A stretch of 64,000 bases of DNA from Lewinella sp. IMCC34183 (GTDB lineage Bacteria > Bacteroidota > Bacteroidia > Chitinophagales > Saprospiraceae). The notes under the pieces were generated by a model. It worked only from the letters and a program-made list of their open reading frames with translations. It had not been told where the DNA came from and did no database searches. The stretch spans positions 248,001-312,000 of the forward strand of contig NZ_QMEM01000003.1 of the NCBI RefSeq assembly GCF_003390915.1, in the 5' to 3' direction. Below, in pieces: positions 1 to 64,000 of the stretch; the stretch's first letter is position 1, and each line of letters opens with the position of its first letter. The position numbers and the translations under genes were made by a program.

Positions 1-2
1 TC

Positions 3-917
3 AAAGAAACAATCAATAAAAAAGTTCGCTTCTGGCAGGAGCAATTGCTCAGCCGTTTCAACATGACTGATACAAACGTTAGCGAAAATTGGCAACAATC
101 TGGTAACATCAAGAAGTATATATGGGGTCGCTTGAACCGGCCAGAAGATGAAGAAGCGGACGTTTTTTTTACGATTGACGCTATGGGTACGGAGAATCGC
201 TTAAAGGCCCGCCTAGGATATAATTTTGGAAGAACAAATCATTTTTCTTCATACCAGATAAACAGACTCGAGGAAATTACAGCGTCCAATACCGATTTCT
301 TTTCCGTGCCGGCACAGGAACTTCAAGGATGGGACTGGGAACGACTAGTGGTCGCAACCAATAGGTTTATTGATCGAAAGTGGGAAGCCTACCAGTCCGC
401 AATCGAATATGTCCGTGGAATTACCACTGCATCACAAGAATCAAGACTGCGAACAGGTAATTTTCCAGTTGCACCAGCGGCCGCATCTGCCGAAGACAAT
501 ACTGACGCTCCAATTGATCCAACAGGGAGTGGGCAAGATTTTGCCGCTCTCGCTCAGCGTAGGCATGTGATCGGTGAGGAAGGGGAAGATTACGTGCGCG
601 ATATATTAGAAGTAGAATACCCGGATTGGTCTTTCGAAAAGATGCCCGCCGGATCACGCTATGATATACGCGGCAAAACAGAAGGACAACCAGATATTGA
701 GGTAGAAGTAAAAACTACCACGAGCACAGACGAGAGTGCGCCATTCTACGTGAGTGTTTCCGAATTGGAATACGCTAAGCGAACTACAAATTGCTATTAC
801 CTATACCGAGTGACGGGGCTAGGAGGCGATCAACAGAAAGTTGCTTACCGGCTCACGCGCGATGAATTGATGAAACGCACTCGGACAGCGATTACATTTC
901 AAATTGAAGGCAAATAA
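3..917 (+). CDS. DUF3883 (NO VEIN)-type nuclease-like protein, 5' partial
   Basis: The reading frame is open to the left edge (it begins ...KETINKKVRFWQEQ), so the protein starts outside the window. The C-terminal third has the layout of the DUF3883 domain: a GEEGEDYV helix, then a RYDIRG strand, then an acidic strand ending in EVEVK. This matches a PD-(D/E)XK-like core (Asp in YDI, Glu-x-Lys in EVK). The family is found in restriction and defence proteins and in DNA-repair ATPases, usually as the C-terminal module, so the missing N-terminus may carry another enzymatic domain. The stop codon is followed directly by the ATG of the Mrr-like gene, which suggests one operon. Base composition is AT-richer than most of the window. 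I do not recognise the visible N-terminal half. Confidence 0.7.
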   Translation, partial: KETINKKVRFWQEQLLSRFNMTDTNVSENWQQSGNIKKYIWGRLNRPEDEEADVFFTIDAMGTENRLKARLGYNFGRTNHFSSYQINRLEEITASNTDFFSVPAQELQGWDWERLVVATNRFIDRKWEAYQSAIEYVRGITTASQESRLRTGNFPVAPAAASAEDNTDAPIDPTGSGQDFAALAQRRHVIGEEGEDYVRDILEVEYPDWSFEKMPAGSRYDIRGKTEGQPDIEVEVKTTTSTDESAPFYVSVSELEYAKRTTNCYYLYRVTGLGGDQQKVAYRLTRDELMKRTRTAITFQIEGK

Positions 918-1955
918 ATGTCAGATCAAAATAGTCAAGTATACGTAGTCCGCGCTGGCCGCCATGGCGAGCGTGAAGCCGCTGCTCTGGAAGCGAACGT
1001 GGCGACCATCGGTTTCGACAACATTGGTGATCTCACTCAGTATAAATCAAAGGAGGAGGTTAAGGCCCAGTTTGCCGAGCAGTATCCGGATAAGAGCGCG
1101 GTAGCCATCGGCAACTGGGCGGGGCAAGTTTGGCGCTTCAGTCACGAAATTCCGGTTGGTGCAACGATCATACTACCGAGTAAGATGCAGTCTACCATTC
1201 ACGTAGGCCGGGTAACGGGACCGTATTACTACTCTGACGATCCAAACATGCTACACTGCTTGCCGGTGGATTGGAAGGCGGAAGTCCCCCGTACCTCATT
1301 TGACAAAGACCTGCTGTACTCCTTTGGCACCCTACTTACAGTGGCCTCAATTAAGCGGGAAGCCGGCGCGGAACGTATTTGGAATGCGGTGGAGGGTAAG
1401 CCCACGCCGGTGGTCAATCGGCCTAAGTCAAAAGAAAGCAAAGAAGTCAGCGAAGCGGAAGAGTCCGAAGTTGACCTGGTACAGCAAGCCGAAGATGACA
1501 TTGTCCGCCATTTGAATCGCAGCATCGACGGGCACGATTTTGCTGATCTCGTTACGGAATTACTTGAAGTTCAGGGCTACGTCAGTCAGACAAGTACGCC
1601 GGGGGCAGACGGTGGCGTCGACATCCTGGCGGGGTCTGGTCCATTGGGTTTTCAGGAACCACGGGTATGCGTACAAGTAAAATTTACCTCGGCAACGGTA
1701 GACGTGCGAGTGCTCCGAGAATTGCAGGGAGTAATGCGCCGTACGAAGGCGGATCATGGGTTGCTCGTCTCGTGGAGCGGTTTCAACCGATCCGTGCTAA
1801 AGGAAGCGCGAGACGATCACTTTTTTATTCGTCTTTGGTCTCAGCGAGAGGTGTTAGAGGAGATATATCGTCATTACGATAAGCTGAGTGAAAAATGGCG
1901 GGCGCGGGTGCCGCTGCGGCGGATTTGGGCGTTGGTTTCTGAAGGGGAGGGATAG
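918..1955 (+). CDS. Mrr-type restriction endonuclease
   Basis: The ATG directly abuts the stop of the DUF3883 gene, so the two are probably co-translated. Residues about 205-310 form an Mrr catalytic domain: helix HDFADLVTELL, motif GADGGVDI with Asp235, and strand CVQVK with Gln253 and Lys255, the D...QxK variant of the PD-(D/E)XK nuclease core. The 150-residue N-terminal part (VYVVRAGRHGE..., then a beta-rich segment with WRF and VGRVTG) resembles the N-terminal module of other Mrr-like restriction system proteins and may sense modified DNA; that part is inference. A charged linker (about 160-195) joins the two. Such enzymes normally cut methylated foreign DNA. The neighbouring nuclease and methyltransferase genes support a defence role. 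Confidence 0.85.
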   Translation: MSDQNSQVYVVRAGRHGEREAAALEANVATIGFDNIGDLTQYKSKEEVKAQFAEQYPDKSAVAIGNWAGQVWRFSHEIPVGATIILPSKMQSTIHVGRVTGPYYYSDDPNMLHCLPVDWKAEVPRTSFDKDLLYSFGTLLTVASIKREAGAERIWNAVEGKPTPVVNRPKSKESKEVSEAEESEVDLVQQAEDDIVRHLNRSIDGHDFADLVTELLEVQGYVSQTSTPGADGGVDILAGSGPLGFQEPRVCVQVKFTSATVDVRVLRELQGVMRRTKADHGLLVSWSGFNRSVLKEARDDHFFIRLWSQREVLEEIYRHYDKLSEKWRARVPLRRIWALVSEGEG

Positions 1956-1965
1956 CTTGCGACGT

Positions 1966-3180
1966 TTAAGGACCGATAGTCGATAACGGTTGTTGAGAAG
2001 CTTTACATAAGCTGATTACCTTTTCGACTACATTCTTAATTAATTTAGTTCGAAGGGTTTCATCAAACAGTTTTGCCATTTCCTCTGGATCACCGAAATT
2101 GAACAAATTGTCTTGCCAGGGCCACCATTTAATTCCCTTCATATTTTGATGAAAGAACTTAATCTCACCAAGACGCATATCAACTGTTGACCGGATAGGT
2201 TCGTCTTTGTGGGTGACGATTCCATAGACGGTCCGATCATTCACGCAAGTAGCCTGGCCCTGAATTTCAACACGGGCTACAGATGGCCACTTCTTGTGAG
2301 TTATTACCAGTGAGGTCCAGCTATTCGTGGCCATATCGCTGAAGCTTTTATTCTCCGGGTTGATGGACCAGCCTTCGTCGAGTTCAGCGGTTAATCTATC
2401 GGTAAGTTCCGCTATGAAATTAGTGACGGCTTCCACCCGGACCGCTTCTATCTGCTTACTCACCAAGTCAGCTGCGATATAGTTATTTTGGATTGCTGTT
2501 TTGAGTTCTTCAATCATTTCGTCGTTGGTTAGCTGCCCAGTGAGTTTTCGCACTAGAACAACATATTGTTTAATGGTTTCCCGAAGCGGTGCGTGATCCA
2601 CGGCTTTCTCCCGGCAACGCTGCAGCCAGGTCAAAAGGTCATCACCGTAGGACACCCGATGGTATTCTATTGCCCCGTGCAAACTTTTACTTTTTTTGGC
2701 ACCATCTTTTGAGTCACGGCCATCAAGAGTCAGATAGATGAGTACGCTCCCCTCCGCATCGCGGGCATGCAGGAACTGACTGTAGCGTTCCAACTGGTTT
2801 TCCTGATCCCCAGCGTGTATCTTATTTTCGATGATAGCTTGACGTTCACCGGTTTCCAGGAAGATGTCTGCCCGACCACGTGGAAGTCGCTTCTCCGCTT
2901 CAACCGACGTCTGGTCAGTTATGGGAAATTCTATACGAGCCACCTCAAAAAATAATTCGGCGAATACTCTGCCCATTCCGTGCGTTCCAAGTGGGTTAAG
3001 GAGATCCATAATAAAGGCTGAGTGTAGATACTCTTCATCGTGTTCCTTCCGCAGCAGCGAGAAGATGTTAAAGGACTCCTTCTTGAGTTTAGTGATGCGG
3101 TCGTTATTGGCCTTGATTCTTGCAACCTGACTGAGGAGCTGGTTTACGCTGCTCCTGTCGAATGTGGAATTGGTGGTCAT
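1966..3180 (-). CDS. PD-(D/E)XK nuclease superfamily protein (PF14281-like)
   Basis: The N-terminal part reads KEHDEEYLHSAFIMDLLNP, then RADIFLETGERQAIIENKIHA, then DQENQLERYSQFL. This order (an E-x-x-H-S helix, an Asp strand, an E-x-K strand, a Q-L-x-x-Y helix) is the hallmark of the PD-(D/E)XK_4 family. The acidic Asp in RADIF and the Glu-Asn-Lys in IIENK are the predicted metal and catalytic residues. The C-terminal 200 residues are not assigned. The gene converges on the Mrr-type gene (10 bases between stops) and lies in the AT-richer island, which supports a phage-defence or restriction-linked role, though no specific system is recognised. It is unlikely to be a housekeeping gene. Confidence 0.8.
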   Translation of the reverse strand: MTTNSTFDRSSVNQLLSQVARIKANNDRITKLKKESFNIFSLLRKEHDEEYLHSAFIMDLLNPLGTHGMGRVFAELFFEVARIEFPITDQTSVEAEKRLPRGRADIFLETGERQAIIENKIHAGDQENQLERYSQFLHARDAEGSVLIYLTLDGRDSKDGAKKSKSLHGAIEYHRVSYGDDLLTWLQRCREKAVDHAPLRETIKQYVVLVRKLTGQLTNDEMIEELKTAIQNNYIAADLVSKQIEAVRVEAVTNFIAELTDRLTAELDEGWSINPENKSFSDMATNSWTSLVITHKKWPSVARVEIQGQATCVNDRTVYGIVTHKDEPIRSTVDMRLGEIKFFHQNMKGIKWWPWQDNLFNFGDPEEMAKLFDETLRTKLIKNVVEKVISLCKASQQPLSTIGP

Positions 3181-3288
3181 TTATAGATGATCGTTACTTA
3201 TTTGCGCAGTGATATGCGGTGGTAGCCAAGCTACTTATTAAAAATGGAATTCAGCGTATATGCGCCAACGCGGGTATGGGCTATTGAT

Positions 3289-4419
3289 CTACCGCTTGCT
3301 GGAGAAAAGCTCGAGGTAATCCTTGAATTCGAAAAGCTTCTCCCTGCCGGAAGTGGGCCTCTCCTGTAAAATATCAATTTCCTGCAGAGCCTGGAGAAGA
3401 CGACTGGAAGTATTTTCCGACTTTCCTATCAGTTCCGCCGCTTCCGTGATCGTGATGACTGGACGCAAGTACAGGGCATCCATGACGATACGGGCATCCT
3501 CAGCCTTCCTACCCAGGGTCAGCAGCGTCGCGTCAACTGACTTTGATAATTTTAGAATTCCGTCGAATGTCCGGATTCCGTCGCGGGCGGTTTCCGCCAC
3601 GCCGACGAGGAAGAAGCGGAGCCATTGCTTGAGGTCGTTTTTCGCGTGTACGCCGGAAAGGTTATCGTAGTAAAGTCGCCGGTTGCGCTCAAAGAAGTCA
3701 GATAGGTAAAGTACGGGACTTCGTAGGGTGCCGGTGCTGATCAAATACAGCGTGATTAGCAATCTCCCCACCCGTCCGTTACCGTCCAGAAACGGATGAA
3801 TGGTTTCAAATTGATAGTGCAGGATGGCGGCGCGCAGCAGGTCGGGTAGCGGGTGTTCCTGGTCATTTGCGAAGTATTCAAGGTCGGAAAGCAATCTTCC
3901 TACCTCACCAGCGGGCGGGGGCACGAAAACCGCATCGGAGATGCTCGCGCCGCCGATCCAGTTTTGGCTGTTCCTGAACTCCCCGGGCATCTTATGCTGC
4001 CCCCGTACCCCTGCTAACAGCATGCCGTGGGCTTCCCGAATCAGGCGCGAAGAGATGGGTAGCTCCGTAAGTCGGTTGATGGAGTGCTTCATTGCCGCGA
4101 TGTAGTTGGTGACCTCTTCCCAGTCCTGCCGGCGATCCTGCGGCAATTCCTCCCGGTGCATGAAGGCTTCGGCGAATTCCGTTCTGGTCCCCTCGATGCG
4201 GTTGGACTCTACTGCTTCCTTGGTCAGGTGCATGCTGATGAAGAGGTCAATGTTAACGTAGCCCGAGAATGCATCAAGTCGCCCCAACTCAATGTCGGCT
4301 TTGCTCAATAAATGGATGATTTCCGGATCACTGATTTCCCATTTACGATTGACGGGGTTTGGTATGAATGCGCGGTAATAGCCCTGATTCACCCATTTTC
4401 CGGCCACAAACTTCATCAT
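3289..4419 (-). CDS. Fic family protein (class II, self-inhibited)
   Basis: This is a complete Fic domain with the catalytic loop HPFLDGNGRVGR; His208 is the predicted catalytic base. Fic enzymes transfer AMP or another nucleotide from a donor to a target protein hydroxyl. An N-terminal inhibitory helix is present: Ser72-x-x-x-Glu76-Gly77 (SNRIEG) fits the (S/T)xxxE(G/N) motif, so the protein should be class II with inhibition in cis and needs no separate antitoxin. The C-terminal 90 residues (ITITEAAELIGKSENTSSRLL) form a winged helix that could bind DNA. The start MMKF is the first Met after an AT-rich leader. It lies between nuclease genes and hsdM; such Fic genes often travel with restriction loci. 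Confidence 0.9.
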   Translation of the reverse strand: MMKFVAGKWVNQGYYRAFIPNPVNRKWEISDPEIIHLLSKADIELGRLDAFSGYVNIDLFISMHLTKEAVESNRIEGTRTEFAEAFMHREELPQDRRQDWEEVTNYIAAMKHSINRLTELPISSRLIREAHGMLLAGVRGQHKMPGEFRNSQNWIGGASISDAVFVPPPAGEVGRLLSDLEYFANDQEHPLPDLLRAAILHYQFETIHPFLDGNGRVGRLLITLYLISTGTLRSPVLYLSDFFERNRRLYYDNLSGVHAKNDLKQWLRFFLVGVAETARDGIRTFDGILKLSKSVDATLLTLGRKAEDARIVMDALYLRPVITITEAAELIGKSENTSSRLLQALQEIDILQERPTSGREKLFEFKDYLELFSSKR

Positions 4420-4480
4420 AGCTGCTTTTTTGAAGTAACATACGGATTTGTCTTCAAAAAAGGTCCAGTTGTGAAGATTG

Positions 4481-4500
4481 AGATGAAGTTAGCTTCATCT
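4481..4500. repeat. 8-bp stem-loop upstream of hsdM
   Basis: AGATGAAG and CTTCATCT form a perfect 8-bp inverted repeat around a TTAG loop, between the divergent Fic and hsdM genes. It could be an operator or a hairpin in a leader; the sequence alone does not decide. Confidence 0.45.
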
Positions 4501-4505
4501 CCCGC

Positions 4506-4546
4506 GCGGTTAGAAACCGCTTTTTGCTTTCGCGGTCGGAGACCGC
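4506..4546. repeat. 26-nt tandem triloop hairpin repeat, locus 1 (2 units)
   Basis: Two hairpins have 6-bp stems and 3-base loops: GCGGTT-AGA-AACCGC (4506-4520) and GCGGTC-GGA-GACCGC (4532-4546). Their starts are exactly 26 bases apart and the spacer is 11 bases. Stem sequences differ but pairing is kept. The same architecture recurs at 9.3, 28.0 and 48.6 kb. Short T runs follow each stem here, so weak termination upstream of hsdM is possible. Confidence 0.7.
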
Positions 4547-4601
4547 CTTTTACTACCTTGCACCTGCGCCCTGCCGCGCCTACCTCACTTAATTAGTCTC
4601 T

Positions 4602-6104
4602 ATGTCTCAATCCGCTATCGTATCCAAGGTCTGGTCCTTTGCCAATGTACTGCGGGACGACGGGGTAGGCTACGGCGACTACCTGGAGCAGATCACGTAC
4701 CTGCTCTTCCTAAAAATGGCGGACGAGCTGACCAAGCCACCCTACGGCAAGATGATCAACTTCCCCCGCCTAAAGGACGTCGAGGGGAACGAGATTCCGG
4801 ACGGCGACGTCTGCAACTGGGAAACGCTGAGCAGCAAGCGCGGGGCTGAGCTAGAAGCCTTCTACGGGCAGATGCTGCGGACGCTGGCTACGGAGCCGGG
4901 CATGCTCGGACAGATATTCGTGAAGAGCCAGAACAAGATCCAGGATCCCGCTAAATTGCTCAAGGTGATAAACATGATCGACGAGCAGGAATGGAGCCTG
5001 CTGGACGCCGATGTGAAGGGAGACATCTACGAAGGCTTACTGGAGAAGAACGCGGAAGACACCAAAAGCGGGGCTGGGCAGTACTTCACGCCGCGGCCGC
5101 TCATCCGGGCCATGGTGGCCTGCCTCCGGCCGGAACCGCTGAAAACGATCATCGACCCGGCCTGCGGTACGGGCGGCTTTTTTCTGTCGGCCTACGATTA
5201 TATCGTCCGCGAGCACCAGCTGGACCGGGAAGAGAAGAAGTTTCTCAAGAATGATACCTTTCACGGCAACGAAATCGTGGCCAACACCCGTCGACTGTGC
5301 CTGATGAACATGTTCCTCCACAACATTGGAGAGATAGACGGGGAGCCGAGTATCAGCCCCAACGACGCGCTAATCAGCGACGACGGCAGTCGCTACGATT
5401 ACGTGCTGGCCAATCCGCCCTTCGGCAAGAAGAGCAGCATGACCATCACCAACGAAGCGGGCGAGCAGGAGCGGCAGGACCTCACCTACAATCGACAGGA
5501 CTTCTGGGCCACTACCAGCAACAAACAACTAAACTTCCTGCAGCATATCCGTACCCTGCTGAAAACTAATGGTAAGGCTGCCGTGGTGCTGCCGGACAAC
5601 GTGCTCTTCGAGGGCGGCGCCGGAGAAACCGTGCGTAAGGAACTCCTCAAGAGTACGGACCTGCATACGATCCTGCGGCTACCTACGGGCATATTCTACG
5701 CCCACGGCGTGAAGGCTAACGTGCTGTTCTTCGACAACAACCCCGCCGCTCCCGCTCCGTGGACAAAGGAGGTGTGGATCTACGACTACCGTACCAACGT
5801 ACACCACACGCTTAAAAAGCGTCCGCTACGCTTGGAAGACCTGCAGCCCTTCATCGATGTCTACCACCCGGGCAACCGCGCCGCGCGCACGGAGGAGCCC
5901 GAGGGCCGCTGGCGCAAGTTCAGCTACGACGAGATTGTCGCCCGCGATAAGACCAACCTCGACATCTTCTGGCTGCGCGACGAAAGCCTCACCGACCTCG
6001 AAAATCTTCCCGAGCCGGACGTGCTGGCGGAAGAGATCATTGAGAGTTTGGAAGCTGCGCTGGAGGGGTTCCGGAGTGTGGCAGGGGAATTGACTGGTGA
6101 GTAA
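4602..6104 (+). CDS. hsdM: Type I restriction-modification N6-adenine methyltransferase subunit
   Basis: At 500 residues the length is normal for HsdM. The N-terminal helical domain begins MSQSAIVSKVWSFANVLRDDG. The SAM-binding motif I is DPACGTGGFF (Asp185 onward) and the catalytic motif IV is NPPF (Asn271-Phe274), which together define an N6-adenine methylase. A GQYFTPRPLI segment precedes motif I, as usual in this family. HsdM normally works as M2S with HsdS for target recognition, plus HsdR for cleavage. Neither hsdS nor hsdR is present downstream: the next gene is a small unknown one overlapping by 8 bases, and then unrelated genes follow. Either this is an orphan methylase or its partners lie elsewhere. 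A likely promoter element (TACCTTGC) lies near 4555. Confidence 0.93.
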   Translation: MSQSAIVSKVWSFANVLRDDGVGYGDYLEQITYLLFLKMADELTKPPYGKMINFPRLKDVEGNEIPDGDVCNWETLSSKRGAELEAFYGQMLRTLATEPGMLGQIFVKSQNKIQDPAKLLKVINMIDEQEWSLLDADVKGDIYEGLLEKNAEDTKSGAGQYFTPRPLIRAMVACLRPEPLKTIIDPACGTGGFFLSAYDYIVREHQLDREEKKFLKNDTFHGNEIVANTRRLCLMNMFLHNIGEIDGEPSISPNDALISDDGSRYDYVLANPPFGKKSSMTITNEAGEQERQDLTYNRQDFWATTSNKQLNFLQHIRTLLKTNGKAAVVLPDNVLFEGGAGETVRKELLKSTDLHTILRLPTGIFYAHGVKANVLFFDNNPAAPAPWTKEVWIYDYRTNVHHTLKKRPLRLEDLQPFIDVYHPGNRAARTEEPEGRWRKFSYDEIVARDKTNLDIFWLRDESLTDLENLPEPDVLAEEIIESLEAALEGFRSVAGELTGE

Positions 6105-6714
6105 ACGACGCAATATGGATAAGGGAAGCGAGCGGCGGTGGGAAAATCTGAATGTGGCTCTGGAGAACTACCGACTGTACCTTGGTAGAAAAAGCGATGA
6201 TGTGCTCACGCTTATCGATCTACTGCATATTTCCAATTTTAAAGGAGGTAACGCGTCAATCACTGAACCGGAAGCAGAAATTGCCCGAAAATTGCCGGAG
6301 TATGAGCGGCGCATGGATGCTATCCGCAATGAGTTTGGCACAATGGGATTAGCGAATTTGTCCAATCAGCAGAGGGCAAGTCTCGTCAAGATGGTCAAAA
6401 AAACACTTGAACTTTCAAGTAATGAGCAATTCTGTATTCGAGGGTTCGGGCCGTCGTACTTAAGTGCATTGCTGCACGCGCATTTCCCCGATCTAATACC
6501 AATTATTGACAGGAGAATTTTGATAAATACCCGTAGGGTCAAGCGAAAGGATGTAAACAGCCAACTGCAAGTTAAGAGCATCCCGGATCACGTTGGCCCA
6601 CTGATTAGCTGGTTTCACGATGCTTTGCAGTCCGGTCAAGCCTCAATGCGAGATTTGGACCGGGCACAATTCATTAAGCCGCTGGATGTGGCGGGACTGG
6701 ATGAAAGTGATTGA
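6097..6714 (+). CDS. Small helix-hairpin-helix-like protein coupled to hsdM
   Basis: The GTG start at 6097 overlaps the hsdM stop by 8 bases, which implies translational coupling; an ATG at 6115 is the alternative start. The 205-residue protein matches no family I can name with confidence. The stretch CIRGFGPSYLSALLHAHFP followed by IPIIDRRILI looks like the helix-hairpin-helix region of base-excision glycosylase-type proteins (GxGxxxAxxLL, then P-x-x-D-R). That similarity is inference from pattern only. The catalytic Asp of glycosylases could correspond to the Asp in IIDRR. Its position where hsdS should be makes it a candidate accessory or specificity partner of the methylase. Composition is AT-rich like the rest of the island. 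Confidence 0.7.
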   Translation: MSKRRNMDKGSERRWENLNVALENYRLYLGRKSDDVLTLIDLLHISNFKGGNASITEPEAEIARKLPEYERRMDAIRNEFGTMGLANLSNQQRASLVKMVKKTLELSSNEQFCIRGFGPSYLSALLHAHFPDLIPIIDRRILINTRRVKRKDVNSQLQVKSIPDHVGPLISWFHDALQSGQASMRDLDRAQFIKPLDVAGLDESD

Positions 6715-7169
6715 TCAATAGGGCTGAGTTCGCAGCTTATCGAAAGTTGATACCTACTAGATCAGATATTACCTGCTGCATAAACAGCCTATTGCCACCA
6801 ACGGCAACTTCCACGCCGGACCGAGCTGTGACATCCTCCTCCTGCCGGTAACCAGCGATAAGACGTCCAGCCAGTGGATGCGAGAGATCGCGCTGGCCGT
6901 CGAGCACTGGCTCCCAAAGCCTGCTGAATCCGACTCCTAATCCCAAAATCACCGGTCGTTTTGGGAGTATGATCCTAAAATGTGAGGTGTTTGGGGATGA
7001 AGTACAAGCCCTGAACCGCAAACTTACTCGACCCCAACCGATACTGGTCAAACATAAGGAGGTATTGCCGCTGACGCATACCAGCCCTGGCCTGTTAATG
7101 ATTATCGGTATGGCTGAAGGCGGACTCCTCAAGAGGCAAAAAATGCGCAGCATAGCGCAGTTGCCACCC
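6715..7169. other. Gene-poor stretch at the island border with a possible gene remnant
   Basis: This 455-base stretch has no convincing intact gene. A stop-to-stop frame on the plus strand, 6761-6940, encodes about 59 residues (...GNFHAGPSCDILLLPV...WMREIALAVEHWL...) with no start codon in a sensible place; its composition looks protein-like, so it may be the 3' end of a decayed gene. Its stop is followed directly by an inverted repeat, TCCCAAAA/TTTTGGGA (6941-6948 and 6959-6966, 10-base loop). It marks the boundary between the AT-richer island and the GC-rich backbone. Confidence 0.35.
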
Positions 7170-9209
7170 TCAATACCCACTTATCCCCTCCCCAAACCCA
7201 AACAACCCATACCCCACCCCCTCATCGTAGCCGGGCACGTCCGATAGCTGCTGCTGCGCGGCGGCGTCCGAGACGGGGGTGGTGAAGGGCATCTTGCCGG
7301 AGGGCGCGAAGCGCCCGGTCACTACGTCGAGGACGGCCGCGGGGGTGGTGCCGAAGGTGGCCAGCACGGCGGGGATCTGCGGGTCGCCGTCGGTGTAGAG
7401 CTCGTCGATGGACCAGGGGTTGCTGTAGTTGACCACCAGTATGGTCGGTTTTATAGTCACCAGCGTACGCAGGCGGTCGACGTCGCTGCCGTTGGCGGAT
7501 AGGTTGACGTGTAGGGGGCTGCCGTCCGACTGGAACAGCGACTTGCCCTGCGGTAGCACCCACAGCACGGTACGGTCGGCGGCTTCGGGGGTAGCGACGA
7601 AGTCCACCGGCCAGTCGCTGCCGGGCTCCGGACGGTACACCACCAGCGAGTCGCCGCCGCGCCGGGGCACATAGGTCGCGAAGTAGACCTTGGTGCGGGG
7701 TGCCAGGGGCAGTACCTGCTCGCCGTCCACCGCGCCGTTGCGCAGCAGCACGATCGATTTGCGCATCGCCTCCGCGGCCCGTTCCCGGAAGCGCTCCTGC
7801 CCCACCGTGGCGGCGGCGGCGTCGACGTCCACGTAGGGGTCCTCGAAGAGGCCCAGCCGGAATTTCTCCAGCAGCAGCAGGTATACGGACCGCTCCACCG
7901 GCTCCGCCAGCGCGGGATAGGTGCGAAGGGCCTCCAGCAGCAGCGCCGGATCGGCGGTGCCGGAGAAGAGGTTGACGCCCGCCTCCAGTGCGAGCTTGTA
8001 GCGCTCGGGGATGCTCAGTTCCTCCACGCCCCAGGGCATCATCTCGATCGGACCGGTATCCGAGTTGATGATCCCCGCGAAGCCCAGTTGCCCGCGCAGC
8101 ACCTCCTGCAGCATCCGCTTATTGTAGGCGTAGGCCAGCTCGGGGTAGTCGGTGCCCACGGGGTAGGAGTAGTACGGCATGATCGCCGAGGTGCCCGCCT
8201 CGATCGCCGCCCGGAAGGGCACCAGGTTGTCCTCCAGCCGCCCCCCGGGGAAGACCTCCCGCTTGCCCCAGTCGAAGTGTGGGTCCTGCCCGCCCTCCGT
8301 AGCGCCGCCGCCGGGAAAGTGCTTCGTGGTCAGGGCGACGGAGCGCGGGTGCAGGGCCTCCCCCTGAAAGCCGAGCACGATGGCCCGGATCATCTGCGCC
8401 GCCAGCTCCGGATCCTCGCCGAAGGTGCCCTCGGTGCGCTGCCAGCGCGGATCGGTGGCGAGGTCGGCCATGTACATGTAGCCCTTGCGGAGGCCGACGG
8501 CCGCCCACTCCTGCCGCGCGATGTCGGCAAACTCCCGCACCAGGGCCGTATCGCGGGTGGCCGCCAGCCCCAGCTCGCCGGGCCAGGTGGAAAAGGGGGT
8601 GTCGCCGACGTTCAGTCCCGCGGCCACGTCCACCGCGATGTGGTTGCGCGGATTGGACGCCACGAGGGCCGGGATGCCGTGGCCCGTCCGCTCGCAAAGT
8701 TCCTGCAGCTTATTGGCCCAGGCGGCGATGATCTCCGGGGCCGGATTGGCCCGCAGGATGAAGTGGCGCCCGTGAAACTCGGTCACCGCCCGCGTGGTGC
8801 CCGCCGAGCTCATCATCGGGGCGTCCAGCGGCTTGCGGGTGAAGATGTTCGTCTCGGTTACGGCATCCTCCTCGTTGAAGCCGCTGGCGATGGGCTGCCC
8901 GTTGCCCGGCCCGAATCCCGCGTCGTTCTCCATCCGGGTGGTGCTGATGAGCATGAAGCCGGCCTTTTCCTCCAAGGTCATCCGGTCGAGCAGGTCGCGG
9001 CTGCGGGCCTCGGCGGGGAGGCGCCAGTCTTCGTAGGGGTCCAGGGTCCCGTTGCGGTTCAGGTCCTTGAACTGGCGGCCGTCCACGTTGAGCAGGCTTG
9101 CGCTGCGGTAGCCCAGCCGGGGTTGTTCGGGGGATGATTCCGCGGGCGGACGGCTGCTGCAGGCGGTGAGGAACAGGCCCAGGAAGGCCAGGATGGGGGT
9201 GTAGCGCAT
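7170..9209 (-). CDS. Glycoside hydrolase family 3 lipoprotein (beta-glucosidase-like)
   Basis: The start at 9209 gives a lipoprotein signal MRYTPILAFLGLFLTAC, with the lipobox Cys at residue 17; the upstream in-frame Met at 9314 would bury it. A DLNRNGTLDPYEDW stretch follows, resembling an EF-hand-like calcium loop. The GH3 N-terminal barrel has KHFPGGGATEGGQDPH (substrate-binding Lys-His) and GFAGIINSDTGPIE, whose Asp in SDT is the predicted nucleophile. The C-terminal alpha/beta domain ends near YGLFGFGEGISGY. The 679-residue length suits a single GH3 enzyme without a large extra C-terminal domain. It probably trims beta-linked gluco- or xylo-oligosaccharides at the cell surface or periplasm. 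Substrate cannot be assigned from sequence alone. The short tail runs into the island border. Confidence 0.93.
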   Translation of the reverse strand: MRYTPILAFLGLFLTACSSRPPAESSPEQPRLGYRSASLLNVDGRQFKDLNRNGTLDPYEDWRLPAEARSRDLLDRMTLEEKAGFMLISTTRMENDAGFGPGNGQPIASGFNEEDAVTETNIFTRKPLDAPMMSSAGTTRAVTEFHGRHFILRANPAPEIIAAWANKLQELCERTGHGIPALVASNPRNHIAVDVAAGLNVGDTPFSTWPGELGLAATRDTALVREFADIARQEWAAVGLRKGYMYMADLATDPRWQRTEGTFGEDPELAAQMIRAIVLGFQGEALHPRSVALTTKHFPGGGATEGGQDPHFDWGKREVFPGGRLEDNLVPFRAAIEAGTSAIMPYYSYPVGTDYPELAYAYNKRMLQEVLRGQLGFAGIINSDTGPIEMMPWGVEELSIPERYKLALEAGVNLFSGTADPALLLEALRTYPALAEPVERSVYLLLLEKFRLGLFEDPYVDVDAAAATVGQERFRERAAEAMRKSIVLLRNGAVDGEQVLPLAPRTKVYFATYVPRRGGDSLVVYRPEPGSDWPVDFVATPEAADRTVLWVLPQGKSLFQSDGSPLHVNLSANGSDVDRLRTLVTIKPTILVVNYSNPWSIDELYTDGDPQIPAVLATFGTTPAAVLDVVTGRFAPSGKMPFTTPVSDAAAQQQLSDVPGYDEGVGYGLFGFGEGISGY

Positions 9210-9297
9210 GATCGGACGGGTGGCAGGATGAGCCGGTGCCAGGGAAGATAGCGGAATCGGGGGAACCTTTGCACCTGCGTGCGCGCCTGCGCTTAGC

Positions 9298-9364
9298 GCG
9301 GTCGGAGATCGCATTGTGCTTCCGCTGCCGGAGGCAGCGTTGTACTTCCGGGGTCGGAGGCAGG
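9298..9364. repeat. 26-nt tandem triloop hairpin repeat, locus 2 (2-3 units, inverted orientation)
   Basis: Units are GCGGTC-GGA-GATCGC (9298-9312, one G-U pair), GCTGCC-GGA-GGCAGC (9324-9338) and a decayed third at 9350. The starts are 26 bases apart. The spacers (ATTGTGCTTCC, GTTGTACTTCC) are the reverse complement of the spacer type seen at 28.0 and 48.6 kb, so this array is in the opposite orientation. It lies between the GH3 and bestrophin genes. Confidence 0.75.
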
Positions 9365-9371
9365 ATCGTAC

Positions 9372-10265
9372 TTACATCAGGTAAAAATCCTCCGGCTCTA
9401 CTTTGGGGGGGAGCTCCGTCTCGCCGAGGAGTTGGCGGATGTTGATGTCGATGGTGCGGCTGATGGCGCTCATCGCCGTATCGGTAGGCAGGTTCTCGAA
9501 GGGGTCCTGCAGGAGGTAGGCGGCCTTCTCGAGGAAGAAGAAGACCATGGCGATGAGGAGTACGATGAGTACCTCCAGCACGATGCCAAATTGTAGGGGC
9601 ACCGACAGGATCAGGAACACCACGAACATGTAGATCGCCAGGTGCAGCCCCTTGCGGTAGTTCGTGGGAAAGACGGTGTTCTTGATCCGCTCGCATTTAC
9701 CCATGTCGGCGGTGAGGCGGACGAGCGTCTCGTCGATCTGCAGCCGACTGAAGTTGTCGAGGAGCTCGGAGCCGCTGAGCTGCTTGGCGGAGGAGGTCTG
9801 CAGGCCCAGAATGCCGAGGGGTACGTTCTTGTGGCGGCGCAGGGCCTCCAGCTCTTCGGGGGGCAGCAGGCCGTCCAGGTCCGCGAAGGGGTCCTGCTCG
9901 CGCAAGGAGCGGGTCAGGGCGTAGCACCAGGCGATCTGCCGGTAGGCCATGCGCTGGATGGCGGGGTTGCCGTCCTCCAGGTAGAGCTGCAGCTGCAGCA
10001 CCAGCGAGCGGGAGTCGTTCACGATGGCCCCCCAGATCTTGCGGGCCTCCCACCAGCGATCGTACGACTGCGAGATCTTGAACGACAGCAGGATCGAGAT
10101 CGCGATACCCAAGGTCGTAGCGATGTTGATCGGAAACTCCGGCAGCCGGTCCTTCAGGATCAGCGGCAACAGGTCGAAGGCCGTAGCCCCAAAGAGCACG
10201 ATAAAGAAGGGGATCTTGATCTTGTCAAAGATGTACTCAATGGGCAGGAACTTGCGGATGATCAT
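9372..10265 (-). CDS. Bestrophin-family chloride channel protein
   Basis: This 297-residue membrane protein has the bestrophin/UPF0187 signature: KISQSYDRWWEARKIWGAIV at about residues 65-84 and a C-terminal PFENLPTDTAMSAISRTIDIN segment. Hydrophobic segments lie near residues 18-36 and 44-62 and around 205-245. Bacterial members form pentameric anion or cation channels in the inner membrane. It follows the TACTTTTG box at 10291-10298 after a short leader and appears to be transcribed alone. No regulatory partner is visible nearby. The family call is firm; the transported ion is not determined by sequence. Confidence 0.9.
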   Translation of the reverse strand: MIIRKFLPIEYIFDKIKIPFFIVLFGATAFDLLPLILKDRLPEFPINIATTLGIAISILLSFKISQSYDRWWEARKIWGAIVNDSRSLVLQLQLYLEDGNPAIQRMAYRQIAWCYALTRSLREQDPFADLDGLLPPEELEALRRHKNVPLGILGLQTSSAKQLSGSELLDNFSRLQIDETLVRLTADMGKCERIKNTVFPTNYRKGLHLAIYMFVVFLILSVPLQFGIVLEVLIVLLIAMVFFFLEKAAYLLQDPFENLPTDTAMSAISRTIDINIRQLLGETELPPKVEPEDFYLM

Positions 10266-10290
10266 GTTGGCTGGATTAGGGTGGCGGCTG

Positions 10291-10298
10291 CAAAAGTA
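10291..10298 (-). promoter_or_regulatory. Bacteroidota -7 box (TACTTTTG) of the bestrophin gene
   Basis: TACTTTTG on the minus strand fits the TAnnTTTG consensus and lies 25 bases upstream of the ATG at 10265. Confidence 0.55.
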
Positions 10299-10516
10299 AA
10301 AAGACTTGGTTGGGCCGCTGCGCGGGTTCCGGAGTCAACACGGAGGCGATACTGGGGGCTTCACGTACGTGCCACGGAGAGGTAGGCGGAGAGAAAAGAG
10401 GGGTAACGCAGAGGAACTGAGGTCCGCGAAGGTACGCGGAGGGGGGGTTAGCGCGCGGGCAACCTTCCGTACCGGGGGGCGTTGGGCCCTATTTACTACC
10501 CCGCAATACCCCTACC

Positions 10517-11569
10517 GTGCGCCTCGTTTGCTCTCTCCTCGTCCTGTTCCTCGCCGCTGCCCTGCCGGCCCAGTCTGCGTTTTCCTTTGCCGGCGAGTCC
10601 GTCCCGGCCGGTAGCCGCCGCGACTTCAGCATCCCCGTCGCCGCGGGCGATACCGCCACCACGATCCCGATCACGGTCCTGCACGGGGCTACCGACGGAC
10701 CGGTCCTCAGCATCACGGCCGGCGTCCACGGCTACGAGTACCCGCCGATCCTGGCGGCGCAGCGGCTGGGGGAAACTATCGACCCCGACACCCTCCGCGG
10801 CACCGTCATCCTGGTACGCATCGCCAACTTGCCGAGCTTCCTTGGGCGGTCGCCCTTCGTAAGTCCCCTCGACGGCCGCAACCTCAACCGCAGCTTTCCC
10901 GGCCGGCCGGATGGCAGCCTCACCGAGCGCATCGCCCACTTCATCACCGCGCACGTCATCGCCTCGGCCGACTACTTCCTCGACCTCCACGGCGGCGATG
11001 CCCCGGAAGACCTCATGCCCTACGGCGCCTACTACGACAACGACGGGCAGCCGGAAGCCTCCGAGCAGGGCCGCGCGATGGCCGTCGCCCTGGGCTTCGA
11101 CTTCATCGTCCGCTTCAATACCGACGGTAAGGACTATATGCGCCCCGACCACCCCAGCCTCTACTGCTCCGCCGAGGCCTTCCGCCGGGGCATTCCAGCC
11201 GCCGACGTGGAGTGCGGTCGCCTGGGCCTCGCCGAACCGCTGCTCGTGGACCGAATCGCCGGCGGCGTCGCGCAGGTGCTGCGAACGCTGGACATGCTGC
11301 CGGCCGCGCGGGATACCACCCCCGTCGGCGCCCCGGCCTTCATCACCGACCGCTCCTACCTGGAAGCCGCGCAGGATGGCATCTTCTACCCCGCCAAGCG
11401 GGCGGGGGAATACGTCACCGCGGGCATGGAGATCGGCTACGTCACGGACTACTTCGGTACCCGCGTCCAGACAATAGTTGCCGACACCGCCGGCGTTCTC
11501 CTGCTGGTGATCGGCACGCCCCCCATCCGGAAGGGGGAAACCATGGCCGTCATCGGACAGGTTGAGTAG
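10517..11569 (+). CDS. Succinylglutamate desuccinylase/aspartoacylase-family zinc hydrolase, secreted
   Basis: The GTG start gives a signal peptide (MRLVCSLLVLFLAAALPAQS). The AstE/AspA carboxypeptidase-like fold is marked by GVHGYE, with zinc ligands His71 and Glu74, DGRNLNRSFPG (substrate Arg/Asn, 120-129), and FLDLHGGD with the third zinc ligand His158. The C-terminal 90 residues (GIFYPAKRAGEYVTAGMEIGYV...) form the usual beta domain that resembles a biotinyl/lipoyl hammerhead. These enzymes hydrolyse N-acyl amino acids or related amides. The signal peptide places this one in the periplasm or outside the cell, so a catabolic role on exogenous amides is more likely than arginine degradation. 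The substrate is unknown. Confidence 0.85.
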   Translation: MRLVCSLLVLFLAAALPAQSAFSFAGESVPAGSRRDFSIPVAAGDTATTIPITVLHGATDGPVLSITAGVHGYEYPPILAAQRLGETIDPDTLRGTVILVRIANLPSFLGRSPFVSPLDGRNLNRSFPGRPDGSLTERIAHFITAHVIASADYFLDLHGGDAPEDLMPYGAYYDNDGQPEASEQGRAMAVALGFDFIVRFNTDGKDYMRPDHPSLYCSAEAFRRGIPAADVECGRLGLAEPLLVDRIAGGVAQVLRTLDMLPAARDTTPVGAPAFITDRSYLEAAQDGIFYPAKRAGEYVTAGMEIGYVTDYFGTRVQTIVADTAGVLLLVIGTPPIRKGETMAVIGQVE

Positions 11570-11599
11570 CCAGGTTTAGGCCTCCGGCATTGCTTGGGG

Positions 11600-11745
11600 T
11601 TTTTTACCACGGATGGCCACGGATTGATGTCACCGATTCACCCAGATTTTGCCTATCACCACGGAGTAGCGGCGTAGCCGATCTGTACTAATCCAAGACG
11701 GAGCGACGCGAAATCCGCGTAAGCCGCAGGCGGACCTGTGGTAAA
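11600..11745. repeat. Degenerate copy of the AATCTGTG/GCCGCAGGCG intergenic repeat
   Basis: The segment AATCCGCGTAAGCCGCAGG (then CGGACCTGTGGTAAAAC) closely matches the unit seen three times at 17.6-18.7 kb (ATTAGCCGCAGGCGATCTG, then TGGTAAAC). It holds no gene. It shows that this repeat family is dispersed, not confined to the large array. Confidence 0.6.
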
Positions 11746-11764
11746 ACAACCACTCCCGGCAACC

Positions 11765-11772
11765 TACCTTTG
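11765..11772 (+). promoter_or_regulatory. -7 box (TACCTTTG) of the DUF2809 gene
   Basis: TACCTTTG lies only 7 bases before the ATG at 11780, so the transcript would have almost no 5' leader. Confidence 0.6.
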
Positions 11773-11779
11773 CCCCACC

Positions 11780-12178
11780 ATGCTCACCTTCCGCCCCGTC
11801 TACCTGGCCCTGACCGGCGTGCTCCTGCTGGTAGAGACGCTCATTGCCCTCTACGTGCGGGACGCCTTCCTGCGCCCCTATGGCGGCGACTTCCTGGTCG
11901 TCATCCTGATCTACTACTTCCTGCGATCGTTCCTGACCTGGTCGCCGGCCGTAGTGGCCTGGGTGACCCTGGCTATTGCCTTCACCGTAGAGATCGGGCA
12001 GGCCTTTCAACTCGTGGACCTGCTCGGACTGAGCGGCAACCGGCTGGCGGAGATCGTGATCGGCACGGGCTTCAGCTGGCTGGACATGCTGATGTATGCG
12101 CTCGGCGTGGCGGCGGCTTACCTACTCGACCGCTGGTGGAGGAGGGGCCGGTTTCATCCGCAAAAATCCGCGCCCTAA
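11780..12178 (+). CDS. DUF2809 family membrane protein
   Basis: The start was moved to the ATG at 11780 (MLTFRPVYLAL); the longer frame from 11738 would overlap the -7 box. The 132-residue protein has four hydrophobic segments (about 5-24, 36-50, 54-72 and 97-117). It contains GGDFLVVILIYYFLRSF and GTGFSWLDMLMYALG, which match the DUF2809 family of small inner-membrane proteins of unknown function. The C-terminus is basic (WWRRGRFHP). No operon partner is apparent. The next gene converges on it. The family call rests on motif recognition; no function can be given. Confidence 0.8.
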   Translation: MLTFRPVYLALTGVLLLVETLIALYVRDAFLRPYGGDFLVVILIYYFLRSFLTWSPAVVAWVTLAIAFTVEIGQAFQLVDLLGLSGNRLAEIVIGTGFSWLDMLMYALGVAAAYLLDRWWRRGRFHPQKSAP

Positions 12179-12209
12179 TCCACGGTGAGCCCCTCCGAAG
12201 GGAGCAATA

Positions 12210-12848
12210 TTACCGCACCACCCGTTCCCCCACGTGGTTATCGCTGCCCGTAGGTACCCGTTTGCGGTGGTACTTGAGGGCATAGACGGACTTGTAGGCG
12301 CCGGGATCCCGCTTGAGCTCCCCGAGTTCGCGTTGGGTGGTGGCGGTGAGGTACTTCAGCAGGGGCTGGTCGACGGTGAAGAGGTGACCGATCGAGTCCT
12401 TGATCTTGCTGTCCCACTCGGGGTAGTGCTTATCGAAGTCGCCCGGACCGATGCGCTTGCGGCAGCCCGGCTGGTTGCAGGTCAGCTCCATCTCCTCGTC
12501 GAGGTTGAAGATGCCGTACTCGTCGGTGATCTGCTCGCCGGCCTTGATGGGGCGGATGGCCATCTCGAAGCCGTAGCCGGTGCTGATGGTGTTGCAGTTG
12601 CAGCAGTGGTTGACGTACTTGGCGAAGTCCCAGCTGACGATGCGGTCGCCGTGCTCGTCGATGTAGGAGTACTTGTCGACCACCTCCCGCATCGGGGCCT
12701 CGTGCTTAGCGTAGGCCTCGGGGGTGACGACCAGCTCCAGTCCGTCCTTGACGTAAACGATGGTGCCTTCGGGAATGTCGGCCGTGGCGAAGACGCCGTA
12801 GCCGATGGTGTCGTTGATAAACTGTAGGCGGGTATTGGGATGGATCAT
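12210..12848 (-). CDS. SET domain-containing protein (lysine methyltransferase-like)
   Basis: SET signature elements appear in order: GYGVFATADIPEGTIV (16-31), the SAM- and substrate-binding core FAKYVNHCCNCNT (about 95-107), and AGEQITDEYG (about 124-133). A Cys pair (TCNQPGCR) then follows in the place of a short post-SET region, which could hold zinc. Bacterial SET proteins transfer methyl groups to lysines; the natural substrate here is unknown. The C-terminal 60 residues are basic and helical. The protein is 212 residues, close to other stand-alone bacterial SET proteins. It is transcribed toward the DUF2809 gene with a short gap. Confidence 0.85.
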   Translation of the reverse strand: MIHPNTRLQFINDTIGYGVFATADIPEGTIVYVKDGLELVVTPEAYAKHEAPMREVVDKYSYIDEHGDRIVSWDFAKYVNHCCNCNTISTGYGFEMAIRPIKAGEQITDEYGIFNLDEEMELTCNQPGCRKRIGPGDFDKHYPEWDSKIKDSIGHLFTVDQPLLKYLTATTQRELGELKRDPGAYKSVYALKYHRKRVPTGSDNHVGERVVR

Positions 12849-12979
12849 CGGGACCGCGGGTGTTGGTTGGTTGCCGCGGGTGGTTAAAAGTAGTCTTTCA
12901 AACTATACCGGGTGAAAATTTTTCACCTCCCCGGGCCCGGGACGGAGAAAACGGTCGGACCTACGGCGACAAGCCTGAA

Positions 12980-13099
12980 AAAGGAAAAAGCCGCGGAGCA
13001 ACCCGCGGCTTTTTTAACCCTACACACATAAATTAAATCTCGAAAACGCTAACATAATAAGGCAGAGAAGACTACACACATACGCTCATAATCGTTGAT
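12980..13099 (-). ncRNA. Candidate small RNA 2, Crp/Fnr-controlled
   Basis: This is a transcription unit without a credible gene. A palindromic operator (13134-13147) and a TACATTTG -7 box (13111-13104) on the minus strand are followed by about 90 bases and then a strong Rho-independent terminator (12985-13014). The body carries an 11-base direct repeat (CTACACACATA on the plus strand at 13020-13030 and 13072-13082), which in the transcript could be two identical unpaired seed sites. Only reading frames of 5-11 codons exist. It shares layout and downstream sequence with the unit at 13193-13312, so the two look like a tandem duplication. Start and end are inferred from the boxes; they are not mapped. 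Confidence 0.6.
12985..13014 (-). terminator. Terminator of candidate sRNA 2
   Basis: A 12-bp stem (AAAAAGCCGCGG/CCGCGGCTTTTT) encloses a 6-base loop. On the minus strand it is followed by T-rich CTTTTTCCTTTTTC. The plus strand also has a T run, so it may act in both directions. Confidence 0.8.
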
Positions 13100-13103
13100 A
13101 CAT

Positions 13104-13111
13104 CAAATGTA
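13104..13111 (-). promoter_or_regulatory. -7 box (TACATTTG) of candidate sRNA 2
   Basis: TACATTTG on the minus strand is centred 33 bases from the centre of the upstream palindrome, the same distance as in candidate sRNA 1. Confidence 0.6.
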
Positions 13112-13133
13112 TGATCATCTATACCGGGAAACG

Positions 13134-13147
13134 GTGATCTGGATCAC
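13134..13147. promoter_or_regulatory. Crp/Fnr-type operator, GTGATCTGGATCAC
   Basis: This is a perfect 6+2+6 palindrome. If transcription starts 5 bases past the -7 box, its centre lies at -41.5, the classical class II activator position. Confidence 0.7.
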
Positions 13148-13192
13148 ACGACACCTAATCTTTTAGATTTTCTTGCTCCGCCAAGGCTGAAA

Positions 13193-13312
13193 AACGAAAA
13201 AGCCGCAGGAAATCCTGCGGCTTTTCGAGTGAACGTTCAACGGTATCTCGGATAAACTTGGCCTCTTAAACTAACCGGTGCGATATATTTTGCGGCGTCG
13301 TTTGCGCCTTGG
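13193..13312 (-). ncRNA. Candidate small RNA 1, Crp/Fnr-controlled
   Basis: It lies directly downstream of a Crp/Fnr regulator gene. The order on the minus strand is operator 13360-13347, TACCTTTG box 13324-13317, about 92 bases with no ATG, then a Rho-independent terminator. Lack of any start codon argues against a small protein. The terminator and the following T-rich tail (GGCTTTTTCGTTTTTCAGCC) resemble those of candidate sRNA 2 (GGCTTTTTCCTTTTTCAGGC), whereas the bodies differ. This is what is expected of duplicated sRNAs with diverged target regions. The operator sits 16 bases beyond the regulator gene's stop codon. Exact ends are inferred. Confidence 0.65.
13198..13225 (-). terminator. 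Terminator of candidate sRNA 1
   Basis: AAAAGCCGCAGGA pairs with TCCTGCGGCTTTT around a tiny loop; the minus-strand product ends in a T-rich tail (TTTTTCGTTTTTC). Confidence 0.8.
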
Positions 13313-13316
13313 CCCA

Positions 13317-13324
13317 CAAAGGTA
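13317..13324 (-). promoter_or_regulatory. -7 box (TACCTTTG) of candidate sRNA 1
   Basis: TACCTTTG on the minus strand is an exact match to the box found in front of several protein genes in this window. Confidence 0.65.
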
Positions 13325-13346
13325 AGGGGGTTGTGCGCAGGAAGTG

Positions 13347-13360
13347 GTGATCCAGATCAC
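13347..13360. promoter_or_regulatory. Crp/Fnr-type operator, GTGATCCAGATCAC
   Basis: This perfect 6+2+6 palindrome is centred 33 bases from the centre of the -7 box of candidate sRNA 1, or -41.5 from the inferred start. It differs from the 13134 site only in the two central bases. Confidence 0.7.
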
Positions 13361-13376
13361 AGAAGCCGGATTTTCT

Positions 13377-14024
13377 TTAGGCCGCCGGCGTGAGTCGCAC
13401 CAGGTTGCGCCCGAGTTGTACCGTGCCCCGCTGCTCGAGCATCTTGAGCAACCGCGAAACGGCCTCACGGCTTACGTTCAAGTCGTTGGCAATGTCGCGG
13501 TGGGTGGCGTGTACGGTCTGGTCGTCCCGCAGGGCCGCCCGCTTGCGGAGGTAGTCGTGCAGGCGTACGTCGAGTTGACAAAAGGCCACCTGGTCCACGG
13601 TGAAGATGAGTTCGTTCATCCGCCGCGAGTACGACTGCAGAACGAACTGCTGCCAGCTGGCGAAGCGCATACAGTCGACGAACAGGGAAAGCGGCAACCC
13701 GAGGATCCGGGTATCTTCCTCCGCTACGGCACGGATCTCGCTGCGTTTATCGGCCAGGCTGCAGTCGAAGGTCATGGCGCAGCTCTCACCCGCAGTGAGA
13801 TAATACAGGAACAGCTCTGCGGCGTCGTCCGACTGCCGGCTCACCTTGATGGAGCCGTCGAGCACGAGCGGCATCATCCGGAGCGGGTCGCCAAAGTCGA
13901 TAAGGGTGGCTCCGGCCGAAAAGTGATGGACCCGTCCGTGGGCGGCAATCAGGTCACGCAGGCCGGGTTCCCGAAACTGTGGAAAGCCGGCACCGATGTC
14001 CGGGGGAAGTTGTTGGGTAGTCAT
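13377..14024 (-). CDS. Crp/Fnr family transcriptional regulator (paralogue 1)
   Basis: The start at 14024 (MTTQQLPPDIG) is preferred; the longer frame adds an unlikely N-terminus. The 215-residue protein has a cyclic-nucleotide-binding-like barrel (about 10-120) with the Bacteroidota-typical LFLYYLTAGESCAMTFDC. It also has a C-terminal winged helix, THRDIANDLNVSREAVSRLLKMLEQRG (recognition helix SREAVSRLL). The Cys residues in GESC and FDC could sense redox or bind a cofactor, but the N-terminal Cys set of E. coli Fnr is absent. It is about half identical to the regulator at 21.8-22.4 kb. It lies next to cydB and directly upstream of two candidate sRNA genes bearing matching operators, so it is the leading candidate to control them. 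Confidence 0.92.
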   Translation of the reverse strand: MTTQQLPPDIGAGFPQFREPGLRDLIAAHGRVHHFSAGATLIDFGDPLRMMPLVLDGSIKVSRQSDDAAELFLYYLTAGESCAMTFDCSLADKRSEIRAVAEEDTRILGLPLSLFVDCMRFASWQQFVLQSYSRRMNELIFTVDQVAFCQLDVRLHDYLRKRAALRDDQTVHATHRDIANDLNVSREAVSRLLKMLEQRGTVQLGRNLVRLTPAA

Positions 14025-14195
14025 GATCAGGCGTATGATTATATAACGCGCTGACCCGCCGCCGATTGCCACCCCGTCTACCCCTCCCGGCGACCGCCCC
14101 CTTCCCCAGCTCAGTAGCCCGGCGGGGTTCGCCCCTGCCCCCCTCCGGCTCGCAACTACGCCACTTTAACATTTCGGGCGCCAAACCGCCGGCGC

Positions 14196-15299
14196 TTAAT
14201 AACTGTGCTCGTCCAGCCGCACCTTGCCCCAGAAGGTCTTGTATACGAAGGCCGTGTACCCGATGGCCAGCGGGCCACCGATAGCTACGAAGGTGAGCAT
14301 GATGCCCAGCGACTTGTTGGAGGCCACCCCGTTGTATACCGTGATGTTGTTGCCGGAGCCGCTACTGTCGAGTAGGATGACCGGGTACAGTTCCATCGCC
14401 GCCGTAATGAGCAGCAGGCCCACCGTAAGGGCACTGAAGATGAAGGCCAGCAAGTACCGCTGCTTGCTGACCAGCCGGGGGATATTGGCAATGGAGAGGA
14501 TGGAAAGTACCGGCACGATGAGCAGAAACGGGTTCGCCCTGAGTCCGTCCGACAGGTGCGGGATGTAGAGCAACACGTAACCGGTCAACAGGACGAAAAG
14601 CAACACGAACGCGATGATGGACCGCTGCAGCAGCGTATTGACCCGGGCAAACAGCCGGCCCTCGGTCTTCATCGTCAGGTAAATGGCCCCGTGCATCATG
14701 AACAGCGCCAAGGCCGTGAGCCCCACCAGGATCGCGAAGGGGTTCAGGAAGCTCAGCCAGTTGCCGCTAAACTCCATATTCTCGTTAAGGGGCATACCCA
14801 ACAAGACATTTCCCAGCACGACCCCCAGGGAAAAGGCCAGCAGGGCGCTCGACACGCTGTAGGCCACGTCCCACATGCTCCGCCACCACAGCATCGGCTC
14901 CTTGCTCCGAAACTCGATACTGAGGGCCCGGAAGATTAACGCGAAGAGGAACAGCATAAGCGGTATGTACATGGCCGAAAAGAGCGTGGCGTACACCACC
15001 GGGAAGCCCGCGAAGAGGGTGCCGCCGCCAATTACGAGCCAGACCTCGTTGCCGTCCCACACCGGACCGACCGCGTTCAGCGCGATCCGGCGGCTCTCCT
15101 CCTTGCGGAAGAATAAGTGCCACGCCCCCGCCCCCAAGTCGAAGCCGTCCAGGATACCGTAACCCGTAAACACGGCTCCCACCACCAGGAACCAGAGCGT
15201 CGGATAGTCGATACCGGCAATGGTGGAATAGCCGGACCCGGGGTCATTACCGCAGGCGGTAAGGAATAGGAAAGGGACTAGGGCGAAAAGAATTTTCAT
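14196..15299 (-). CDS. cydB: Cytochrome bd ubiquinol oxidase subunit II, with lipoprotein-like N-terminus
   Basis: This is CydB: IDYPTLWFLVVGAVFTGYGILDGFDLGAGAWHL, NAVGPVWDGNEVWLVIGGG and many membrane helices, 367 residues in all. With CydA it forms the high-affinity bd oxidase that reduces oxygen to water in the inner membrane. The protein does not begin at IDYPT as usual but about 28 residues earlier, with MKILFALVPFLFLTACGND, which looks like a lipoprotein signal with lipobox Cys at residue 16. No Met, GTG or TTG start lies between that signal and IDYPT, so the extension seems real. It is the second gene of a cydAB operon, 34 bases after cydA. Confidence 0.93.
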   Translation of the reverse strand: MKILFALVPFLFLTACGNDPGSGYSTIAGIDYPTLWFLVVGAVFTGYGILDGFDLGAGAWHLFFRKEESRRIALNAVGPVWDGNEVWLVIGGGTLFAGFPVVYATLFSAMYIPLMLFLFALIFRALSIEFRSKEPMLWWRSMWDVAYSVSSALLAFSLGVVLGNVLLGMPLNENMEFSGNWLSFLNPFAILVGLTALALFMMHGAIYLTMKTEGRLFARVNTLLQRSIIAFVLLFVLLTGYVLLYIPHLSDGLRANPFLLIVPVLSILSIANIPRLVSKQRYLLAFIFSALTVGLLLITAAMELYPVILLDSSGSGNNITVYNGVASNKSLGIMLTFVAIGGPLAIGYTAFVYKTFWGKVRLDEHSY

Positions 15300-15333
15300 G
15301 CTATTCAGTTACTAATTACAAAAGCGGAGGTCA

Positions 15334-16716
15334 TCAAATCTCCCCCCCGGCCACCCGGGCCATCTCCTCCTGCAGCGGCCGGTCGTCGATCTCGCTTTCG
15401 TCGTAGGGGCCCTTCTTGATCTTTTTGTTGAGCAGGTAGATAAAGAGGGTCAGCAGCAGAATATAGATCAGCGTGAATCCGATGAGGGAGAACAGCACCT
15501 GGTTGGCCGTCACGGTATTGGACAGCGCGTCGGAGGTGCGCAGCAGGCCGTAAACCACCCACGGTTGCCGCCCCATTTCGGCGGTGTACCAGCCAAACTG
15601 ATTGGCGAGCTGCGGCAGCACGACCGCCAAGACGAATACCCACAGCAGCCAGCGCTGCTTGAAGAGCGTGCCTCGCCACCAGAAGTAGCAGGCCGCCAGC
15701 GTCAGCCCGATCAGCGCCATACCGATGGCGACCATGATGTGATAAAACTGAAAGATGGCGTTGATGCGCTCCGGCCGGTCCGCCTCCGGAAAGGCCTGTA
15801 GCCCCGTGACGGGTGCATCGAAGTCCTGCTCGAGCATGAACCCTAGCCCGCCGGGTACCCCGAGCCCCGCGGTGGTTTCCGTTTCCTCGTCCACCCAACC
15901 CAGTACGTAGAGGTCGGCGGGGGCCGAAGCCTCCCAGTGGCCCTCCATGGCCGCCAGCTTCGCGGGCTGGTGCTCGCCCACCATGTCGGCATTCCGGTGC
16001 CCGGTGAAGAGCTGGCTTAGGCTGAAGACGGTCGCGACCACGAGCGCGATCTTGAAGGCCTTGCGCGACAGGTCGACGTACCGTCCCCGGATCAGGTAGT
16101 ACGCATGGACGCTCAGCACCAGGAAAGTCCCGGCCAGGAAGGCGCCGATCCAGACGTGGCTCAGCCGGTCCATGCTGCTCGGATTAAATACCATGGCCCA
16201 GAAGTCGACGATCTCGGCCCGGGCCTCCATCCCCTCCCCCACGATGTGGTAACCCGCCGGGGTCTGCATCCAGCTATTGGCCACCGTGATCCAGATGGCC
16301 GAGAACATGGACCCCAAGAATACACCTACCGTAGCGATGAAGTGTACCCGCGAACTTACCCGGTTCCAACCAAAGAGTAGCACGCCCAGAAAACCGGATT
16401 CGAGGGCGAAGGCGAAGATGCCCTCCGCGGCCAGGGCACTGCCGAAGATGTCGCCCACGTAGCGGGAGTAGGTCGCCCAGTTCGTCCCGAATTCAAATTC
16501 CATCACGATGCCCGTCGCCACGCCGATGCCGAAGGTCAGGGCGAAGATCCGGGTCCAGAAGCGGCACATCGTCTCGTAGACCTTCTTCCCGGTGCGCAGG
16601 TACAGCCCCTCCATTATCACCATCAGTAATCCCAGCCCGATACTCAGCGGCGGATAGATATAGTGAAAAGCAATTGTGAAGGCAAACTGGAGGCGGGCGA
16701 GTACTTCGACATCCAT
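15334..16716 (-). CDS. cydA: Cytochrome bd ubiquinol oxidase subunit I
   Basis: The 460-residue membrane protein has the CydA haem ligands: His18 in [13 protein letters not shown] (haem b595 side) and His187 in [12 protein letters not shown] (b558). [14 protein letters not shown] and [13 protein letters not shown] are further family motifs. The Q-loop keeps the lysine/glutamate region ([16 protein letters not shown]) and is of the short type. It oxidises quinol and, with CydB, reduces oxygen at low tension. cydB follows in the same operon. The upstream region has only a weak -7-like element (TAAATTCG near 16737) and no good copy of the Crp/Fnr palindrome. No cydX-like small gene was seen. Confidence 0.96.
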
Positions 16717-16926
16717 GATCTAGAGGTTTAGGACGAATTTAGGGCGTACCGAAAGCCGAAATGAGGTGAGCCAGCTACTTTATACCGCGTATAGATTTGG
16801 GCCTTTCGGCAACTTTTAGAGGCGTCGAAGCGCGGGTGCAATGGATAGTTTGTATCCCCCTCAATCCGGGTTTATCGCCCGCAAAACCGGCCGCTACGAC
16901 AAGGATTCCCACCCCGATTCGCGATC

Positions 16927-17541
16927 CTATTCCGCCTCCCGCGGTAGTGAACGCAATCCGTTCAGCAGTGCCCGGAACTTCCGGGTATCGTAGCGGGCCA
17001 TCCCCTCATGGGCCACCACCACCTCCCCGTCGGGCGAGATCACGTAGGTCGTAGGGAGGGTCCCGGATCGGAGTTCCTCCGGCAGATTACCCCGCAAATG
17101 ATAAACGGGGAAGTCGTAACCGTGCCGGCGTACATAGTCTACTCCCTTGGTAAAATCGGCCTCCACGTTCAGAAGCACGAAAGCAACCCGTTCGTCTCCC
17201 GCGTAATCCGCGTAGAGCGCATTGATGTTGGGCATTTCCGCTAGGCAGGGCGGGCACCAGCTGGCCCAGAGGTTGAGGAAAACTACCTTACCCGTCAGGT
17301 CACCTGCGTCCACACTGCGCCCGTCAGCATCGACCATGTGGAAATCCAGTTTTACAGTAGGCACACGCTCCTCCGCACCTGGGTCGGGCCCGTCCGTATC
17401 CGGCTGGAAAAGACCGGTAGCCAATATCCCCCGCTGCAGGAAAGCCATCACCGGCGTATGCAGCCCCGTCAGGTATAGTCCTCCAACGAGTACGATGGGA
17501 AACCACCAGGAGTCCAGCACCCACCTCAGTTTTGCAAGCAT
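16927..17541 (-). CDS. TlpA-like membrane-anchored thioredoxin
   Basis: An N-terminal membrane anchor (about 11-27) is followed by an extracytoplasmic thioredoxin-fold domain. The active site is WCPPC with Cys96 and Cys99 (LWASWCPPCLAEMPNI). The cis-Pro region is TLPTTYVISPDG. The family reduces disulfides in the periplasm, often for cytochrome or copper-site assembly or oxidative stress. Its position beside cydAB suggests a link to respiratory complex maturation, but that is inference. The ATG lies only 4 bases beyond a TAACTTTG box (17546-17553), so the mRNA is predicted to be leaderless. It is divided from cydA by about 210 bases and is probably a separate unit. Confidence 0.9.
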   Translation of the reverse strand: MLAKLRWVLDSWWFPIVLVGGLYLTGLHTPVMAFLQRGILATGLFQPDTDGPDPGAEERVPTVKLDFHMVDADGRSVDAGDLTGKVVFLNLWASWCPPCLAEMPNINALYADYAGDERVAFVLLNVEADFTKGVDYVRRHGYDFPVYHLRGNLPEELRSGTLPTTYVISPDGEVVVAHEGMARYDTRKFRALLNGLRSLPREAE

Positions 17542-17545
17542 CGCT

Positions 17546-17553
17546 CAAAGTTA
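17546..17553 (-). promoter_or_regulatory. -7 box (TAACTTTG) 4 bases before the TlpA-like start codon
   Basis: TAACTTTG-AGCG-ATG on the minus strand has the same spacing as four other start codons in this window. Confidence 0.6.
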
Positions 17554-17597
17554 GGAACTGCGCGCTGCAGTACGATGGTGCCTCTGGCAGAGTAGCT

Positions 17598-18893
17598 TAC
17601 TACCGCGGGCGGACCGCAGGTCGGGCCCTATCCGCGTAATCCATTTTCAGTACTGCGGGCTACTGCTTCAGTTATGCGGGAATCTGCGAAAATCTGTGCC
17701 GAAGCGCAGCGCCTCTGTGACGCCGCAGGCGATCTGCGTGAAACCCTATCCCACCGGCTGCCCTTCGTTCTTTTCTCTTGATAGAAAAGAACCAAAAGAT
17801 CAAGCCTGTGCGCCCGCCTCTTGGGGGTCCGGCCCCCGGGCGTTCGCAAGGGCGGGTGGTACAAACCACGTGTGGCTTTAGTAAGTTTTGTGCCAATTGG
17901 TCATGTAGAGGATGCCGTTCGCTTATGGCAATGTGCGTCAGTACCGCGGGCGAACCTCAGGTCCGGCCCAATCTGTGTAATCACGCATCAGCATTGCGCG
18001 CCTCGCATCAGCCCTGCGGGAATCTGTGGCTATCTGTGCCCGAGCGAAGCGAATCTGTGATTAGCCGCAGGCGATCTGTGGTAAACCTTTTGTTGCGGTA
18101 ACCCACCAAGACTTGTACAGACCTATGCCTTGTAAGTGTAAGCCAATATCAGCCCGGCGAAAATCTGTGTGTAAGCGTAGCGCCTCCGTGACGCCGCAGG
18201 CGATCTGCGTGAAACCCTATCCCACCGGCTGCCCTTCGTTCTTTTCTCTTGATAGAAAAGAACCAAAAGATCAAGCCTGTGCGCCCGCCTCTTCGGGATC
18301 CAAACCCCAAACCGGCTAAAACCTGCAAACTCGCGTGGGCGCTACCGGCTTCGATCAGATACGCTCCCCGTTGCTGCTGACCAGGCACCTTGGTGCCCGT
18401 ACCGGCTCAAACAGTGCAGGTTTTTTCACGCCGGTTCGGGGCCCGGCCCCCGGGCGTTCGCAAGGGCGGGTGGTACAAACCACGTGTGGCTTTAGTAAGT
18501 TTTGTGCCAATTGGTCATGCAGAGGATGCCGTTCGCTTATGGCAATGTGCGTCAGTACCGCGGGCGAACCGCAGGTCCGGCCCAATCTGTGTAATCACGC
18601 ATCAGCATTGCGCGCCTCGCATCAGCCCTGCGGGAATCTGTGGCTATCTGTGCCCGAGCGAAGCGAATCTGTGATTAGCCGCAGGCGATCTGTGGTAAAC
18701 CTTTTGTTGCGGTAACCCACCAAGACTTGTACAGACCTATGCCTTGTAAGTGTAAGCCAATATCAGCCCGGCGAAAATCTGTGTGTAAGCGTAGCGCCTC
18801 CGTGACGCCGCAGGCGATCTGCGTGAAACCCTGTCCCGCTGTTCAAGCTCCGTTCTAATCTCGTAAAAGAAAAGAACCAAAAGATCAAGCCTA
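17598..18893. repeat. Large non-coding repeat array with a 614-base duplication
   Basis: There are no genes here. A core unit of about 150 bases (TACCGCGGGCG... to GCCGCAGGCGATCTG...) occurs three times, near 17598, 17938 and 18552. A 388-base block (17831-18218) recurs nearly unchanged at 18445-18832, offset 614 bases. A second unit with TTCTTTTCTCTTGATAGAAAAGAA (9-bp stem, CTTGAT loop) occurs at about 17700-17815 and 18170-18290, and in decayed form at 18774-18893. The units are linked end to end, alternating between the two kinds. Open frames inside (for example 17778-18101 and 18335-18715) are copies of each other made by the duplication and do not look like genes. The array separates the TlpA-like gene from the sulfur operon. 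Confidence 0.85.
18305..18441. repeat. 137-base long imperfect palindrome inserted in one repeat copy
   Basis: The ends pair: CCCC with GGGG, CCGGC with GCCGG, and AAACCTGCA (18319-18327) with TGCAGGTTT (18415-18423). An inner GGCACC/GGTGCC pair lies near the centre. The neighbouring repeat copy near 17820 lacks this segment, so it looks like an insertion, in the manner of a MITE-like element. Confidence 0.55.
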
Positions 18894-19017
18894 ATGCCCG
18901 TAGATTCCGTGCACGCATCCTAAACTGACCCTCCGAAAAGCATCATCAACCGGATGGACCAAACCATTCCGCTGCCACCACCAGCAACCGACGCTCCTGC
19001 TCCGTACCCCGTCTCCC

Positions 19018-20355
19018 TTATTGAAACTCCTTGACCGCCTCACTAAGGTCATACACTTCCACGTCACCCGTCTTAGCCGCCACAATACTAGCCGCGATAG
19101 CCGAACGGTACCCCCCCGCACAGTGCACCACCACCGGCTTATCTGAAGGGATCTCCTCCACCCGGTCTAGCAATTCGGGCAGCGGAATGGCAATCGCCCA
19201 GGAAAAGAACTTACCCTTCTCCACCTCACTCGCATTGCGGACGTCGACAATGGTGTAGCTAGCGGGATGCTCCCGGAAATCGGCCAGGTCGATGGGCGAC
19301 AGGGCGGCATCCAGCGCGGCTTCCCGCTGGGGGAAGGCGGCCTTGATGAAGGGCTCATAGCCGATCTTGGCGGCCTTGGCAATGACGGTATCGAGGGCGT
19401 TGCTGTCCTTGGCCACCAGGTAGAAGGGGGTGCGCGGCGCCACCAGGGCACCGAGCCAGGTTTCGAACTTGCCACCGTCCTGGATATTGAGGGCGCCCGC
19501 TAGGTGATCGAGCTTGAAGGTGGCCTCGTCGCGGGTATCGATGACCACGGTTCCCTTCTCCGGGGAAAAGCCGTAATCCTTCCGGACGACCCCGTCCAGC
19601 GCCTTCGTAAGGTTGGGGGCGCCCCGCTTGTTGACCTCCACGTCGTAGGGGAAGTACTTCGGCACGAACGGCTGGTCGGCGAGGAGCCAGTCGACGAAGT
19701 CGTCTTCCGACATCTCCTGCAGGGCGGGGTTCGTCCGTAATTCCTTCCCGATGGTGCTGCTACGCTCGTCACTCATGCCCTTGCCGCAGAGACTGCCGGC
19801 ACCGTGGGCGGGGTACACTTCCGTATCCGGGTCCAGGGGCATCAGTTTTTCGCGCAGGCTGTGGTACATATCCCGGGCCAGCCGCTCCTTCTTGCTGTCG
19901 GCCTCCCCGCCGGATTCCCGGAGGTCGGGGCGGCCGACGTCACCGACAAATAGGGTGTCCCCGGTGAAGACCGCGCGCTGTTTCCCTTCCGCGTCCGTCA
20001 GCAGGATGCTGATGCCGTCCGGAGAGTGGCCCGGCGTATCGAGGGCCGTCAGGGTGCATTCGCCCAGATCGAAGGTGGCACCTCCGTCAAAGGCCCGGTG
20101 GGGGTAGCCTGCCTTCACCCTTTGGCTGACCAGGATGGGCGCCTGCGTGGTCTCGTGCATTTCCAGATGGGCGGACACGAAGTCCGCGTGCGGGTGGGTC
20201 TCGATGATGGCGGTCAGCTCCGCTCCCTGCTCCTTGAGGTAGTCGTAGTAGGGTTGCGGGTCGCGGGCCGGATCGATCACCACGGCCTGCTTGCTATCAG
20301 TAACTATATAGGAGGCATGGGCCAGTCCGTCGTCGAAGAATTGCTTGATATTCAT
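19018..20355 (-). CDS. MBL-fold hydrolase fused to rhodanese domains (persulfide dioxygenase-like)
   Basis: The N-terminal metallo-beta-lactamase domain (1-230) has THPHADFVSAH, LDTPGHSPDG, FTGDTLFVGDVGRPDL and YPAHGAGSLCG, the pattern of ETHE1/BlhA-type persulfide dioxygenases. Two rhodanese modules follow: one near 260-340 without an active Cys, and one near 355-445 with the active-site loop HCAGGYRS (Cys412). Fusions of this kind oxidise glutathione or protein persulfide and move sulfane sulfur. It is the last gene of a three-gene operon with two YeeE/YedE-type transporters, so the operon probably handles sulfide or thiosulfate. The operon is likely driven from the divergent region at 21.45-21.52 kb. 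Confidence 0.92.
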   Translation of the reverse strand: MNIKQFFDDGLAHASYIVTDSKQAVVIDPARDPQPYYDYLKEQGAELTAIIETHPHADFVSAHLEMHETTQAPILVSQRVKAGYPHRAFDGGATFDLGECTLTALDTPGHSPDGISILLTDAEGKQRAVFTGDTLFVGDVGRPDLRESGGEADSKKERLARDMYHSLREKLMPLDPDTEVYPAHGAGSLCGKGMSDERSSTIGKELRTNPALQEMSEDDFVDWLLADQPFVPKYFPYDVEVNKRGAPNLTKALDGVVRKDYGFSPEKGTVVIDTRDEATFKLDHLAGALNIQDGGKFETWLGALVAPRTPFYLVAKDSNALDTVIAKAAKIGYEPFIKAAFPQREAALDAALSPIDLADFREHPASYTIVDVRNASEVEKGKFFSWAIAIPLPELLDRVEEIPSDKPVVVHCAGGYRSAIAASIVAAKTGDVEVYDLSEAVKEFQ

Positions 20356-20403
20356 GTTGATAGGGTAGATTGGTAAGATAAGGTTAGCGGGCGAGCGGGC
20401 GAA

Positions 20404-20817
20404 TTAGTGGGGAAGCCGCTCCCGGACCACCCCGTAGGTAAAGGTGCCCAGGGTAGCGCTAAGCAGCACCAGGCCGATGAGCCAGATGCCCTGTCCCAGC
20501 AGGGTGAACATCGGCCCGGGGCAGGCACCCGTGAGGGCCCAGCCGAGTCCGAAGAGGATGCCCCCGAAGAGGTAGCGGGGTACGCTCAGGTTTTTAGGGT
20601 TAAGGCGGAGCTCCCGTCCGTGAATGGCGGTCCAGCCGAAGCGCTTGGCCAGGGCTACGCCGAGGATGCCCAGCACCACGGCCGTGCCGATGATGCCGTA
20701 CATGTGGAAGCTTTCGAAGCGGAACATCTCCTGGATGCGGTACCAGGAAATGGCCTCGGACTTCGTCATTACGAACCCGAAGAGAGTGCCGATGAGGATA
20801 TAAGAGAGGTAGCGCAT
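20404..20817 (-). CDS. YeeE/YedE-family (DUF6691-like) membrane protein, second half
   Basis: The 137-residue protein has four hydrophobic segments and the conserved Cys motif LTGACPGP (about 96-103) of the YeeE/YedE thiosulfate-transporter superfamily. In this group the transporter is often split into two half-size proteins, and the gene directly upstream (5 bases away) encodes the other half with GGCTSGH. The cysteines are thought to relay sulfur species through the membrane. It is the middle gene of the operon with the MBL-rhodanese protein. Assignment to transport of thiosulfate or a related sulfur anion follows from family knowledge. Confidence 0.88.
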   Translation of the reverse strand: MRYLSYILIGTLFGFVMTKSEAISWYRIQEMFRFESFHMYGIIGTAVVLGILGVALAKRFGWTAIHGRELRLNPKNLSVPRYLFGGILFGLGWALTGACPGPMFTLLGQGIWLIGLVLLSATLGTFTYGVVRERLPH

Positions 20818-20822
20818 GGGGA

Positions 20823-21425
20823 TCAGAGTTGAAGAATTAGGGGAAGGAAGAACCAGCTCATGGCTAGCCCGCCGATGAAGAAACCGACGACCGCCAGCAG
20901 CGAGGGCAGCTGCAGGTTGGACAGGCCGCTGATGGCGTGTCCGCTGGTGCAGCCCCCCGCCCAGCGGGCACCGAAGCCGACGAGAAACCCACCCAGGACG
21001 ACGACCACGAGGGTCCGCAGGGTAAACAGGGTGCCGAGGGAAAAGAGCTCGGCCGGCACGAAGGAGGACCCCGCCGTTTCCCCCGGGCCGCTGATACCGA
21101 CCGAATGAAGGTAATCCACCGTCGCGGCGGAGATCTCTACCGGCTCCGGGGAGGGAAAAACGTAGAAGGCCAGAAAGCCGCCCAGTACGGAACCGGCCAC
21201 GAAGAGCAGGTTCCAGCGCTGGGCCCGCCAGTCGATGTCAAAGAAGGCGTACTTCCGCCCCGCCCCCGCGAGGGTACAGGCGGTGCGCAGGTTGGAGGAC
21301 ACGCCGAATTCCTTACCGGCGTAGAGCGGCAGGAACATCACGGCGGCGATCACCGCTCCGCTGACGGACCAGTGCCAGGGCCCGGAAACCAGGGTATAGA
21401 ATGAGGCTAAAAATAAGTGGGGCAT
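20823..21425 (-). CDS. YeeE/YedE-family sulfur transporter, first half
   Basis: The ATG at 21425 (MPHLFLASFYTLVSG) is the likely start; the earlier TTG at 21449 lies inside the promoter box. The 200-residue membrane protein has the conserved Cys motif GARWAGGCTSGHAISG (about 160-175) and several membrane helices. With the next gene it would form a two-part YeeE/YedE transporter for thiosulfate or related sulfur species. It is the first gene of the operon. A GACCTTTG box (21447-21454) lies upstream, and the Crp/Fnr-type palindrome at 21477-21490 is centred 41.5 bases before the inferred transcription start, which suggests activation by one of the two nearby Crp/Fnr proteins. Confidence 0.9.
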   Translation of the reverse strand: MPHLFLASFYTLVSGPWHWSVSGAVIAAVMFLPLYAGKEFGVSSNLRTACTLAGAGRKYAFFDIDWRAQRWNLLFVAGSVLGGFLAFYVFPSPEPVEISAATVDYLHSVGISGPGETAGSSFVPAELFSLGTLFTLRTLVVVVLGGFLVGFGARWAGGCTSGHAISGLSNLQLPSLLAVVGFFIGGLAMSWFFLPLILQL

Positions 21426-21446
21426 AAGTGATTTCGTTCTGTACCG

Positions 21447-21454
21447 CAAAGGTC
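21447..21454 (-). promoter_or_regulatory. -7 box (GACCTTTG) of the sulfur operon
   Basis: GACCTTTG on the minus strand lies 21 bases before the ATG at 21425 and is centred 33 bases from the operator at 21477-21490. Confidence 0.55.
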
Positions 21455-21476
21455 CGGGATGCCATTTTCCCGGTAC

Positions 21477-21490
21477 GTGATCCGCATCAC
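21477..21490. promoter_or_regulatory. Shared divergent Crp/Fnr-type operator, GTGATCCGCATCAC
   Basis: It matches the two perfect sites near 13.1 and 13.35 kb with one broken pair. It lies between the sulfur operon and the DUF202 gene and is at about -41 from the inferred start on each side (-41.5 and -40.5). Confidence 0.7.
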
Positions 21491-21511
21491 ACAGCTGGAT
21501 TTATCCGGCCT

Positions 21512-21519
21512 TAATTTTG
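21512..21519 (+). promoter_or_regulatory. -7 box (TAATTTTG) of the DUF202 gene
   Basis: TAATTTTG fits TAnnTTTG and lies 18 bases before the ATG at 21538. Confidence 0.6.
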
Positions 21520-21537
21520 CAGAACAACCTCTGCCGT

Positions 21538-21795
21538 ATGACCGAACAAGACCTGGGCCTCACCGACCGCCTCGCCCTCGACCGCACCCACCTGGCCAAT
21601 CAGCGGACGCTGCTCGCCTTCACCCGCACCGGCATGTACCTCTGCTTTACCGGCATCGGCATCTTCAACCTGATCAAGAATCCCGACCTCTTCTGGCTCG
21701 GTTGGGTGGCCATCGGTTTCGGTATCGGGGCGGCCGTCATCGGCCTCATCAATTACCTGCGCATGAAGGGCAAAATCACCCGCCTGTACCAGTAG
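21538..21795 (+). CDS. DUF202 (YidH-like) small membrane protein
   Basis: The ATG at 21538 gives 85 residues: MTEQDLGLTDRLALDRTHLANQRTLLAFTRTGMYL. The sequence DRTHLANQRTLLAFTRT is the DUF202 signature, followed by two membrane helices (about 32-48 and 53-74) and a short basic tail. The biochemical role of DUF202 is unknown. It is transcribed divergently from the sulfur operon and shares its Crp/Fnr-type operator, so it is probably co-expressed under the same signal. Its 3' end overlaps the convergent regulator gene by 20 bases, which could allow antisense interference. Confidence 0.88.
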   Translation: MTEQDLGLTDRLALDRTHLANQRTLLAFTRTGMYLCFTGIGIFNLIKNPDLFWLGWVAIGFGIGAAVIGLINYLRMKGKITRLYQ

Positions 21796-22435
21796 CCAGC
21801 AGCCGGATCTGGTTACGGCTTAGCTCGATCTCCCCTCGGTGCTCGAGGGCCTTGAGAAGACGGGAAACCGCCTCACGGCTGACGTGCAGGTCGTCCGCGA
21901 TCTCTTGGTGGGTGGTCTGGATGGTGCGGTCGCCCCGGACCTTGGCCCGTCGGCGCACGTAGTCGCCGAGCCGCACGTCGAGCTGATTGAACGTGACCTG
22001 GTCGATGGTCCGGATCAGTTCCCGCATTCGCTGGTCGTAGGCCTGCATGACGAAGTTCTTCCAGCTCTTGTACCGCATCATCCACTCGTCAAGCCGCTGC
22101 TGGGGCAGGGCCAGCAGGGTGGTGTTTTCCTCGGCTACGGCGCGGATCTGGCTCCGCTTGTCGGAAATACAACACGAAAAAGTCATCGTGCAACTTTCGC
22201 CCCGCGTCAGGTAGTAGAGGAAGAGCTCGGCCCCGTCCTCGCCCAGGCGGCTCACCTTGATGGTGCCCGTGAGGATAAGCGGCAGCATACGGACGTAACT
22301 GCCGTAATCCAGGATCACCTCCCCCTCCCGGAAGTAGCGGACCCGGCCCTGGTCGGCAATGACCTGCAACAGGCCGGGTTCGGTAAAGTCGGGGAAGTAC
22401 TGCTGTACCTCTTCGGTGGTGAGTTTATCTTCCAT
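21776..22435 (-). CDS. Crp/Fnr family transcriptional regulator (paralogue 2)
   Basis: The ATG at 22435 (MEDKLTTEEVQQYFPDF) is chosen over the longer frame. The effector domain carries AELFLYYLTRGESCTMTFSCCISDKRSQIRAVAEE, and the C-terminal winged helix is THQEIADDLHVSREAVSRLLKALEHRG. The recognition helix SREAVSRLLK is the same as in paralogue 1, so both proteins may read the same GTGATCnnGATCAC operator and compete. The overall likeness is about half of residues by eye. It sits beside the sulfur operon that carries such an operator. The signal sensed is unknown; the conserved Cys residues make a redox or sulfur signal plausible. Confidence 0.92.
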   Translation of the reverse strand: MEDKLTTEEVQQYFPDFTEPGLLQVIADQGRVRYFREGEVILDYGSYVRMLPLILTGTIKVSRLGEDGAELFLYYLTRGESCTMTFSCCISDKRSQIRAVAEENTTLLALPQQRLDEWMMRYKSWKNFVMQAYDQRMRELIRTIDQVTFNQLDVRLGDYVRRRAKVRGDRTIQTTHQEIADDLHVSREAVSRLLKALEHRGEIELSRNQIRLLATGTGG

Positions 22436-22495
22436 GGGCGGGGTTGTTGCCGGACAACGCCCCACCGTGGGTACCGGTTTTCCGGCGGCCCCACC

Positions 22496-23011
22496 CTACC
22501 TGACCCGCACCCCCCGCGTCGTGAACGAAATCCCCTGCTGCCCGTAAGTGGAGATGAATACCCCCTCCAGCAGTGGCTCGTGCAGTCCCGCCGGTACCGC
22601 CCACTCGAAGTAGAAGTTATCTCCCGTGCCGCCTTCCCGGTCGTGGTTGTCGATGATGATGGCCACCGTCTCCTGCGGCCGCAGATAGATCGGATCGGCG
22701 AAGTAGTTGCGTACCAGCTCGCCACCCGTACCGTAGTAGTTGGCGCTGGTGAGGTAGATCGTATCCCGCAGGTTGATGTTGCGGATGCTGATGGTGCCCG
22801 TCAGGTCGAAGGTGCGGTGCTCCGACTCGGTATAGATCTGGGAGTAGCTCGACAGGTAGGTTTCCCCCCGCGTAAGCGAGTCCCCCACGGGCAGGGTCGC
22901 GCGGCGGGCGGCCCAGTTGGTAGGATCTACGGAGCTGATCTCCTGCTCCTGCGCTTCGCAGGCCAGCAAAAACAGGAAGAGAACCGGCAGGAGGCGGATG
23001 AGTCGGTGCAT
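22496..23011 (-). CDS. DUF3124 lipoprotein
   Basis: The 171-residue protein begins with a lipoprotein signal, MHRLIRLLPVLFLFLLAC, with the lipobox Cys at residue 18. The rest matches DUF3124: YLSSYSQIY, TFDLTGTISIRNIN, LTSANYYGTGGELVRNYF and FYFEWAVP. It is a beta-rich periplasmic domain of unknown function. In related genomes I recall it near Crp/Fnr and sulfur or nitrosative-stress genes, which fits this location, though that is general knowledge and not seen here. The start codon lies 4 bases beyond a TACCTTCG box (23016-23023), so a leaderless transcript is predicted. The Crp/Fnr paralogue 2 gene follows 60 bases downstream and may be co-transcribed. Confidence 0.88.
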   Translation of the reverse strand: MHRLIRLLPVLFLFLLACEAQEQEISSVDPTNWAARRATLPVGDSLTRGETYLSSYSQIYTESEHRTFDLTGTISIRNINLRDTIYLTSANYYGTGGELVRNYFADPIYLRPQETVAIIIDNHDREGGTGDNFYFEWAVPAGLHEPLLEGVFISTYGQQGISFTTRGVRVR

Positions 23012-23015
23012 GCTA

Positions 23016-23023
23016 CGAAGGTA
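23016..23023 (-). promoter_or_regulatory. -7 box (TACCTTCG) 4 bases before the DUF3124 start
   Basis: TACCTTCG-TAGC-ATG on the minus strand differs from the TAnnTTTG consensus at one base, with the leaderless spacing. Confidence 0.5.
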
Positions 23024-23106
23024 GGTATTTCGGTGGGGCGCGGCGGCAGCGGCGGGCGGGGCCGCGGGTGCGGGGGCGCTTCGCGAACCGCGGGGAAGGT
23101 AGGCAC

Positions 23107-23508
23107 CTACCTCATGAAACGCACCTCGGTGATCAGTCCCCCCTCGACCGTATAGATGGCGATGACCTCCAACGGAGCATCACCCGGCGTCCGCCGCACG
23201 CTTTCGTGGTCCAGGACGCGGTTGCCCATCACCATCCGGCTCACGAGGCGGCACTGCAGGTCGGGCAGTCGCTCGAACATGCGGCCGTAGGTGTCGCGCA
23301 TGGCTTCCTTGCCCTGCCCCTGCAACTCGTCGGGGTAGGCGTAGATCTTCACCGAGTCAGCGTAGGCACTGAGAAAGAGTTCCAGATTGCCGGTATTGTA
23401 GCCGTCCAGCTGGGTCTGAACCGGCGTCACTACGGCGTAGGGGTCGGACGGGGACTGAGCCGGGGCCACGGCGGGCAAAGCGAATAGGAGAAGCAATAGG
23501 TAGCGCAT
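23107..23508 (-). CDS. Secreted NTF2-like/SnoaL-fold protein
   Basis: The start at 23508 gives a signal peptide (MRYLLLLLFALPAVAPAQS); the frame open to 23679 lacks sense upstream. The mature 115 residues follow the NTF2-like pattern: VQTQLDGYNTGNLELFLSAYADSVKIYAYP, KEAMRDTYGRMFERLPDLQCRLV and a terminal strand VEGGLITEVRFM. Such folds serve as small steroid isomerase-like enzymes or binding domains. No catalytic residues can be assigned, so only the fold is claimed. It appears to be a single-gene unit. Confidence 0.8.
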   Translation of the reverse strand: MRYLLLLLFALPAVAPAQSPSDPYAVVTPVQTQLDGYNTGNLELFLSAYADSVKIYAYPDELQGQGKEAMRDTYGRMFERLPDLQCRLVSRMVMGNRVLDHESVRRTPGDAPLEVIAIYTVEGGLITEVRFMR

Positions 23509-23751
23509 AGCCGGGGAAGTTTGACCAACCAAGATAATTATCCGGAATAAAGCTACCCCGGTCGGGCACGTTGTCCGGTAGTCACTGCTCCAGTAACCGC
23601 CCGGTACCGACGAAGTAAGCCGCGGACAGTAGCGGGCCGACCGGCGCCGGCAGCCCCGACAATTCGGATGAGTAGCCAAAAAAGGCGCGGCGCCGGACCG
23701 GGCAGCAATTTCGTATGTTCGGCTTCGCTACTACCCCCCCGAACCCCGCTT

Positions 23752-26010
23752 ATGCTTCGCTACCCCACCCTCCTCGGACTCCTGCTGGCTGCCCTCGGCC
23801 CGATCTGCCTGGCCGCCCAGACCGCAACCCCGGATAGCTTGCTCACGCTGGACCGCATCTACTCCGGCGAGTTTCGCCAAGATTACGCGCGGCCCATCTC
23901 CTGGATCGACGGCGGCGAAGCCTACGTGACCATCGAGCAGCGCGACGGGGCCGATGAGCTGGTGCGCTACCGCAGCCGGGACCGGGACCGCTCCGTGTAC
24001 CTGGGTGCCGAACAGTTAAGGCTGGATAGCGGTCCCATGGCGATCGAAGATTTTTCCCTCTCCCCCGACGGCAGCCAGGTGCTGCTGTTCACCAATTCCC
24101 GTCGCGTCTGGCGCTCAAATACGAAGGGCGATTACTGGGTCTACGACCGCACCACCGGCACGCTGCGCCAGCTGGGCACGGCATTTCCAGCTTCCTCGCT
24201 GATGTTTGCCAAGTTTTCCTCCGACAGCCGCTACGCCTACTACGTGCACGACTTCAACCTATACCGGGAAGACTACCGCACCGGAGAAACCACCGCACTG
24301 ACCCACGACGGTACGGGCGACCTCATCAACGGCACGTTCGACTGGGTGTACGAGGAAGAGTTCGGTAAGCGCGACGGCTTCCGCCTGAGTCCGGACGATC
24401 GCTACCTCGCCTACTGGCACCTCGACGCCTCCGAGACGGGCACCTTTTACATGATCAACAACACCGATTCGATCTACTCCCGTCCCATCCCGCTGCGGTA
24501 TCCCAAGGTGGGTCAGTCTCCCTCCGCGGCCCGGATCGGCCTTATCGACCTGACCACCGACCGGACGCACTGGATACCCGTACCCGGCGGGGAGCGCGAC
24601 AACTACCTGCCCGGCCTGCAGTGGGTCAACGACGACCTGCTCCTGATTCAGCAACTCAACCGCCACCAGAACGAGCTTACGGTCTGGGCCTACCGCCCCT
24701 CCGATAGCGACCTGCGCCGCGTGTACACTGAGACCGAGGACACCTGGGTAGACCTCGGTTACCCCGACATTTCCGCCAACAGCTGGGGCAACAACGACCT
24801 GCCGCTGGTCGACGACGGTTCGGCCTTTCTCCGCATGACGGAGTCCGACGGCTGGCGGCACGTCTACCACGTCGATATCACCACCGGGCAGCAACGGCTG
24901 GTGACGCCGGGCGACTACGACGTGGCCTCCCTCCGTACCGCCACCCGCGATTCCCTGTACTTCGTCGCCTCTCCAAAAAATGCTACCCGGCGCTACCTCT
25001 ACCGCACCGACCTGGCCGGGCGGGGGGACACCCTGCGGGTCACGCCCCAGCGCTACGGCGGCCTGAATGGATATGACGTAGCACCCAACGGCCGCTACGC
25101 CCTGCACACCCACCAGAGCGTGACCGAGGCCCCCACGGTGCGGCTCGTTGAACTGCCCGGCCACCGAACCATCGACGTGCTGGTCGATAACGCCGCCTAC
25201 CGGGCCGCGCTGGCGGGGCTGGCCCTACCCGTAACACGCTTTTCGGAAGTGACTACGTCCGATGGGATCACCACGGACGTTCGGACCACCTATCCCGTAG
25301 ACTTTGATTCCACCCGCACGTACCCGGTGCTGTTCCACGTCTACGGCGAGCCCTGGGGACAGGTAGCACTCGACGGGCCCATCGGGCTCTGGGACATTAT
25401 GATGGCCCAGCGGGGCTACGTAATCGTGAACATGGACAATCGCGGCACGCCCAGCCTACGCGGCAGCGAATGGCGCAAGAGCATCTACCGGAAGGTCGGC
25501 GTCATCAACACCCGCGACCAGGCACTGGCCGCGCGCGAGTTGCTCAAGCTCCCCTACTTGGACAGCAGCCGGGTGGCCGTCTGGGGGTGGAGCGGCGGTG
25601 GCTCGATGACGCTCAATCTGCTATTTCGCTACCCCGACATCTACGGTACGGGCGTGGCCGTGGCGGCCGTCTCCGACCAGTTGATTTACGACAACATCTA
25701 CCAGGAGCGCTATATGGGCCTGCCGAGCGAAAACCGCGAAGACTTCGTGGCGGGCAGCCCGGTCACCCACGCCGGCGGGCTGGCGGGCAACTTGCTGCTG
25801 ATCCACGGGACGGCCGACGACAACGTCCACTACCAGAGTGCCGAGCTGCTCATCAACGAGCTGATCCGCCGGAACAAGCAGTTTGACCTGATGATCTATC
25901 CCAACCGTTCGCACGGCATCAGCGAGGGGACGAACACCCGCCGCCATCTCTACACCCTCATCACCGATTACCTGCTGGAGCACACGCCCCTCAACGGCGC
26001 GGCGCAGTAG
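23752..26010 (+). CDS. Dipeptidyl peptidase IV, S9 family, secreted
   Basis: The ATG at 23752 begins a signal peptide (MLRYPTLLGLLLAALGPICLAAQ). The N-terminal beta-propeller (about 40-480) contains FDWVYEEEFGKRDGFRLSPD, whose double Glu binds the substrate amino terminus in DPP IV. The C-terminal alpha/beta hydrolase domain has the nucleophile Ser614 in GWSGGGS, the Asp in HGTADDNVHY (about 689-690) and His721 in NRSHGI. The 752-residue length is typical of the bacterial enzyme. It cleaves X-Pro dipeptides from peptide N-termini in the periplasm or at the surface, in line with a peptide-degrading marine lifestyle. The unit is probably monocistronic. Confidence 0.95.
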   Translation: MLRYPTLLGLLLAALGPICLAAQTATPDSLLTLDRIYSGEFRQDYARPISWIDGGEAYVTIEQRDGADELVRYRSRDRDRSVYLGAEQLRLDSGPMAIEDFSLSPDGSQVLLFTNSRRVWRSNTKGDYWVYDRTTGTLRQLGTAFPASSLMFAKFSSDSRYAYYVHDFNLYREDYRTGETTALTHDGTGDLINGTFDWVYEEEFGKRDGFRLSPDDRYLAYWHLDASETGTFYMINNTDSIYSRPIPLRYPKVGQSPSAARIGLIDLTTDRTHWIPVPGGERDNYLPGLQWVNDDLLLIQQLNRHQNELTVWAYRPSDSDLRRVYTETEDTWVDLGYPDISANSWGNNDLPLVDDGSAFLRMTESDGWRHVYHVDITTGQQRLVTPGDYDVASLRTATRDSLYFVASPKNATRRYLYRTDLAGRGDTLRVTPQRYGGLNGYDVAPNGRYALHTHQSVTEAPTVRLVELPGHRTIDVLVDNAAYRAALAGLALPVTRFSEVTTSDGITTDVRTTYPVDFDSTRTYPVLFHVYGEPWGQVALDGPIGLWDIMMAQRGYVIVNMDNRGTPSLRGSEWRKSIYRKVGVINTRDQALAARELLKLPYLDSSRVAVWGWSGGGSMTLNLLFRYPDIYGTGVAVAAVSDQLIYDNIYQERYMGLPSENREDFVAGSPVTHAGGLAGNLLLIHGTADDNVHYQSAELLINELIRRNKQFDLMIYPNRSHGISEGTNTRRHLYTLITDYLLEHTPLNGAAQ

Positions 26011-26073
26011 CCCGGGGTCGTACTACCGACCCTTTGCTATATTGGCAGCCTCACCATACGAACGACTTCATCT

Positions 26074-27219
26074 ATGTTTAACTCGCTCACCGTAGCCGTT
26101 GCCGGCGCCGGATTCATCGGACCCGTTCACGTCGAAGGCATCCGCCGCCTGGGGATTCGCGTCAAGGGGCTTCTCGGTAAGGACCTGGCCGAATCCCAGT
26201 CGGCCTGCAAGCAACTCAACCTCGACCACCCCTACGGCTCCTACGAGGAGCTGCTGGCCGACGATGAGATCGACGCCGTCCACCTGGCCGTACCCAACGT
26301 GCTGCACTACAGCATGGTCAAGAAAGCCCTCGCCGCCGGCAAGCACGTGATGTGCGAGAAGCCCCTCGCGATGACCTCCAAGGAGGGCGCCGAGCTGCTC
26401 GAGCTGGCCAAGAACAGTAACCTGAAATGCGGGGTGAACTACAACCTCCGCTTCTACCCCATCAACCTGGAGGTCAAGGACCGCCTGGCCGCCGCCGATA
26501 CCCGCATCTTCGCCGTCACCGGCAGCTACATGCAGGACTGGCTCCTCTACGACACCGACTACAACTGGCGCGTACTGGCCGAACAGGGCGGCGCGCTGCG
26601 GGCCGTCAGCGACATCGGCACCCACTGGCTCGACCTGGTCCACTTCCTCACCGGCCTCGAAGCCGAAGCCGTGCTGGCCGACCTCACCACCGTCCACAAG
26701 CAGCGCAAGCGGCCCATCGGCGAAGTATCCTCCTTCACCAACGACGCCGAAAAGGAGCAGGCCACCGAGACCATCGACGTGACCACCGACGACTGCGCCA
26801 GCATCCTCTTCAAGTTCAGGGGCGGCGCCCGCGGCCAGCTCTTCGTCAGCCAGATCAGCGCCGGCCACAAGAACCAGCTGAAGTACGACATCGCCACCCA
26901 GCAGGCCGCCTATGAGTGGAACTCCGAGCGCCCCAACGAGCTCCTCATCGGCAAGCGCGGCGAAGCCAACCAACTCCTCATGAAGGACCCCGGCCTCATG
27001 ACCGGCACCGCCGCCCCCTACGTGAACTACCCCGGCGGCCACAATGAAGGCTTCCCCGACACCTTCAAGCAGTGCTTCCGCGCCTTTTACAACGATATCC
27101 TCGGCAATACCCCCGCCGGCGAGTCGCTCTACGCCAGCTTCGAGGACGGCCACCGGGAACTGGTCCTGTGCGACGCCATCCTGGAAAGCCACGAGAAGCA
27201 GGGCTGGGTTGCACTCTAG
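26074..27219 (+). CDS. Gfo/Idh/MocA-family NAD(P)-dependent oxidoreductase
   Basis: An N-terminal Rossmann fold is seen in VAVAGAGFIGPVHVEGIRRLG (GxGxxG-type), followed by AVHLAVPNVLHY and the family motif GKHVMCEKPLAMT (about 88-100), whose EKP Lys is catalytic. The C-terminal half is the alpha/beta substrate domain, with GTHWLDLVHFLTGLEA supplying the usual Asp and His. These enzymes oxidise or reduce sugars and polyols; the exact sugar is not predictable. The gene follows DPP IV on the same strand, with 63 bases between them, and the phosphatase gene lies downstream. The context suggests no pathway. Confidence 0.92.
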   Translation: MFNSLTVAVAGAGFIGPVHVEGIRRLGIRVKGLLGKDLAESQSACKQLNLDHPYGSYEELLADDEIDAVHLAVPNVLHYSMVKKALAAGKHVMCEKPLAMTSKEGAELLELAKNSNLKCGVNYNLRFYPINLEVKDRLAAADTRIFAVTGSYMQDWLLYDTDYNWRVLAEQGGALRAVSDIGTHWLDLVHFLTGLEAEAVLADLTTVHKQRKRPIGEVSSFTNDAEKEQATETIDVTTDDCASILFKFRGGARGQLFVSQISAGHKNQLKYDIATQQAAYEWNSERPNELLIGKRGEANQLLMKDPGLMTGTAAPYVNYPGGHNEGFPDTFKQCFRAFYNDILGNTPAGESLYASFEDGHRELVLCDAILESHEKQGWVAL

Positions 27220-27224
27220 GGAAC

Positions 27225-27372
27225 GAGTAACCGAAGGGGCTGTGGGAGAAAGAGCGGGCGTGACCGTTGCTTCACCCTGGACCCCCAGCCCCTTCAATCC
27301 CTCATTCCATCACCCCACCAATCCCTTACTCCTTCAGTCCTTCAGTCCTTCAGTCCTTCATTCCCTAGCAGT
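27225..27372. repeat. Intergenic hairpin and 8-base tandem repeat
   Basis: A 10-bp inverted repeat (GAAGGGGCTG at 27233-27242 and CAGCCCCTTC at 27286-27295) is followed by CCTTCAGT repeated three times with a fourth variant (27331-27362). No gene is present. The tandem repeat could vary in copy number just upstream of the phosphatase start. Confidence 0.6.
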
Positions 27373-28005
27373 ATGCCCAGATACGCCATCACCGACATCC
27401 ACGGCTGCGCCCGCACCTTCGCTGCCCTGCTGGAACGGATCGGCTACGGACGGGAGGATGAACTGTTTCTGCTCGGGGACTACATAGACCGGGGCCCCGA
27501 CAGCGCGGGCGTCCTGCGGCGCATCTGGCGGCTGCAGGGACAGGGCCACCGGATCGTCTGCCTGCGCGGCAACCACGAGCAGATGCTGCTCGACGCCCAC
27601 GCCCGCGGACACACGCCCTGGGACTACCAGCCCGAGGCCCTGGAACTGCAGCAGACCCTGCACTGGATCGAGCACCTCCCCTATTACCACGAGACGCCCG
27701 GCTACGTACTCGTCCACGCCGGACTCAACCTGGGCCTGGCCGATCCCCTGAGCGATACCCAGGCCATGCTGTGGATCCGCGACTGGGAACGCGAAGTCAC
27801 CTACGAGTGGCTCGCCGACCGCATCCTGGTGTACGGCCATACGCCCCGCCCGGTCCGTGAAGTACGCCGCGCGGCCGATCTCCTGCCCGGCCGGCCGCTG
27901 ATCTGTCTCGACTCCGGCTGTGCCATGCAGGCTCCGGGCATGGGCCACCTCGCCGCCCTGAACCTAGATACCCGGGAAGTCACCTTCATCGAGCGCCAAG
28001 ACTAG
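27373..28005 (+). CDS. PPP-type metallophosphatase
   Basis: The 210-residue calcineurin-like phosphoesterase has the metal motifs of the PPP family: DIHGCARTF (residues 7-15), GDYIDRGPDS (about 35-44) and RGNHEQML (about 64-71). A later YVLVHAGLN and VYGHTP supply the last His ligands. It is similar in size to bacterial serine/threonine protein phosphatases of the PrpA/PrpB or diadenosine tetraphosphatase type. It may dephosphorylate proteins or hydrolyse ApnA; sequence alone does not separate these. It is cytoplasmic. It may be transcribed with the upstream oxidoreductase, with a 153-base gap, or alone. Confidence 0.92.
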   Translation: MPRYAITDIHGCARTFAALLERIGYGREDELFLLGDYIDRGPDSAGVLRRIWRLQGQGHRIVCLRGNHEQMLLDAHARGHTPWDYQPEALELQQTLHWIEHLPYYHETPGYVLVHAGLNLGLADPLSDTQAMLWIRDWEREVTYEWLADRILVYGHTPRPVREVRRAADLLPGRPLICLDSGCAMQAPGMGHLAALNLDTREVTFIERQD

Positions 28006-28011
28006 TACAAT

Positions 28012-28103
28012 GCTGCCTCCGGCAGCGACAGTACAATGCTGCCTCCGGCAGCGAAAGTAGGATGCTGCCTCCGGCAGCGCAGTCCGACGCGCTCTCCGAG
28101 CGC
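28012..28103. repeat. 26-nt tandem triloop hairpin repeat, locus 3 (4 units)
   Basis: Three copies of GCTGCC-TCC-GGCAGC start at 28012, 28038 and 28064, and a fourth unit GCGCTC-TCC-GAGCGC starts at 28089. Periods are 26, 26 and 25. The 11-base spacer is GACAGTACAAT or a variant. Between the second-to-last and last unit the whole stem changes while pairing is kept. The array lies between convergent genes. Confidence 0.8.
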
Positions 28104-28131
28104 GCGGAGTCATCCGGCCCATGAACCCACC

Positions 28132-29490
28132 CTAGATCGCCTGCAAAATATCGTACTGCGCGATCAGGTGCTTCCGCCCGCTACGGTCAGTAGCCACCAC
28201 CGCGGGATTCTCCTTCGTGATGTGGCGCCCCAGCTCGGACAGGGTCAGATCCGTACCCACCTCCGGGAAGGGCGCGCGCATAATATTCCGCACGGGCTGT
28301 TCGGCGTGCTCCATCGGATTCTGGAGCAGGAAGTTAAGTACGTCCGTCTCGGTCACCGAGCCGACCACCTCTTCCCCGTTCAGGACGGGCATCTGGCTGT
28401 ATTCATGCTCCTTCATGGCCTTCAGGGCCTCGCGCACGCTGGCGTCGCGGGATACGCCGGTGAAGCTGGCCTCCTTCTTGTGGTTGATCAGGTCGCGGAC
28501 CTTCAGTTCGGTTTCGAGGAAGCCGCGGTCGCGCATCCAGTCGTCGTTGTAGATCTTGCCGATGTAGCGGCTGCCGTGGTCGTGGATGACGACCACCACC
28601 AGGTCGTCGGGCTTGAGTTTGTCCTTGAGTTGCACGAGTCCGGCGACGGCGCTGCCGGCGGAGTAACCCAGCAGGAGGCCTTCCTCGCGGGCCAGGCGGC
28701 GGGCCATGACGGCACCGTCCTTGTCGCTCACCTTCTCGAAGAGGTCGATGATCTTGAAGTCGACGTTCTTAGGCAGGATGTCCTCGCCGATCCCTTCGGT
28801 GATGTAGGGATAGATCTCCTTCTCGTCAAATTCCCCGGTCTCGTGGTACTTCTTGAAGACCGAGCCGTAGGTATCCACGCCCCACACCTGCACGTCGGGG
28901 TTCTGCTCTTTCAGGAATTTGCCCGTGCCGCTGATGGTGCCGCCAGTGCCTACGCCCACGACCAGGTGGGTGACCCGGCCGTCGGTCTGCCGCCAGATCT
29001 CGGGGCCGGTGCTTTCGTAGTGCGCCAGGCGGTTGCTGAGGTTGTCGTACTGGTTGAACCAGAAGCTGTTGGGGATCTCCTCGCTGAGCCGCTCGGCCAC
29101 CGAGTAGTAGCTGCGCGGGTCGTCGGCGGAGACGTTGGTGGGGCAGACGATGACCTCGGCGCCCATGGCGCGCAGGATGTCCAGCTTCTCCTTGCTCTGC
29201 TTGTCGCTGGTGGTGAAGATGCAGCGGTAGCCCTTCACGCAGCCGGCCAGGGCCAGACCCATGCCGGTGTTGCCGGAGGTACACTCGATGATGGTACCGC
29301 CGGGGCGGAGGCGGCCGTCGGCTTCGGCGTCCTCGACCATCTTGAGGGCCATACGGTCCTTGATGGAGTGGCCGGGGTTGAAGGTCTCCACCTTCATGAG
29401 GACGCGGCAGGGCAGGCCCTTCACGACTTTATGCAGTTCGACCAGGGGCGTATTGCCGATGGTCTGCAGGATATTGTCTTTTACTTCCAT
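28132..29490 (-). CDS. Cystathionine beta-synthase with C-terminal CBS pair
   Basis: The N-terminal PLP domain (1-320) has the Schiff-base lysine Lys44 in NPGHSIKDR, SGNTGMGLA for the substrate loop and GTGGTISGTG for phosphate binding. Two CBS motifs follow at about 335-452, as in cystathionine beta-synthase and its bacterial relatives. The enzyme condenses serine (or O-acetylserine) with homocysteine or sulfide. The CBS pair suggests regulation by a nucleotide or S-adenosylmethionine. No haem-binding N-terminal extension is present. It follows a membrane-protein gene by 27 bases on the same strand and is probably in its operon. Whether it makes cystathionine or cysteine in vivo is open. Confidence 0.92.
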   Translation of the reverse strand: MEVKDNILQTIGNTPLVELHKVVKGLPCRVLMKVETFNPGHSIKDRMALKMVEDAEADGRLRPGGTIIECTSGNTGMGLALAGCVKGYRCIFTTSDKQSKEKLDILRAMGAEVIVCPTNVSADDPRSYYSVAERLSEEIPNSFWFNQYDNLSNRLAHYESTGPEIWRQTDGRVTHLVVGVGTGGTISGTGKFLKEQNPDVQVWGVDTYGSVFKKYHETGEFDEKEIYPYITEGIGEDILPKNVDFKIIDLFEKVSDKDGAVMARRLAREEGLLLGYSAGSAVAGLVQLKDKLKPDDLVVVVIHDHGSRYIGKIYNDDWMRDRGFLETELKVRDLINHKKEASFTGVSRDASVREALKAMKEHEYSQMPVLNGEEVVGSVTETDVLNFLLQNPMEHAEQPVRNIMRAPFPEVGTDLTLSELGRHITKENPAVVATDRSGRKHLIAQYDILQAI

Positions 29491-29517
29491 GGTTAGCTGG
29501 CTTTGGCGTCTGGTGCC

Positions 29518-31035
29518 TTACTCGATCTCGATAATCTCAACGTCCAGGCCCGTCTCCCGGATGAACGAACGCGCAATATAGTTGGCGGTACCCTCGTCGG
29601 TCGTCGGTTGGTCGAGGTAGAGGAGGTAGCCGGTGCCGCTGACTTCCACGCAGTCGGCGGCGGCTACCGTGACCGGGGTGCGGTAGAGGCGGTTCAATTC
29701 CAGGGCCCACTGCCGCGCGCTTTCGAAGGAGTCGTAGCGGCCGAACAGGAGCAGGAACACGGGCCCGTCCAGCTCGAACAGCGGTACGCAGTCGTAGTCG
29801 ACGATCGCCGTCCCGTCCGCATCCACCCGGTAGCGGCGCAGGTTCCCGAGGTCCTCGATCCGGTCGGTGGTGACGAGCGCCTCGTCGGGTATTCCCACCG
29901 ACAGGTCCGGATCGGCGAAGGAGTCGCGGTCGCGCTGGTACTCGCCGTCCTCGGGGGCCAGGGCGGGGGCCGGGGCTTCGGCGGATTCCAGGACGTCGAG
30001 ATCGGGCTCGGCGTACTTGCCGCCGGCCTCGGCCGTGGCGGAGTAGTTTGCCTGCCGGTGCAGTCCGAAGCCCAGCCATACCAGGGACGGGATGCCCAGG
30101 ATGAACACCCACCAGCCCAGCTTATAGTAGCCGGGGCGGCGGCGCAGCTCCCCGGGGAACCAGTCGCGGTAGGTCCGCCGGGCGCGGGCCCGCAGGAGCA
30201 GCGCGCGCCGCGCGGGTTGCCGGTACAGTTTCGGCCGGCCTGCGGCGGCGGGCACCAGGGCGGTAGGCGCGGGGTCGGGGGCCAGCGGATCCAGGGTTTC
30301 GGCGGGAAGGGCGGGCGGCGCGGCGGGGGCCGGTTTTTCGGCGCGCGCCAGCCAGCGCGGCAGGCGGATGCGGTGGCCCTTGAACTGGTCGATGCGGCTC
30401 GGGCTCATGACGTTGCGGACCACCTTGTCGTCCTCCACGGCCAGCATGCCGAAGCCGTACTTCACGCACTGCCGCTCCAGCTCCCGGAACTTACGGCGGG
30501 TGCGCCAGCTGTCGGCGGAAAAGATCGCCACGTCGTAGGCCACCCACTGGGCGTCGGCGTAGAAATGCTTAAACTGGTCGACCGCGTAGATGTAGCGGTA
30601 CGTCCGCAACCGCCGGAGCAGGGCGCTGACCGCCAGAAACAGGGAGGCGAAGCACAGCAAGATCACCGCGTACACCTGCGGACTGCCAAACAGCGCCCAC
30701 AGGTTCCACCCCCGCACCTGCGCCCCGCCGCCCACCCATACGAAGGCAGCCGTCAGGAGCACCGACAGGACGAAGGCGTGCACGCCGAGCCGGTAGTAAT
30801 TGACCTGGTAGAGGATCTCTTCCTGCCGGTCCACGCTGGTGGCCTCCACGGTAGCGGTAAAGAAGGTCCGGTCCGGGCGCTGGTAGGCCAGGCGGGCGTC
30901 GATCAGGACGCCCTGGTAGTAGTGGGGCTTGTCCACGATGCGGGTGCCGCTGCCGCCGAAGCGCGGCCGCAACTTGTAGTGAAACCGCAGAAAATTGATG
31001 GCCAGGCCGCGGATCTGCTGTTCGGAATAGGGCAT
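29518..31035 (-). CDS. Membrane protein with C-terminal SPOR-like domain, function unknown
   Basis: The Met at 31035 (MPYSEQQIRGLAINFLRFHY) is preferred, because starting at 31086 leaves almost no room for a promoter from the divergent folP. Of 505 residues, two hydrophobic segments lie near 85-105 and 118-142, and a third near 310-330 (LGWWVFILGIPSLVWLGFGL). A proline/alanine-rich linker falls around 235-275. The C-terminal 80 residues (VFLLLFGRYDSFESARQWALELNRL...) resemble a SPOR-like ferredoxin fold, which in other proteins binds denuded peptidoglycan. No catalytic residues are evident. I do not recognise the family. It precedes the cystathionine beta-synthase gene. Confidence 0.65.
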   Translation of the reverse strand: MPYSEQQIRGLAINFLRFHYKLRPRFGGSGTRIVDKPHYYQGVLIDARLAYQRPDRTFFTATVEATSVDRQEEILYQVNYYRLGVHAFVLSVLLTAAFVWVGGGAQVRGWNLWALFGSPQVYAVILLCFASLFLAVSALLRRLRTYRYIYAVDQFKHFYADAQWVAYDVAIFSADSWRTRRKFRELERQCVKYGFGMLAVEDDKVVRNVMSPSRIDQFKGHRIRLPRWLARAEKPAPAAPPALPAETLDPLAPDPAPTALVPAAAGRPKLYRQPARRALLLRARARRTYRDWFPGELRRRPGYYKLGWWVFILGIPSLVWLGFGLHRQANYSATAEAGGKYAEPDLDVLESAEAPAPALAPEDGEYQRDRDSFADPDLSVGIPDEALVTTDRIEDLGNLRRYRVDADGTAIVDYDCVPLFELDGPVFLLLFGRYDSFESARQWALELNRLYRTPVTVAAADCVEVSGTGYLLYLDQPTTDEGTANYIARSFIRETGLDVEIIEIE

Positions 31036-31091
31036 CTGGGGGTAAAAGTCGTGTATTATGCGGTAATTCGCGGATAACTTCCCCATTCTCC

Positions 31092-31958
31092 GTGAGCTTC
31101 CAGCCCTTCTCCCTCAACTGCAACGGCCGCCTCGTGACCGCCGAACGCCCCCTGGTGATGGGCATTCTAAACGCTACCCCCGACAGCTTCCACGCCGACA
31201 GCCGCACCGACCTCCAGCGGGTGGGCGGGGACGCAGGCGCCATGGCCGAGGCGGGCGCCGCCATCATTGATATAGGGGGGATGTCCAGCCGCCCCGGCGC
31301 GGAACTCATCGGGGCCCAGGAAGAGATGGACCGGGTAGTGCCACTGATTGAAGCCGTGGCCCGCGAAGCCCCCAAGGTGGTGATCAGCTGCGATACCGTC
31401 TGGGCCGACACCGCCCGGGCCGCCGTGGCCGCGGGCGCCGGCCTCATCAACGACATCAGCGCCGGACAGTACGACGACGCCCTCCTGCCGGCGGTGGCCG
31501 AGCTGCGGGTACCCTACGTACTGATGCACCTGCCCGAGGGCGCCACCCCGGCCACGATGCAGGACTACACCAAGGGTTACGGCGACAAGGTGGTCACCCA
31601 CGTCTGGGACTTCCTCGCCCGCCGGCTCGGGCAGCTGCGCGAGCTGGGCATCCACGACGTGATCGTCGACCCCGGCTTCGGCTTCGGCAAGAGCCAGAAA
31701 CAGAACTACGAGCTGCTGAAGAACCTGCACACCTTCCGCCACCTCGGGGCCCCGGTACTGGCGGGCATGAGCCGCAAGGGTATGCTCTACAAACCCCTCA
31801 AGACCAACCCGGAAGGCGCCCTGGCCGCCACCGCCGCGGTGAACCTGTACGCCCTCCAACAGGGAGCAGCCATCCTGCGCGTCCACGACGTGAAGGAGGG
31901 CGTGGAAGTGGTGAAGCTGTGGCGGTTACTGGAGGAAGCGAAGCTGGTGGGGGAATAA
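31092..31958 (+). CDS. folP: Dihydropteroate synthase
   Basis: This 288-residue TIM-barrel pterin-binding enzyme has MGILNATPDSFH (family motif MGIlNvTPDSF), IIDIGGMSSRPGA, LINDISAG, VLMHLPEG in place of the usual LMHm-G-P, IVDPGFGFGKS and a closing RVHDVKE. It condenses p-aminobenzoate with the pterin pyrophosphate in folate synthesis, in the cytoplasm. The start is GTG at 31092, as no closer ATG gives the full N-terminal strand. It is divergent from the membrane-protein gene. Substrate-binding Asn, Asp, Lys, Arg and His positions all look intact. Confidence 0.94.
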   Translation: MSFQPFSLNCNGRLVTAERPLVMGILNATPDSFHADSRTDLQRVGGDAGAMAEAGAAIIDIGGMSSRPGAELIGAQEEMDRVVPLIEAVAREAPKVVISCDTVWADTARAAVAAGAGLINDISAGQYDDALLPAVAELRVPYVLMHLPEGATPATMQDYTKGYGDKVVTHVWDFLARRLGQLRELGIHDVIVDPGFGFGKSQKQNYELLKNLHTFRHLGAPVLAGMSRKGMLYKPLKTNPEGALAATAAVNLYALQQGAAILRVHDVKEGVEVVKLWRLLEEAKLVGE

Positions 31959-32081
31959 TTCCGGGTGGAGGGCTTCCAGCCCGACAAACACCCGAGTGAA
32001 GCAAGCGGCACCTATCATACCCAGGGATATTCCTCACACGTCGTCCGCCCCGTAACCCACACCCCTTAGTCCCTAAATCCC

Positions 32082-32089
32082 TAGGTTTG
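32082..32089 (+). promoter_or_regulatory. -7 box (TAGGTTTG) 4 bases before tesB
   Basis: TAGGTTTG-CACC-ATG has leaderless spacing, identical to the ileS leader peptide and the GT39 and TlpA-like genes. Confidence 0.6.
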
Positions 32090-32093
32090 CACC

Positions 32094-32951
32094 ATGAAAC
32101 AGATCTCCGAACTCCTGACCCTGCTCGATCTTGAACGGCTGGAGGTGAACCTCTTCCGGGGCGAAAGCCGGACGGTCGGCAGTGCGCGCGTCTTCGGCGG
32201 GCAGGTGCTGGCGCAGTCGCTGGCCGCCGCGGTGCAGACGGTACCCGAAGACCGGCACGTACACAGCCTCCACGGCTACTTCGTGCTGCCCGGGGACCTG
32301 GACCTCCCGATCGTGTTTGAGGTCGACCGGATCCGGGATGGCGGCAGCTTTACGACCCGGGCCGTCAAGGCGATCCAGAACGGAATGGCCATCTTCCACC
32401 TGACGGCCAGCTTCCAGCTCAGCCAGCAAGGGTTCGACCACCAGACCGAGGCCCCGGACGTGCTCGGCCCCGACGAGCTGGTAAGCTACGAGGGAATGGC
32501 CAAGCAGTTCGGCGATCAGCTGCCCGAGAACATCCGCCGCATGCTGAGTATCGAGCGGCCGCTGGAATTCCGGCCGGTGGAGTTTCACAATCCTTTCTCC
32601 CGTGAAAAGTATGCCCCCCAGCGCAACGTCTGGTTCCGCACCAAAGGAAAGATGGCCGACGACCGCCCTACCCACGCCCTCGTGCTGGCCTACGCGAGCG
32701 ACTACAACCTGCTGACCACCGCGCTGCTGCCCCACGGCCGCGCCGCCGACTACCGTAATCTGCAGATGGCCAGTCTCGACCACGCCATGTGGTTCCACCG
32801 GCCCTTCCGCGCCGACGAATGGCTGCTGTACAGCATGGACAGCCCGAGTACGAGCGGAGCGAGGGGCTTTACGCGCGGCAACATCTTCGACCAGGAAGGG
32901 AAGTTGGTGGCCAGCGTGGTACAGGAGGGGTTATTGCGGGAAAAAAAGTAA
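32094..32951 (+). CDS. tesB: Acyl-CoA thioesterase II
   Basis: The 285-residue double hotdog protein has the TesB pattern: VFGGQVLAQSLAAAVQTV, HSLHGYFVLPGD and SFTTRAVKAIQNG in the N-terminal hotdog, then a second hotdog with LAYASDYNLLTTALLPHG, MASLDHAMWFHRPFRADEWLLY and SARGFTRGNIF. The Asp in ASDYN/SLDHA and neighbouring Thr and Gln residues form the TesB active site. It hydrolyses acyl-CoA to free fatty acid and CoA in the cytoplasm. The start codon lies four bases past a TAGGTTTG box, implying a leaderless mRNA. The downstream gene begins 10 bases after the stop and may be co-transcribed. Confidence 0.94.
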   Translation: MKQISELLTLLDLERLEVNLFRGESRTVGSARVFGGQVLAQSLAAAVQTVPEDRHVHSLHGYFVLPGDLDLPIVFEVDRIRDGGSFTTRAVKAIQNGMAIFHLTASFQLSQQGFDHQTEAPDVLGPDELVSYEGMAKQFGDQLPENIRRMLSIERPLEFRPVEFHNPFSREKYAPQRNVWFRTKGKMADDRPTHALVLAYASDYNLLTTALLPHGRAADYRNLQMASLDHAMWFHRPFRADEWLLYSMDSPSTSGARGFTRGNIFDQEGKLVASVVQEGLLREKK

Positions 32952-32961
32952 TCTTTGGGGC

Positions 32962-33612
32962 ATGACCACCCCTCAGCTTACCGTCCTGTTGCTCTCCGTG
33001 GCGGTACTGATCGCCCTCGTTGCGTTTGTGGTGTGGTTTGTCCGGTCCCGGAATCGGACGCTATCCGTGACCCAGCACGGGATCAGCGACCGGGAACTGC
33101 TCCTCCGCATCTCCCGCGAACCCGACGGCTTCGTCACCGCCGACAGTATTTCCCGGACTACGGAGTTGACGAAAAACGAAGCCCGGATCCGCCTGCAATC
33201 CCTCTCCATGGCCGGTATCCTCGACCAGGCCCACAACCCGCGCCTGCAGGGCCACTATTCCCTGCGCCATCACCTGGGAGAACCGGTGATGCCGGACCTG
33301 TCTCCCGAACCCTTTCTGACGGTGGAGGACCTGGTCACCATATTCGAGTTGCACGGAATGCGGCCCCGCGACCAGGACCTGATCGTGAGTACCGGCCTGC
33401 CGCTGTCGCTGATCCGACGGGAGATGAAGTATTTCATGGGCGAGGGAGTGGTGGATATGCTGTACTACTCCGAGGGCTACGGGAAACAATCGCAGCGCAT
33501 CTACGTGCTGAAGGAGCCCTACCGCAGCCAGCCGGATACCTTCCTGCATCGTGCGCACCGCGACGATCTGCAGTTGCGTACCATACTGCGCAACGATAAC
33601 TTCATCGTTTAG
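32962..33612 (+). CDS. Membrane-tethered winged-helix protein, unknown function
   Basis: The 216-residue protein has a single N-terminal membrane helix (about 6-28, LTVLLLSVAVLIALVAFVVWFV) followed by a basic stop, RSRNR, which places the rest in the cytoplasm. Residues about 42-95 (SDRELLLRISREPDGFVTADSISRTTELTKNEAR) look like a winged helix, and residues about 110-160 (LTVEDLVTIFELHGMRPRDQDLIV, then GLPLSLIRREMKYFMGEGVVDML) like a second one. I do not recognise a named family. A membrane-bound double winged helix could be a one-component regulator or a protein-protein module. It sits 10 bases after tesB and ahead of the ABC-F gene. Confidence 0.65.
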   Translation: MTTPQLTVLLLSVAVLIALVAFVVWFVRSRNRTLSVTQHGISDRELLLRISREPDGFVTADSISRTTELTKNEARIRLQSLSMAGILDQAHNPRLQGHYSLRHHLGEPVMPDLSPEPFLTVEDLVTIFELHGMRPRDQDLIVSTGLPLSLIRREMKYFMGEGVVDMLYYSEGYGKQSQRIYVLKEPYRSQPDTFLHRAHRDDLQLRTILRNDNFIV

Positions 33613-33615
33613 GGG

Positions 33616-33623
33616 TACCTTTG
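33616..33623 (+). promoter_or_regulatory. -7 box (TACCTTTG) of the ABC-F gene
   Basis: An exact TACCTTTG lies 41 bases before the ATG at 33665, just after the stop of the preceding gene. Confidence 0.6.
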
Positions 33624-33664
33624 CGCCTTATTTCGCGCAGCGCACGTTCAAGCCCCACTTAGCC

Positions 33665-35587
33665 ATGCTTACCGCCACCGGCATCTACCAGCAATACGGA
33701 GACCGCATTCTCTTTGATCGCGTCACCTTTACCATCGGCACCCGCGACAAGGTGGGTCTGGTGGGCCGTAACGGGGCCGGTAAGTCGACCATGCTCAAGA
33801 TCATCGCTGGCGACATCAGTCCCGACGAGGGTAAGGTGCAGCGGGAAAGCGGATCGACGCTCGGCTTCCTGCACCAGGAGATGGACCTCCCCACGGGCAA
33901 CACCGTCATGGAGGAAACCCTCACGGCCTTCGCTCACATCCAGGAGATGGAGGACCGGCTGGAGGAGCTGAACCAGGAAATGGAGGTGCGCACCGACTAC
34001 ACCTCCGACTCCTACGCCAGCATGCTGGAGGAGTTTACCCATCTAACGGAGCGCTTTGCGCTGGTGGGCGGCATCACCATGGAGGCCGAGGCCGAGCGGG
34101 TACTGAAGGGGCTGGGATTCGCGCAGAAGGACTTCAACCGGCAGACCACCGAATTTTCCGGCGGCTGGCAAATGCGCATCGAACTGGCCAAGATGCTCCT
34201 GCAGCGGCCCGACTACCTGATGCTGGACGAACCGACCAACCACCTCGACATCGAGTCGATCATCTGGCTGGAGAACTGGCTGAGCAGCTACTCCGGGGCG
34301 GTCATCACCATCAGCCACGACAAGCAGTTCCTCGACAACGTCACCAACCGCACCCTCGAGATCGAGCTGGGCAAGGTATACGACTACAAGGCCGGCTACA
34401 GCAAGTACGTGGAGCTGCAGGCCGAGCGCCGCGAAAAGGCCGAGGCGGCCTACCTCAACCAGCAGAAGGTGATCGCCGACAAGGAGCGCACCATCAACCG
34501 CTTCATGGCCAAGGCCACCAAGACCAAGATGGCCCAGTCGATGCAGAAACAGCTCGATAAGATCGAGCGCATCGAGCTCGACGAGACCAACACGGCCGTG
34601 ATGAACCTGCGCTTCCCGCCGGCACCGCGCTCCGGGGCCATCACCCTGAAGGCAAAGGACGTGACCAAGACCTACGGGAAGCTCAACGTCCTGAGGGGCG
34701 TGGACCTGAAGGTGGACCGCGGGGACCGCGTCGCCTTCGTAGGGCAGAACGGGCAGGGCAAGACCACCCTGGCGAAGATCCTGATCGGCAAGCTGCCGGC
34801 CACCGCCGGCGAGGTGGAACTCGGCCACAACGTGAGCGTGGGCTACTACGCCCAGAACCAGAGCGACGCCCTGGACGGCAACAAGACCCTGCTCGAAACC
34901 ATGGAGGAGGCCAGTCCCCCGGACATGCGTACCCGGCTGCGGTCGGTACTCGGTGCCTTTCTGTTCTCGGGCGAGGACCAGGACAAGAAAGTAATGGTGC
35001 TCTCCGGCGGCGAGCGCGCGCGCCTGGCGTTGGCCTGTATGCTCCTGCGCCCCTTCAACCTGCTGGTGCTGGACGAACCGACCAACCACCTCGACATGGC
35101 CAGCAAGGACATGCTCAAGTCCGCCCTCATGGAGTACGACGGCACCCTGCTGGTCGTGAGCCACGACCGGGAATTCCTGGCCGACCTTACCGGGCGGACG
35201 GTGGAGTTCCGCGACCACAAGCTCTACGAGCATCTGGGCGACGTGAATACCTTCCTCGAGAAGCGGCAGCTTAACGACATGCGGAGCGTCGAGCTGGAAA
35301 AGCCGAAGAACGGAGCCGCCACCGCACCCGCGGCCACCGCCGCCCCCCGCGTGGAGCTGTCCAACGACGAGCGCCGCCGCCTGCAGAAGGACGTCAGTAA
35401 CGCCGAGCGGCGCATCGAGCGCCTCGAAGCCGAGATCGAGAAGATTCACCTGCGCATGGCCGACCCTACCTTCTACGACGACGAGGCGCGCGTGGAAAAG
35501 ACTACCGGGGAACTGAAGCGCAAACAGGACGACCTGGAAGCCGCCATGGAAAGCTGGGAAGCCGCCAGCCACCAGCTCGGCGAGTAG
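33665..35587 (+). CDS. ABC-F family ATPase (ribosome-associated)
   Basis: The ATG at 33665 (MLTATGIYQQYGDRILF) is the true start. The protein has two ABC domains on one chain and no membrane segment. Domain 1 has Walker A GRNGAGKST, signature FSGGWQMR and Walker B LMLDEPTNHLD. A charged linker with PtIM-like helices joins them. Domain 2 has Walker A GQNGQGKTT, signature LSGGERARLALA and Walker B LLVLDEPTNHLD. A C-terminal coiled coil (about 575-640) follows a Pro/Ala linker. The 640-residue layout fits the Uup/YdiF-like ABC-F group, which acts on the ribosome in translation. It is soluble. The exact subgroup, including antibiotic resistance, cannot be settled by eye. Confidence 0.93.
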   Translation: MLTATGIYQQYGDRILFDRVTFTIGTRDKVGLVGRNGAGKSTMLKIIAGDISPDEGKVQRESGSTLGFLHQEMDLPTGNTVMEETLTAFAHIQEMEDRLEELNQEMEVRTDYTSDSYASMLEEFTHLTERFALVGGITMEAEAERVLKGLGFAQKDFNRQTTEFSGGWQMRIELAKMLLQRPDYLMLDEPTNHLDIESIIWLENWLSSYSGAVITISHDKQFLDNVTNRTLEIELGKVYDYKAGYSKYVELQAERREKAEAAYLNQQKVIADKERTINRFMAKATKTKMAQSMQKQLDKIERIELDETNTAVMNLRFPPAPRSGAITLKAKDVTKTYGKLNVLRGVDLKVDRGDRVAFVGQNGQGKTTLAKILIGKLPATAGEVELGHNVSVGYYAQNQSDALDGNKTLLETMEEASPPDMRTRLRSVLGAFLFSGEDQDKKVMVLSGGERARLALACMLLRPFNLLVLDEPTNHLDMASKDMLKSALMEYDGTLLVVSHDREFLADLTGRTVEFRDHKLYEHLGDVNTFLEKRQLNDMRSVELEKPKNGAATAPAATAAPRVELSNDERRRLQKDVSNAERRIERLEAEIEKIHLRMADPTFYDDEARVEKTTGELKRKQDDLEAAMESWEAASHQLGE

Positions 35588-35796
35588 CGGCCGGGGACGA
35601 AGGATCGTTGGTCTGCCGGCCGGGGAGCGAAGCCCGGCAGCCGAAAATTCCGTCGGAGGGAATCTTTCCCTTAAAAAATTCCTAATAGTGGGGCTTCGCC
35701 TATACTTTTCGGCGGCGCCAAGCGTATATTACGTAACCGGCTGTAGTCGTGTTCGCTTCGTAATTATATTCCCCGGAAACTTTAGACATACGCTCC
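35588..35796. other. Intergenic region with a 7-bp hairpin, no gene
   Basis: The segment contains CTGCCGG/CCGGCAG (7-bp stem, around 35614-35641) and a small GGGAA/TTCCC hairpin near 35660. No T run follows either, so neither is a convincing Rho-independent terminator. Confidence 0.4.
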
Positions 35797-37002
35797 ATGA
35801 AAATTGTTCTCGCTCGGCTTACGGCACTGATCTTCTGCCTGATGGCCTTCGCGAATACGAACCTCACCAACCTCGGTAACCCTTCCGACTACCAACGCTT
35901 CTCGCTACCCTTTTACGCCCAGCTCGTGGCCGTCACCTACGACCCGGGCATGCTGGTCAGCGAACCCGCCACCCTTTCCAACGCCTCCATCCGCAATACC
36001 TACAACCAGCTCGAGCGGCGGCCCACCCAGGTGCTGCTGAACCACCTGCTGGCGGCCAAGGGCGCGTACAAGCTCAACGACTTCCTCTTCTTCAAGCTGG
36101 CGCGCACCACCCTCAACTCCATCTACCAGGGGGAATCGCCCCGCGCCCGCGAGATCACGCTCTACAAGCTGCTGATCGATTCGGGCTTCGACGCCCGCCT
36201 GACCTTCCGGGGCGACCGGATCTTCATCAACGTCTACACCACCGAAGAGCTCTTCGAGGTACCCATCATCGAAGCCGACGGACGCACCTACGCCAACATC
36301 AGCTGCCTGTCCGGCGACTGCAAGGGGCGGCAGCGGCTCTACATCTTCAACGAGCACCCCAACCCCCGGGGCAAGTCGTTCGGCTTCCAGCTCAACCAGT
36401 GGCCCGAACTCGCCGAGCAGCCCGTCGACAAGGCCCTGCGCTTCAACTACCACGGCGTGATGCAGGAACTGAACGTCACCTTTGACAAGACGATGGTCGA
36501 CATCATGACCGACTACCCCTTCATCCACGAGTACTGCTACCTCGACACGCCGCTCTCCCCCACCCTCGCCAAGAGCCTGCTGCCGCAGCTCGAGCGGTAC
36601 ATGCAGAACATGGACACCCAGCAGCAGCTGGAGCTCCTGGCCAGCTTCACCCGCTCGGCCTTCAACTACAAGGAGGATAACGAGTACTTCGGGCGCTCCA
36701 AGCCCATGGTGCCCGAAGAGGTCTTCGGCTACAGCTACAGCGACTGCGAAGATCGCTCGGCCCTCTTCTTCGCCCTCGTGCGCGACCTCCTCGACCTGCC
36801 CATGGCCGTCATCGCCTACGACGATCACCTCACGGTGGCGGTGGGTACCGACATCCCCGGCGATTCCTTCAACTACAAGGGACAGCGCTACATCTTCTGC
36901 GACCCCACCGGCCCCCGCAACAGCAGCCGGATCGGTGTGGTGCCTCCGGGCTACGAGGATAAAAGCTTCTCCGTAATCGGCACCTACAACCAGGCTAAGT
37001 AA
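35797..37002 (+). CDS. Secreted transglutaminase-like protein
   Basis: A short signal-like N-terminus (MKIVLARLTALIFCLMAFANT) precedes about 380 residues. The C-terminal third has the transglutaminase/papain-like triad: Cys317 in YSYSDCEDRSALFF, His344 in YDDHLTVAV and Asp369 in FCDPTG. The N-terminal two thirds (NTYNQLERRPTQVLLNHLLAAKGAYKLND...) are helical then beta-rich and not assigned. The class includes peptidases and protein cross-linkers acting outside the cytoplasm. A fully conserved triad suggests an active enzyme. I do not recognise a named family beyond the transglutaminase-like fold. It appears to be transcribed alone. Confidence 0.8.
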   Translation: MKIVLARLTALIFCLMAFANTNLTNLGNPSDYQRFSLPFYAQLVAVTYDPGMLVSEPATLSNASIRNTYNQLERRPTQVLLNHLLAAKGAYKLNDFLFFKLARTTLNSIYQGESPRAREITLYKLLIDSGFDARLTFRGDRIFINVYTTEELFEVPIIEADGRTYANISCLSGDCKGRQRLYIFNEHPNPRGKSFGFQLNQWPELAEQPVDKALRFNYHGVMQELNVTFDKTMVDIMTDYPFIHEYCYLDTPLSPTLAKSLLPQLERYMQNMDTQQQLELLASFTRSAFNYKEDNEYFGRSKPMVPEEVFGYSYSDCEDRSALFFALVRDLLDLPMAVIAYDDHLTVAVGTDIPGDSFNYKGQRYIFCDPTGPRNSSRIGVVPPGYEDKSFSVIGTYNQAK

Positions 37003-37137
37003 CTGACTGCTAACCGGTTGAAAACAAATTGGCGGCAACTGCCCGACCGTACGTTTCAAGTATTACCTTCGCCGCCCGATTCGGCGGAAACAAATCGCGG
37101 CCTGACGGCTTTTTTAGGTACTTAAACAACAGTCAGT

Positions 37138-37359
37138 ATGTATTGGACGCTCGAACTTGCCTCTCACCTCGAGGATGCCCCCTGGCCCGCTACCCGCGAT
37201 GAGCTAATCGATTACGCCATCCGCTCCGGCAGCCCCCTGGAAGTCATTGAAAACCTGCAGGCCATGGAAGACGAAGGCGAGAGCTACGAAGCCATCGACG
37301 ATATCTGGCCCGATTACCCGCGTAAGGACGACTTCCTCTTCAACGAGGACGAATACTGA
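37138..37359 (+). CDS. DUF2795 domain protein
   Basis: The 73-residue acidic protein MYWTLELASHLEDAPWPATRDELIDYAIRSG... matches DUF2795: a WTLEL start, a PWPATRDELIDYA segment, then SPLEVIENLQAMEDEGE and a tail rich in Asp and Glu. The family is small, soluble and uncharacterised, common in Bacteroidota and actinobacteria. A strong hairpin 32 bases after the stop ends the transcript. The gene is upstream of cmk but the terminator between them suggests a separate unit. Confidence 0.88.
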   Translation: MYWTLELASHLEDAPWPATRDELIDYAIRSGSPLEVIENLQAMEDEGESYEAIDDIWPDYPRKDDFLFNEDEY

Positions 37360-37390
37360 TCCGGCGCGTTCCCGGCCCCCGGAGGGCCTC

Positions 37391-37424
37391 AGAAAGCCGA
37401 TAGCCCGCGGGTTATCGGCTTTCT
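37391..37424 (+). terminator. Terminator after the DUF2795 gene
   Basis: A 12-bp stem (AGAAAGCCGATA/TATCGGCTTTCT) encloses a GC-rich loop; the right arm carries TTTCT. It separates the DUF2795 gene from cmk. Confidence 0.7.
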
Positions 37425-37460
37425 GCGTATCATCCCACCGATCTTCGCACCCACTCGCCC

Positions 37461-38150
37461 ATGTCCGACCCGGTCCCCGCTTCCTATACCATTGCCATCG
37501 ACGGCTACAGCGCCTGCGGTAAGTCTACCCTGGCCCGTGCCCTGGCCCGCCGCCTCGGCTACAGCTACATCGATACCGGTGCTATGTACCGCGCCGTCAC
37601 CCTGCACCTGCAGCGCAACGGCACGAACCTCGCCGCCCCCGAGGAGGTCGCCGCCGCCCTCGCCGGGCTCCGCATCGCCTTCCGGCCGCAGGACAACCAC
37701 GTGCTCCTCAACGGGGAAGACGTAGAGGGAGAGATCCGCGGGCTCGCCGTCAGCCGGCAGGTCTCGCAGGTGGCGGCCCTCTCCCGGGTGCGCCGCGCCA
37801 TGGTCGAGCAACAACGGCGCATGGGCGCCGACGGTGGCGTCATTCTGGACGGACGGGATATCGGAACAGTAGTGTTCCCCGATGCCGACCTCAAGCTCTT
37901 CGTGACCGCCGAACTGGAAACCCGCATCGGCCGCCGCCTCGAGGAGCTACTCGCGGCCGGCCGCAAGGTCAGTCGTGCCGACGTGGCGGCCAACCTGCAG
38001 GAACGGGACTACATCGACAGCCACCGGGCCGACAGCCCCCTGCGGCAGGCCGACGATGCCGTGCTGCTCGACAATACCCACCTGGGCCTGGAAGAGCTCG
38101 TGGAGCGGGGCGTCGAGCTCGTGGCCGGCATCAGAACAGCGAAAAAATAA
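37461..38150 (+). CDS. cmk: Cytidylate kinase
   Basis: The 229-residue protein opens with the P-loop IDGYSACGKSTL (about 12-23) and continues with YIDTGAMYRAVTLHL and later VVFPDADLKLFVTA and ILDGRDIGTVVFP, all typical of bacterial CMP kinase. It phosphorylates CMP and dCMP in nucleotide metabolism and is normally essential. The 3' end overlaps the convergent DUF4112 gene by 20 bases. The C-terminal tail (VERGVELVAGI) is the usual short helix. Size and motifs are complete. Confidence 0.95.
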   Translation: MSDPVPASYTIAIDGYSACGKSTLARALARRLGYSYIDTGAMYRAVTLHLQRNGTNLAAPEEVAAALAGLRIAFRPQDNHVLLNGEDVEGEIRGLAVSRQVSQVAALSRVRRAMVEQQRRMGADGGVILDGRDIGTVVFPDADLKLFVTAELETRIGRRLEELLAAGRKVSRADVAANLQERDYIDSHRADSPLRQADDAVLLDNTHLGLEELVERGVELVAGIRTAKK

Positions 38151-38622
38151 ATTCAAAGATCTGCACGGTCACCCACACCAGCAGGATCATCAGCACCACG
38201 ATCGCGGCAATCACGGCCAGCACCACGGGCCAGACGCTGCCTTGGTGCTTGCCCTCCTCGTAGTATTCGCGCATCAGCTCCGCGTTGCGGTAGTTCGCCT
38301 TGTAGAACAGATCGAAGATGTTGCCCAGGATCGGCACCGAACCGACGAAGGCATCCAGGATCACGTTCACCAGCATGCGCGCCACCAACCGGGGACTGGC
38401 CCCGTGGCGCGCCATTGTGGCGACGAGCGTTCCTGACATACCCAGCGATACGATGTCCCCGGCTCCCGGCACGAGCCCCAGGATGAAGTCCAGCCCGAAG
38501 CGGGTGCCCGTCCCCGGTATGCGAAACTTCGTATCCAGGAGGCGGCTGAAGGTGTCGACCCACTGTAGTTGCGGGACCTGCCGTTGCTGCTCGGTGAGAA
38601 TGGGGTGATCGGATTTTGGCAT
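38131..38622 (-). CDS. DUF4112 membrane protein
   Basis: The 163-residue protein matches DUF4112: WVDTFSRLLDTKFRIPGTGTRFGLDFILGLVPGAGDIVS (about 21-59), MSGTLVATMARHGAS, NVILDAFVGSVPILGNIFDLFYKANYRN (about 87-113), and a hydrophobic C-terminal helix (about 131-155). The amphipathic GxPxxG-rich stretch suggests membrane association. Function is unknown. It converges on cmk with a 20-base overlap of the 3' ends, which makes antisense effects on both mRNAs possible. Confidence 0.9.
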   Translation of the reverse strand: MPKSDHPILTEQQRQVPQLQWVDTFSRLLDTKFRIPGTGTRFGLDFILGLVPGAGDIVSLGMSGTLVATMARHGASPRLVARMLVNVILDAFVGSVPILGNIFDLFYKANYRNAELMREYYEEGKHQGSVWPVVLAVIAAIVVLMILLVWVTVQIFEFIFSLF

Positions 38623-38693
38623 AGTGACTGGTTTCGGGGGACTGCCCCCGCTCCATCAAGTGCTTCCGCGGCCCTGAGGTTCGCCGCAACCGG

Positions 38694-40928
38694 CTAGCGG
38701 GTGACGATCAGCCGCTGCGCCGCGAGCCCCGTAGCCGCTTCAACCTGTACGGTATATACGCCGGGGAGCACGCCCGTCAGGTCGGCGGTGAAGGAAGACC
38801 GGCCCGCCGCCCGGTATTCGCGCACTACCCGGCCCGCCGCGCCGATGACGCGGATGCGCTGCACCCGCGTGCCCGGCAGATCGGCCAGGTAAATCAATCC
38901 CGCCGTGGGGTTGGGGGCCAGCGAGAAGCGGAAATCTGCCGGGCGTGGCGGTCCGAACACCCCCGTCGTGGCCCGGGCGGGCAGGTCCGAGCGGTAGTAG
39001 GTGACGCCCCCGCGCTGGTTACCCAGGACGAAATCCACCTGAGCGTCGCCGTCGAAGTCCGCCACCGCGGGCGCGGAATACCCGCCGACGTCGAGGCCCG
39101 CCACCGTATCGCTCAGCGCCGTGAAGGGGACCGTGTAGTCGCTGAAGCGGTACGCCTCCAGGGTGCCCGCGCGGTTGCCCGTGACCAGCAGAAAGTCGTC
39201 TTCGTAGGGAAGTACGACCGGGCTGGGGTACCCGGTGGAGAAGCCCGGCCGGTTAGTATTGATCCCGCCCAGCTGCTCGATGTTGACGGCTGCCTTGGGG
39301 TCGGCATCGAAGGCCGGGAAGCCCTGGGAGCCGGTGTTGCGAAAGAAGCGGATGCGGCCGTCGTAGCCGCCCACCACCAGGTCCATCAGGCCGTCGCGGT
39401 TGAGGTCGGCCAGGTAGGGAGTGGACTGCTGCCCCGCGTCGAGGCCCTGAAAGTCGAAGACCGGCGCGGCGAAGGTGGCGGGCCGCCCGGGGCCGGCGGT
39501 GTTTTCGAGGTAGATGAGTCCGCCGCGCCGCTCTCCGATCACGGCGTCCACGTCGCCGTCGCCGTCCAGGTCGCCAAAGGCGGGCGCGAAGCCCGAGAAC
39601 GTGGACTGGTACTGCGACAGGCCGAGGAAATCATCGTCGGCCAGCTCGAAGGCGGGGGCGCCACCCGGCGGCGTGACGTTGCGCAGCAGGCGCAGGCGGC
39701 TATTGATGCGGTTGTCCTGGCTGTAGTCCTCGGCGTTGCCGACGACCAGGTCGGGCCGTCCGTCGGCATCGTAGTCGAAGGCCGCGGGGCGTGATCCGGT
39801 CCCGAAGTCAAGGCTCTGGCGCACGAGCAGCTGGCTGTCCCGGAAGACGAAGTCCGGGGCGGCATCCGTACCCACGTTGCGGTAGTACCAGCCTACGTTC
39901 ACGTCCTCGGCGTTCAAAGTCTGGCTGGGGCTGGCCACGAGGTCGCGGGCGCCGTCGCCGTCGATGTCCAGGTGGTAGGCCCCGGGGAAGAAGGGAATAT
40001 TGGCGACCACGCCGTCGGAGTTCCAGGTCGGATCCTGGGCGTCGATGTAGGCCCGCTCGGGGGTACCGCCATTATAACCGAGCACGAGGTACTCGAAGGA
40101 AATGTCGCCCAGCATGATGTCCTTGACGCCGTCGCCGTCGTAGTCCAGCGTAAGTACGGTGGAGCCAGAGTGGCGCGATTCCACCGGCGTGCCGGGGTGC
40201 AGGGTGAGCGCGCACTGCCCGGGGCCGGAGGCCAGGTCCAGGGCGGTGGTGAGCCCGCTCTCGAAAAACCCGCCCCAGCATTCTTCCTCGAGGGTGTAGA
40301 TCAGGGTATCACGTCCGAAACCGCGCTCCACGCTCTGGTTGCGGAAGTACTCCACGTAGCCGCCGGCCACGCTGAAGGTGAGGATATCGAGGTCGCCGTC
40401 GCCGTCGATGTCGTCGACCGCCGGGTAGTCGATGTTGGTGATGAAGAGCGGGATGGTGCCGTTGTTGAATGGGTAGCGAATACCGGCGTAGGTAGGCGTT
40501 GGCGGGAAGGTAAGCAGGTTGTCGCCGTCGCGCAGCCCCCGGAAGATGCGCAGCCCGTCGTTGGCGGCCGAGTAGGTGAAGAGGTCGTCGGTCCCGTCGC
40601 CGTCGTAGTCGCGCAGGATCACCCACCCGGTGAGGTCGTCGGGAAAGCCGGCCGTCAGCTCCGGGGCGGGAACGTAGTCGCCGGCGCCGTCGCCCTGCAG
40701 GGCTACCTGGGCATCGCCGGCCCGGTCGAAGAGGTAGAGGTCGTCGATGCCGTCGCCGTCCAGGTCGGTGGTCATCCACTGCGGCGCGTTGAGCCCGCCC
40801 AGCCAGGCCAGGGGCAGGGACGCGCCGGCCCGGTCGGTCACCGCCGGCTGGGCGGGGGTGAGGGCGAACTGGGCGGCCAGCAGGCACGGCAACGGGAGGA
40901 GACAGGCGAGGAGACAGGTACGGTTCAT
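38694..40928 (-). CDS. FG-GAP repeat protein with type IX secretion sorting domain
   Basis: The ATG at 40928 gives a signal peptide (MNRTCLLACLLPLPCLLAAQ); the longer frame to 41111 lacks one. The 744 residues hold repeated calcium-binding FG-GAP/VCBS motifs: DLDGDGIDDLYLFD, DYDGDGTDDLFT, DIDGDGDLDILTF, DYDGDGVKDIMLG, DYDADGRPDLVVG, DLDGDGDVDAVIG and DLNRDGLMDLVVGG. The last about 75 residues (FSLAPNPTAGLIYLADLPGTRV... to GVYTVQVEAATGLAAQRLIVTR) form the C-terminal sorting domain used by the Bacteroidota type IX secretion system. The product is expected outside the cell or on its surface, as a propeller-like adhesin or binding protein. No enzyme motif was seen. Confidence 0.9.
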   Translation of the reverse strand: MNRTCLLACLLPLPCLLAAQFALTPAQPAVTDRAGASLPLAWLGGLNAPQWMTTDLDGDGIDDLYLFDRAGDAQVALQGDGAGDYVPAPELTAGFPDDLTGWVILRDYDGDGTDDLFTYSAANDGLRIFRGLRDGDNLLTFPPTPTYAGIRYPFNNGTIPLFITNIDYPAVDDIDGDGDLDILTFSVAGGYVEYFRNQSVERGFGRDTLIYTLEEECWGGFFESGLTTALDLASGPGQCALTLHPGTPVESRHSGSTVLTLDYDGDGVKDIMLGDISFEYLVLGYNGGTPERAYIDAQDPTWNSDGVVANIPFFPGAYHLDIDGDGARDLVASPSQTLNAEDVNVGWYYRNVGTDAAPDFVFRDSQLLVRQSLDFGTGSRPAAFDYDADGRPDLVVGNAEDYSQDNRINSRLRLLRNVTPPGGAPAFELADDDFLGLSQYQSTFSGFAPAFGDLDGDGDVDAVIGERRGGLIYLENTAGPGRPATFAAPVFDFQGLDAGQQSTPYLADLNRDGLMDLVVGGYDGRIRFFRNTGSQGFPAFDADPKAAVNIEQLGGINTNRPGFSTGYPSPVVLPYEDDFLLVTGNRAGTLEAYRFSDYTVPFTALSDTVAGLDVGGYSAPAVADFDGDAQVDFVLGNQRGGVTYYRSDLPARATTGVFGPPRPADFRFSLAPNPTAGLIYLADLPGTRVQRIRVIGAAGRVVREYRAAGRSSFTADLTGVLPGVYTVQVEAATGLAAQRLIVTR

Positions 40929-41044
40929 GGGCGACGGCAGTACAAGGTACGCCCACCGGGGCCGCCGGGTTGTCCGCCGGCGGGCCGCGACCGTATTTTC
41001 GGGTGGGGATGCCCTGGCGTATATTGGCGCGTCAAGCCCCCCGT

Positions 41045-42994
41045 ATGCCCGCTCCCGCCCGCCTAGTCCTCCTGTTTCTGCTTTGTTGGTTTGCCGCTGA
41101 TCTTGGCGCACAGTACCGGATGAGCCCGCGCGAGGGCGGCCTCTTCGTGGAGGGCGCGGACGCGGGTGCCACGTTCACCGTGAACGGGGAGGAGATCGTG
41201 GCTACGCCCGTCGGGGAAGGATTGCTGCTGGCCGTCGAGCCGGGCGTTCAGCTCATCCGGTCGGGGGAGCGCACTGAACTCTACCACCTCAGCGCGGAAG
41301 AGGGGCCCGACCAGCTACGGCGGATCCCGCTGTGGCTGTCTGTCCTCCCGCCCCTCATCGCGATCGGTCTGGCGCTGATCTTCAAGGAGGTGATCGTCTC
41401 GCTCTTTGCCGGGATCTGGGTGGGGGCCTTCATCGCCGGGGGGCTGCGCTTCGAGTGGTTCCTGGGGATCTTCCGGTCGCTGATGACCACCATCGACACC
41501 TACATCATCAATTCCCTCAACGACGCCGGCCACCTGTCCGTCCTGGTGTTCAGCCTCATGATCGGCGGCATGGTCGCCATCATCAGCCGCAACGGCGGCA
41601 TGGCCGGCGTGGTCCAGCGCATGTCTGTCTACGCCACCAATCCGCGGCGCGGGCAGTTCGTCACCTGGCTGCTCGGGGTGGCGATCTTCTTCGACGACTA
41701 CGCCAATACCCTGATCGTCGGCAACACGATGCGGTCGGTGACCGACAAGTTCCGCATCAGCCGGGAAAAGCTGGCCTACATTGTCGACTCCACGGCCGCG
41801 CCCGTGGCCTCGGTGGCCTTCATCACGACGTGGATCGGCGCCGAGCTCGGCTACATCGGCGACGGCATCGAGCAGGTCGATCACTTCGCCACTACCACCC
41901 CGTATGCGGTATTCATCGAGTCGCTGAAGTACAGCTACTACCCCATCCTCACCCTCGCCTTCATCCTGTACCTGATCTACCAGCGCCGCGACTTCGGGCC
42001 CATGCTGGCCGCCGAGCTGCGCGCCCGCACCACGGGCGTCGTAAAGGCCACGGGCGTCGAGCAGGACGCGGCCAGCGAGCAGGAGGACCTGACGCCCGTG
42101 CGCGGGGCTCCGCTGCGGGCGCGCAACGCCGCCATACCCGTGTTCGTGGTGGTGGTCATGACGATCATCGGGCTGGTCGATACCGGCCTCATCAGCCTGC
42201 ACCAGGGGCTGGAGAACCCGCCGGGCACCAGCGACTGGGGTGCGGTGTGGGCATCGCTGGAGGGCAACTTCTTCGTCAAGCTCGGACTCATCATCGGGGC
42301 CGCGGATAGCTACGTGGCGCTGCTCTGGGCCAGCATGAGCGGGGTGCTGGCGGCCATGATCCTGACGATCTCCCAGCGCATCATGAACATCGAGCAGACC
42401 ATCGGTTCGCTCACTTCCGGCTTCAAGGCCATGTTCTCGGCGGTGATGATCCTCACCCTGGCCTGGGCCCTGGCCCTGACGACCGAGGAATTACACACCG
42501 CCACCTTCCTGGTAGAGCTGCTGGGCGACGCCCTCAACCCCTACTTCATCCAGCCCGTCATCTTCGTGCTGGCCGCCCTGATCAGTTTCTCGACCGGCTC
42601 CAGCTGGAGCACCATGGCGATCCTCTATCCCATCGCTATCCCGCTCACCTGGACGGTCGCCATGAATAACGGGTGGGCCGAGCCGGACGCGGCGGGGCTG
42701 TTCTACAACATCATCAGTACCGTACTCGCCGCCAGCGTGCTCGGCGACCACTGCTCGCCCATCTCGGACACCACGATCCTGTCCAGCCTGGCCTCCGACT
42801 GCAACCACATCGACCACGTCCGTACCCAGCTGCCTTACGCCCTCACGGTCGGCTCCGTCGCCATGGCGTGTGGCTTCCTCTCTACCGTTCTCGGCGGTGG
42901 CTGGCTGGTATGCCTGTCCCTGATGGCCGGGGGACTGATCCTGCTCTTCTTTGTGGTGAAGACCGTAGGCAAGACCATGCAGATGGACGACTAG
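41045..42994 (+). CDS. NhaC-type Na+/H+ antiporter with N-terminal periplasmic domain
   Basis: The ATG at 41045 begins a signal-like helix, MPAPARLVLLFLLCWFAADLGAQ. About 65 residues follow that look like a small beta domain (AGATFTVNGEEIVATPVGEGLLLAVEPGVQLIRSGE), reminiscent of PEGA-type repeats. The transporter proper starts near residue 85 and has about eleven membrane helices. Family motifs include GVAIFFDDYANTLIVGNTMR, DSTAAPVASVAFITTWIG and SFSTGSSWSTMAILYPIA, then GDHCSPISDTTILSS, as in NhaC-like antiporters. It exchanges sodium (or possibly another solute) for protons in the inner membrane. The extra N-terminal domain is unusual for the family. Its 3' end meets the convergent GT39 gene one base apart. 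Confidence 0.9.
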   Translation: MPAPARLVLLFLLCWFAADLGAQYRMSPREGGLFVEGADAGATFTVNGEEIVATPVGEGLLLAVEPGVQLIRSGERTELYHLSAEEGPDQLRRIPLWLSVLPPLIAIGLALIFKEVIVSLFAGIWVGAFIAGGLRFEWFLGIFRSLMTTIDTYIINSLNDAGHLSVLVFSLMIGGMVAIISRNGGMAGVVQRMSVYATNPRRGQFVTWLLGVAIFFDDYANTLIVGNTMRSVTDKFRISREKLAYIVDSTAAPVASVAFITTWIGAELGYIGDGIEQVDHFATTTPYAVFIESLKYSYYPILTLAFILYLIYQRRDFGPMLAAELRARTTGVVKATGVEQDAASEQEDLTPVRGAPLRARNAAIPVFVVVVMTIIGLVDTGLISLHQGLENPPGTSDWGAVWASLEGNFFVKLGLIIGAADSYVALLWASMSGVLAAMILTISQRIMNIEQTIGSLTSGFKAMFSAVMILTLAWALALTTEELHTATFLVELLGDALNPYFIQPVIFVLAALISFSTGSSWSTMAILYPIAIPLTWTVAMNNGWAEPDAAGLFYNIISTVLAASVLGDHCSPISDTTILSSLASDCNHIDHVRTQLPYALTVGSVAMACGFLSTVLGGGWLVCLSLMAGGLILLFFVVKTVGKTMQMDD

Positions 42995-42995
42995 G

Positions 42996-44489
42996 CTACC
43001 GCGGGGCGGCCAGCCGGTAAACCCGTACCTCGCCGCGGCTCAGCAGCAGGCTGTCGAGGTACACCCGTACCTCCGGATTCTCGTCGATGGCGCGGGTATT
43101 GGAGTATAAGTGAGTGGCCCCGTAGTTTTCGACCATATCCCCGATCCAGGCCGGCCGCAGGCTGTTACCGGCGAAAATGTAGCCCTGCTTGCGGATTAGC
43201 CAGGTGAAGATCGTCGCGGTATTGTCGTTAACTACGATGACCCGGGCGTCGTCGTCGACGGCGGCGCGCAGCTCGTCCTGGTAGGCGAATACGTCCCGGA
43301 ATTCCCCGTAGCGGTAGCTCATCGACACGTCCCAGTAGCCCTGCCGCAGGCTGTAGGCCGTGAGCGGGGCCGCGACCACGGCGGCGGCCACCAGGAACTG
43401 ACCGATCCCGGCGCGGCTGCGGGCGGCGGTCCACTGCACCACACGACCGGCCCCGGCGCAGACCACGATGTACATCCACGGCAGGAGGGGCAGCAGGTAG
43501 TAGTCGTGTACGGTGGTGATGGTGTTCCACTGCAGCACCACGTAGAGCACCGTCATCAGGGCCAGGGCCCACACGTAGCGGGCGTAGGGTACGGTCACCC
43601 GCCGCGCCGCCGGCACGAATACCCCCAACAGGAAGAAGGCCCACACGGCGGGCGACAGCAGGTCGTAGGACAGGTACTGCTGGTAGAAGTAGCGCAGGAT
43701 CGCGAGGTCCTGGGCCGACGTATTGGTGTTGCCGAAGATGCCGTACAGGGCCGGACTGCTCTTCCAGGTGGGCATCACCCAGGCGTACCAGGCCAGGGCC
43801 GGGCTGACGAGCAGCAACTGGATACCGGCGAAGGCGAACAGTTTGCCCAACGGACGCCGGCCGGTGAGCAATTCCACCAGGAAGTACACGATGGAAACAA
43901 TGGAAAACATCAGGAAGGGCAGCTTCGCCAGGGTGCACAGCAGCAGGGCCAGTCCCGCTCCCGCCAGGTAGGTCAGTGCCCGGTAGCGGAAGTAGGCAAA
44001 GATCAGGTAGAGGTACCAGATCCCGGCCGCCAGGGCCAGCAGGTCGGGCTGCACGTTGACCGTATAGAAGTAGAACAGCGGGGAGAACTGCAGCAGTACC
44101 GTGCCCGCCAACGACAACCAGGCCGCGAAGCCCATCACGCGCAGCAGCCGGTAGAAGGCAAACAGGCCGAAGACACCGATAAGCCACACCGCCAGGCGGG
44201 CCACCAGCACCTCGCGGCCCGTCAGGCGCACGACCTGGGCGATGGCCCACTGCATGACCGGGAACTCCAGCCGCAGGATGTTGCTTTCCCCGTTCCACTC
44301 GCTGTCGCGGGGGTTCAGGATATCGTTGTCGTGGTAGGTGAAATTGTAGACGTTCCACATCGTCTGTGACTGCCGCCAGTTGTGGTGGCCCTGTATCTCG
44401 AGGGGGAAGATCGACCAGTGCAGCAGGAGGCTGACCACTAGGCTCAGTCCGAAAGCGAGCGGGACGGCGGTACGGGGGGGAAAGGTCAC
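42996..44489 (-). CDS. GT39/ArnT-like membrane glycosyltransferase
   Basis: The GTG start at 44489 is supported by the TACCTTTG box exactly 4 bases upstream (44494-44501). The 497-residue protein begins with a membrane helix followed by an acidic first loop HHNWRQSQTMWNVYNFTYHDNDILNPRD, the usual site of the metal- or substrate-binding Asp in the dolichyl-phosphate mannosyltransferase/ArnT fold. About ten further membrane helices follow to residue 380. The C-terminal 110 residues are soluble (VIVVNDNTATIFTWLIRKQGYIF...). Such enzymes transfer a sugar from a lipid-linked donor to protein, lipid A or glycans on the periplasmic side. The acceptor is not known. It is probably its own unit. Confidence 0.8.
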   Translation of the reverse strand: MTFPPRTAVPLAFGLSLVVSLLLHWSIFPLEIQGHHNWRQSQTMWNVYNFTYHDNDILNPRDSEWNGESNILRLEFPVMQWAIAQVVRLTGREVLVARLAVWLIGVFGLFAFYRLLRVMGFAAWLSLAGTVLLQFSPLFYFYTVNVQPDLLALAAGIWYLYLIFAYFRYRALTYLAGAGLALLLCTLAKLPFLMFSIVSIVYFLVELLTGRRPLGKLFAFAGIQLLLVSPALAWYAWVMPTWKSSPALYGIFGNTNTSAQDLAILRYFYQQYLSYDLLSPAVWAFFLLGVFVPAARRVTVPYARYVWALALMTVLYVVLQWNTITTVHDYYLLPLLPWMYIVVCAGAGRVVQWTAARSRAGIGQFLVAAAVVAAPLTAYSLRQGYWDVSMSYRYGEFRDVFAYQDELRAAVDDDARVIVVNDNTATIFTWLIRKQGYIFAGNSLRPAWIGDMVENYGATHLYSNTRAIDENPEVRVYLDSLLLSRGEVRVYRLAAPR

Positions 44490-44493
44490 CGCC

Positions 44494-44501
44494 CAAAGGT
44501 A
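44494..44501 (-). promoter_or_regulatory. -7 box (TACCTTTG) 4 bases before the GT39 start
   Basis: TACCTTTG-GGCG-GTG on the minus strand supports the GTG at 44489 as the start and predicts a leaderless mRNA. Confidence 0.6.
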
Positions 44502-44556
44502 AAGCGGGATGATCGGCCGGCGGGTGATAACCGTTCGCCGTACGGCCTATCCGGGT

Positions 44557-45483
44557 TCAGCTTACGAGGTAGCCATGGCTGATCGCCAGTTCCTCGGCGG
44601 TATAGCCCGAGAAGGCATCGCTCACCGACGTGGCCCGCACCGCACCTGCGTCCCCCGCCACCACTTCCTCCTCCCGCACGGGGATGCCGAGGTCGGTGTA
44701 CAGATCGCGGTAGTCGCGCCAGCGCAGGCGGTTCTGCGGCTGGATGTCGTTGTCGATACGGGCCCACTGCCGGTCGCTGTAGCGCAGGAAGTGGTAGATG
44801 TCGATGCCCGCGTCCAGATGGGCGAAGTGGTCCGAGAGATCGATGAAGTGGCTCATGACGCCGTCCGGCTTCCAGACCCGGCGGAATTCGGCCAGGATGC
44901 TGCGCAGGACGGGTGCGTGGACGTGCTCGAAGGTGTTATTGGAGCAGATGAAGTCGAAGTGGTCGTCGGGAAAATCGAGCCGCGTAGCATCCATCACCAG
45001 GGCGCGCAGGTGCAGGCGGGCGCTGATCTCGGCCTGATTGAGGGTGTCGCCCGCGGGCCCGCACAGTTCGCGGAGGGTGGCGAGCCGGTCGGGCCGGGGG
45101 TCGGATAGGTAGGGTTGCAGGCGGCCCGAATCGTGGTAGTCGAGGATGCGCCGCAGGGCGATCAGCTGCCGCTCGCGGTTCATCCAGCTGCGGATGTCGA
45201 CGGAGACCACCTCCCGGAAGCCGGCCAGGAAGAGCAGGGCCGGCACGATGGGGTACCAGCCGGTACCGAGTTCGAGGGCCATGGCTTCGGCGGGCGGCAC
45301 GGTGCCGTAGCGGGCGTAGTACTTCAGGTGGTCGCGGGCGGCCTCCAGCTTGTAGCGGAAGTGCCGGTCGTCGAGGTCGACCCCGCGGGTCACGTACTTC
45401 TGAAAGAAGAAATTGACCTGTTCCTTGTACGGCAGGAAGGAGATTGCCTTCTGTACCACCGCTTTGAGCCACCACTTCGCCAT
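44557..45483 (-). CDS. SAM-dependent class I methyltransferase
   Basis: The ATG at 45483 overlaps the rsgA stop (TGATG), a sign of translational coupling; the longer frame runs into rsgA. Of 308 residues, a helical N-terminus (MAKWWLKAVVQKAISFLPYKEQVNFFFQKYV) leads to a Rossmann domain with motif I AMALELGTGWYPIV, acidic strand VVSVDIRSW and motif IV FDFICSNNTFEHV. A LRSILAEFRRVWKPDGVMSHFIDLSDHF segment then completes the fold. It resembles sugar- or lipid-modifying methyltransferases found near cell-envelope genes. Substrate is unknown. The downstream GT39 gene is 67 bases away and has its own box. Confidence 0.88.
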   Translation of the reverse strand: MAKWWLKAVVQKAISFLPYKEQVNFFFQKYVTRGVDLDDRHFRYKLEAARDHLKYYARYGTVPPAEAMALELGTGWYPIVPALLFLAGFREVVSVDIRSWMNRERQLIALRRILDYHDSGRLQPYLSDPRPDRLATLRELCGPAGDTLNQAEISARLHLRALVMDATRLDFPDDHFDFICSNNTFEHVHAPVLRSILAEFRRVWKPDGVMSHFIDLSDHFAHLDAGIDIYHFLRYSDRQWARIDNDIQPQNRLRWRDYRDLYTDLGIPVREEEVVAGDAGAVRATSVSDAFSGYTAEELAISHGYLVS

Positions 45484-46457
45484 CAGACCTTGCGCCTTTC
45501 CCAGTAGTTCTGCCCCTCCACCTCTTCCAGTATCTGGAGGTAGGAGTAGTAGCGAAGGTCGGTGACGCGGTCGTCGCCCTCTTCCACCGATTCCTTGACG
45601 GCGCAGCCGGGCTCGTTGCGGTGCAGGCAGGAGCCGCCGAAGCGGCATTCCTCGCTCAGGGCGAAGATCTCGCGGAAATTGTGGGCCACGTCCTGCGGCT
45701 TCAGGTAATTGAAGCCCAGGGTCTTGATGCCCGGCGTGTCGATCAGCTCACCGCCGAAGCTGAGCTGGAAGAGCTCGGCGAAGGTGGTCGTGTGCTGCCC
45801 CTTGCCGGTATAGTCGGAGAGCTCGCCGGTGCGCAGCTCGAGGCGGGGCTCCACGGCGTTGACCAGGGTGCTCTTGCCTACGCCGCTCTGCCCGCTGAGG
45901 AGGTTGCGTTTGCCCTCCATGAGGTGGCGCAGTTCCTCGATGCCCTGCCCGGATACGGCGCTGACGAGCAGCACGGTGTAGCCGATGTCGGTGTACAGGT
46001 CGTGGATCACCTGGTAGGTTTCCATCTCGTCCTCCCCGTAGCGGTCGGCCTTGTTGACCACGATGATGGTGGGGATGCCGAAGGGCTCGGTCATCAGCAG
46101 GAAGCGGTCGATGAAGCCCAGCTTCACCCCGGGGTCGATGATGGTGGTGATGAGGATGGCCTGGTCGACGTTGCTGGCCAGCAGGTGAAGGTCGTGCTTG
46201 CGCCGGGGGCTCTGCCGCACCACGTAGTTGCGGCGGTCGGCGATGGCGCGGATGGCGCCGGTCTCGGCATCGCTGCCGGTCTCTACTTCGACCGATACCC
46301 GGTCGCCGACGGCGATGGGATTGGTGAGGTTGAGGTCGTCCAGCCGGAATTTACCGGCCACGCGGCAGCGCAATTCGCGGTCGCCCCCGGGGGTGGGTGC
46401 GTCCAGGAGAACGTTGTACCAGCTGCCGGTGGATTTAACTACGGTGCCTTCGATCAT
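45483..46457 (-). CDS. rsgA: Ribosome small-subunit biogenesis GTPase
   Basis: This circularly permuted GTPase has the order G4-G1-G3: NKADRYG first (about 135-141), then P-loop GQSGVGKSTLVNAV (about 191-204), then DTPGIKTLG. The N-terminal OB fold (1-80, VKSTGSWYNVLL) binds RNA, and the C-terminal zinc region has Cys-x-x-x-x-x-Cys-x-His and a further Cys (ECRFGGSCLHRNEPGCAV). RsgA acts in 30S maturation. The 324-residue length is normal. The methyltransferase gene starts inside its stop codon. The upstream region has CAACTTTG and GACCTTTA boxes, either of which could serve as the -7 element. Confidence 0.95.
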   Translation of the reverse strand: MIEGTVVKSTGSWYNVLLDAPTPGGDRELRCRVAGKFRLDDLNLTNPIAVGDRVSVEVETGSDAETGAIRAIADRRNYVVRQSPRRKHDLHLLASNVDQAILITTIIDPGVKLGFIDRFLLMTEPFGIPTIIVVNKADRYGEDEMETYQVIHDLYTDIGYTVLLVSAVSGQGIEELRHLMEGKRNLLSGQSGVGKSTLVNAVEPRLELRTGELSDYTGKGQHTTTFAELFQLSFGGELIDTPGIKTLGFNYLKPQDVAHNFREIFALSEECRFGGSCLHRNEPGCAVKESVEEGDDRVTDLRYYSYLQILEEVEGQNYWERRKV

Positions 46458-46560
46458 GCCCGGTAAAGGTCGCTAATTCGCCGCAAAGTTGCGGGTATTC
46501 CCGCCCCCGGGGTACAGTAGGCGGGGTTTTGGTCGTTGTCCCCCTGCATTCACTCACGCC

Positions 46561-48123
46561 ATGTTTCCGATCATGCCGCCGCGCGGAGGGGTACTTCGCC
46601 CCTTACTTTTCTTCCTGCTTTCCCTCCCGGTCGCCGCCCTGTGCGCCCAATCCGCCTACCTGCAACCCGTGGCGCGCAGCGGGGACCTGCTGCCGCGCGA
46701 CAACCGCGAGCCCTTCTACCCCACGGCCGTCGTACATACCGACTCCGCCGGCTTCCTCGTGCAGTACCACAACCGCGCGGGGTGCCGGGGCGACCTCGAC
46801 TGCTACCACTACCAGCTCGTGCAGGTGGCCCCCGACCTCGGAGCGAGCCGCCGCCTGGCGCCCGACCTTGGCGCGCGTGATCCCTCTTCCTTCCTCACCA
46901 TCAATCAGCTGGGCGGGCGCATCAACGTGTACTTCCGCGACCTCAATCCCCTGACCGGCCGGCGGGAATACGCCGCCCGCAGCTACGCGGCCACCGACCT
47001 ACGTGCGGCCGGACGGGAAAAGCCAGTAGGCTCCATTCTGGTCAGCAAGCATGGCCGCGCGGCGGGGGCCAACTTCCGGACCAACGACCGCACCGGCCGC
47101 CTCGCTACCCTGCTGCAGGACAAATCCGAGCGAAGCGACGCCTACGCCCCCGTGCGCGTCACCCTGTACGACAGCCTCCACCAGGTGGTCTGGGAACGCG
47201 GGATCGCTGCCGTGGGGGGCAATCCGAAACTCCGGATCACGGACGCTACCGTCCGCGACGACGACCAGGTAGCCGCCCTGGTCGAGTTCGGCGACAGCAA
47301 CGACCGCTACCTGTTGCTCATCGGTCCCGGGGGGGTTACGGAGCGGCGCATTGAGGTGCCCGGGGCCTCCGCGGTACTGCCCATGCTGGAATACGCCCAG
47401 GGGAACGTTCCGGACCTCTTCGTCTTCGGCAAGTACTATACCGAGGGTGCCGGGGTGCCCGCCGGCCTTTTCCTCCTGAAGTACGACCCGGCGGAGTTAT
47501 CCGATGTACGTACCACCCTCGTGCCCCTCAGTCAGGACGCAACGCAACAGGGACTGCGGCGGAGCGCGGGTGCGGTGGACGTACCCGCCCCCACCCTGCC
47601 CTACTTCAACCACGTCCGCTTCCTGCCGACCCCCGACGGCGGCGGCTACCTGGTCGGCAACACCTACGACTCCGAGTGGAAGGTCACCCCCCAACAGTCG
47701 TACCGCCGCGAACGCTACGGGGCGATCAGCGTGCTCCGGTTCACGCCCGGGGGCGAGTGCGGCTGGGTACGCAACCTGTACCGCGCGATCGACTGGCCGC
47801 AGGGCCTCACCATCCGCGAGCGCTTCGGCGCCCACCTGGTGGGTAATGACCTGGTCGTGCTCTTCAACTACGACGGGCACGGGGACCCGGTGACGGGAGA
47901 CGGCTTGCGCACCCTGACCTTCCTGCCGGATATGGCTGCGGCGATTTTCCGGCTCAGCCCGGAGAACGAGGTGCGGCGGCGGGACCTGCTGCCCTTTGAC
48001 GCGGAGAAGAGTATATTAGTACCTCCCGTATCGGTGCTCTCCGCCGACGGCAACGTACTGCACGCCGCGATCGAGAAACCCATGGGATTCCGTAAGATCT
48101 ATACGTATACCCTCGACTGGTGA
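46561..48123 (+). CDS. Secreted protein of unknown function, probable beta-propeller
   Basis: The ATG at 46561 (MFPIMPPRGGVLRPLLFF) is chosen; MPPRGG at 46573 is nearly as good. A signal peptide ends near AALCAQS. The mature 490 residues are rich in short beta segments, with repeated patterns such as AVVHTDSAGFLVQYH, FLTINQLGGRINVYF, LYDSLHQVVWERGI and VRFLPTPDGGGYLVGNTY, spaced about 50-60 residues, as in a beta-propeller. No catalytic motif is visible and I do not recognise a family. It is coupled to the OsmC gene by a 4-base overlap (GTGA). Confidence 0.65.
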   Translation: MFPIMPPRGGVLRPLLFFLLSLPVAALCAQSAYLQPVARSGDLLPRDNREPFYPTAVVHTDSAGFLVQYHNRAGCRGDLDCYHYQLVQVAPDLGASRRLAPDLGARDPSSFLTINQLGGRINVYFRDLNPLTGRREYAARSYAATDLRAAGREKPVGSILVSKHGRAAGANFRTNDRTGRLATLLQDKSERSDAYAPVRVTLYDSLHQVVWERGIAAVGGNPKLRITDATVRDDDQVAALVEFGDSNDRYLLLIGPGGVTERRIEVPGASAVLPMLEYAQGNVPDLFVFGKYYTEGAGVPAGLFLLKYDPAELSDVRTTLVPLSQDATQQGLRRSAGAVDVPAPTLPYFNHVRFLPTPDGGGYLVGNTYDSEWKVTPQQSYRRERYGAISVLRFTPGGECGWVRNLYRAIDWPQGLTIRERFGAHLVGNDLVVLFNYDGHGDPVTGDGLRTLTFLPDMAAAIFRLSPENEVRRRDLLPFDAEKSILVPPVSVLSADGNVLHAAIEKPMGFRKIYTYTLDW

Positions 48124-48593
48124 GCCGCTCCCACATCTACCACACCCATACTGCCTGGACGGGCAACCGCGGCAGCGGCACCCTGGACTACCGCGCCTAC
48201 GCCCGCGATCACGAGATCCGTGGGGAGAATAAGGCCACCCACATCGAAGGGTCGAGCGATCCGCTCTTCCGCGGCGACGCGGAGCGGTACAACCCCGAGG
48301 AGCTTTTCCTGGCCAGTCTGTCATCGTGCCACATGCTCTGGTACCTCCACCTGGCGGCCGTCAACGGCGTGGTGGTGCTGGCCTACGAAGACCACGCCGA
48401 GGGCGAAATGGAGGAGGCCGAGGACGGTGCCGGCCGGTTTACCCGGGTGACGCTGCGGCCCCGGGTGCGCATCTCCCGGGCCGGGCAGATCGAACTGGCG
48501 GACGCGCTCCACGCCGAGGCGGGCAAAAAGTGCTTCATCGCCAACTCCGTACGGGTCGAACTCCAGTACGCCCCGCAGACCACCGCCGGCTAG
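48120..48593 (+). CDS. OsmC family peroxiredoxin-like protein
   Basis: The GTG start overlaps the preceding stop (GTGA), indicating coupled translation. The 157-residue protein has the OsmC thiol pair: Cys70 in FLASLSSCHMLWYL and Cys138 in GKKCFIANS. The RYNPEELFLAS motif before the first Cys is diagnostic. OsmC/Ohr proteins reduce organic hydroperoxides in the cytoplasm using the two cysteines. Sequence around SCHM...KCFIANS is nearer to the general OsmC group than to Ohr. The coupling with a secreted propeller-like protein is unusual. An array of hairpin repeats begins 3 bases after the stop. Confidence 0.9.
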   Translation: MSRSHIYHTHTAWTGNRGSGTLDYRAYARDHEIRGENKATHIEGSSDPLFRGDAERYNPEELFLASLSSCHMLWYLHLAAVNGVVVLAYEDHAEGEMEEAEDGAGRFTRVTLRPRVRISRAGQIELADALHAEAGKKCFIANSVRVELQYAPQTTAG

Positions 48594-48596
48594 GAT

Positions 48597-48663
48597 GCTG
48601 CCTCCGGCAGCGACAGTACAACGCTGCCTCCGGTAGCGACAGTACGATGCGCTCTCCGAGCGC
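48597..48663. repeat. 26-nt tandem triloop hairpin repeat, locus 4 (3 units)
   Basis: Units start at 48597 (GCTGCC-TCC-GGCAGC), 48623 (GCTGCC-TCC-GGTAGC) and 48649 (GCGCTC-TCC-GAGCGC), exactly 26 bases apart. The second unit carries a C-to-T change that keeps pairing as G-U. The spacer is GACAGTACAAC/GACAGTACGAT. This is the same order of unit types as at 28.0 kb, ending in the GCGCTC unit. Confidence 0.8.
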
Positions 48664-48823
48664 GCGAAACGCCCCCGTCCCTCCGAAACGCGAGCAAACC
48701 CCCTCGGTCCGCAGCAAACCAAGCGATGGAGGTGCAGTCCCCCGCGATGGTCCTCCCGTACCGGTAGTCGTACCTTGCAACAATCCGCACCCCGATCCGG
48801 GTGACCGGCGAATAAACGTACGT

Positions 48824-48851
48824 AAACGTCTATAATCGATTATATACGTTT
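48824..48851. promoter_or_regulatory. 28-base near-perfect palindrome upstream of the helicase gene
   Basis: The AT-rich palindrome runs from AAACGT to ACGTTT around TATAATCGATTATA, with only one mismatched pair. It lies 62 bases before the helicase ATG and overlaps a possible -7 element (TACGTTTA), so it looks like an operator. The rest of 48664-48912 contains no gene. Confidence 0.55.
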
Positions 48852-48912
48852 AAAGACGCCGCACCCGCGCTCCGCCGCCCGTACTTGCGGGCCGAACGCA
48901 AAACGAAGAATC

Positions 48913-51360
48913 ATGTCTACCAATCCGGAACTTGACCTCGCCTACCGCTTCATCCGCGAAACCGACCGCCACATCTTCCTGACGGGCAAGGCGGGGACGG
49001 GCAAGACCACCTTCCTGCACCGGGTGCGCGAGGAGGTCGTCAAGCGCAAGGTGGTGGTGGCCCCGACGGGCGTCGCCGCGATCAACGCCAAGGGCGTCAC
49101 CATCCACAGTCAGTTTCAGTTGCCGTTCGGGGTACTGGCCCCCGACCGGCTCACCGCCGAGTTGCGCAAGCACCGCCTGAGCAACAAGAAGGTGGAAGTG
49201 CTGCGGAGCCTCGACCTCCTGATCATCGACGAGATCAGCATGGTGCGGGCCGACGTACTGGACGCCATGGGGGCCGTGCTGCGCAAGTACCGGGGGAACG
49301 ACCGCCCCTTCGGCGGGGTGCAGGTGCTCATGATCGGAGATCTGCACCAGCTGCCGCCGGTGGTACGGGACGCCGACTGGGACCAGCTGCGCCTCCACTA
49401 CGCTACCCCCTACTTTTTCGGTAGCCGCGAACTGAAGGAGGCGGGCGTGCGGACGGTGCAGCTGCGGCACATTTACCGGCAATCGGACGCGGACTTCATT
49501 GAGTTGCTCAACGCGGTGCGCCACGACCGGCTGGGCCCGGAAGGCCTGGCCCGGTTGAATTCCCGGTACCTGGGTCCGGACTTCACGCCCCCCGCCGGGG
49601 ATGACTACATCACCCTGACCTCGCACAACCGGACGGCGGACGCCATCAACGAGCAGCAGCTGGCGACCCTTTCCACGCCCGCGTTCACCTTTGAGGCGCG
49701 GGTCGGCGGCAACTTCCCGGAATCGATGTACCCCAACGATCCGAAGCTGACCTTTCGGGTCGGCGCCCAGGTCATGTTCAACAAGAACGACACCGCCGAG
49801 CACCGCTACTACAACGGCAAGATCGGGCGCATCACGGCCATCGCCGGGGACCGGATTACGGTGGACTGCCCCGACGACGAGGAGCCCATCCAGGTAACGC
49901 CGGTCGAATGGGAAAACCGCAAGTACGAACTGACGAAGAACAAGGAGGTGACCGACGAGGTGATCGGCACCTTCGAGCAGCATCCGCTGCGCCTGGCGTG
50001 GGCCATCACGATCCATAAGAGTCAGGGCCTGACCTTCGAGCGCGTCATCATTGACGCGGCCAAGGCATTCGCCCACGGGCAGGTCTACGTAGCCCTCAGC
50101 CGGTGCAAGACGTTCGAAGGGATCGTGTTGCGGAGCCGCATCGGAGACGAAAGCGTTCGGACGGACCGGGTCGTCAGCGACTATTCCACCCGCGCGGAAC
50201 GGGAGGCGCCCACTGACGCAGACCTGCGGGAAGACAGGCGTATCTACCAACTCAACTGCCTGCAGGACCTGTTCGACTTCGAGCCGGTCGGCCGAAGCCT
50301 GGCCCGCCTCGAACGGAGCCTCTTTGAGCACGAGAAGGCCGTCCAGGGTGAGGCCCTGGAGGAGGTGCGCGAGATACGTCCGCGCCTGGAGGAGATCGCG
50401 AAGGTGTGCCGCGGCTTTTCGCTCCAACTGAACGGATACGCGCGGGCGGATGAACTGCCCGCCGAGCACGCCGAACTGACCGGCCGCCTGGAAAAGGCGC
50501 GGGCCTACCTGCTGCCCCGGCTCCGGGAACTGTACGGAGAGCTGGGACAGCTGTCGTTCATGTCGGACAACCAAAAGGTCTACGAGACCGTCAGTGAGCG
50601 GCTCAAGCAGGCCGGGCTCTCCCTGCTCTTGAAACTGCGTGGACTCGAATCGCTGGAGGGCGGCCTGGACCCGGACCGCTACGTCCGCGCCCGGGCCGAT
50701 GCCACGCTGGAATTTGCCAAACAGGACCGTACGGCCACGCCCCGCCGCTCCGTCCCCAAAACCACCCGCCACCCGCTCCTGTACGAGCGGCTGACGGAGT
50801 GGCGCACCGCCCAGGCCGCCGCCACGGATATTCCCCCGTACCGCATCCTGCACAACTCCGTGCTCCTGGGGATCGCGGATACCCTGCCCGGTGACCGCGA
50901 TGCCCTATTGTCCATATCCGGCGTGGGAAAGCGATCCTTCGAGCGTTACGGTGCCGACCTCCTTGCCCTGGTGGAGGCGTACGCCGGCGAGCACGACCTG
51001 GACCTGTCCGCCGGACAGTTGGAGTTGCCGGATCCTACGCCGGCGAAGCCGGCCAGTCCGACGCGCGCAGTGACGCTGGCGGCCTTCCGCGGGGGAAAGT
51101 CGGTCGCCGAGATCGCTGCGGACCGGGGGTTTACGGAGGGCACCATCAACGGACACCTCCTGTACTGGATCCGGGAAGGGGAGTTACGGGCCGAGGATGT
51201 CCTTCCGCCGGAGCGGCTTACCGCGCTCACCACGTATCTGAGTACCTACAGCGGAGAGGGGTGGAAGCCGGTCTTCGATCACTTCGGCGGCACCTACAGC
51301 TACGATGAGATCCGGATGGCGGGCGCGGCCCTGGACAGCGGGGTGAAAGCCGAGGAATAA
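48913..51360 (+). CDS. PIF1/RecD-like helicase with HRDC and helix-turn-helix C-terminus
   Basis: The 815-residue SF1B helicase has Walker A GKAGTGKTT (25-33), APTGVAAINAKGVTIHSQF for the RecD-type motif, Walker B LLIIDEISMV, later GDLHQLPPV and, near 370, ITIHKSQGLTFERVIID and VYVALSRC. This is the PIF1-like arrangement. An HRDC domain follows near 620-690 (LLYERLTEWRTAQAA... then LLSISGVGKRSFERYG), and a C-terminal helix-turn-helix near 720-790 (GKSVAEIAADRGFTEGTINGHL), as in RecQ-like fusions of Bacteroidota. It should unwind DNA 5' to 3' and help replication or G-quadruplex processing. A palindrome upstream suggests regulated expression. Confidence 0.93.
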   Translation: MSTNPELDLAYRFIRETDRHIFLTGKAGTGKTTFLHRVREEVVKRKVVVAPTGVAAINAKGVTIHSQFQLPFGVLAPDRLTAELRKHRLSNKKVEVLRSLDLLIIDEISMVRADVLDAMGAVLRKYRGNDRPFGGVQVLMIGDLHQLPPVVRDADWDQLRLHYATPYFFGSRELKEAGVRTVQLRHIYRQSDADFIELLNAVRHDRLGPEGLARLNSRYLGPDFTPPAGDDYITLTSHNRTADAINEQQLATLSTPAFTFEARVGGNFPESMYPNDPKLTFRVGAQVMFNKNDTAEHRYYNGKIGRITAIAGDRITVDCPDDEEPIQVTPVEWENRKYELTKNKEVTDEVIGTFEQHPLRLAWAITIHKSQGLTFERVIIDAAKAFAHGQVYVALSRCKTFEGIVLRSRIGDESVRTDRVVSDYSTRAEREAPTDADLREDRRIYQLNCLQDLFDFEPVGRSLARLERSLFEHEKAVQGEALEEVREIRPRLEEIAKVCRGFSLQLNGYARADELPAEHAELTGRLEKARAYLLPRLRELYGELGQLSFMSDNQKVYETVSERLKQAGLSLLLKLRGLESLEGGLDPDRYVRARADATLEFAKQDRTATPRRSVPKTTRHPLLYERLTEWRTAQAAATDIPPYRILHNSVLLGIADTLPGDRDALLSISGVGKRSFERYGADLLALVEAYAGEHDLDLSAGQLELPDPTPAKPASPTRAVTLAAFRGGKSVAEIAADRGFTEGTINGHLLYWIREGELRAEDVLPPERLTALTTYLSTYSGEGWKPVFDHFGGTYSYDEIRMAGAALDSGVKAEE

Positions 51361-51713
51361 AGATTTTTCCGGATCCTGGTCGGGGCGAAGAGGGATTTCG
51401 GTCCCGTTCGCAGCATCCGTCCTAGGGAACGCCACCACCGCCGGGGGGGCAGAAACCTTGTTCCCGACGGAACCACGATCCCTGACCCGTGAGGTCGGGG
51501 CATAAAAAAAGAGGCAACAAGTTGCCTCCCAATAACCCCAAAAAACCAAATGAAAACTAAATCTTGAAAAGGGCAGCAGGATATTCTACCGCCATTTCCT
51601 ACCGTTAAGGTAAAATAAATTTAATTGCCGCCAAGCGATCCGACAAATTTTTTTCTTCCGACGGATACTTTTTTCGCCGATCCCTCCCGCAACCGTGCCT
51701 GCCGGGGATTCGT
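51361..51713. other. Intergenic region with a possible minus-strand small RNA
   Basis: There is no obvious protein gene over 350 bases. The only strong signal is the minus-strand terminator at 51504-51528 described separately. Upstream of it on the minus strand lie candidate -7 boxes (AAAATTTG near 51645; TACCTTAA near 51611) and a 12-codon frame at 51557-51595 preceded by TAGGAA. The likely product is a short RNA of about 100-140 bases. Confidence 0.4.
51504..51528 (-). terminator. Minus-strand Rho-independent terminator without a known gene
   Basis: GAGGCAAC and GTTGCCTC (51511-51518 and 51521-51528) form a perfect 8-bp stem with an AA loop. On the minus strand the stem is followed by seven T residues; on the plus strand no T run follows, so it must end a leftward transcript that starts in the helicase-ileS gap. 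Confidence 0.7.
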
Positions 51714-51721
51714 TACCTTTG
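51714..51721 (+). promoter_or_regulatory. -7 box (TACCTTTG) of the ileS leader
   Basis: An exact TACCTTTG lies 4 bases before the ATG of an 18-codon reading frame, the same leaderless geometry as in tesB and others. Confidence 0.7.
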
Positions 51722-51725
51722 CATC

Positions 51726-51782
51726 ATGTCAGTACGCAGCATCATCGACGGCATAATTACCGACGGCACCCGTTGTCCGTAG
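51726..51782 (+). CDS. Ile-rich leader peptide of ileS
   Basis: A short frame, MSVRSIIDGIITDGTRCP, starts 4 bases past a TACCTTTG box and ends at TAG (51780-51782). It has four isoleucines in two pairs (residues 6-7 and 10-11), read by ATC, ATC, ATA and ATT, so all three Ile codons are used. It is followed by a Rho-independent terminator and then by ileS. The segment CCGTAGGA (51777-51784), overlapping the stop codon, can pair with TCCGACGG (51813-51820) in the terminator's left arm, 7 of 8 bases matching. This gives the classic attenuation layout: a ribosome stalled at Ile codons would favour the antiterminator and ileS expression. The role is inferred. Confidence 0.7.
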   Translation: MSVRSIIDGIITDGTRCP

Positions 51783-51807
51783 GAACGCTATCGTACGCCA
51801 CGCACTG

Positions 51808-51840
51808 AAAGCTCCGACGGAACCGCCCCATCGGAGCTTT
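51808..51840 (+). terminator. Attenuator terminator in the ileS leader
   Basis: AAAGCTCCGA (51808-51817) pairs perfectly with TCGGAGCTTT (51831-51840), a 10-bp stem with a 13-base loop, followed by TTTATTTTT. It lies between the Ile-rich frame and the ileS start at 51869. A terminator directly in front of a gene on the same strand points to regulated read-through. Confidence 0.85.
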
Positions 51841-51842
51841 TT

Positions 51843-51850
51843 TATTTTTG
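51843..51850 (+). promoter_or_regulatory. Possible second -7 box (TATTTTTG) of ileS
   Basis: TATTTTTG within the T tract fits TAnnTTTG and lies 18 bases before the ileS ATG. It may give basal ileS expression that bypasses the attenuator. Confidence 0.4.
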
Positions 51851-51868
51851 CCCCCCCAATCCCCCGCT

Positions 51869-54800
51869 ATGTATAAGGAATTCAAGACCCTCGACCTGCC
51901 CGCCATCGACCGCGAGATCCTGGCCTTCTGGGAAGACAACGACATCTTCCGGCGCAGTATCGAGGAACGGCCTACCGAAAACACCTTCGTTTTTTACGAA
52001 GGCCCGCCCAGCGCCAACGGACAGCCGGGGATCCACCACGTGATGGCGCGGACCATCAAGGACCTGTTCTGCCGCTTCCACACCCTGCAGGGACAGCGCG
52101 TCGAACGCAAGGGGGGCTGGGACACCCACGGCCTGCCCATCGAGCTGAAGGTCGAGTCGGAGCTGGGCATCACCAAGGAGGATATCGGCACCAAGATCAG
52201 CGTCGACGACTACAATCAGGCGTGCCGGGAAACCGTCATGCGCTTCAAGAACCGCTGGGACGACATCACCCGCAAGATGGGCTACTGGGTGGACCTGGAC
52301 CACCCCTACATCACCTACGAGCGGGAGTACATGGAGTCGGTCTGGTGGCTGCTCAAGCAGATCTACGACAAGGGCCTCATCTACAAGGGCTACACCATCC
52401 AGCCCTACAGCCCCGCCGCCGGCACCGGCCTGAGTTCCCACGAATTGAATATGCCGGGGGCCTACCAGGACGTGACGGATACTACGGTGGTGGCGATGTT
52501 CCGGTTGTTGCGTCCGGGAGTTGATACGTCCGGGCGTGCCGGCGAAGCCGTGCCGCCAGAACCCAACAGCGCAACAACCCAGGCCCTCAACGATGCCTAC
52601 CTGATCGCCTGGACCACCACCCCCTGGACGCTGCCCAGCAATACCGCCCTCACAGTAGGCCCGGACATCGACTACGTTCGCGTACAGACCACTAATCCCT
52701 ACAGCGGTGAGCCCATCACCGTAGTGCTGGCGGATGCCCTCGTCGACAAGTGGTTCGGCGGCCACAACCAGCCCATGGTGTCGGAGAAGAGCGCCCCCTT
52801 CAAGGGAAGCGAGCTCGTGGGGCTCCGCTACGAGCAGCTGCTGCCGGGCGCAATGCCGACCGACGGCGACGCCTTCCGCGTGATCCCCGGTGACTTCGTG
52901 ACCACCGAAGCCGGTACGGGCATCGTACACACCGCTCCCAGCTTCGGTGCGGACGATATGCAGGTCGGCAAGGCCAACGGCATCGGTTCCCTGACCCTGG
53001 TCGACAAGACCGGCAAATTCACGGAGGACGCCGGCCCCTTCGCCGGTCGCTACGTAAAGAACTACAAGGACGAGGAAGACTACGTCGACGTGAACGTGGA
53101 CATCGCCGTCCACCTGAAGAAGCGCGGCCTGGCCTTCAACGTCGCCAAATACAACCACAGCTACCCCCACTGCTGGCGGACGGACAAGCCCGTACTCTAC
53201 TACCCCCTCGACAGCTGGTTCATCAAGGCCAGCGCCGTCAAGGAGCGGATGCAGGAGCTGAACCGCACCATCAACTGGCAGCCGGCCAGCACCGGGGAAG
53301 GCCGCTTTGGTAAGTGGCTCGAAAACCTGCAGGACTGGAACCTCAGCCGCAGCCGCTACTGGGGTATCCCCCTGCCGATCTGGCGAAGCGAGGACGGCGC
53401 GGAGGAGGTCTTCATCGGCTCCCTCACCGAGCTGGAGGAGCAAATCAGCCTGGCCAACCGGGAACTCGGCCTCAACCAGGAAGTGCCGCAGGACATCCAC
53501 CGCCCCTACATCGACGAGGTCATTCTCTGGAAGAATGGCCAGCGGCTGACGCGCGAGCTCGACCTGATCGACGTCTGGTTCGACTCCGGCAGCATGCCGT
53601 ACGCCCAGTGGCATTACCCCTTCGCGAACAAGGAGGTGTTCGACCGGTCTTTCCCGGCCGACTTCATCGCCGAGGGCGTCGACCAGACCCGCGGTTGGTT
53701 CTACACCCTGCACGCCATCGCCACGATGGTCTTCGACTCGGTCGCTTTCAAGAACGTGGTGTCCAATGGCCTGGTGCTGGACAAGGACGGCAAGAAAATG
53801 TCCAAGCGCCTGGGCAACGCCGTCGATCCTTTCCTGACCATCGACACCTACGGCGCCGACGCCACCCGCTGGTACATGATCGCCAACAGCGCGCCCTGGG
53901 ACAACCTCAAGTTCGACCTCGAGGGTGTCCGGGAGGTACAGCGGCGCTTCTTCGGTACCCTGTACAATACCTACGGCTTCTTCGCGCTCTACGCCAACAT
54001 CGACACCTATGACCCGACCGCCGATACGCCCGTGGCGCACGATGAGCGGGCCGAAATCGACCGGTGGGTGCTCAGCCGCCTGAACAGCCTGACCCGCGAA
54101 GTCACCACCCAGCTGGCCGCCTACGACGCCACGCCCGCCTGCCGGGCCATCGAGAGCTTCGTGAACGACGAGCTGAGCAACTGGTACGTGCGGCAGAGCC
54201 GCCGCCGCTTCTGGCGCGGGGAAATGACCAATGACAAGCGCGCCGCCTACCAGACGCTGCACACCTGCCTCACCCGGGTCGCCCAGCTGATGTCGCCCGT
54301 GGCCCCCTTCTTCTCCGACTGGCTCTACCGCAACCTGCTGCCGGACACACACGAAGACCGTGCCGCCTCCGTTCACCTGACCCTGCTCGACGCACCCGAC
54401 ACCTCCCACATCGACGACGACCTCGAACGCCGCATGGCCTACGCCCAGCGCATTTCCTCGCTGGTCCTGAGCCTGCGGAAGCGCGAAAAGCTGCGCGTGC
54501 GGCAACCGCTGCAGAAGATCCTGGTACCCGCCCTCGACGCCGAGTTCCGGCGGAGGGTGGCCGACGTAGCGGACATCATCCGCGCCGAAACCAACATCAA
54601 GGAAGTGGAATTCCTCACCGACGACGGCTTCCTCAAGAAGACGATCAAACCCAACTTCAAGGTCCTGGGCAAGCGACTGGGCAAGCAGATGAAGGCCGCG
54701 GCGGCGGCCATCGGAGGTATGTCTACCGAAGCCATCAACGACCTGGAACGGCAGGGCGCCTATACCCTCGACGTGAACGGCGAAGCGGTTACCGTCACCG

Positions 54801-55171
54801 CCGCCGAGGTTGACATCCTGACCGAGGACATCCCCGGCTGGAAGGTCGCCACCGACGGTGAGCTGACCGTGGCCCTCGACGTCAACGTCACGCCCGAACT
54901 GGCCCGGGAGGGCGTAGCCCGCGAGCTCGTCAGCCGCATCCAGAACCTGCGCAAGGATTCCGGATTAGAAGTGACCGATCGGATCGACCTGCGCCTGCAG
55001 ACGTCCGCGGACGTGCGGGAGGCCGTGGACGCCCACCGCGACTACATTATGGAGGAAACACTGGCCGATCACCTCGCATTCGCCGACGACGTAGCGGCCG
55101 AGCCCTTTGAGCTCCCCGGTGCGGCCGAGGCGCGGGTGTCCCTGTCTACCGTAGCCCAGCCCCAAGCCTGA
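51869..55171 (+). CDS. ileS: Isoleucyl-tRNA synthetase
   Basis: The ATG at 51869 (MYKEFKTLDLPAIDREIL) is the true start; the TTG at 51848 lies in the terminator tail. The 1100-residue class I synthetase has the HIGH-type motif GIHH (residues 54-57 in SANGQPGIHHVMARTIKD), GWDTHGLPIELKVE, a large editing domain, and KMSKR at 643-647. The anticodon-binding and C-terminal regions (about 720-1100) are of the long eukaryote-like type. It charges tRNA-Ile. An Ile-rich leader peptide and terminator precede it. The FMN reductase gene overlaps its stop by one base (TGATG) and is co-translated. Long-type IleRS can be less sensitive to mupirocin, but that cannot be read from this sequence with confidence. 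Confidence 0.96.
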   Translation: MYKEFKTLDLPAIDREILAFWEDNDIFRRSIEERPTENTFVFYEGPPSANGQPGIHHVMARTIKDLFCRFHTLQGQRVERKGGWDTHGLPIELKVESELGITKEDIGTKISVDDYNQACRETVMRFKNRWDDITRKMGYWVDLDHPYITYEREYMESVWWLLKQIYDKGLIYKGYTIQPYSPAAGTGLSSHELNMPGAYQDVTDTTVVAMFRLLRPGVDTSGRAGEAVPPEPNSATTQALNDAYLIAWTTTPWTLPSNTALTVGPDIDYVRVQTTNPYSGEPITVVLADALVDKWFGGHNQPMVSEKSAPFKGSELVGLRYEQLLPGAMPTDGDAFRVIPGDFVTTEAGTGIVHTAPSFGADDMQVGKANGIGSLTLVDKTGKFTEDAGPFAGRYVKNYKDEEDYVDVNVDIAVHLKKRGLAFNVAKYNHSYPHCWRTDKPVLYYPLDSWFIKASAVKERMQELNRTINWQPASTGEGRFGKWLENLQDWNLSRSRYWGIPLPIWRSEDGAEEVFIGSLTELEEQISLANRELGLNQEVPQDIHRPYIDEVILWKNGQRLTRELDLIDVWFDSGSMPYAQWHYPFANKEVFDRSFPADFIAEGVDQTRGWFYTLHAIATMVFDSVAFKNVVSNGLVLDKDGKKMSKRLGNAVDPFLTIDTYGADATRWYMIANSAPWDNLKFDLEGVREVQRRFFGTLYNTYGFFALYANIDTYDPTADTPVAHDERAEIDRWVLSRLNSLTREVTTQLAAYDATPACRAIESFVNDELSNWYVRQSRRRFWRGEMTNDKRAAYQTLHTCLTRVAQLMSPVAPFFSDWLYRNLLPDTHEDRAASVHLTLLDAPDTSHIDDDLERRMAYAQRISSLVLSLRKREKLRVRQPLQKILVPALDAEFRRRVADVADIIRAETNIKEVEFLTDDGFLKKTIKPNFKVLGKRLGKQMKAAAAAIGGMSTEAINDLERQGAYTLDVNGEAVTVTAAEVDILTEDIPGWKVATDGELTVALDVNVTPELAREGVARELVSRIQNLRKDSGLEVTDRIDLRLQTSADVREAVDAHRDYIMEETLADHLAFADDVAAEPFELPGAAEARVSLSTVAQPQA

Positions 55172-55647
55172 TGGCCAAGACACTGATCATCGTGGGCAGC
55201 GCCCGGGGCGACGGCAATACCGCCGCCGCGGCCCGCGAACTGGAGGAACGCACCGAAGGCAAACTGATCGATCTGCTGGACCACCGGATTGCTCCCTACG
55301 ACTACGGTAACGACTATCCGGACGACGACGACTTCCTTAGTCTCGCCCGCCGGATCGTCATTTACGACCGGGTCATCCTGGCCAGCCCCGTCTACTGGTA
55401 CAGCATGAGCGGCGGCATGAAGGACTTCCTGGACCGCTTCACCGACCTGCTGACTTTCCATAAGGACCTGGGTCGGCGCCTGCGGGGCAAGGAAATGGGC
55501 GTACTTTCCTGCTCGGCCGAGCAGAAGGTCAATCCCGGGTTTTACGAACCCTTCCGTCTCTCCGCGGACTACCTCGGTATGTCGTACGGCCCGGAGTATC
55601 ACGGCTGGGTGCGGGGCTCCCGCGTAGACCTGCAGGAGTTCAGCTAG
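55171..55647 (+). CDS. Flavodoxin-like NAD(P)H-dependent FMN reductase
   Basis: The start overlaps the ileS stop (TGATG). The 158-residue protein has the flavodoxin fold: GSARGDGNTAAAARELEER (phosphate-binding loop, about 9-27), VILASPVYWYSMSGGMKDFLDRF (about 68-90), and a later CSAEQKV strand. It belongs to the NADPH-dependent FMN reductase/NAD(P)H dehydrogenase group, which passes electrons through bound FMN. The physiological acceptor is unknown. Its one-base coupling to ileS suggests co-expression, though no functional link is obvious. Confidence 0.88.
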   Translation: MAKTLIIVGSARGDGNTAAAARELEERTEGKLIDLLDHRIAPYDYGNDYPDDDDFLSLARRIVIYDRVILASPVYWYSMSGGMKDFLDRFTDLLTFHKDLGRRLRGKEMGVLSCSAEQKVNPGFYEPFRLSADYLGMSYGPEYHGWVRGSRVDLQEFS

Positions 55648-55724
55648 TGTAAAGGAGTATCACACAGGCCGCGGATACCGCAAGGCGCCGAGCCACCCGA
55701 ATACGATACTACTAGACTACTGTA

Positions 55725-56066
55725 CTAATCCCCGTCCGCCGCAGTCATCAATCGCGAGTCAATCACGAAGCGCAGCCCCAGCGGGATCTCCGCCGAGAAG
55801 CTCGCCCCCCGGCCTTCCGTTACGTCGAGCGTCAGGTGGGTGTGCTTCCAGTATTCGTACTGAAACTTGGACATGTAGAACTTGCAGCCGTGCACCTCAC
55901 CGAGGAGTATGTCGTTGTCGTCGATCATCAGCTCCCCCTCCGGGAAGCACATGGGGGAGGATCCGTCGCAGCAGCCGCCGCTCTGGTGAAACATGAGGGG
56001 ACCGTGTGTTTCCCTCAACTGGTCGATGACCGCGCGGGCGCGGTCCGTGATAGCTACTTGTGGCAT
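55725..56066 (-). CDS. DUF779 protein
   Basis: The 113-residue protein has the DUF779 signature: MFHQSGGCCDGSSPMCFPEGEL (conserved paired cysteines near residues 32-40), GEVHGCKFYMSKFQYEYWKHTHLTLDV and a closing GLRFVIDSRLM. The cysteines could bind a metal. Function is unknown. DUF779 genes are commonly found next to aldehyde dehydrogenase genes, and here it lies 77 bases downstream of one on the same strand, which supports an operon. Confidence 0.9.
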   Translation of the reverse strand: MPQVAITDRARAVIDQLRETHGPLMFHQSGGCCDGSSPMCFPEGELMIDDNDILLGEVHGCKFYMSKFQYEYWKHTHLTLDVTEGRGASFSAEIPLGLRFVIDSRLMTAADGD

Positions 56067-56143
56067 GGTAAGGATAAATTAAAAAGGGCCGACCGGTAGG
56101 TACCGGCCGGCCACAATCAGATGGATACATTCAGACGTAAATC

Positions 56144-57667
56144 CTAAAAGAACCCAAGTTTGGCCTTGCTGTAGTTGATCAGCATGTTCTTCGTCTGCCG
56201 GTAGTGGTCGAGCATCATCTTGTGATTCTCGCGGCCGATACCCGACTTCTTGTAGCCGCCGAAGGGAGCGTGGGCGGGATAGTCGTGGTAGCAATTCACC
56301 CAGACGCGCCCGGCCTTGATGGCGCGGGGCAGGCGGTAGGCCTCGTGCATATCGCGGGTCCAGACGCCGGCACCGAGTCCGTAGAGCGTATCGTTGGCGA
56401 TCTCGATGGCCTCGGCCTCGTCCTTGAAGGTGGTCACGCAGAGCACCGGACCGAAGATCTCCTCCTGGAACACCCGCATCTTGTTGTTGCCCTTCAGTAC
56501 GGTGGGCTTGACGTAGAAGCCGCCGGAGAGGCTGTCCACGTGGGCGGCACCGCCCCCGGTGAGGACCTCGCAGCCCTCTTCCTTACCGATCTTGATGTAC
56601 TTCAGGATCTTCTCGTACTGGTCGTTGCTGGCCTGGGCGCCCATCATGGTGTCGGGGTCGAGGGGGTGGCCCATCTTGATGGCCTCCACGCGGTCGATGA
56701 AGCGCTCCATAAACTTGTCGTAGATCGACTCCTGTACCAGCAGGCGGCTGGGGCAGGTGCAGACCTCACCCTGGTTCAGGGCGAACATGGCGGCACCTTC
56801 GAGGCACTTGTCGAAGAAGTCGTCGTCGGCCTCCATCACGCTCTCCATGAAGACGTTGGGGCTCTTGCCGCCCAGCTCCAGGGTTACGGGAATGATGTTC
56901 TTGGAGGCGTACTGCATGATCAGCTGGCCGGTGGTCGTCTCGCCGGTGAAGGCGATCTTGTTGATGTCGGGGTGGCTGGCCAGCGGCTTACCGGCTTCGA
57001 CGCCGAATCCGTTGATGATATTCAGGACGCCGGCGGGGAGGATGTCCTCGATCAGTTCCATCAGCAGCAGGATGCCGACGGGCGTCTGCTCGGCGGGCTT
57101 CAGTACCACGCAGTTGCCGGCGGCCAGGGCGGGTGCCAGTTTCCAGGCGGCCATCAGGATGGGGAAGTTCCAGGGGATGATCTGTCCGACCACGCCCAGG
57201 GGCTCCCAGATGTTCATGCTCACCGTGTCGCTGTTCAGTTCGGCCACGCCCCCCTCCTCGGCGCGGATGACGCCGGCGAAGTAGCGGAAGTGGTCGATGG
57301 CCAGCGGCATGTCGGCGGCGCGGGTCTCGCGGATGGCCTTGCCGTTGTCCCAGGTCTCGGCGCGGGCCAGCACCTCAAGGTTCTCCTCCATGACGTTGGC
57401 GATCTTCAGCAGCAGGTTGCTGCGCTCGGTGGCGGAGGTGTTGTTCCACGACTCGGCGGCCTTCCAGGCGGCGGCGACGGCCTTGTCCACGTCCTCCTTG
57501 GTAGAGCGCGGGATGCGGGTGAAGCTGTTGCCGTCGACGGGCGATACGTTGTCGAAGTATTCGCCGTTGGTCGGGGCCACCCACTCGCCGCCGATGAAGT
57601 TCTCGTACTGCTCCTTGAATTTGGGCTTGGTCAGCGTGTTGGTGTCTTTGGTTGCGGTAGTGCTCAT
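56144..57667 (-). CDS. NAD-dependent aldehyde dehydrogenase
   Basis: The 507-residue protein has the general-base Glu264 in [11 protein letters not shown], the nucleophile Cys303 in [11 protein letters not shown], the NAD-binding [22 protein letters not shown] and FTGETTTGQ, and EEIFGPVL near residue 400. The tandem CTC and close fit to the AcoD/ExaC-type enzymes ([21 protein letters not shown]) suggest an acetaldehyde or medium-chain aldehyde dehydrogenase. The DUF779 gene is downstream and a divergent AraC-type regulator is upstream, the common layout of alcohol or aldehyde catabolism loci. The 246-base divergent gap holds repeat motifs that may be operator sites. Confidence 0.94.
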
Positions 57668-57794
57668 GATCGTCGTTTAGATTTTTGATGGTAAAACGGC
57701 CCGTCGCCGGGGGGGCGCGGACGCGGGTGCAGGGTCCTTTAGAAGGTTGGGCTGCTTTGGTTCTACCAATCTACCCTTCCTATATCCCAATTCG

Positions 57795-57835
57795 TTGCAC
57801 AATCCTGCATTGCACTTGTAGAATGCTACAATCCT
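57795..57835. promoter_or_regulatory. Repeat cluster in the aldehyde dehydrogenase/AraC divergent promoter
   Basis: TTGCAC occurs at 57795-57800 and 57810-57815, and ACAATCCT at 57799-57806 and 57828-57835. A perfect inverted repeat TTGTAG-AATG-CTACAA lies at 57816-57831. Direct repeats of this length and spacing suit binding by an AraC-type regulator; the sites are inferred. Confidence 0.5.
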
Positions 57836-57913
57836 CGCCATATCCGGATATCTACCCTATATTATAAGGACACAGGCCCCATAAACCCGCCATCGTTCCG
57901 TATTTTACGCACC

Positions 57914-58843
57914 ATGCTGCACACTAACAACCTTCGCCGCACCGACCTGCAGACACTCGTCGAGAACCGCACGACCTACAGCCTGGAATCGCTGGAGCTC
58001 AATCTCTTCGAGACCCACGCGGCGGCCGAGGCGGTGGAGCTGAAATTCGACCAGCCGGTACTGGCCAGCATGATCCGCGGACGCAAGATCATGCACCTGC
58101 GTGAGGACCCCGGCTTCGCCTTTCTGCCCGGGGAGTCCATCCTGCTGCCCGCCGCCGAACGCATGGTGATCGATTTCCCCGATGCCACCGAGCGGCAGCC
58201 CACGAAGTGCCTCGCCTTGGCCGTGGAGGAGGTGGAAATGGCTAACGTGGTCCGGCTGATGAACGAGCGGCGCCCCCGCGCCGACGGCACCGAATGGACG
58301 ACCACCGACTACAACTTCCACTTTACCCAGCAGCCGGCCATCACCCAGTTGCTGCAGCGGCTCGTGTTCCTCTGCGCGGAGGACCACCCCTCCAAGAACC
58401 TCTTCGTCAACATGCACCTGCGCGAATTGCTGATCCGGATCGTACAGTCCGAGTCACGTTCATTGCACCTGCGCTCCGCCGCCCAGCACGCGACGAGCCG
58501 CCCGATGGCCGCCGTGATCACCTACGTTCGCAACCACCTCGACGAAAAGCTGACGGTGGCCCAGCTCAGCCGCATCGCCTGCATGAGCGAGTCGGGCTTC
58601 TACCGGGCCTTCCGCAACGAGCTCGACTGCACCCCCGTGGAGTTCATCAACCAGGAGCGGCTGAAGCTGGCCGCCAGCCTACTGCTCGACCGGGGCCGCA
58701 GTATCCGGGACGTGGCCCTGCGCTGCGGCTTCAACAGCGTGAGCTACTTCACGCGCGCCTTCGGCGAGTACTATGGGAGCAGTCCGGGCGCGTACCAGGA
58801 GGAGCAGGTGGTCCTCAGCGTTCCCAGTATGCGCGATAGGTAG
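57914..58843 (+). CDS. AraC family regulator divergent from the aldehyde dehydrogenase
   Basis: The 309-residue protein has an N-terminal cupin-like effector domain (about 15-180, with FLPGESILLPAAERMVIDF) of the AraC_N type. A C-terminal double helix-turn-helix (about 200-300) carries LTVAQLSRIACMSESGFYRAFRNELDCTPVEFINQERLKLAA and SIRDVALRCGFNSVSYFTRAFGEYYGSSPGAYQ. It is divergent from the aldehyde dehydrogenase and probably activates it on an aldehyde or alcohol signal. A TATTTTAC element ends 5 bases before the ATG, possibly a weak leaderless promoter. The last 29 bases overlap the convergent DUF6155 gene. Confidence 0.92.
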   Translation: MLHTNNLRRTDLQTLVENRTTYSLESLELNLFETHAAAEAVELKFDQPVLASMIRGRKIMHLREDPGFAFLPGESILLPAAERMVIDFPDATERQPTKCLALAVEEVEMANVVRLMNERRPRADGTEWTTTDYNFHFTQQPAITQLLQRLVFLCAEDHPSKNLFVNMHLRELLIRIVQSESRSLHLRSAAQHATSRPMAAVITYVRNHLDEKLTVAQLSRIACMSESGFYRAFRNELDCTPVEFINQERLKLAASLLLDRGRSIRDVALRCGFNSVSYFTRAFGEYYGSSPGAYQEEQVVLSVPSMRDR

Positions 58844-59324
58844 GGAAAAAGCTGTACCGCCGGTCGCGCCGCTGCCCCTCGAAGAGCTCCGTCAGCTGCC
58901 GGGCCCCGTCGGCGAAGGTTTCGAGGAGCACCTCACGTTCCGCCATGGCGCAGGCTTCTTCGAAGGCCTTCACGGTGCTGTCGTGGTAGGCATCGCTGTC
59001 GACGCGCATCGCGTTGATGTACTCGGCCATCAGCTCGGCGCGGTAGAAGTGGAGCTCGACCAGGTCCTTCGGGTGGATGGATACCTCCGCGAATTTCTTA
59101 ATGATCTTCCGCGACTGCGACCGACCCCGCTTCCCCCGTCCCCGGGCGGGGAAGAAGGACTTGCGCAGGGCGGCCTTATACTTGTCGACCACCTTTTTGG
59201 CATCGCCGAGCTCCATCTGGTAGTACTCCCGCAGCACTGGGAAGCGGGCGTAAAGGCGTTGCAGTTCCTCGCGGAGCTCCTCTTCGGTGAGGCTGGAGAG
59301 TAATTTGTTGAAATCTCGCTTCAT
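58815..59324 (-). CDS. DUF6155-like protein
   Basis: The 169-residue basic, helical protein begins MKRDFNKLLSSLTEEELREELQRLYARFPVLREYYQMEL and continues with VVDKYKAALRKSFFPARG and KDLVELHFYRAELMAEYINAM. This order of helices matches what I know as DUF6155, a family of unknown function. The identification is from pattern memory, so it is less sure than others. No catalytic motif is visible. It converges on the AraC-type gene with an overlap of 29 bases and is divergent from the DUF1905 gene. Confidence 0.65.
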   Translation of the reverse strand: MKRDFNKLLSSLTEEELREELQRLYARFPVLREYYQMELGDAKKVVDKYKAALRKSFFPARGRGKRGRSQSRKIIKKFAEVSIHPKDLVELHFYRAELMAEYINAMRVDSDAYHDSTVKAFEEACAMAEREVLLETFADGARQLTELFEGQRRDRRYSFFPTYRAYWER

Positions 59325-59418
59325 GGGTGGGCCGCAAAGTACTGCCGGCCCGCGGAATCGTTGGTGGGGGGGGCTCCAATGTTACCCCAATGTTAAATTT
59401 GGCGAACTGGTCCGACAA

Positions 59419-59490
59419 GCTACTGGACCGGCCACTAGTGGCCGGTCCAGTAGCCGCCGGTGGGCTAGTCGCCGGTCCAGTAGTCGCCGG
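59419..59490. repeat. 36-base perfect palindrome followed by 20-base direct repeats
   Basis: Bases 59419-59454 form a perfect palindrome (GCTACTGGACCGGCCACT, then its reverse complement). Its right arm begins a direct repeat, GCCGGTCCAGTAGCCGCCGG at 59441-59460, repeated with one change at 59471-59490. The element lies in the 227-base gap between divergent genes and upstream of the DUF1905 start. Confidence 0.75.
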
Positions 59491-59551
59491 CGAGGGGAAG
59501 GCGACGAGAGGCGAAGTAGAAAATCCCGATCTTGGTAAAACAGTAAGAAGC

Positions 59552-60082
59552 ATGACCACCCTCACCGTACCCCTGACCGAGGCCGAGCAAGGCACCTCCT
59601 ACGCGGGAGTGTACCACACGGTATTCCTCATCCCCCGAACGGCGGTGGCGGAACTACTGGAACGCGAACACAACGCTACCCGCATCATCTGCCGGATCAA
59701 CGGAGCGGGCGAGGTACACGGCGGCCTGATGAACGATGGCCGGGGCGACTTTTTCCTCACCGTCAGCAAGGAAGTACGGAAGCAGTTCGGACTCGACGTC
59801 GGCGACCAGGTAACGCTCGAACTGCGGCCCGACGACAGCGACTACGGGATGGCGGTTCCCGCCGAAGTCACGGAACTCTGGGACCTCGACCCCGAAGCCC
59901 GCGCCGTTTTCCACCAGCTTACACCCGGACACCAGCGCAACCTGCTGTACCAGATCGACAAGCTCAAGCGGCCCGACTCCCGCGCGAAGAAGTGCGTGCA
60001 GATCCACGACTACCTCAAACATGTAAACGGCAAGCTCGACTACCGTGAGCTAAATGCCTGGATCAAGGCCGATAACCGGTAA
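59552..60082 (+). CDS. DUF1905 and YdeI/OmpD-associated domain protein
   Basis: The ATG at 59552 (MTTLTVPLTEAEQGTSYAGV) is the likely start; the longer frame passes through the palindromic repeat. Residues about 15-95 form a DUF1905 domain (VFLIPRTAVAELLE, RIICRINGAGEVHGGLMND, FFLTVSKEVRKQFGLDVGDQVTLEL). Residues about 105-175 match the YdeI/OmpD-associated domain (ELWDLDPEARAVFHQLTPGHQRNLLYQIDKLKRPDSRAKK). Such two-domain proteins are common in Bacteroidota and named for bacteriocin protection, but the function is not established. The protein is 176 residues and soluble. Confidence 0.85.
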   Translation: MTTLTVPLTEAEQGTSYAGVYHTVFLIPRTAVAELLEREHNATRIICRINGAGEVHGGLMNDGRGDFFLTVSKEVRKQFGLDVGDQVTLELRPDDSDYGMAVPAEVTELWDLDPEARAVFHQLTPGHQRNLLYQIDKLKRPDSRAKKCVQIHDYLKHVNGKLDYRELNAWIKADNR

Positions 60083-60167
60083 CCGGACCCGCCCCGCCGC
60101 CGGAAAATTTCCCGGCACCTGCGGCCCCGCCCGCCACGGCCGCTTATCTTGGTTGCAAATCGAGACT

Positions 60168-63100
60168 ATGAAATCACTCACTACCCTGCTTGTCTTCCTG
60201 TTCCTACCGCTGCTGGCCCCTGCCCAGGGGGTGCAGGACACTACCCGCAGCGAGCGCTACAAAAGCCTGGAGTTTCGCAACATCGGTCCCTTCCGCGGCG
60301 GACGCAGCAACACCGTCACCGGCGTGCCCGGCCACCCGCTGCGCTACTACTTCGGCGGCGTGGGCGGCGGCATCTTCCGTAGCGACGACGCCGGAAATAC
60401 CTGGCGAAACATCTCCGACGGACAGCTGAATACGGGATCCATCGGTGCCCTCACCGTAGCCCCCTCCGACCCCAACGTGATCTATGCCGGCACGGGCGAG
60501 CACGCCGTACGGGGCGTAATGACCTCGGCCGGCGACGGCGTCTACCGCAGCAACGACGCGGGCGACACCTGGGAGCACCTCGGCCTGGAAGGCAGCCGCC
60601 ATATTTCTGAGATCATCGTACACCCCAGCGATCCGGACCACGTCTACGTAGCCGTGCAGGGGGCCGTCCACGGCGACAGCGAGGACCGCGGCATCTACCG
60701 CAGCACGGATGGTGGCCAAAACTGGGAGAAAGTATTCTACGTCGATGCCACCACCGGCGCGGCCGACCTCAGCATGGACCCCAGCAATCCGCGCGTGCTC
60801 TACGCCGGTATGTGGGACCACCTCCGCTACCCCTGGACCGTCCGCAGCGGCGGCCCCGGCAGCGGCATCTTCAAGACCACCGACGGTGGCACTACCTGGA
60901 AGCCGCTTACCGAAGGCCTGCCCGATACCCTCGGTAAGGTGGCCGTCTCGGTCAGCCCGGCCCAACCGGAGCGCGTCTACGCCAATATCGAAGCGGCCGG
61001 CGACACCGGCGGCGTCTACCGTAGCGACGACGGCGGCAAGACCTGGAAGCAGACCAGCAAGGACCGAATCACCGTAGCCCGCGCCTGGTACTACATCGAG
61101 ATCTTCGCCGATCCGGTCAACCCGAATGAAGTATACGTGCTGAACGCGCCCGTGCTGCGCTCCATCGACGGCGGTGCCAGCTTCTCGACCATCGCCGTCA
61201 ACCACGGCGACCAGCACGACCTCTGGATCAACCCGGACAACCCCGACAACATGATCCTCGGCAACGACGGCGGCGCGGCGATCACCTTCGACGGTGGCCA
61301 AAGCTGGAGCAGCCAGGACAACCAGCCTACGGCACAGTTCTACCGCGTGATCACCGACAACCAGGTCCCCTACCGGATCTATGGCGGCCAGCAGGACAAC
61401 AGCGCCGTCGACATCGTCTCCCGTACCCGCGGCGGCGGCATCACCACCTCCGACTGGCACCCCACGGCCGGCGGCGAGAGCGCCTTCCTGGCCTTCGACC
61501 CGGAAGACCCCCGCTACGTGATGGGCGGCAGCTACCAGGGTAATATCTCGGTCTACGACAACCAGACGGGCACCGAGGTCGACGTGATGGCCACGCCGGT
61601 CGCGGGCCTCGCCACCCCACCTTCGGAAATGAAGTACCGCTTCAATTGGAACGCGCCGATCGTAGCGCAACCGCAGGACCCCAGCGTGATCTACCACGGC
61701 GGCAATAAGGTGCTGAAGACGACGGATAGGGGCCGCAGCTGGACGGAGATCAGCCCCGACCTGACCCGCAACGACACCAGCAAGCTGGTCGACGGCGGCA
61801 TGCCCTTCACCAACGAGGGCGCCGGCGGGGAGATTTATGGTACGATCACTTACATGACGGCCAGCCCCCACCAGGCCGGTGAACTCTGGGTAGGCACCGA
61901 CGACGGCCGCGTGTGGGTGACCCGCAACGAAGGCGGCGACTGGCAGGAGATCACGCCCGCCAATATGGGCGAGCACCAGGTGAACGCCATCGAGGTGTCG
62001 CCTACCCGTCCCGGTACCGCGTACCTGGCGGTGACCAACTACAAATTTGACGACTTCACCCCGGAAGCCTACAAGACCACCGACTACGGCTCCAGCTGGA
62101 CACGCATCGATGCGGGCTTCGGTCCCGAGGAGTTCGTGCGCGTCATCCGTGAGGACCCCGAGCGGCCCGAGCTGCTCTACGGCGGCAGCGAGCGCGGCCT
62201 CTACCTATCCTTCGACGGCGGCAAAAGCTGGGAAAAGCCGAAGATGAACCTCCCCGACGCGCCGATCCTCGACCTCGTGGTACACGATAACGACCTGATC
62301 GTAGCTACTTCCGGCCGCGCCTTCTGGGTGCTCGACGACCTCGGAGCACTCCAGCAACTGGGCAGCGAGATGCCGGAATCCCTCGCTATCGTAGAACCCA
62401 AACCGACCTACCGCTACACCCTGAGCTCGGGAGGTGGCATGGAGCAGGGAGATGGGGAGAACGCAGCGGCCGGTCTCATCGTAGACTACTACCTGCCGGA
62501 AGCCCTGGACAGCGCGGCACTTACGCTCGACATTCTCGACGGTACCGGCGAAGTGATCCGCAGCTACAGCAGCCAGCCCGCGAAAGCGAAAAGCTGGCCG
62601 GGCGGCCCACCCGCGCCCGCCGCCCTGCCGGCCGAGGAAGGCCTCAACCGCTTCAACTGGGACCTGCGCCGTGCTACCCTGCCCGCCGTCGACGGCGTCT
62701 TCGTCCTCGGCGACTACCGTGGGGGCCTCGTCGCGCCCGGGACCTACACCCTGCGGCTCGCTACCCCAATGGACACGGTGACTACCCAGGCCGATATTCT
62801 CGCCGATCCGAACATTGATGCCACATCAGCCGAGTACACCGCCCAGGCCGATCTGATGCGGGGCGCCGAAAACGTCGCCCGCGACATCCACGAGTCCGTT
62901 AACCGCATGCGCCACGTGCGCGACCAAGTGCAGGCCCTCAATACCAATCTGACCGATATGCCCGGCACCGACGACCTGGTCGCGAAGGGCAAAGACATCG
63001 TCGCCCGCATCACCGAATGGGAGAACAACCTGATCCAGCCCGATCAGAAAACCTTCCAGGACGTGGTCAACTTCCCGAACCGCCTGAGCGCGGAACTGAT

Positions 63101-63311
63101 GAGCCTGAAGAGCCGCGTAGACGGACCGGTACCCGTTGTCACCCGGGGAGCCCGCGAACGACTGGCGGAACTGCGGCAGGACTGGGAGAACTACCAGGGC
63201 ATCCTCGACCGCATCATTGCCGAGGACGTAGCCGGCTTCAACGCCACTCACCGCGAACTGGACCTGCCGGCGCTGATCGTGCCGGGAAGCGAGCCGCAGA
63301 GCCGGCGGTAA
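60168..63311 (+). CDS. Secreted VPS10/sortilin-type beta-propeller protein
   Basis: The ATG at 60168 gives a signal peptide (MKSLTTLLVFLFLPLLAPAQ). About 700 residues hold many BNR/Asp-box motifs (RSDDAGNTWRNIS, RSNDAGDTWEHL, RSTDGGQNWEKVF, KTTDGGTTWKPL, RSDDGGKTWKQT, KTTDRGRSWTEI, KTTDYGSSWTRI, LSFDGGKSWEKP), as in the VPS10/sortilin or glycosyl-hydrolase-like propellers of Bacteroidota. The C-terminal third (850-1047) is helical (RMRHVRDQVQALNTNL, RLAELRQDWENYQGIL). These proteins are thought to bind or process surface material; no catalytic residues are certain. A TATCTTGG element lies at 60145-60152. The 1047-residue length is usual for the type. Confidence 0.88.
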   Translation: MKSLTTLLVFLFLPLLAPAQGVQDTTRSERYKSLEFRNIGPFRGGRSNTVTGVPGHPLRYYFGGVGGGIFRSDDAGNTWRNISDGQLNTGSIGALTVAPSDPNVIYAGTGEHAVRGVMTSAGDGVYRSNDAGDTWEHLGLEGSRHISEIIVHPSDPDHVYVAVQGAVHGDSEDRGIYRSTDGGQNWEKVFYVDATTGAADLSMDPSNPRVLYAGMWDHLRYPWTVRSGGPGSGIFKTTDGGTTWKPLTEGLPDTLGKVAVSVSPAQPERVYANIEAAGDTGGVYRSDDGGKTWKQTSKDRITVARAWYYIEIFADPVNPNEVYVLNAPVLRSIDGGASFSTIAVNHGDQHDLWINPDNPDNMILGNDGGAAITFDGGQSWSSQDNQPTAQFYRVITDNQVPYRIYGGQQDNSAVDIVSRTRGGGITTSDWHPTAGGESAFLAFDPEDPRYVMGGSYQGNISVYDNQTGTEVDVMATPVAGLATPPSEMKYRFNWNAPIVAQPQDPSVIYHGGNKVLKTTDRGRSWTEISPDLTRNDTSKLVDGGMPFTNEGAGGEIYGTITYMTASPHQAGELWVGTDDGRVWVTRNEGGDWQEITPANMGEHQVNAIEVSPTRPGTAYLAVTNYKFDDFTPEAYKTTDYGSSWTRIDAGFGPEEFVRVIREDPERPELLYGGSERGLYLSFDGGKSWEKPKMNLPDAPILDLVVHDNDLIVATSGRAFWVLDDLGALQQLGSEMPESLAIVEPKPTYRYTLSSGGGMEQGDGENAAAGLIVDYYLPEALDSAALTLDILDGTGEVIRSYSSQPAKAKSWPGGPPAPAALPAEEGLNRFNWDLRRATLPAVDGVFVLGDYRGGLVAPGTYTLRLATPMDTVTTQADILADPNIDATSAEYTAQADLMRGAENVARDIHESVNRMRHVRDQVQALNTNLTDMPGTDDLVAKGKDIVARITEWENNLIQPDQKTFQDVVNFPNRLSAELMSLKSRVDGPVPVVTRGARERLAELRQDWENYQGILDRIIAEDVAGFNATHRELDLPALIVPGSEPQSRR

Positions 63312-63318
63312 GGCGCCC

Positions 63319-64000
63319 TTAGCCCGCGATCCACGCATCCACCTGGTCCTCCAGGACCGCCAGCGGCAGACAGCCGCCCTGGAGGACCAGGTCGTGGAAT
63401 GCCTTGACGTCGAAATCGTCGCCCATCTCCTCCTCGGCGCGGGCGCGCAGCTCCCGGATCTTCAGTTGTCCGACCTTGTAGCTGAGGGCCTGACCGGGGA
63501 TGGCCATATACCGCTCGATTTCGGCGACGATGCTGGCCTCGCTTTCGGCTTCGTTGTCAAGGCTATACTGTATTGCTTTTTCGCGGCTCCAGCCCTTGCT
63601 GTGGATGCCGGTATCGACGACCAGGCGGATGGCCCGGTGCATCTCCGCGCTGAGCATGCCGAAGTACTGGTACGGGTCTTCGTACAGCCCCAGTTCCTTG
63701 CCCAGGCTCTCGCAGTACAGGGCCCAGCCTTCGCCGTAGGCGCTATACCACAGGTTACGGCGGAAGGCGGGCAGGTCTTCGTTCTCCTGCGTGAGACTGA
63801 TCTGGTAGTGGTGACCGGGGATGGCCTCGTGCAGGAAAAGATCCTCGTCGCTGAATGTGTTGTAGGCCGCCACGTCGGGGATCGGTACGTAGAAGATACC
63901 GGGGCGGCTGCCGTCCTGGCTACCGGGGTTGTACTCGGCCGAGGCGCTGGCTTCGCGGAAGGCCTCGGTACGCCGGACTTCGAAGGGGGTTTTCGGTACG
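63319..64000 (-). CDS. DUF885 family zinc peptidase-like protein, 5' partial
   Basis: The frame continues to the right edge (VPKTPFEVRRTEAFREASASAEYNPGSQDGSRPGIFYV...), so only the C-terminal part is present. The zinc motif HEAIPGHHYQ, then YGEGWALYCESLGKELGLYEDPYQYFGMLSAEMHRAIRLVVDTGIHSKGW, is the DUF885 signature. This is a gluzincin-like fold with His-Glu-x-x-x-x-His-His ligands and a downstream Glu. Such enzymes are probable secreted or periplasmic carboxy- or dipeptidases. The C-terminus IAG is close to the end of the propeller gene, which converges on it. The missing start cannot be judged. Confidence 0.92.
   Translation of the reverse strand, partial: VPKTPFEVRRTEAFREASASAEYNPGSQDGSRPGIFYVPIPDVAAYNTFSDEDLFLHEAIPGHHYQISLTQENEDLPAFRRNLWYSAYGEGWALYCESLGKELGLYEDPYQYFGMLSAEMHRAIRLVVDTGIHSKGWSREKAIQYSLDNEAESEASIVAEIERYMAIPGQALSYKVGQLKIRELRARAEEEMGDDFDVKAFHDLVLQGGCLPLAVLEDQVDAWIAG

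Follow-up and report, generated by a model that had tools for sequence, protein, structure and literature searches.

FnrS of E. coli is encoded by a single-copy gene under the oxygen-sensing FNR, a 4Fe-4S protein with an N-terminal cysteine cluster, and the regulators of OmrA/OmrB and PrrF are OmpR and Fur, respectively. According to the passages on these RNAs in their sources, OmrA/OmrB and PrrF1/PrrF2 are tandem sibling small RNAs (PMC4211561), and NsiR1 of Nostoc forms a 12-copy tandem array 5' of hetF (PMC9045159). The main text of a Flavobacterium transcriptome paper reporting small RNAs mentions neither Crp nor Fnr (PMC9723704). Here, we analyzed a stretch of 64,000 nucleotides from Lewinella sp. 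IMCC34183 (contig NZ_QMEM01000003.1, positions 248,001 to 312,000), hereafter the window, where a first-pass annotation had proposed a duplicated pair of Crp/Fnr-controlled small RNA genes. No publication on this Lewinella array was found in the open-licence literature. We give a probability of roughly 65% to the reading that these are tandem sibling small RNA genes with class II Crp/Fnr promoters, controlled by the neighboring regulator or its paralogue, and that they produce pairing RNAs of a sulfide/persulfide or redox response.

The two units are on the minus strand, between a gene for a Crp/Fnr-family regulator (13377..14024, minus strand; Pfam HTH_Crp_2 and cNMP_binding; recognition helix SREAVSR), here called a-type, and a gene for a SET-domain protein (12210..12848, minus strand; Pfam SET), which is also the bordering gene in Lewinella sp. 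IMCC34191. Each unit contains GTGATCNNGATCAC, exactly 22 bases, a TAnnTTTG box, a gene-free body about 90 bases long and then a terminator, which bears out the first-pass annotation; these operators, spacings, boxes and terminators, and the conservation of the layout and of the locus, are read directly from the DNA. In unit 1, the operator GTGATCTGGATCAC (13347..13360), whose half-sites were perfect in the motif scan, is separated by a 22-base spacer from the promoter box TACCTTTG (13317..13324), and the predicted small RNA (13188..13312), with its start assumed five bases past the box and its end in the T tract, closes with an intrinsic terminator stem-loop (13197..13226) of 13 pairs, 7 of them G-C. 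In unit 2, the operator GTGATCCAGATCAC (13134..13147), also with perfect half-sites in the motif scan, stands 22 bases from the box TACATTTG (13104..13111), and the predicted small RNA (12976..13099, start assumed in the same way) includes a stem-loop (12985..13014) that likewise has 13 pairs, 7 of them G-C. All these features are on the minus strand. The operators are 14 bases long, have two non-palindromic central bases in both units, and lie 213 bases from each other. The terminators and downstream flanks matched at 37 of 47 positions, and this likeness of the 3' ends, together with the shared promoters, supports the proposed duplication, followed by body replacement or fast divergence. Elsewhere in the window, positions 17686-18892 hold direct repeats: a 300-base repeat in two copies (17815 and 18429; 98% alike, spacing 614) and a 122-base repeat in three (17686, 18157 and 18771; 96% and 84% alike).

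We then determined how common this arrangement is. There are only three perfect GTGATCNNGATCAC sites in the genome of 5,103,941 bases, and two are the operators of units 1 and 2. The third, at positions 1501-1514 of locus L001 (G000:C44:309199-309212), has a 44-base spacer before CACCTTTG, about two helix turns beyond 22 and thus in a class I-like position; the site follows FixH and DsbD_2-type genes and is 5' of a 76-residue frame that matched nothing in Pfam. The exact arrangement operator-N22-KANNTTTG was also found three times, in both units and at 21447..21490 (minus strand), where it precedes a sulfur-transport (YeeE-type) gene (20825-21425) beside a paralogous regulator. With up to 2 mismatches there were 7 such sites in the genome, versus 1 for the reversed control. 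The layout had been suggested as something to seek in relatives, and the search gave a positive answer: when 52 loci, chosen by the regulator protein alone, were scanned for GTGA-N6-TCAC followed by [TGC]AnnTTTG at spacings of 5 to 60, 25 of the 27 matches were at 22 (19) or 23 (6), with one each at 21 and 54, and the reversed box gave 4, duplicates being removed from the box counts and kept in this control. With the predicted start, arithmetic places both window operators at -41.5, and the conserved spacing supports the class II geometry that had been claimed.

In the survey of 398 family genomes, where most of the sites were read in context, 100 fetched stretches included, GTGATnnnnATCAC-N22-KAnnTTTG was present in 120 and the reversed control in 4, as counted from the table. 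Among 160 distinct exact sites, 134 had an ORF of at least 50 codons (ATG, GTG or TTG start) within 120 bases, a class that includes at least two TTG frames over terminators (IMCC34191 copy 5 and G029) and the G256 and G207 units, all treated below as RNA units; a terminator in the absence of an ORF was found at 6, neither feature at 13, and 7 were too near a contig end. Within the genus, a site ([GT]TGA-N6-TCA[AC], spacing 21-24, AnnTTTG) was found no more than 400 bases from the regulator gene for 15 of 19 proteins of the regulator's own group, one of the 15 being a broken gene copy, versus 0 of 6 proteins of a distant Crp/Fnr group. Comparatively, these counts are good evidence for action of this type of regulator at such sites, with class II activator geometry. 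Sites of the type TTGATnnnnATCAA, with the same 22-base spacing, precede other genus genes (L052, L088, L094 and L100), which suggests that a second Crp/Fnr protein uses this geometry. The regulator gene is duplicated in L129 (G125:C6:47668-48114), where the second copy carries an in-frame TAG, with a TGTGAT-type operator and box still downstream.

The paralogous regulator, here called b-type (21797..22411, minus strand; the match range, the true gene start being further upstream), is 58% identical to the a-type protein. In a tree of 23 regulators, hand-picked as nearest matches and named genus members among 120 listed of 299, with 6 outgroup rows, the window regulator, the IMCC34191 regulator and five database relatives formed the starred clade (100/99), and this seven-row a-type clade stood apart from the other genus regulators; a five-row grouping without P0005 and P0009 was neither recovered nor rejected (p-AU 0.149). 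Cysteines 82 and 88 were invariant in 22 of 22 aligned proteins. The window regulator has no cysteine before residue 82, and the N-terminal cluster of FNR was not found in it, so, judged by sequence, it does not belong to the FNR-type iron-sulfur sensors. Among 148 ORFs behind exact sites, the largest groups were metallo-beta-lactamase plus rhodanese (50), sulfate permease (11), YeeE type (10) and thioredoxin (9); these ORFs come from 173 sites, some outside the family, with three start codons allowed and spurious frames included, and the groups are single-linkage BLAST clusters, named from a member or relative run against Pfam. Since metallo-beta-lactamase/rhodanese genes are the commonest behind this layout and the regulator lacks N-terminal cysteines, we favor a sulfide/persulfide or redox signal over oxygen alone, and a specifically low-oxygen signal, as implied by the first-pass annotation, was not supported. 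Across the family, a sulfur-type regulon can be read from the sites, with metallo-beta-lactamase/rhodanese, sulfate permease, YeeE, thioredoxin and YgaP-like genes and, by eye, UspA-like and peroxiredoxin-like genes.

These data bear on the possibility that the small RNAs answer to a different, oxygen-responsive Crp/Fnr protein, with the neighbor being incidental, a reading that we regard as rather unlikely. It gains from the CRP-like recognition helix common to the a-type and b-type regulators, and from two hints that keep respiration in play, the cydAB genes upstream of the regulator and the third perfect operator, with its 44-base spacer, behind the FixH gene. However, the distant Crp/Fnr group of the genus, which had no nearby site, has another recognition helix, whereas 18 of the 19 own-group proteins show SREA[VI]S, one of the 19 being a broken 47-residue piece; moreover, in both species whose context is known, the array is accompanied by the a-type regulator. 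The comparative site evidence fits a-type and b-type proteins alike and does not discriminate between them. Of the claim that the neighboring regulator induces the RNAs, the link to a Crp/Fnr regulator was supported, and control by this protein rather than its paralogue is inferred.

The same locus was found in Lewinella sp. IMCC34191 (G129). One contig end of this genome contains five units, each made of operator, 22 bases, TACATTTG, a body of 94-95 bases and terminator, with unit spacings of 247, 247, 247 and 246, followed by a SET gene 80% identical to that of the window. The first 127 bases of a second contig are identical to the end of the array contig, probably an assembler overlap, and this contig goes on into a Crp/Fnr gene. 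Across this presumed junction, the order regulator-array-SET would be the same as in the window, with at least five units, an array longer than that of the window. The IMCC34191 bodies are 79-100% alike among copies, with the terminal copy 5 the most divergent. Since the inter-copy spacers resemble each other as closely as the bodies do, this likeness may mean recent duplication only.

The SET gene was detected in 13 of 21 genus genomes at E 1e-30, and a scan of the SET loci of the other 11 SET-bearing genomes, allowing up to 2 mismatches and spacings of 21-24, found no operator-box site. In G137, SET is directly preceded by a gene with 69% identity to the porin-like gene before the IMCC34191 regulator; in G124, a thioredoxin-like gene precedes SET and is 61% identical to the thioredoxin-like gene at 16927-17541 of the window, which is upstream of cydAB, the regulator and the array. 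Because of these differing neighbors, it looks as if two distinct gene orders had either gained or lost the regulator and array. When the whole region was searched as DNA against the 21 genus genomes, matches outside its own genome were no longer than 42 bases, the best (E 0.003) covering operator 2, and the regulator-based locus search of the genome contigs gave no match. A further palindrome, GTGAAAATTTTTCAC, is at 12912-12926 of the window, 5' of the SET gene; by eye, near-identical ones precede the SET gene in G137 and G129, with a partial one in G131. It may serve the SET gene as an operator of its own.

Next, the RNA bodies were compared. Their lengths agree (91 bases in unit 1, 90 in unit 2, 94-96 in IMCC34191), and their sequences do not. 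No similarity was found between the bodies of units 1 and 2 (shuffle p 0.70 local, 0.75 global), as the first-pass annotation had seen, and alignments with shuffles found unit 1, unit 2 and IMCC34191 bodies mutually unrelated (p 0.20-0.82); BLAST gave no relative of either window body in 21 genus genomes. The 11-base repeat CTACACACATA (TATGTGTGTAG in the RNA) was confirmed in two copies in unit 2, the first at 13072..13082 and the second at 13020..13030 (both minus strand), and a search of the whole genome placed it nowhere else. The target prediction advised for this repeat returned no perfect 11-base target. Against 40 crude start regions of the window, duplex energies were not better than those of shuffled sequences and were weaker than those of coding stretches. 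Without their terminators, the bodies did not exceed mononucleotide shuffles in folding stability (z +0.8 for unit 1 and +1.06 for unit 2; in IMCC34191, +0.3 to +0.9 for copies 1-4 and -0.8 for copy 5; +0.4 in G110 and -1.0 in G029). An Rfam search of the window gave 0 matches at gathering score, FnrS being among the families not detected; 16 sub-threshold matches (E 0.04-3.3) were all below the cut-offs, and the strongest leaned on the terminators. With bodies that bear no folding or target signal, a base-pairing function of the window units is suggested by their anatomy and not by the bodies.

The layout with its terminator was observed in four further genomes (G110, G029, G256 and G207), so that, both array genomes included, at least 6 of 398 genomes have such units. 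The G029 unit (L217) directly follows one Crp/Fnr gene and lies 184 bases before another, different one; a rhodanese-like gene was noticed by eye upstream of this pair. The G110 unit (L198) is about 0.8 kb from a metallo-beta-lactamase/rhodanese gene. In G256 and G207, which belong to one genus (L229 and L230), the unit body is flanked by an operator-22-box promoter on one side and a gene for a small membrane-protein-like product on the other. There, the body (1287-1374 in L229) is identical at 87 of 88 positions, and the surroundings have diverged, with matches at 13 of 22 in the spacer, 91 of 170 aligned columns upstream, 33 of 72 downstream to the next gene and 177 of 243 in that gene. A search with this body in the 398 genomes recovered it in these two only, apart from three weak matches of short length (E 2e-4 to 1e-3). 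As the body was kept while spacer, flanks and next gene diverged, the sequence comparison indicates selection on the RNA in this genus.

It is distinctly improbable, in our judgment, that the array mainly titrates the regulator with operator decoys, its short transcripts having no sequence-specific job. Such a function would account for operators whose half-sites are perfect both in the window and in IMCC34191, beside bodies with no trace of between-species similarity, but a decoy needs neither the box at fixed spacing nor the strong terminator, both of which are kept in complete units, nor would it explain a G256/G207 body far better preserved than the spacer.

Even less credence is given to the units not being free small RNAs, with unit 1 supplying chiefly the 3' end of the regulator transcript and its terminator, and unit 2 forming a terminator-bearing leader of the SET gene. 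The regulator stop is only 16 bases from operator 1, which makes read-through into unit 1 likely. In G029, G256 and G207, a same-strand gene follows the terminator (184, 164 and 147 bases after the box, respectively), so a leader with a terminator is also possible in these three genomes, and in four other genomes (L274, L200, L207 and L293) relatives of the gene downstream in G256/G207 stand right after the box. However, it is unit 2, and not a gene, that comes after unit 1, and an opposite-strand frame follows the G110 unit. In addition, a terminator-like hairpin, seen by eye, separates the regulator from the array in IMCC34191, and the SET gene is preceded by a palindrome of its own, which is kept in G137, where the array is absent.

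That the units encode very short peptides can be largely set aside: ATG frames are present in unit 2 (five, 5 to 22 codons long), as is a GTG frame of 34 codons, and unit 1 contains a TTG frame of 25 codons, but ATG is absent from unit 1 and from the five IMCC34191 bodies, and the copy 4 body carries a one-base deletion. In agreement with the earlier description of bodies with no real gene, no ATG frame of at least 40 codons was found within 150 bases of either window box; a 65-codon GTG frame (13271-13468) starts inside the regulator gene.

Collectively, this evidence is best explained by tandem, Crp/Fnr-controlled sibling small RNAs. A dimer of a Crp/Fnr-family protein, most likely the regulator encoded 16 bases upstream or the paralogue at 21797-22411, would bind TGTGATnnnnATCAC centered near -41.5 and activate the Bacteroidota TAnnTTTG promoter in class II fashion; each unit would then give an RNA of about 125 nt ending at its own terminator, most likely to base-pair with mRNAs of a sulfide/persulfide or redox response. 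Transcription, the choice of regulator, the signal and the pairing function are in this scheme what we infer from the sequence. Several units would raise the dose, in IMCC34191, or split the targets, in the window genome; the unrelated bodies of units 1 and 2 fit different targets, but equally fit bodies that do not matter. A more tentative proposal, possible but with the odds against it, is that of a cassette, whose shell (operator, 22-base spacer, box, slot of about 90 bases, terminator, regulator beside it) is conserved and multiplied and whose RNA payload is swapped between lineages, even between neighboring units, while staying near-unchanged within one genus; control would be kept and targets swapped, feeding a sulfur-stress regulon in Lewinella-like bacteria. 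If the main reading is true, a regulator-linked tandem small RNA array is added to Bacteroidota, with small RNAs tied to a sulfur/persulfide-type Crp/Fnr regulon through a clean class II promoter geometry, and such loci, with their countable units (one, two, five or more), offer a small system in which to study the multiplication and sequence replacement of sibling small RNAs.

Among known systems, FnrS of E. coli resembles these units as a small RNA switched on by a Crp/Fnr-family activator. OmrA and OmrB, as described in the relevant part of their source, are adjacent genes whose RNAs (88 and 82 nt) match at the 3' end and diverge in the middle, similar to the window pair; in contrast, their first 21 nt are also shared, whereas the window bodies share nothing detectable (PMC4211561). 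Both OmrA/B and PrrF also differ in belonging to a phylum other than Bacteroidota and in having other regulators. In the account that its source gives of the copies, NsiR1 is alike in its tandem copies with individual regulated promoters and in that central copies are identical and peripheral ones diverged, somewhat like IMCC34191 copy 5, but it is about 60 nt long and HetR-dependent, with a DIF1 motif, and one copy is antisense to the leader of the neighbor gene (PMC9045159). FopS and GibS of Bacteroides, compared by description only and from part of their source, are multicopy small RNAs of the same phylum with sigma-ABfr-type promoters; unlike the units studied here, they are paralogues at many loci with shared seeds, and no tandem Crp/Fnr-linked array was found in that part (PMC11697453). 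Tandem sibling small RNAs with their own regulated promoters are therefore already known, and, on sequence comparison, the unusual trait of the Lewinella locus is a constant control shell around unrelated bodies.
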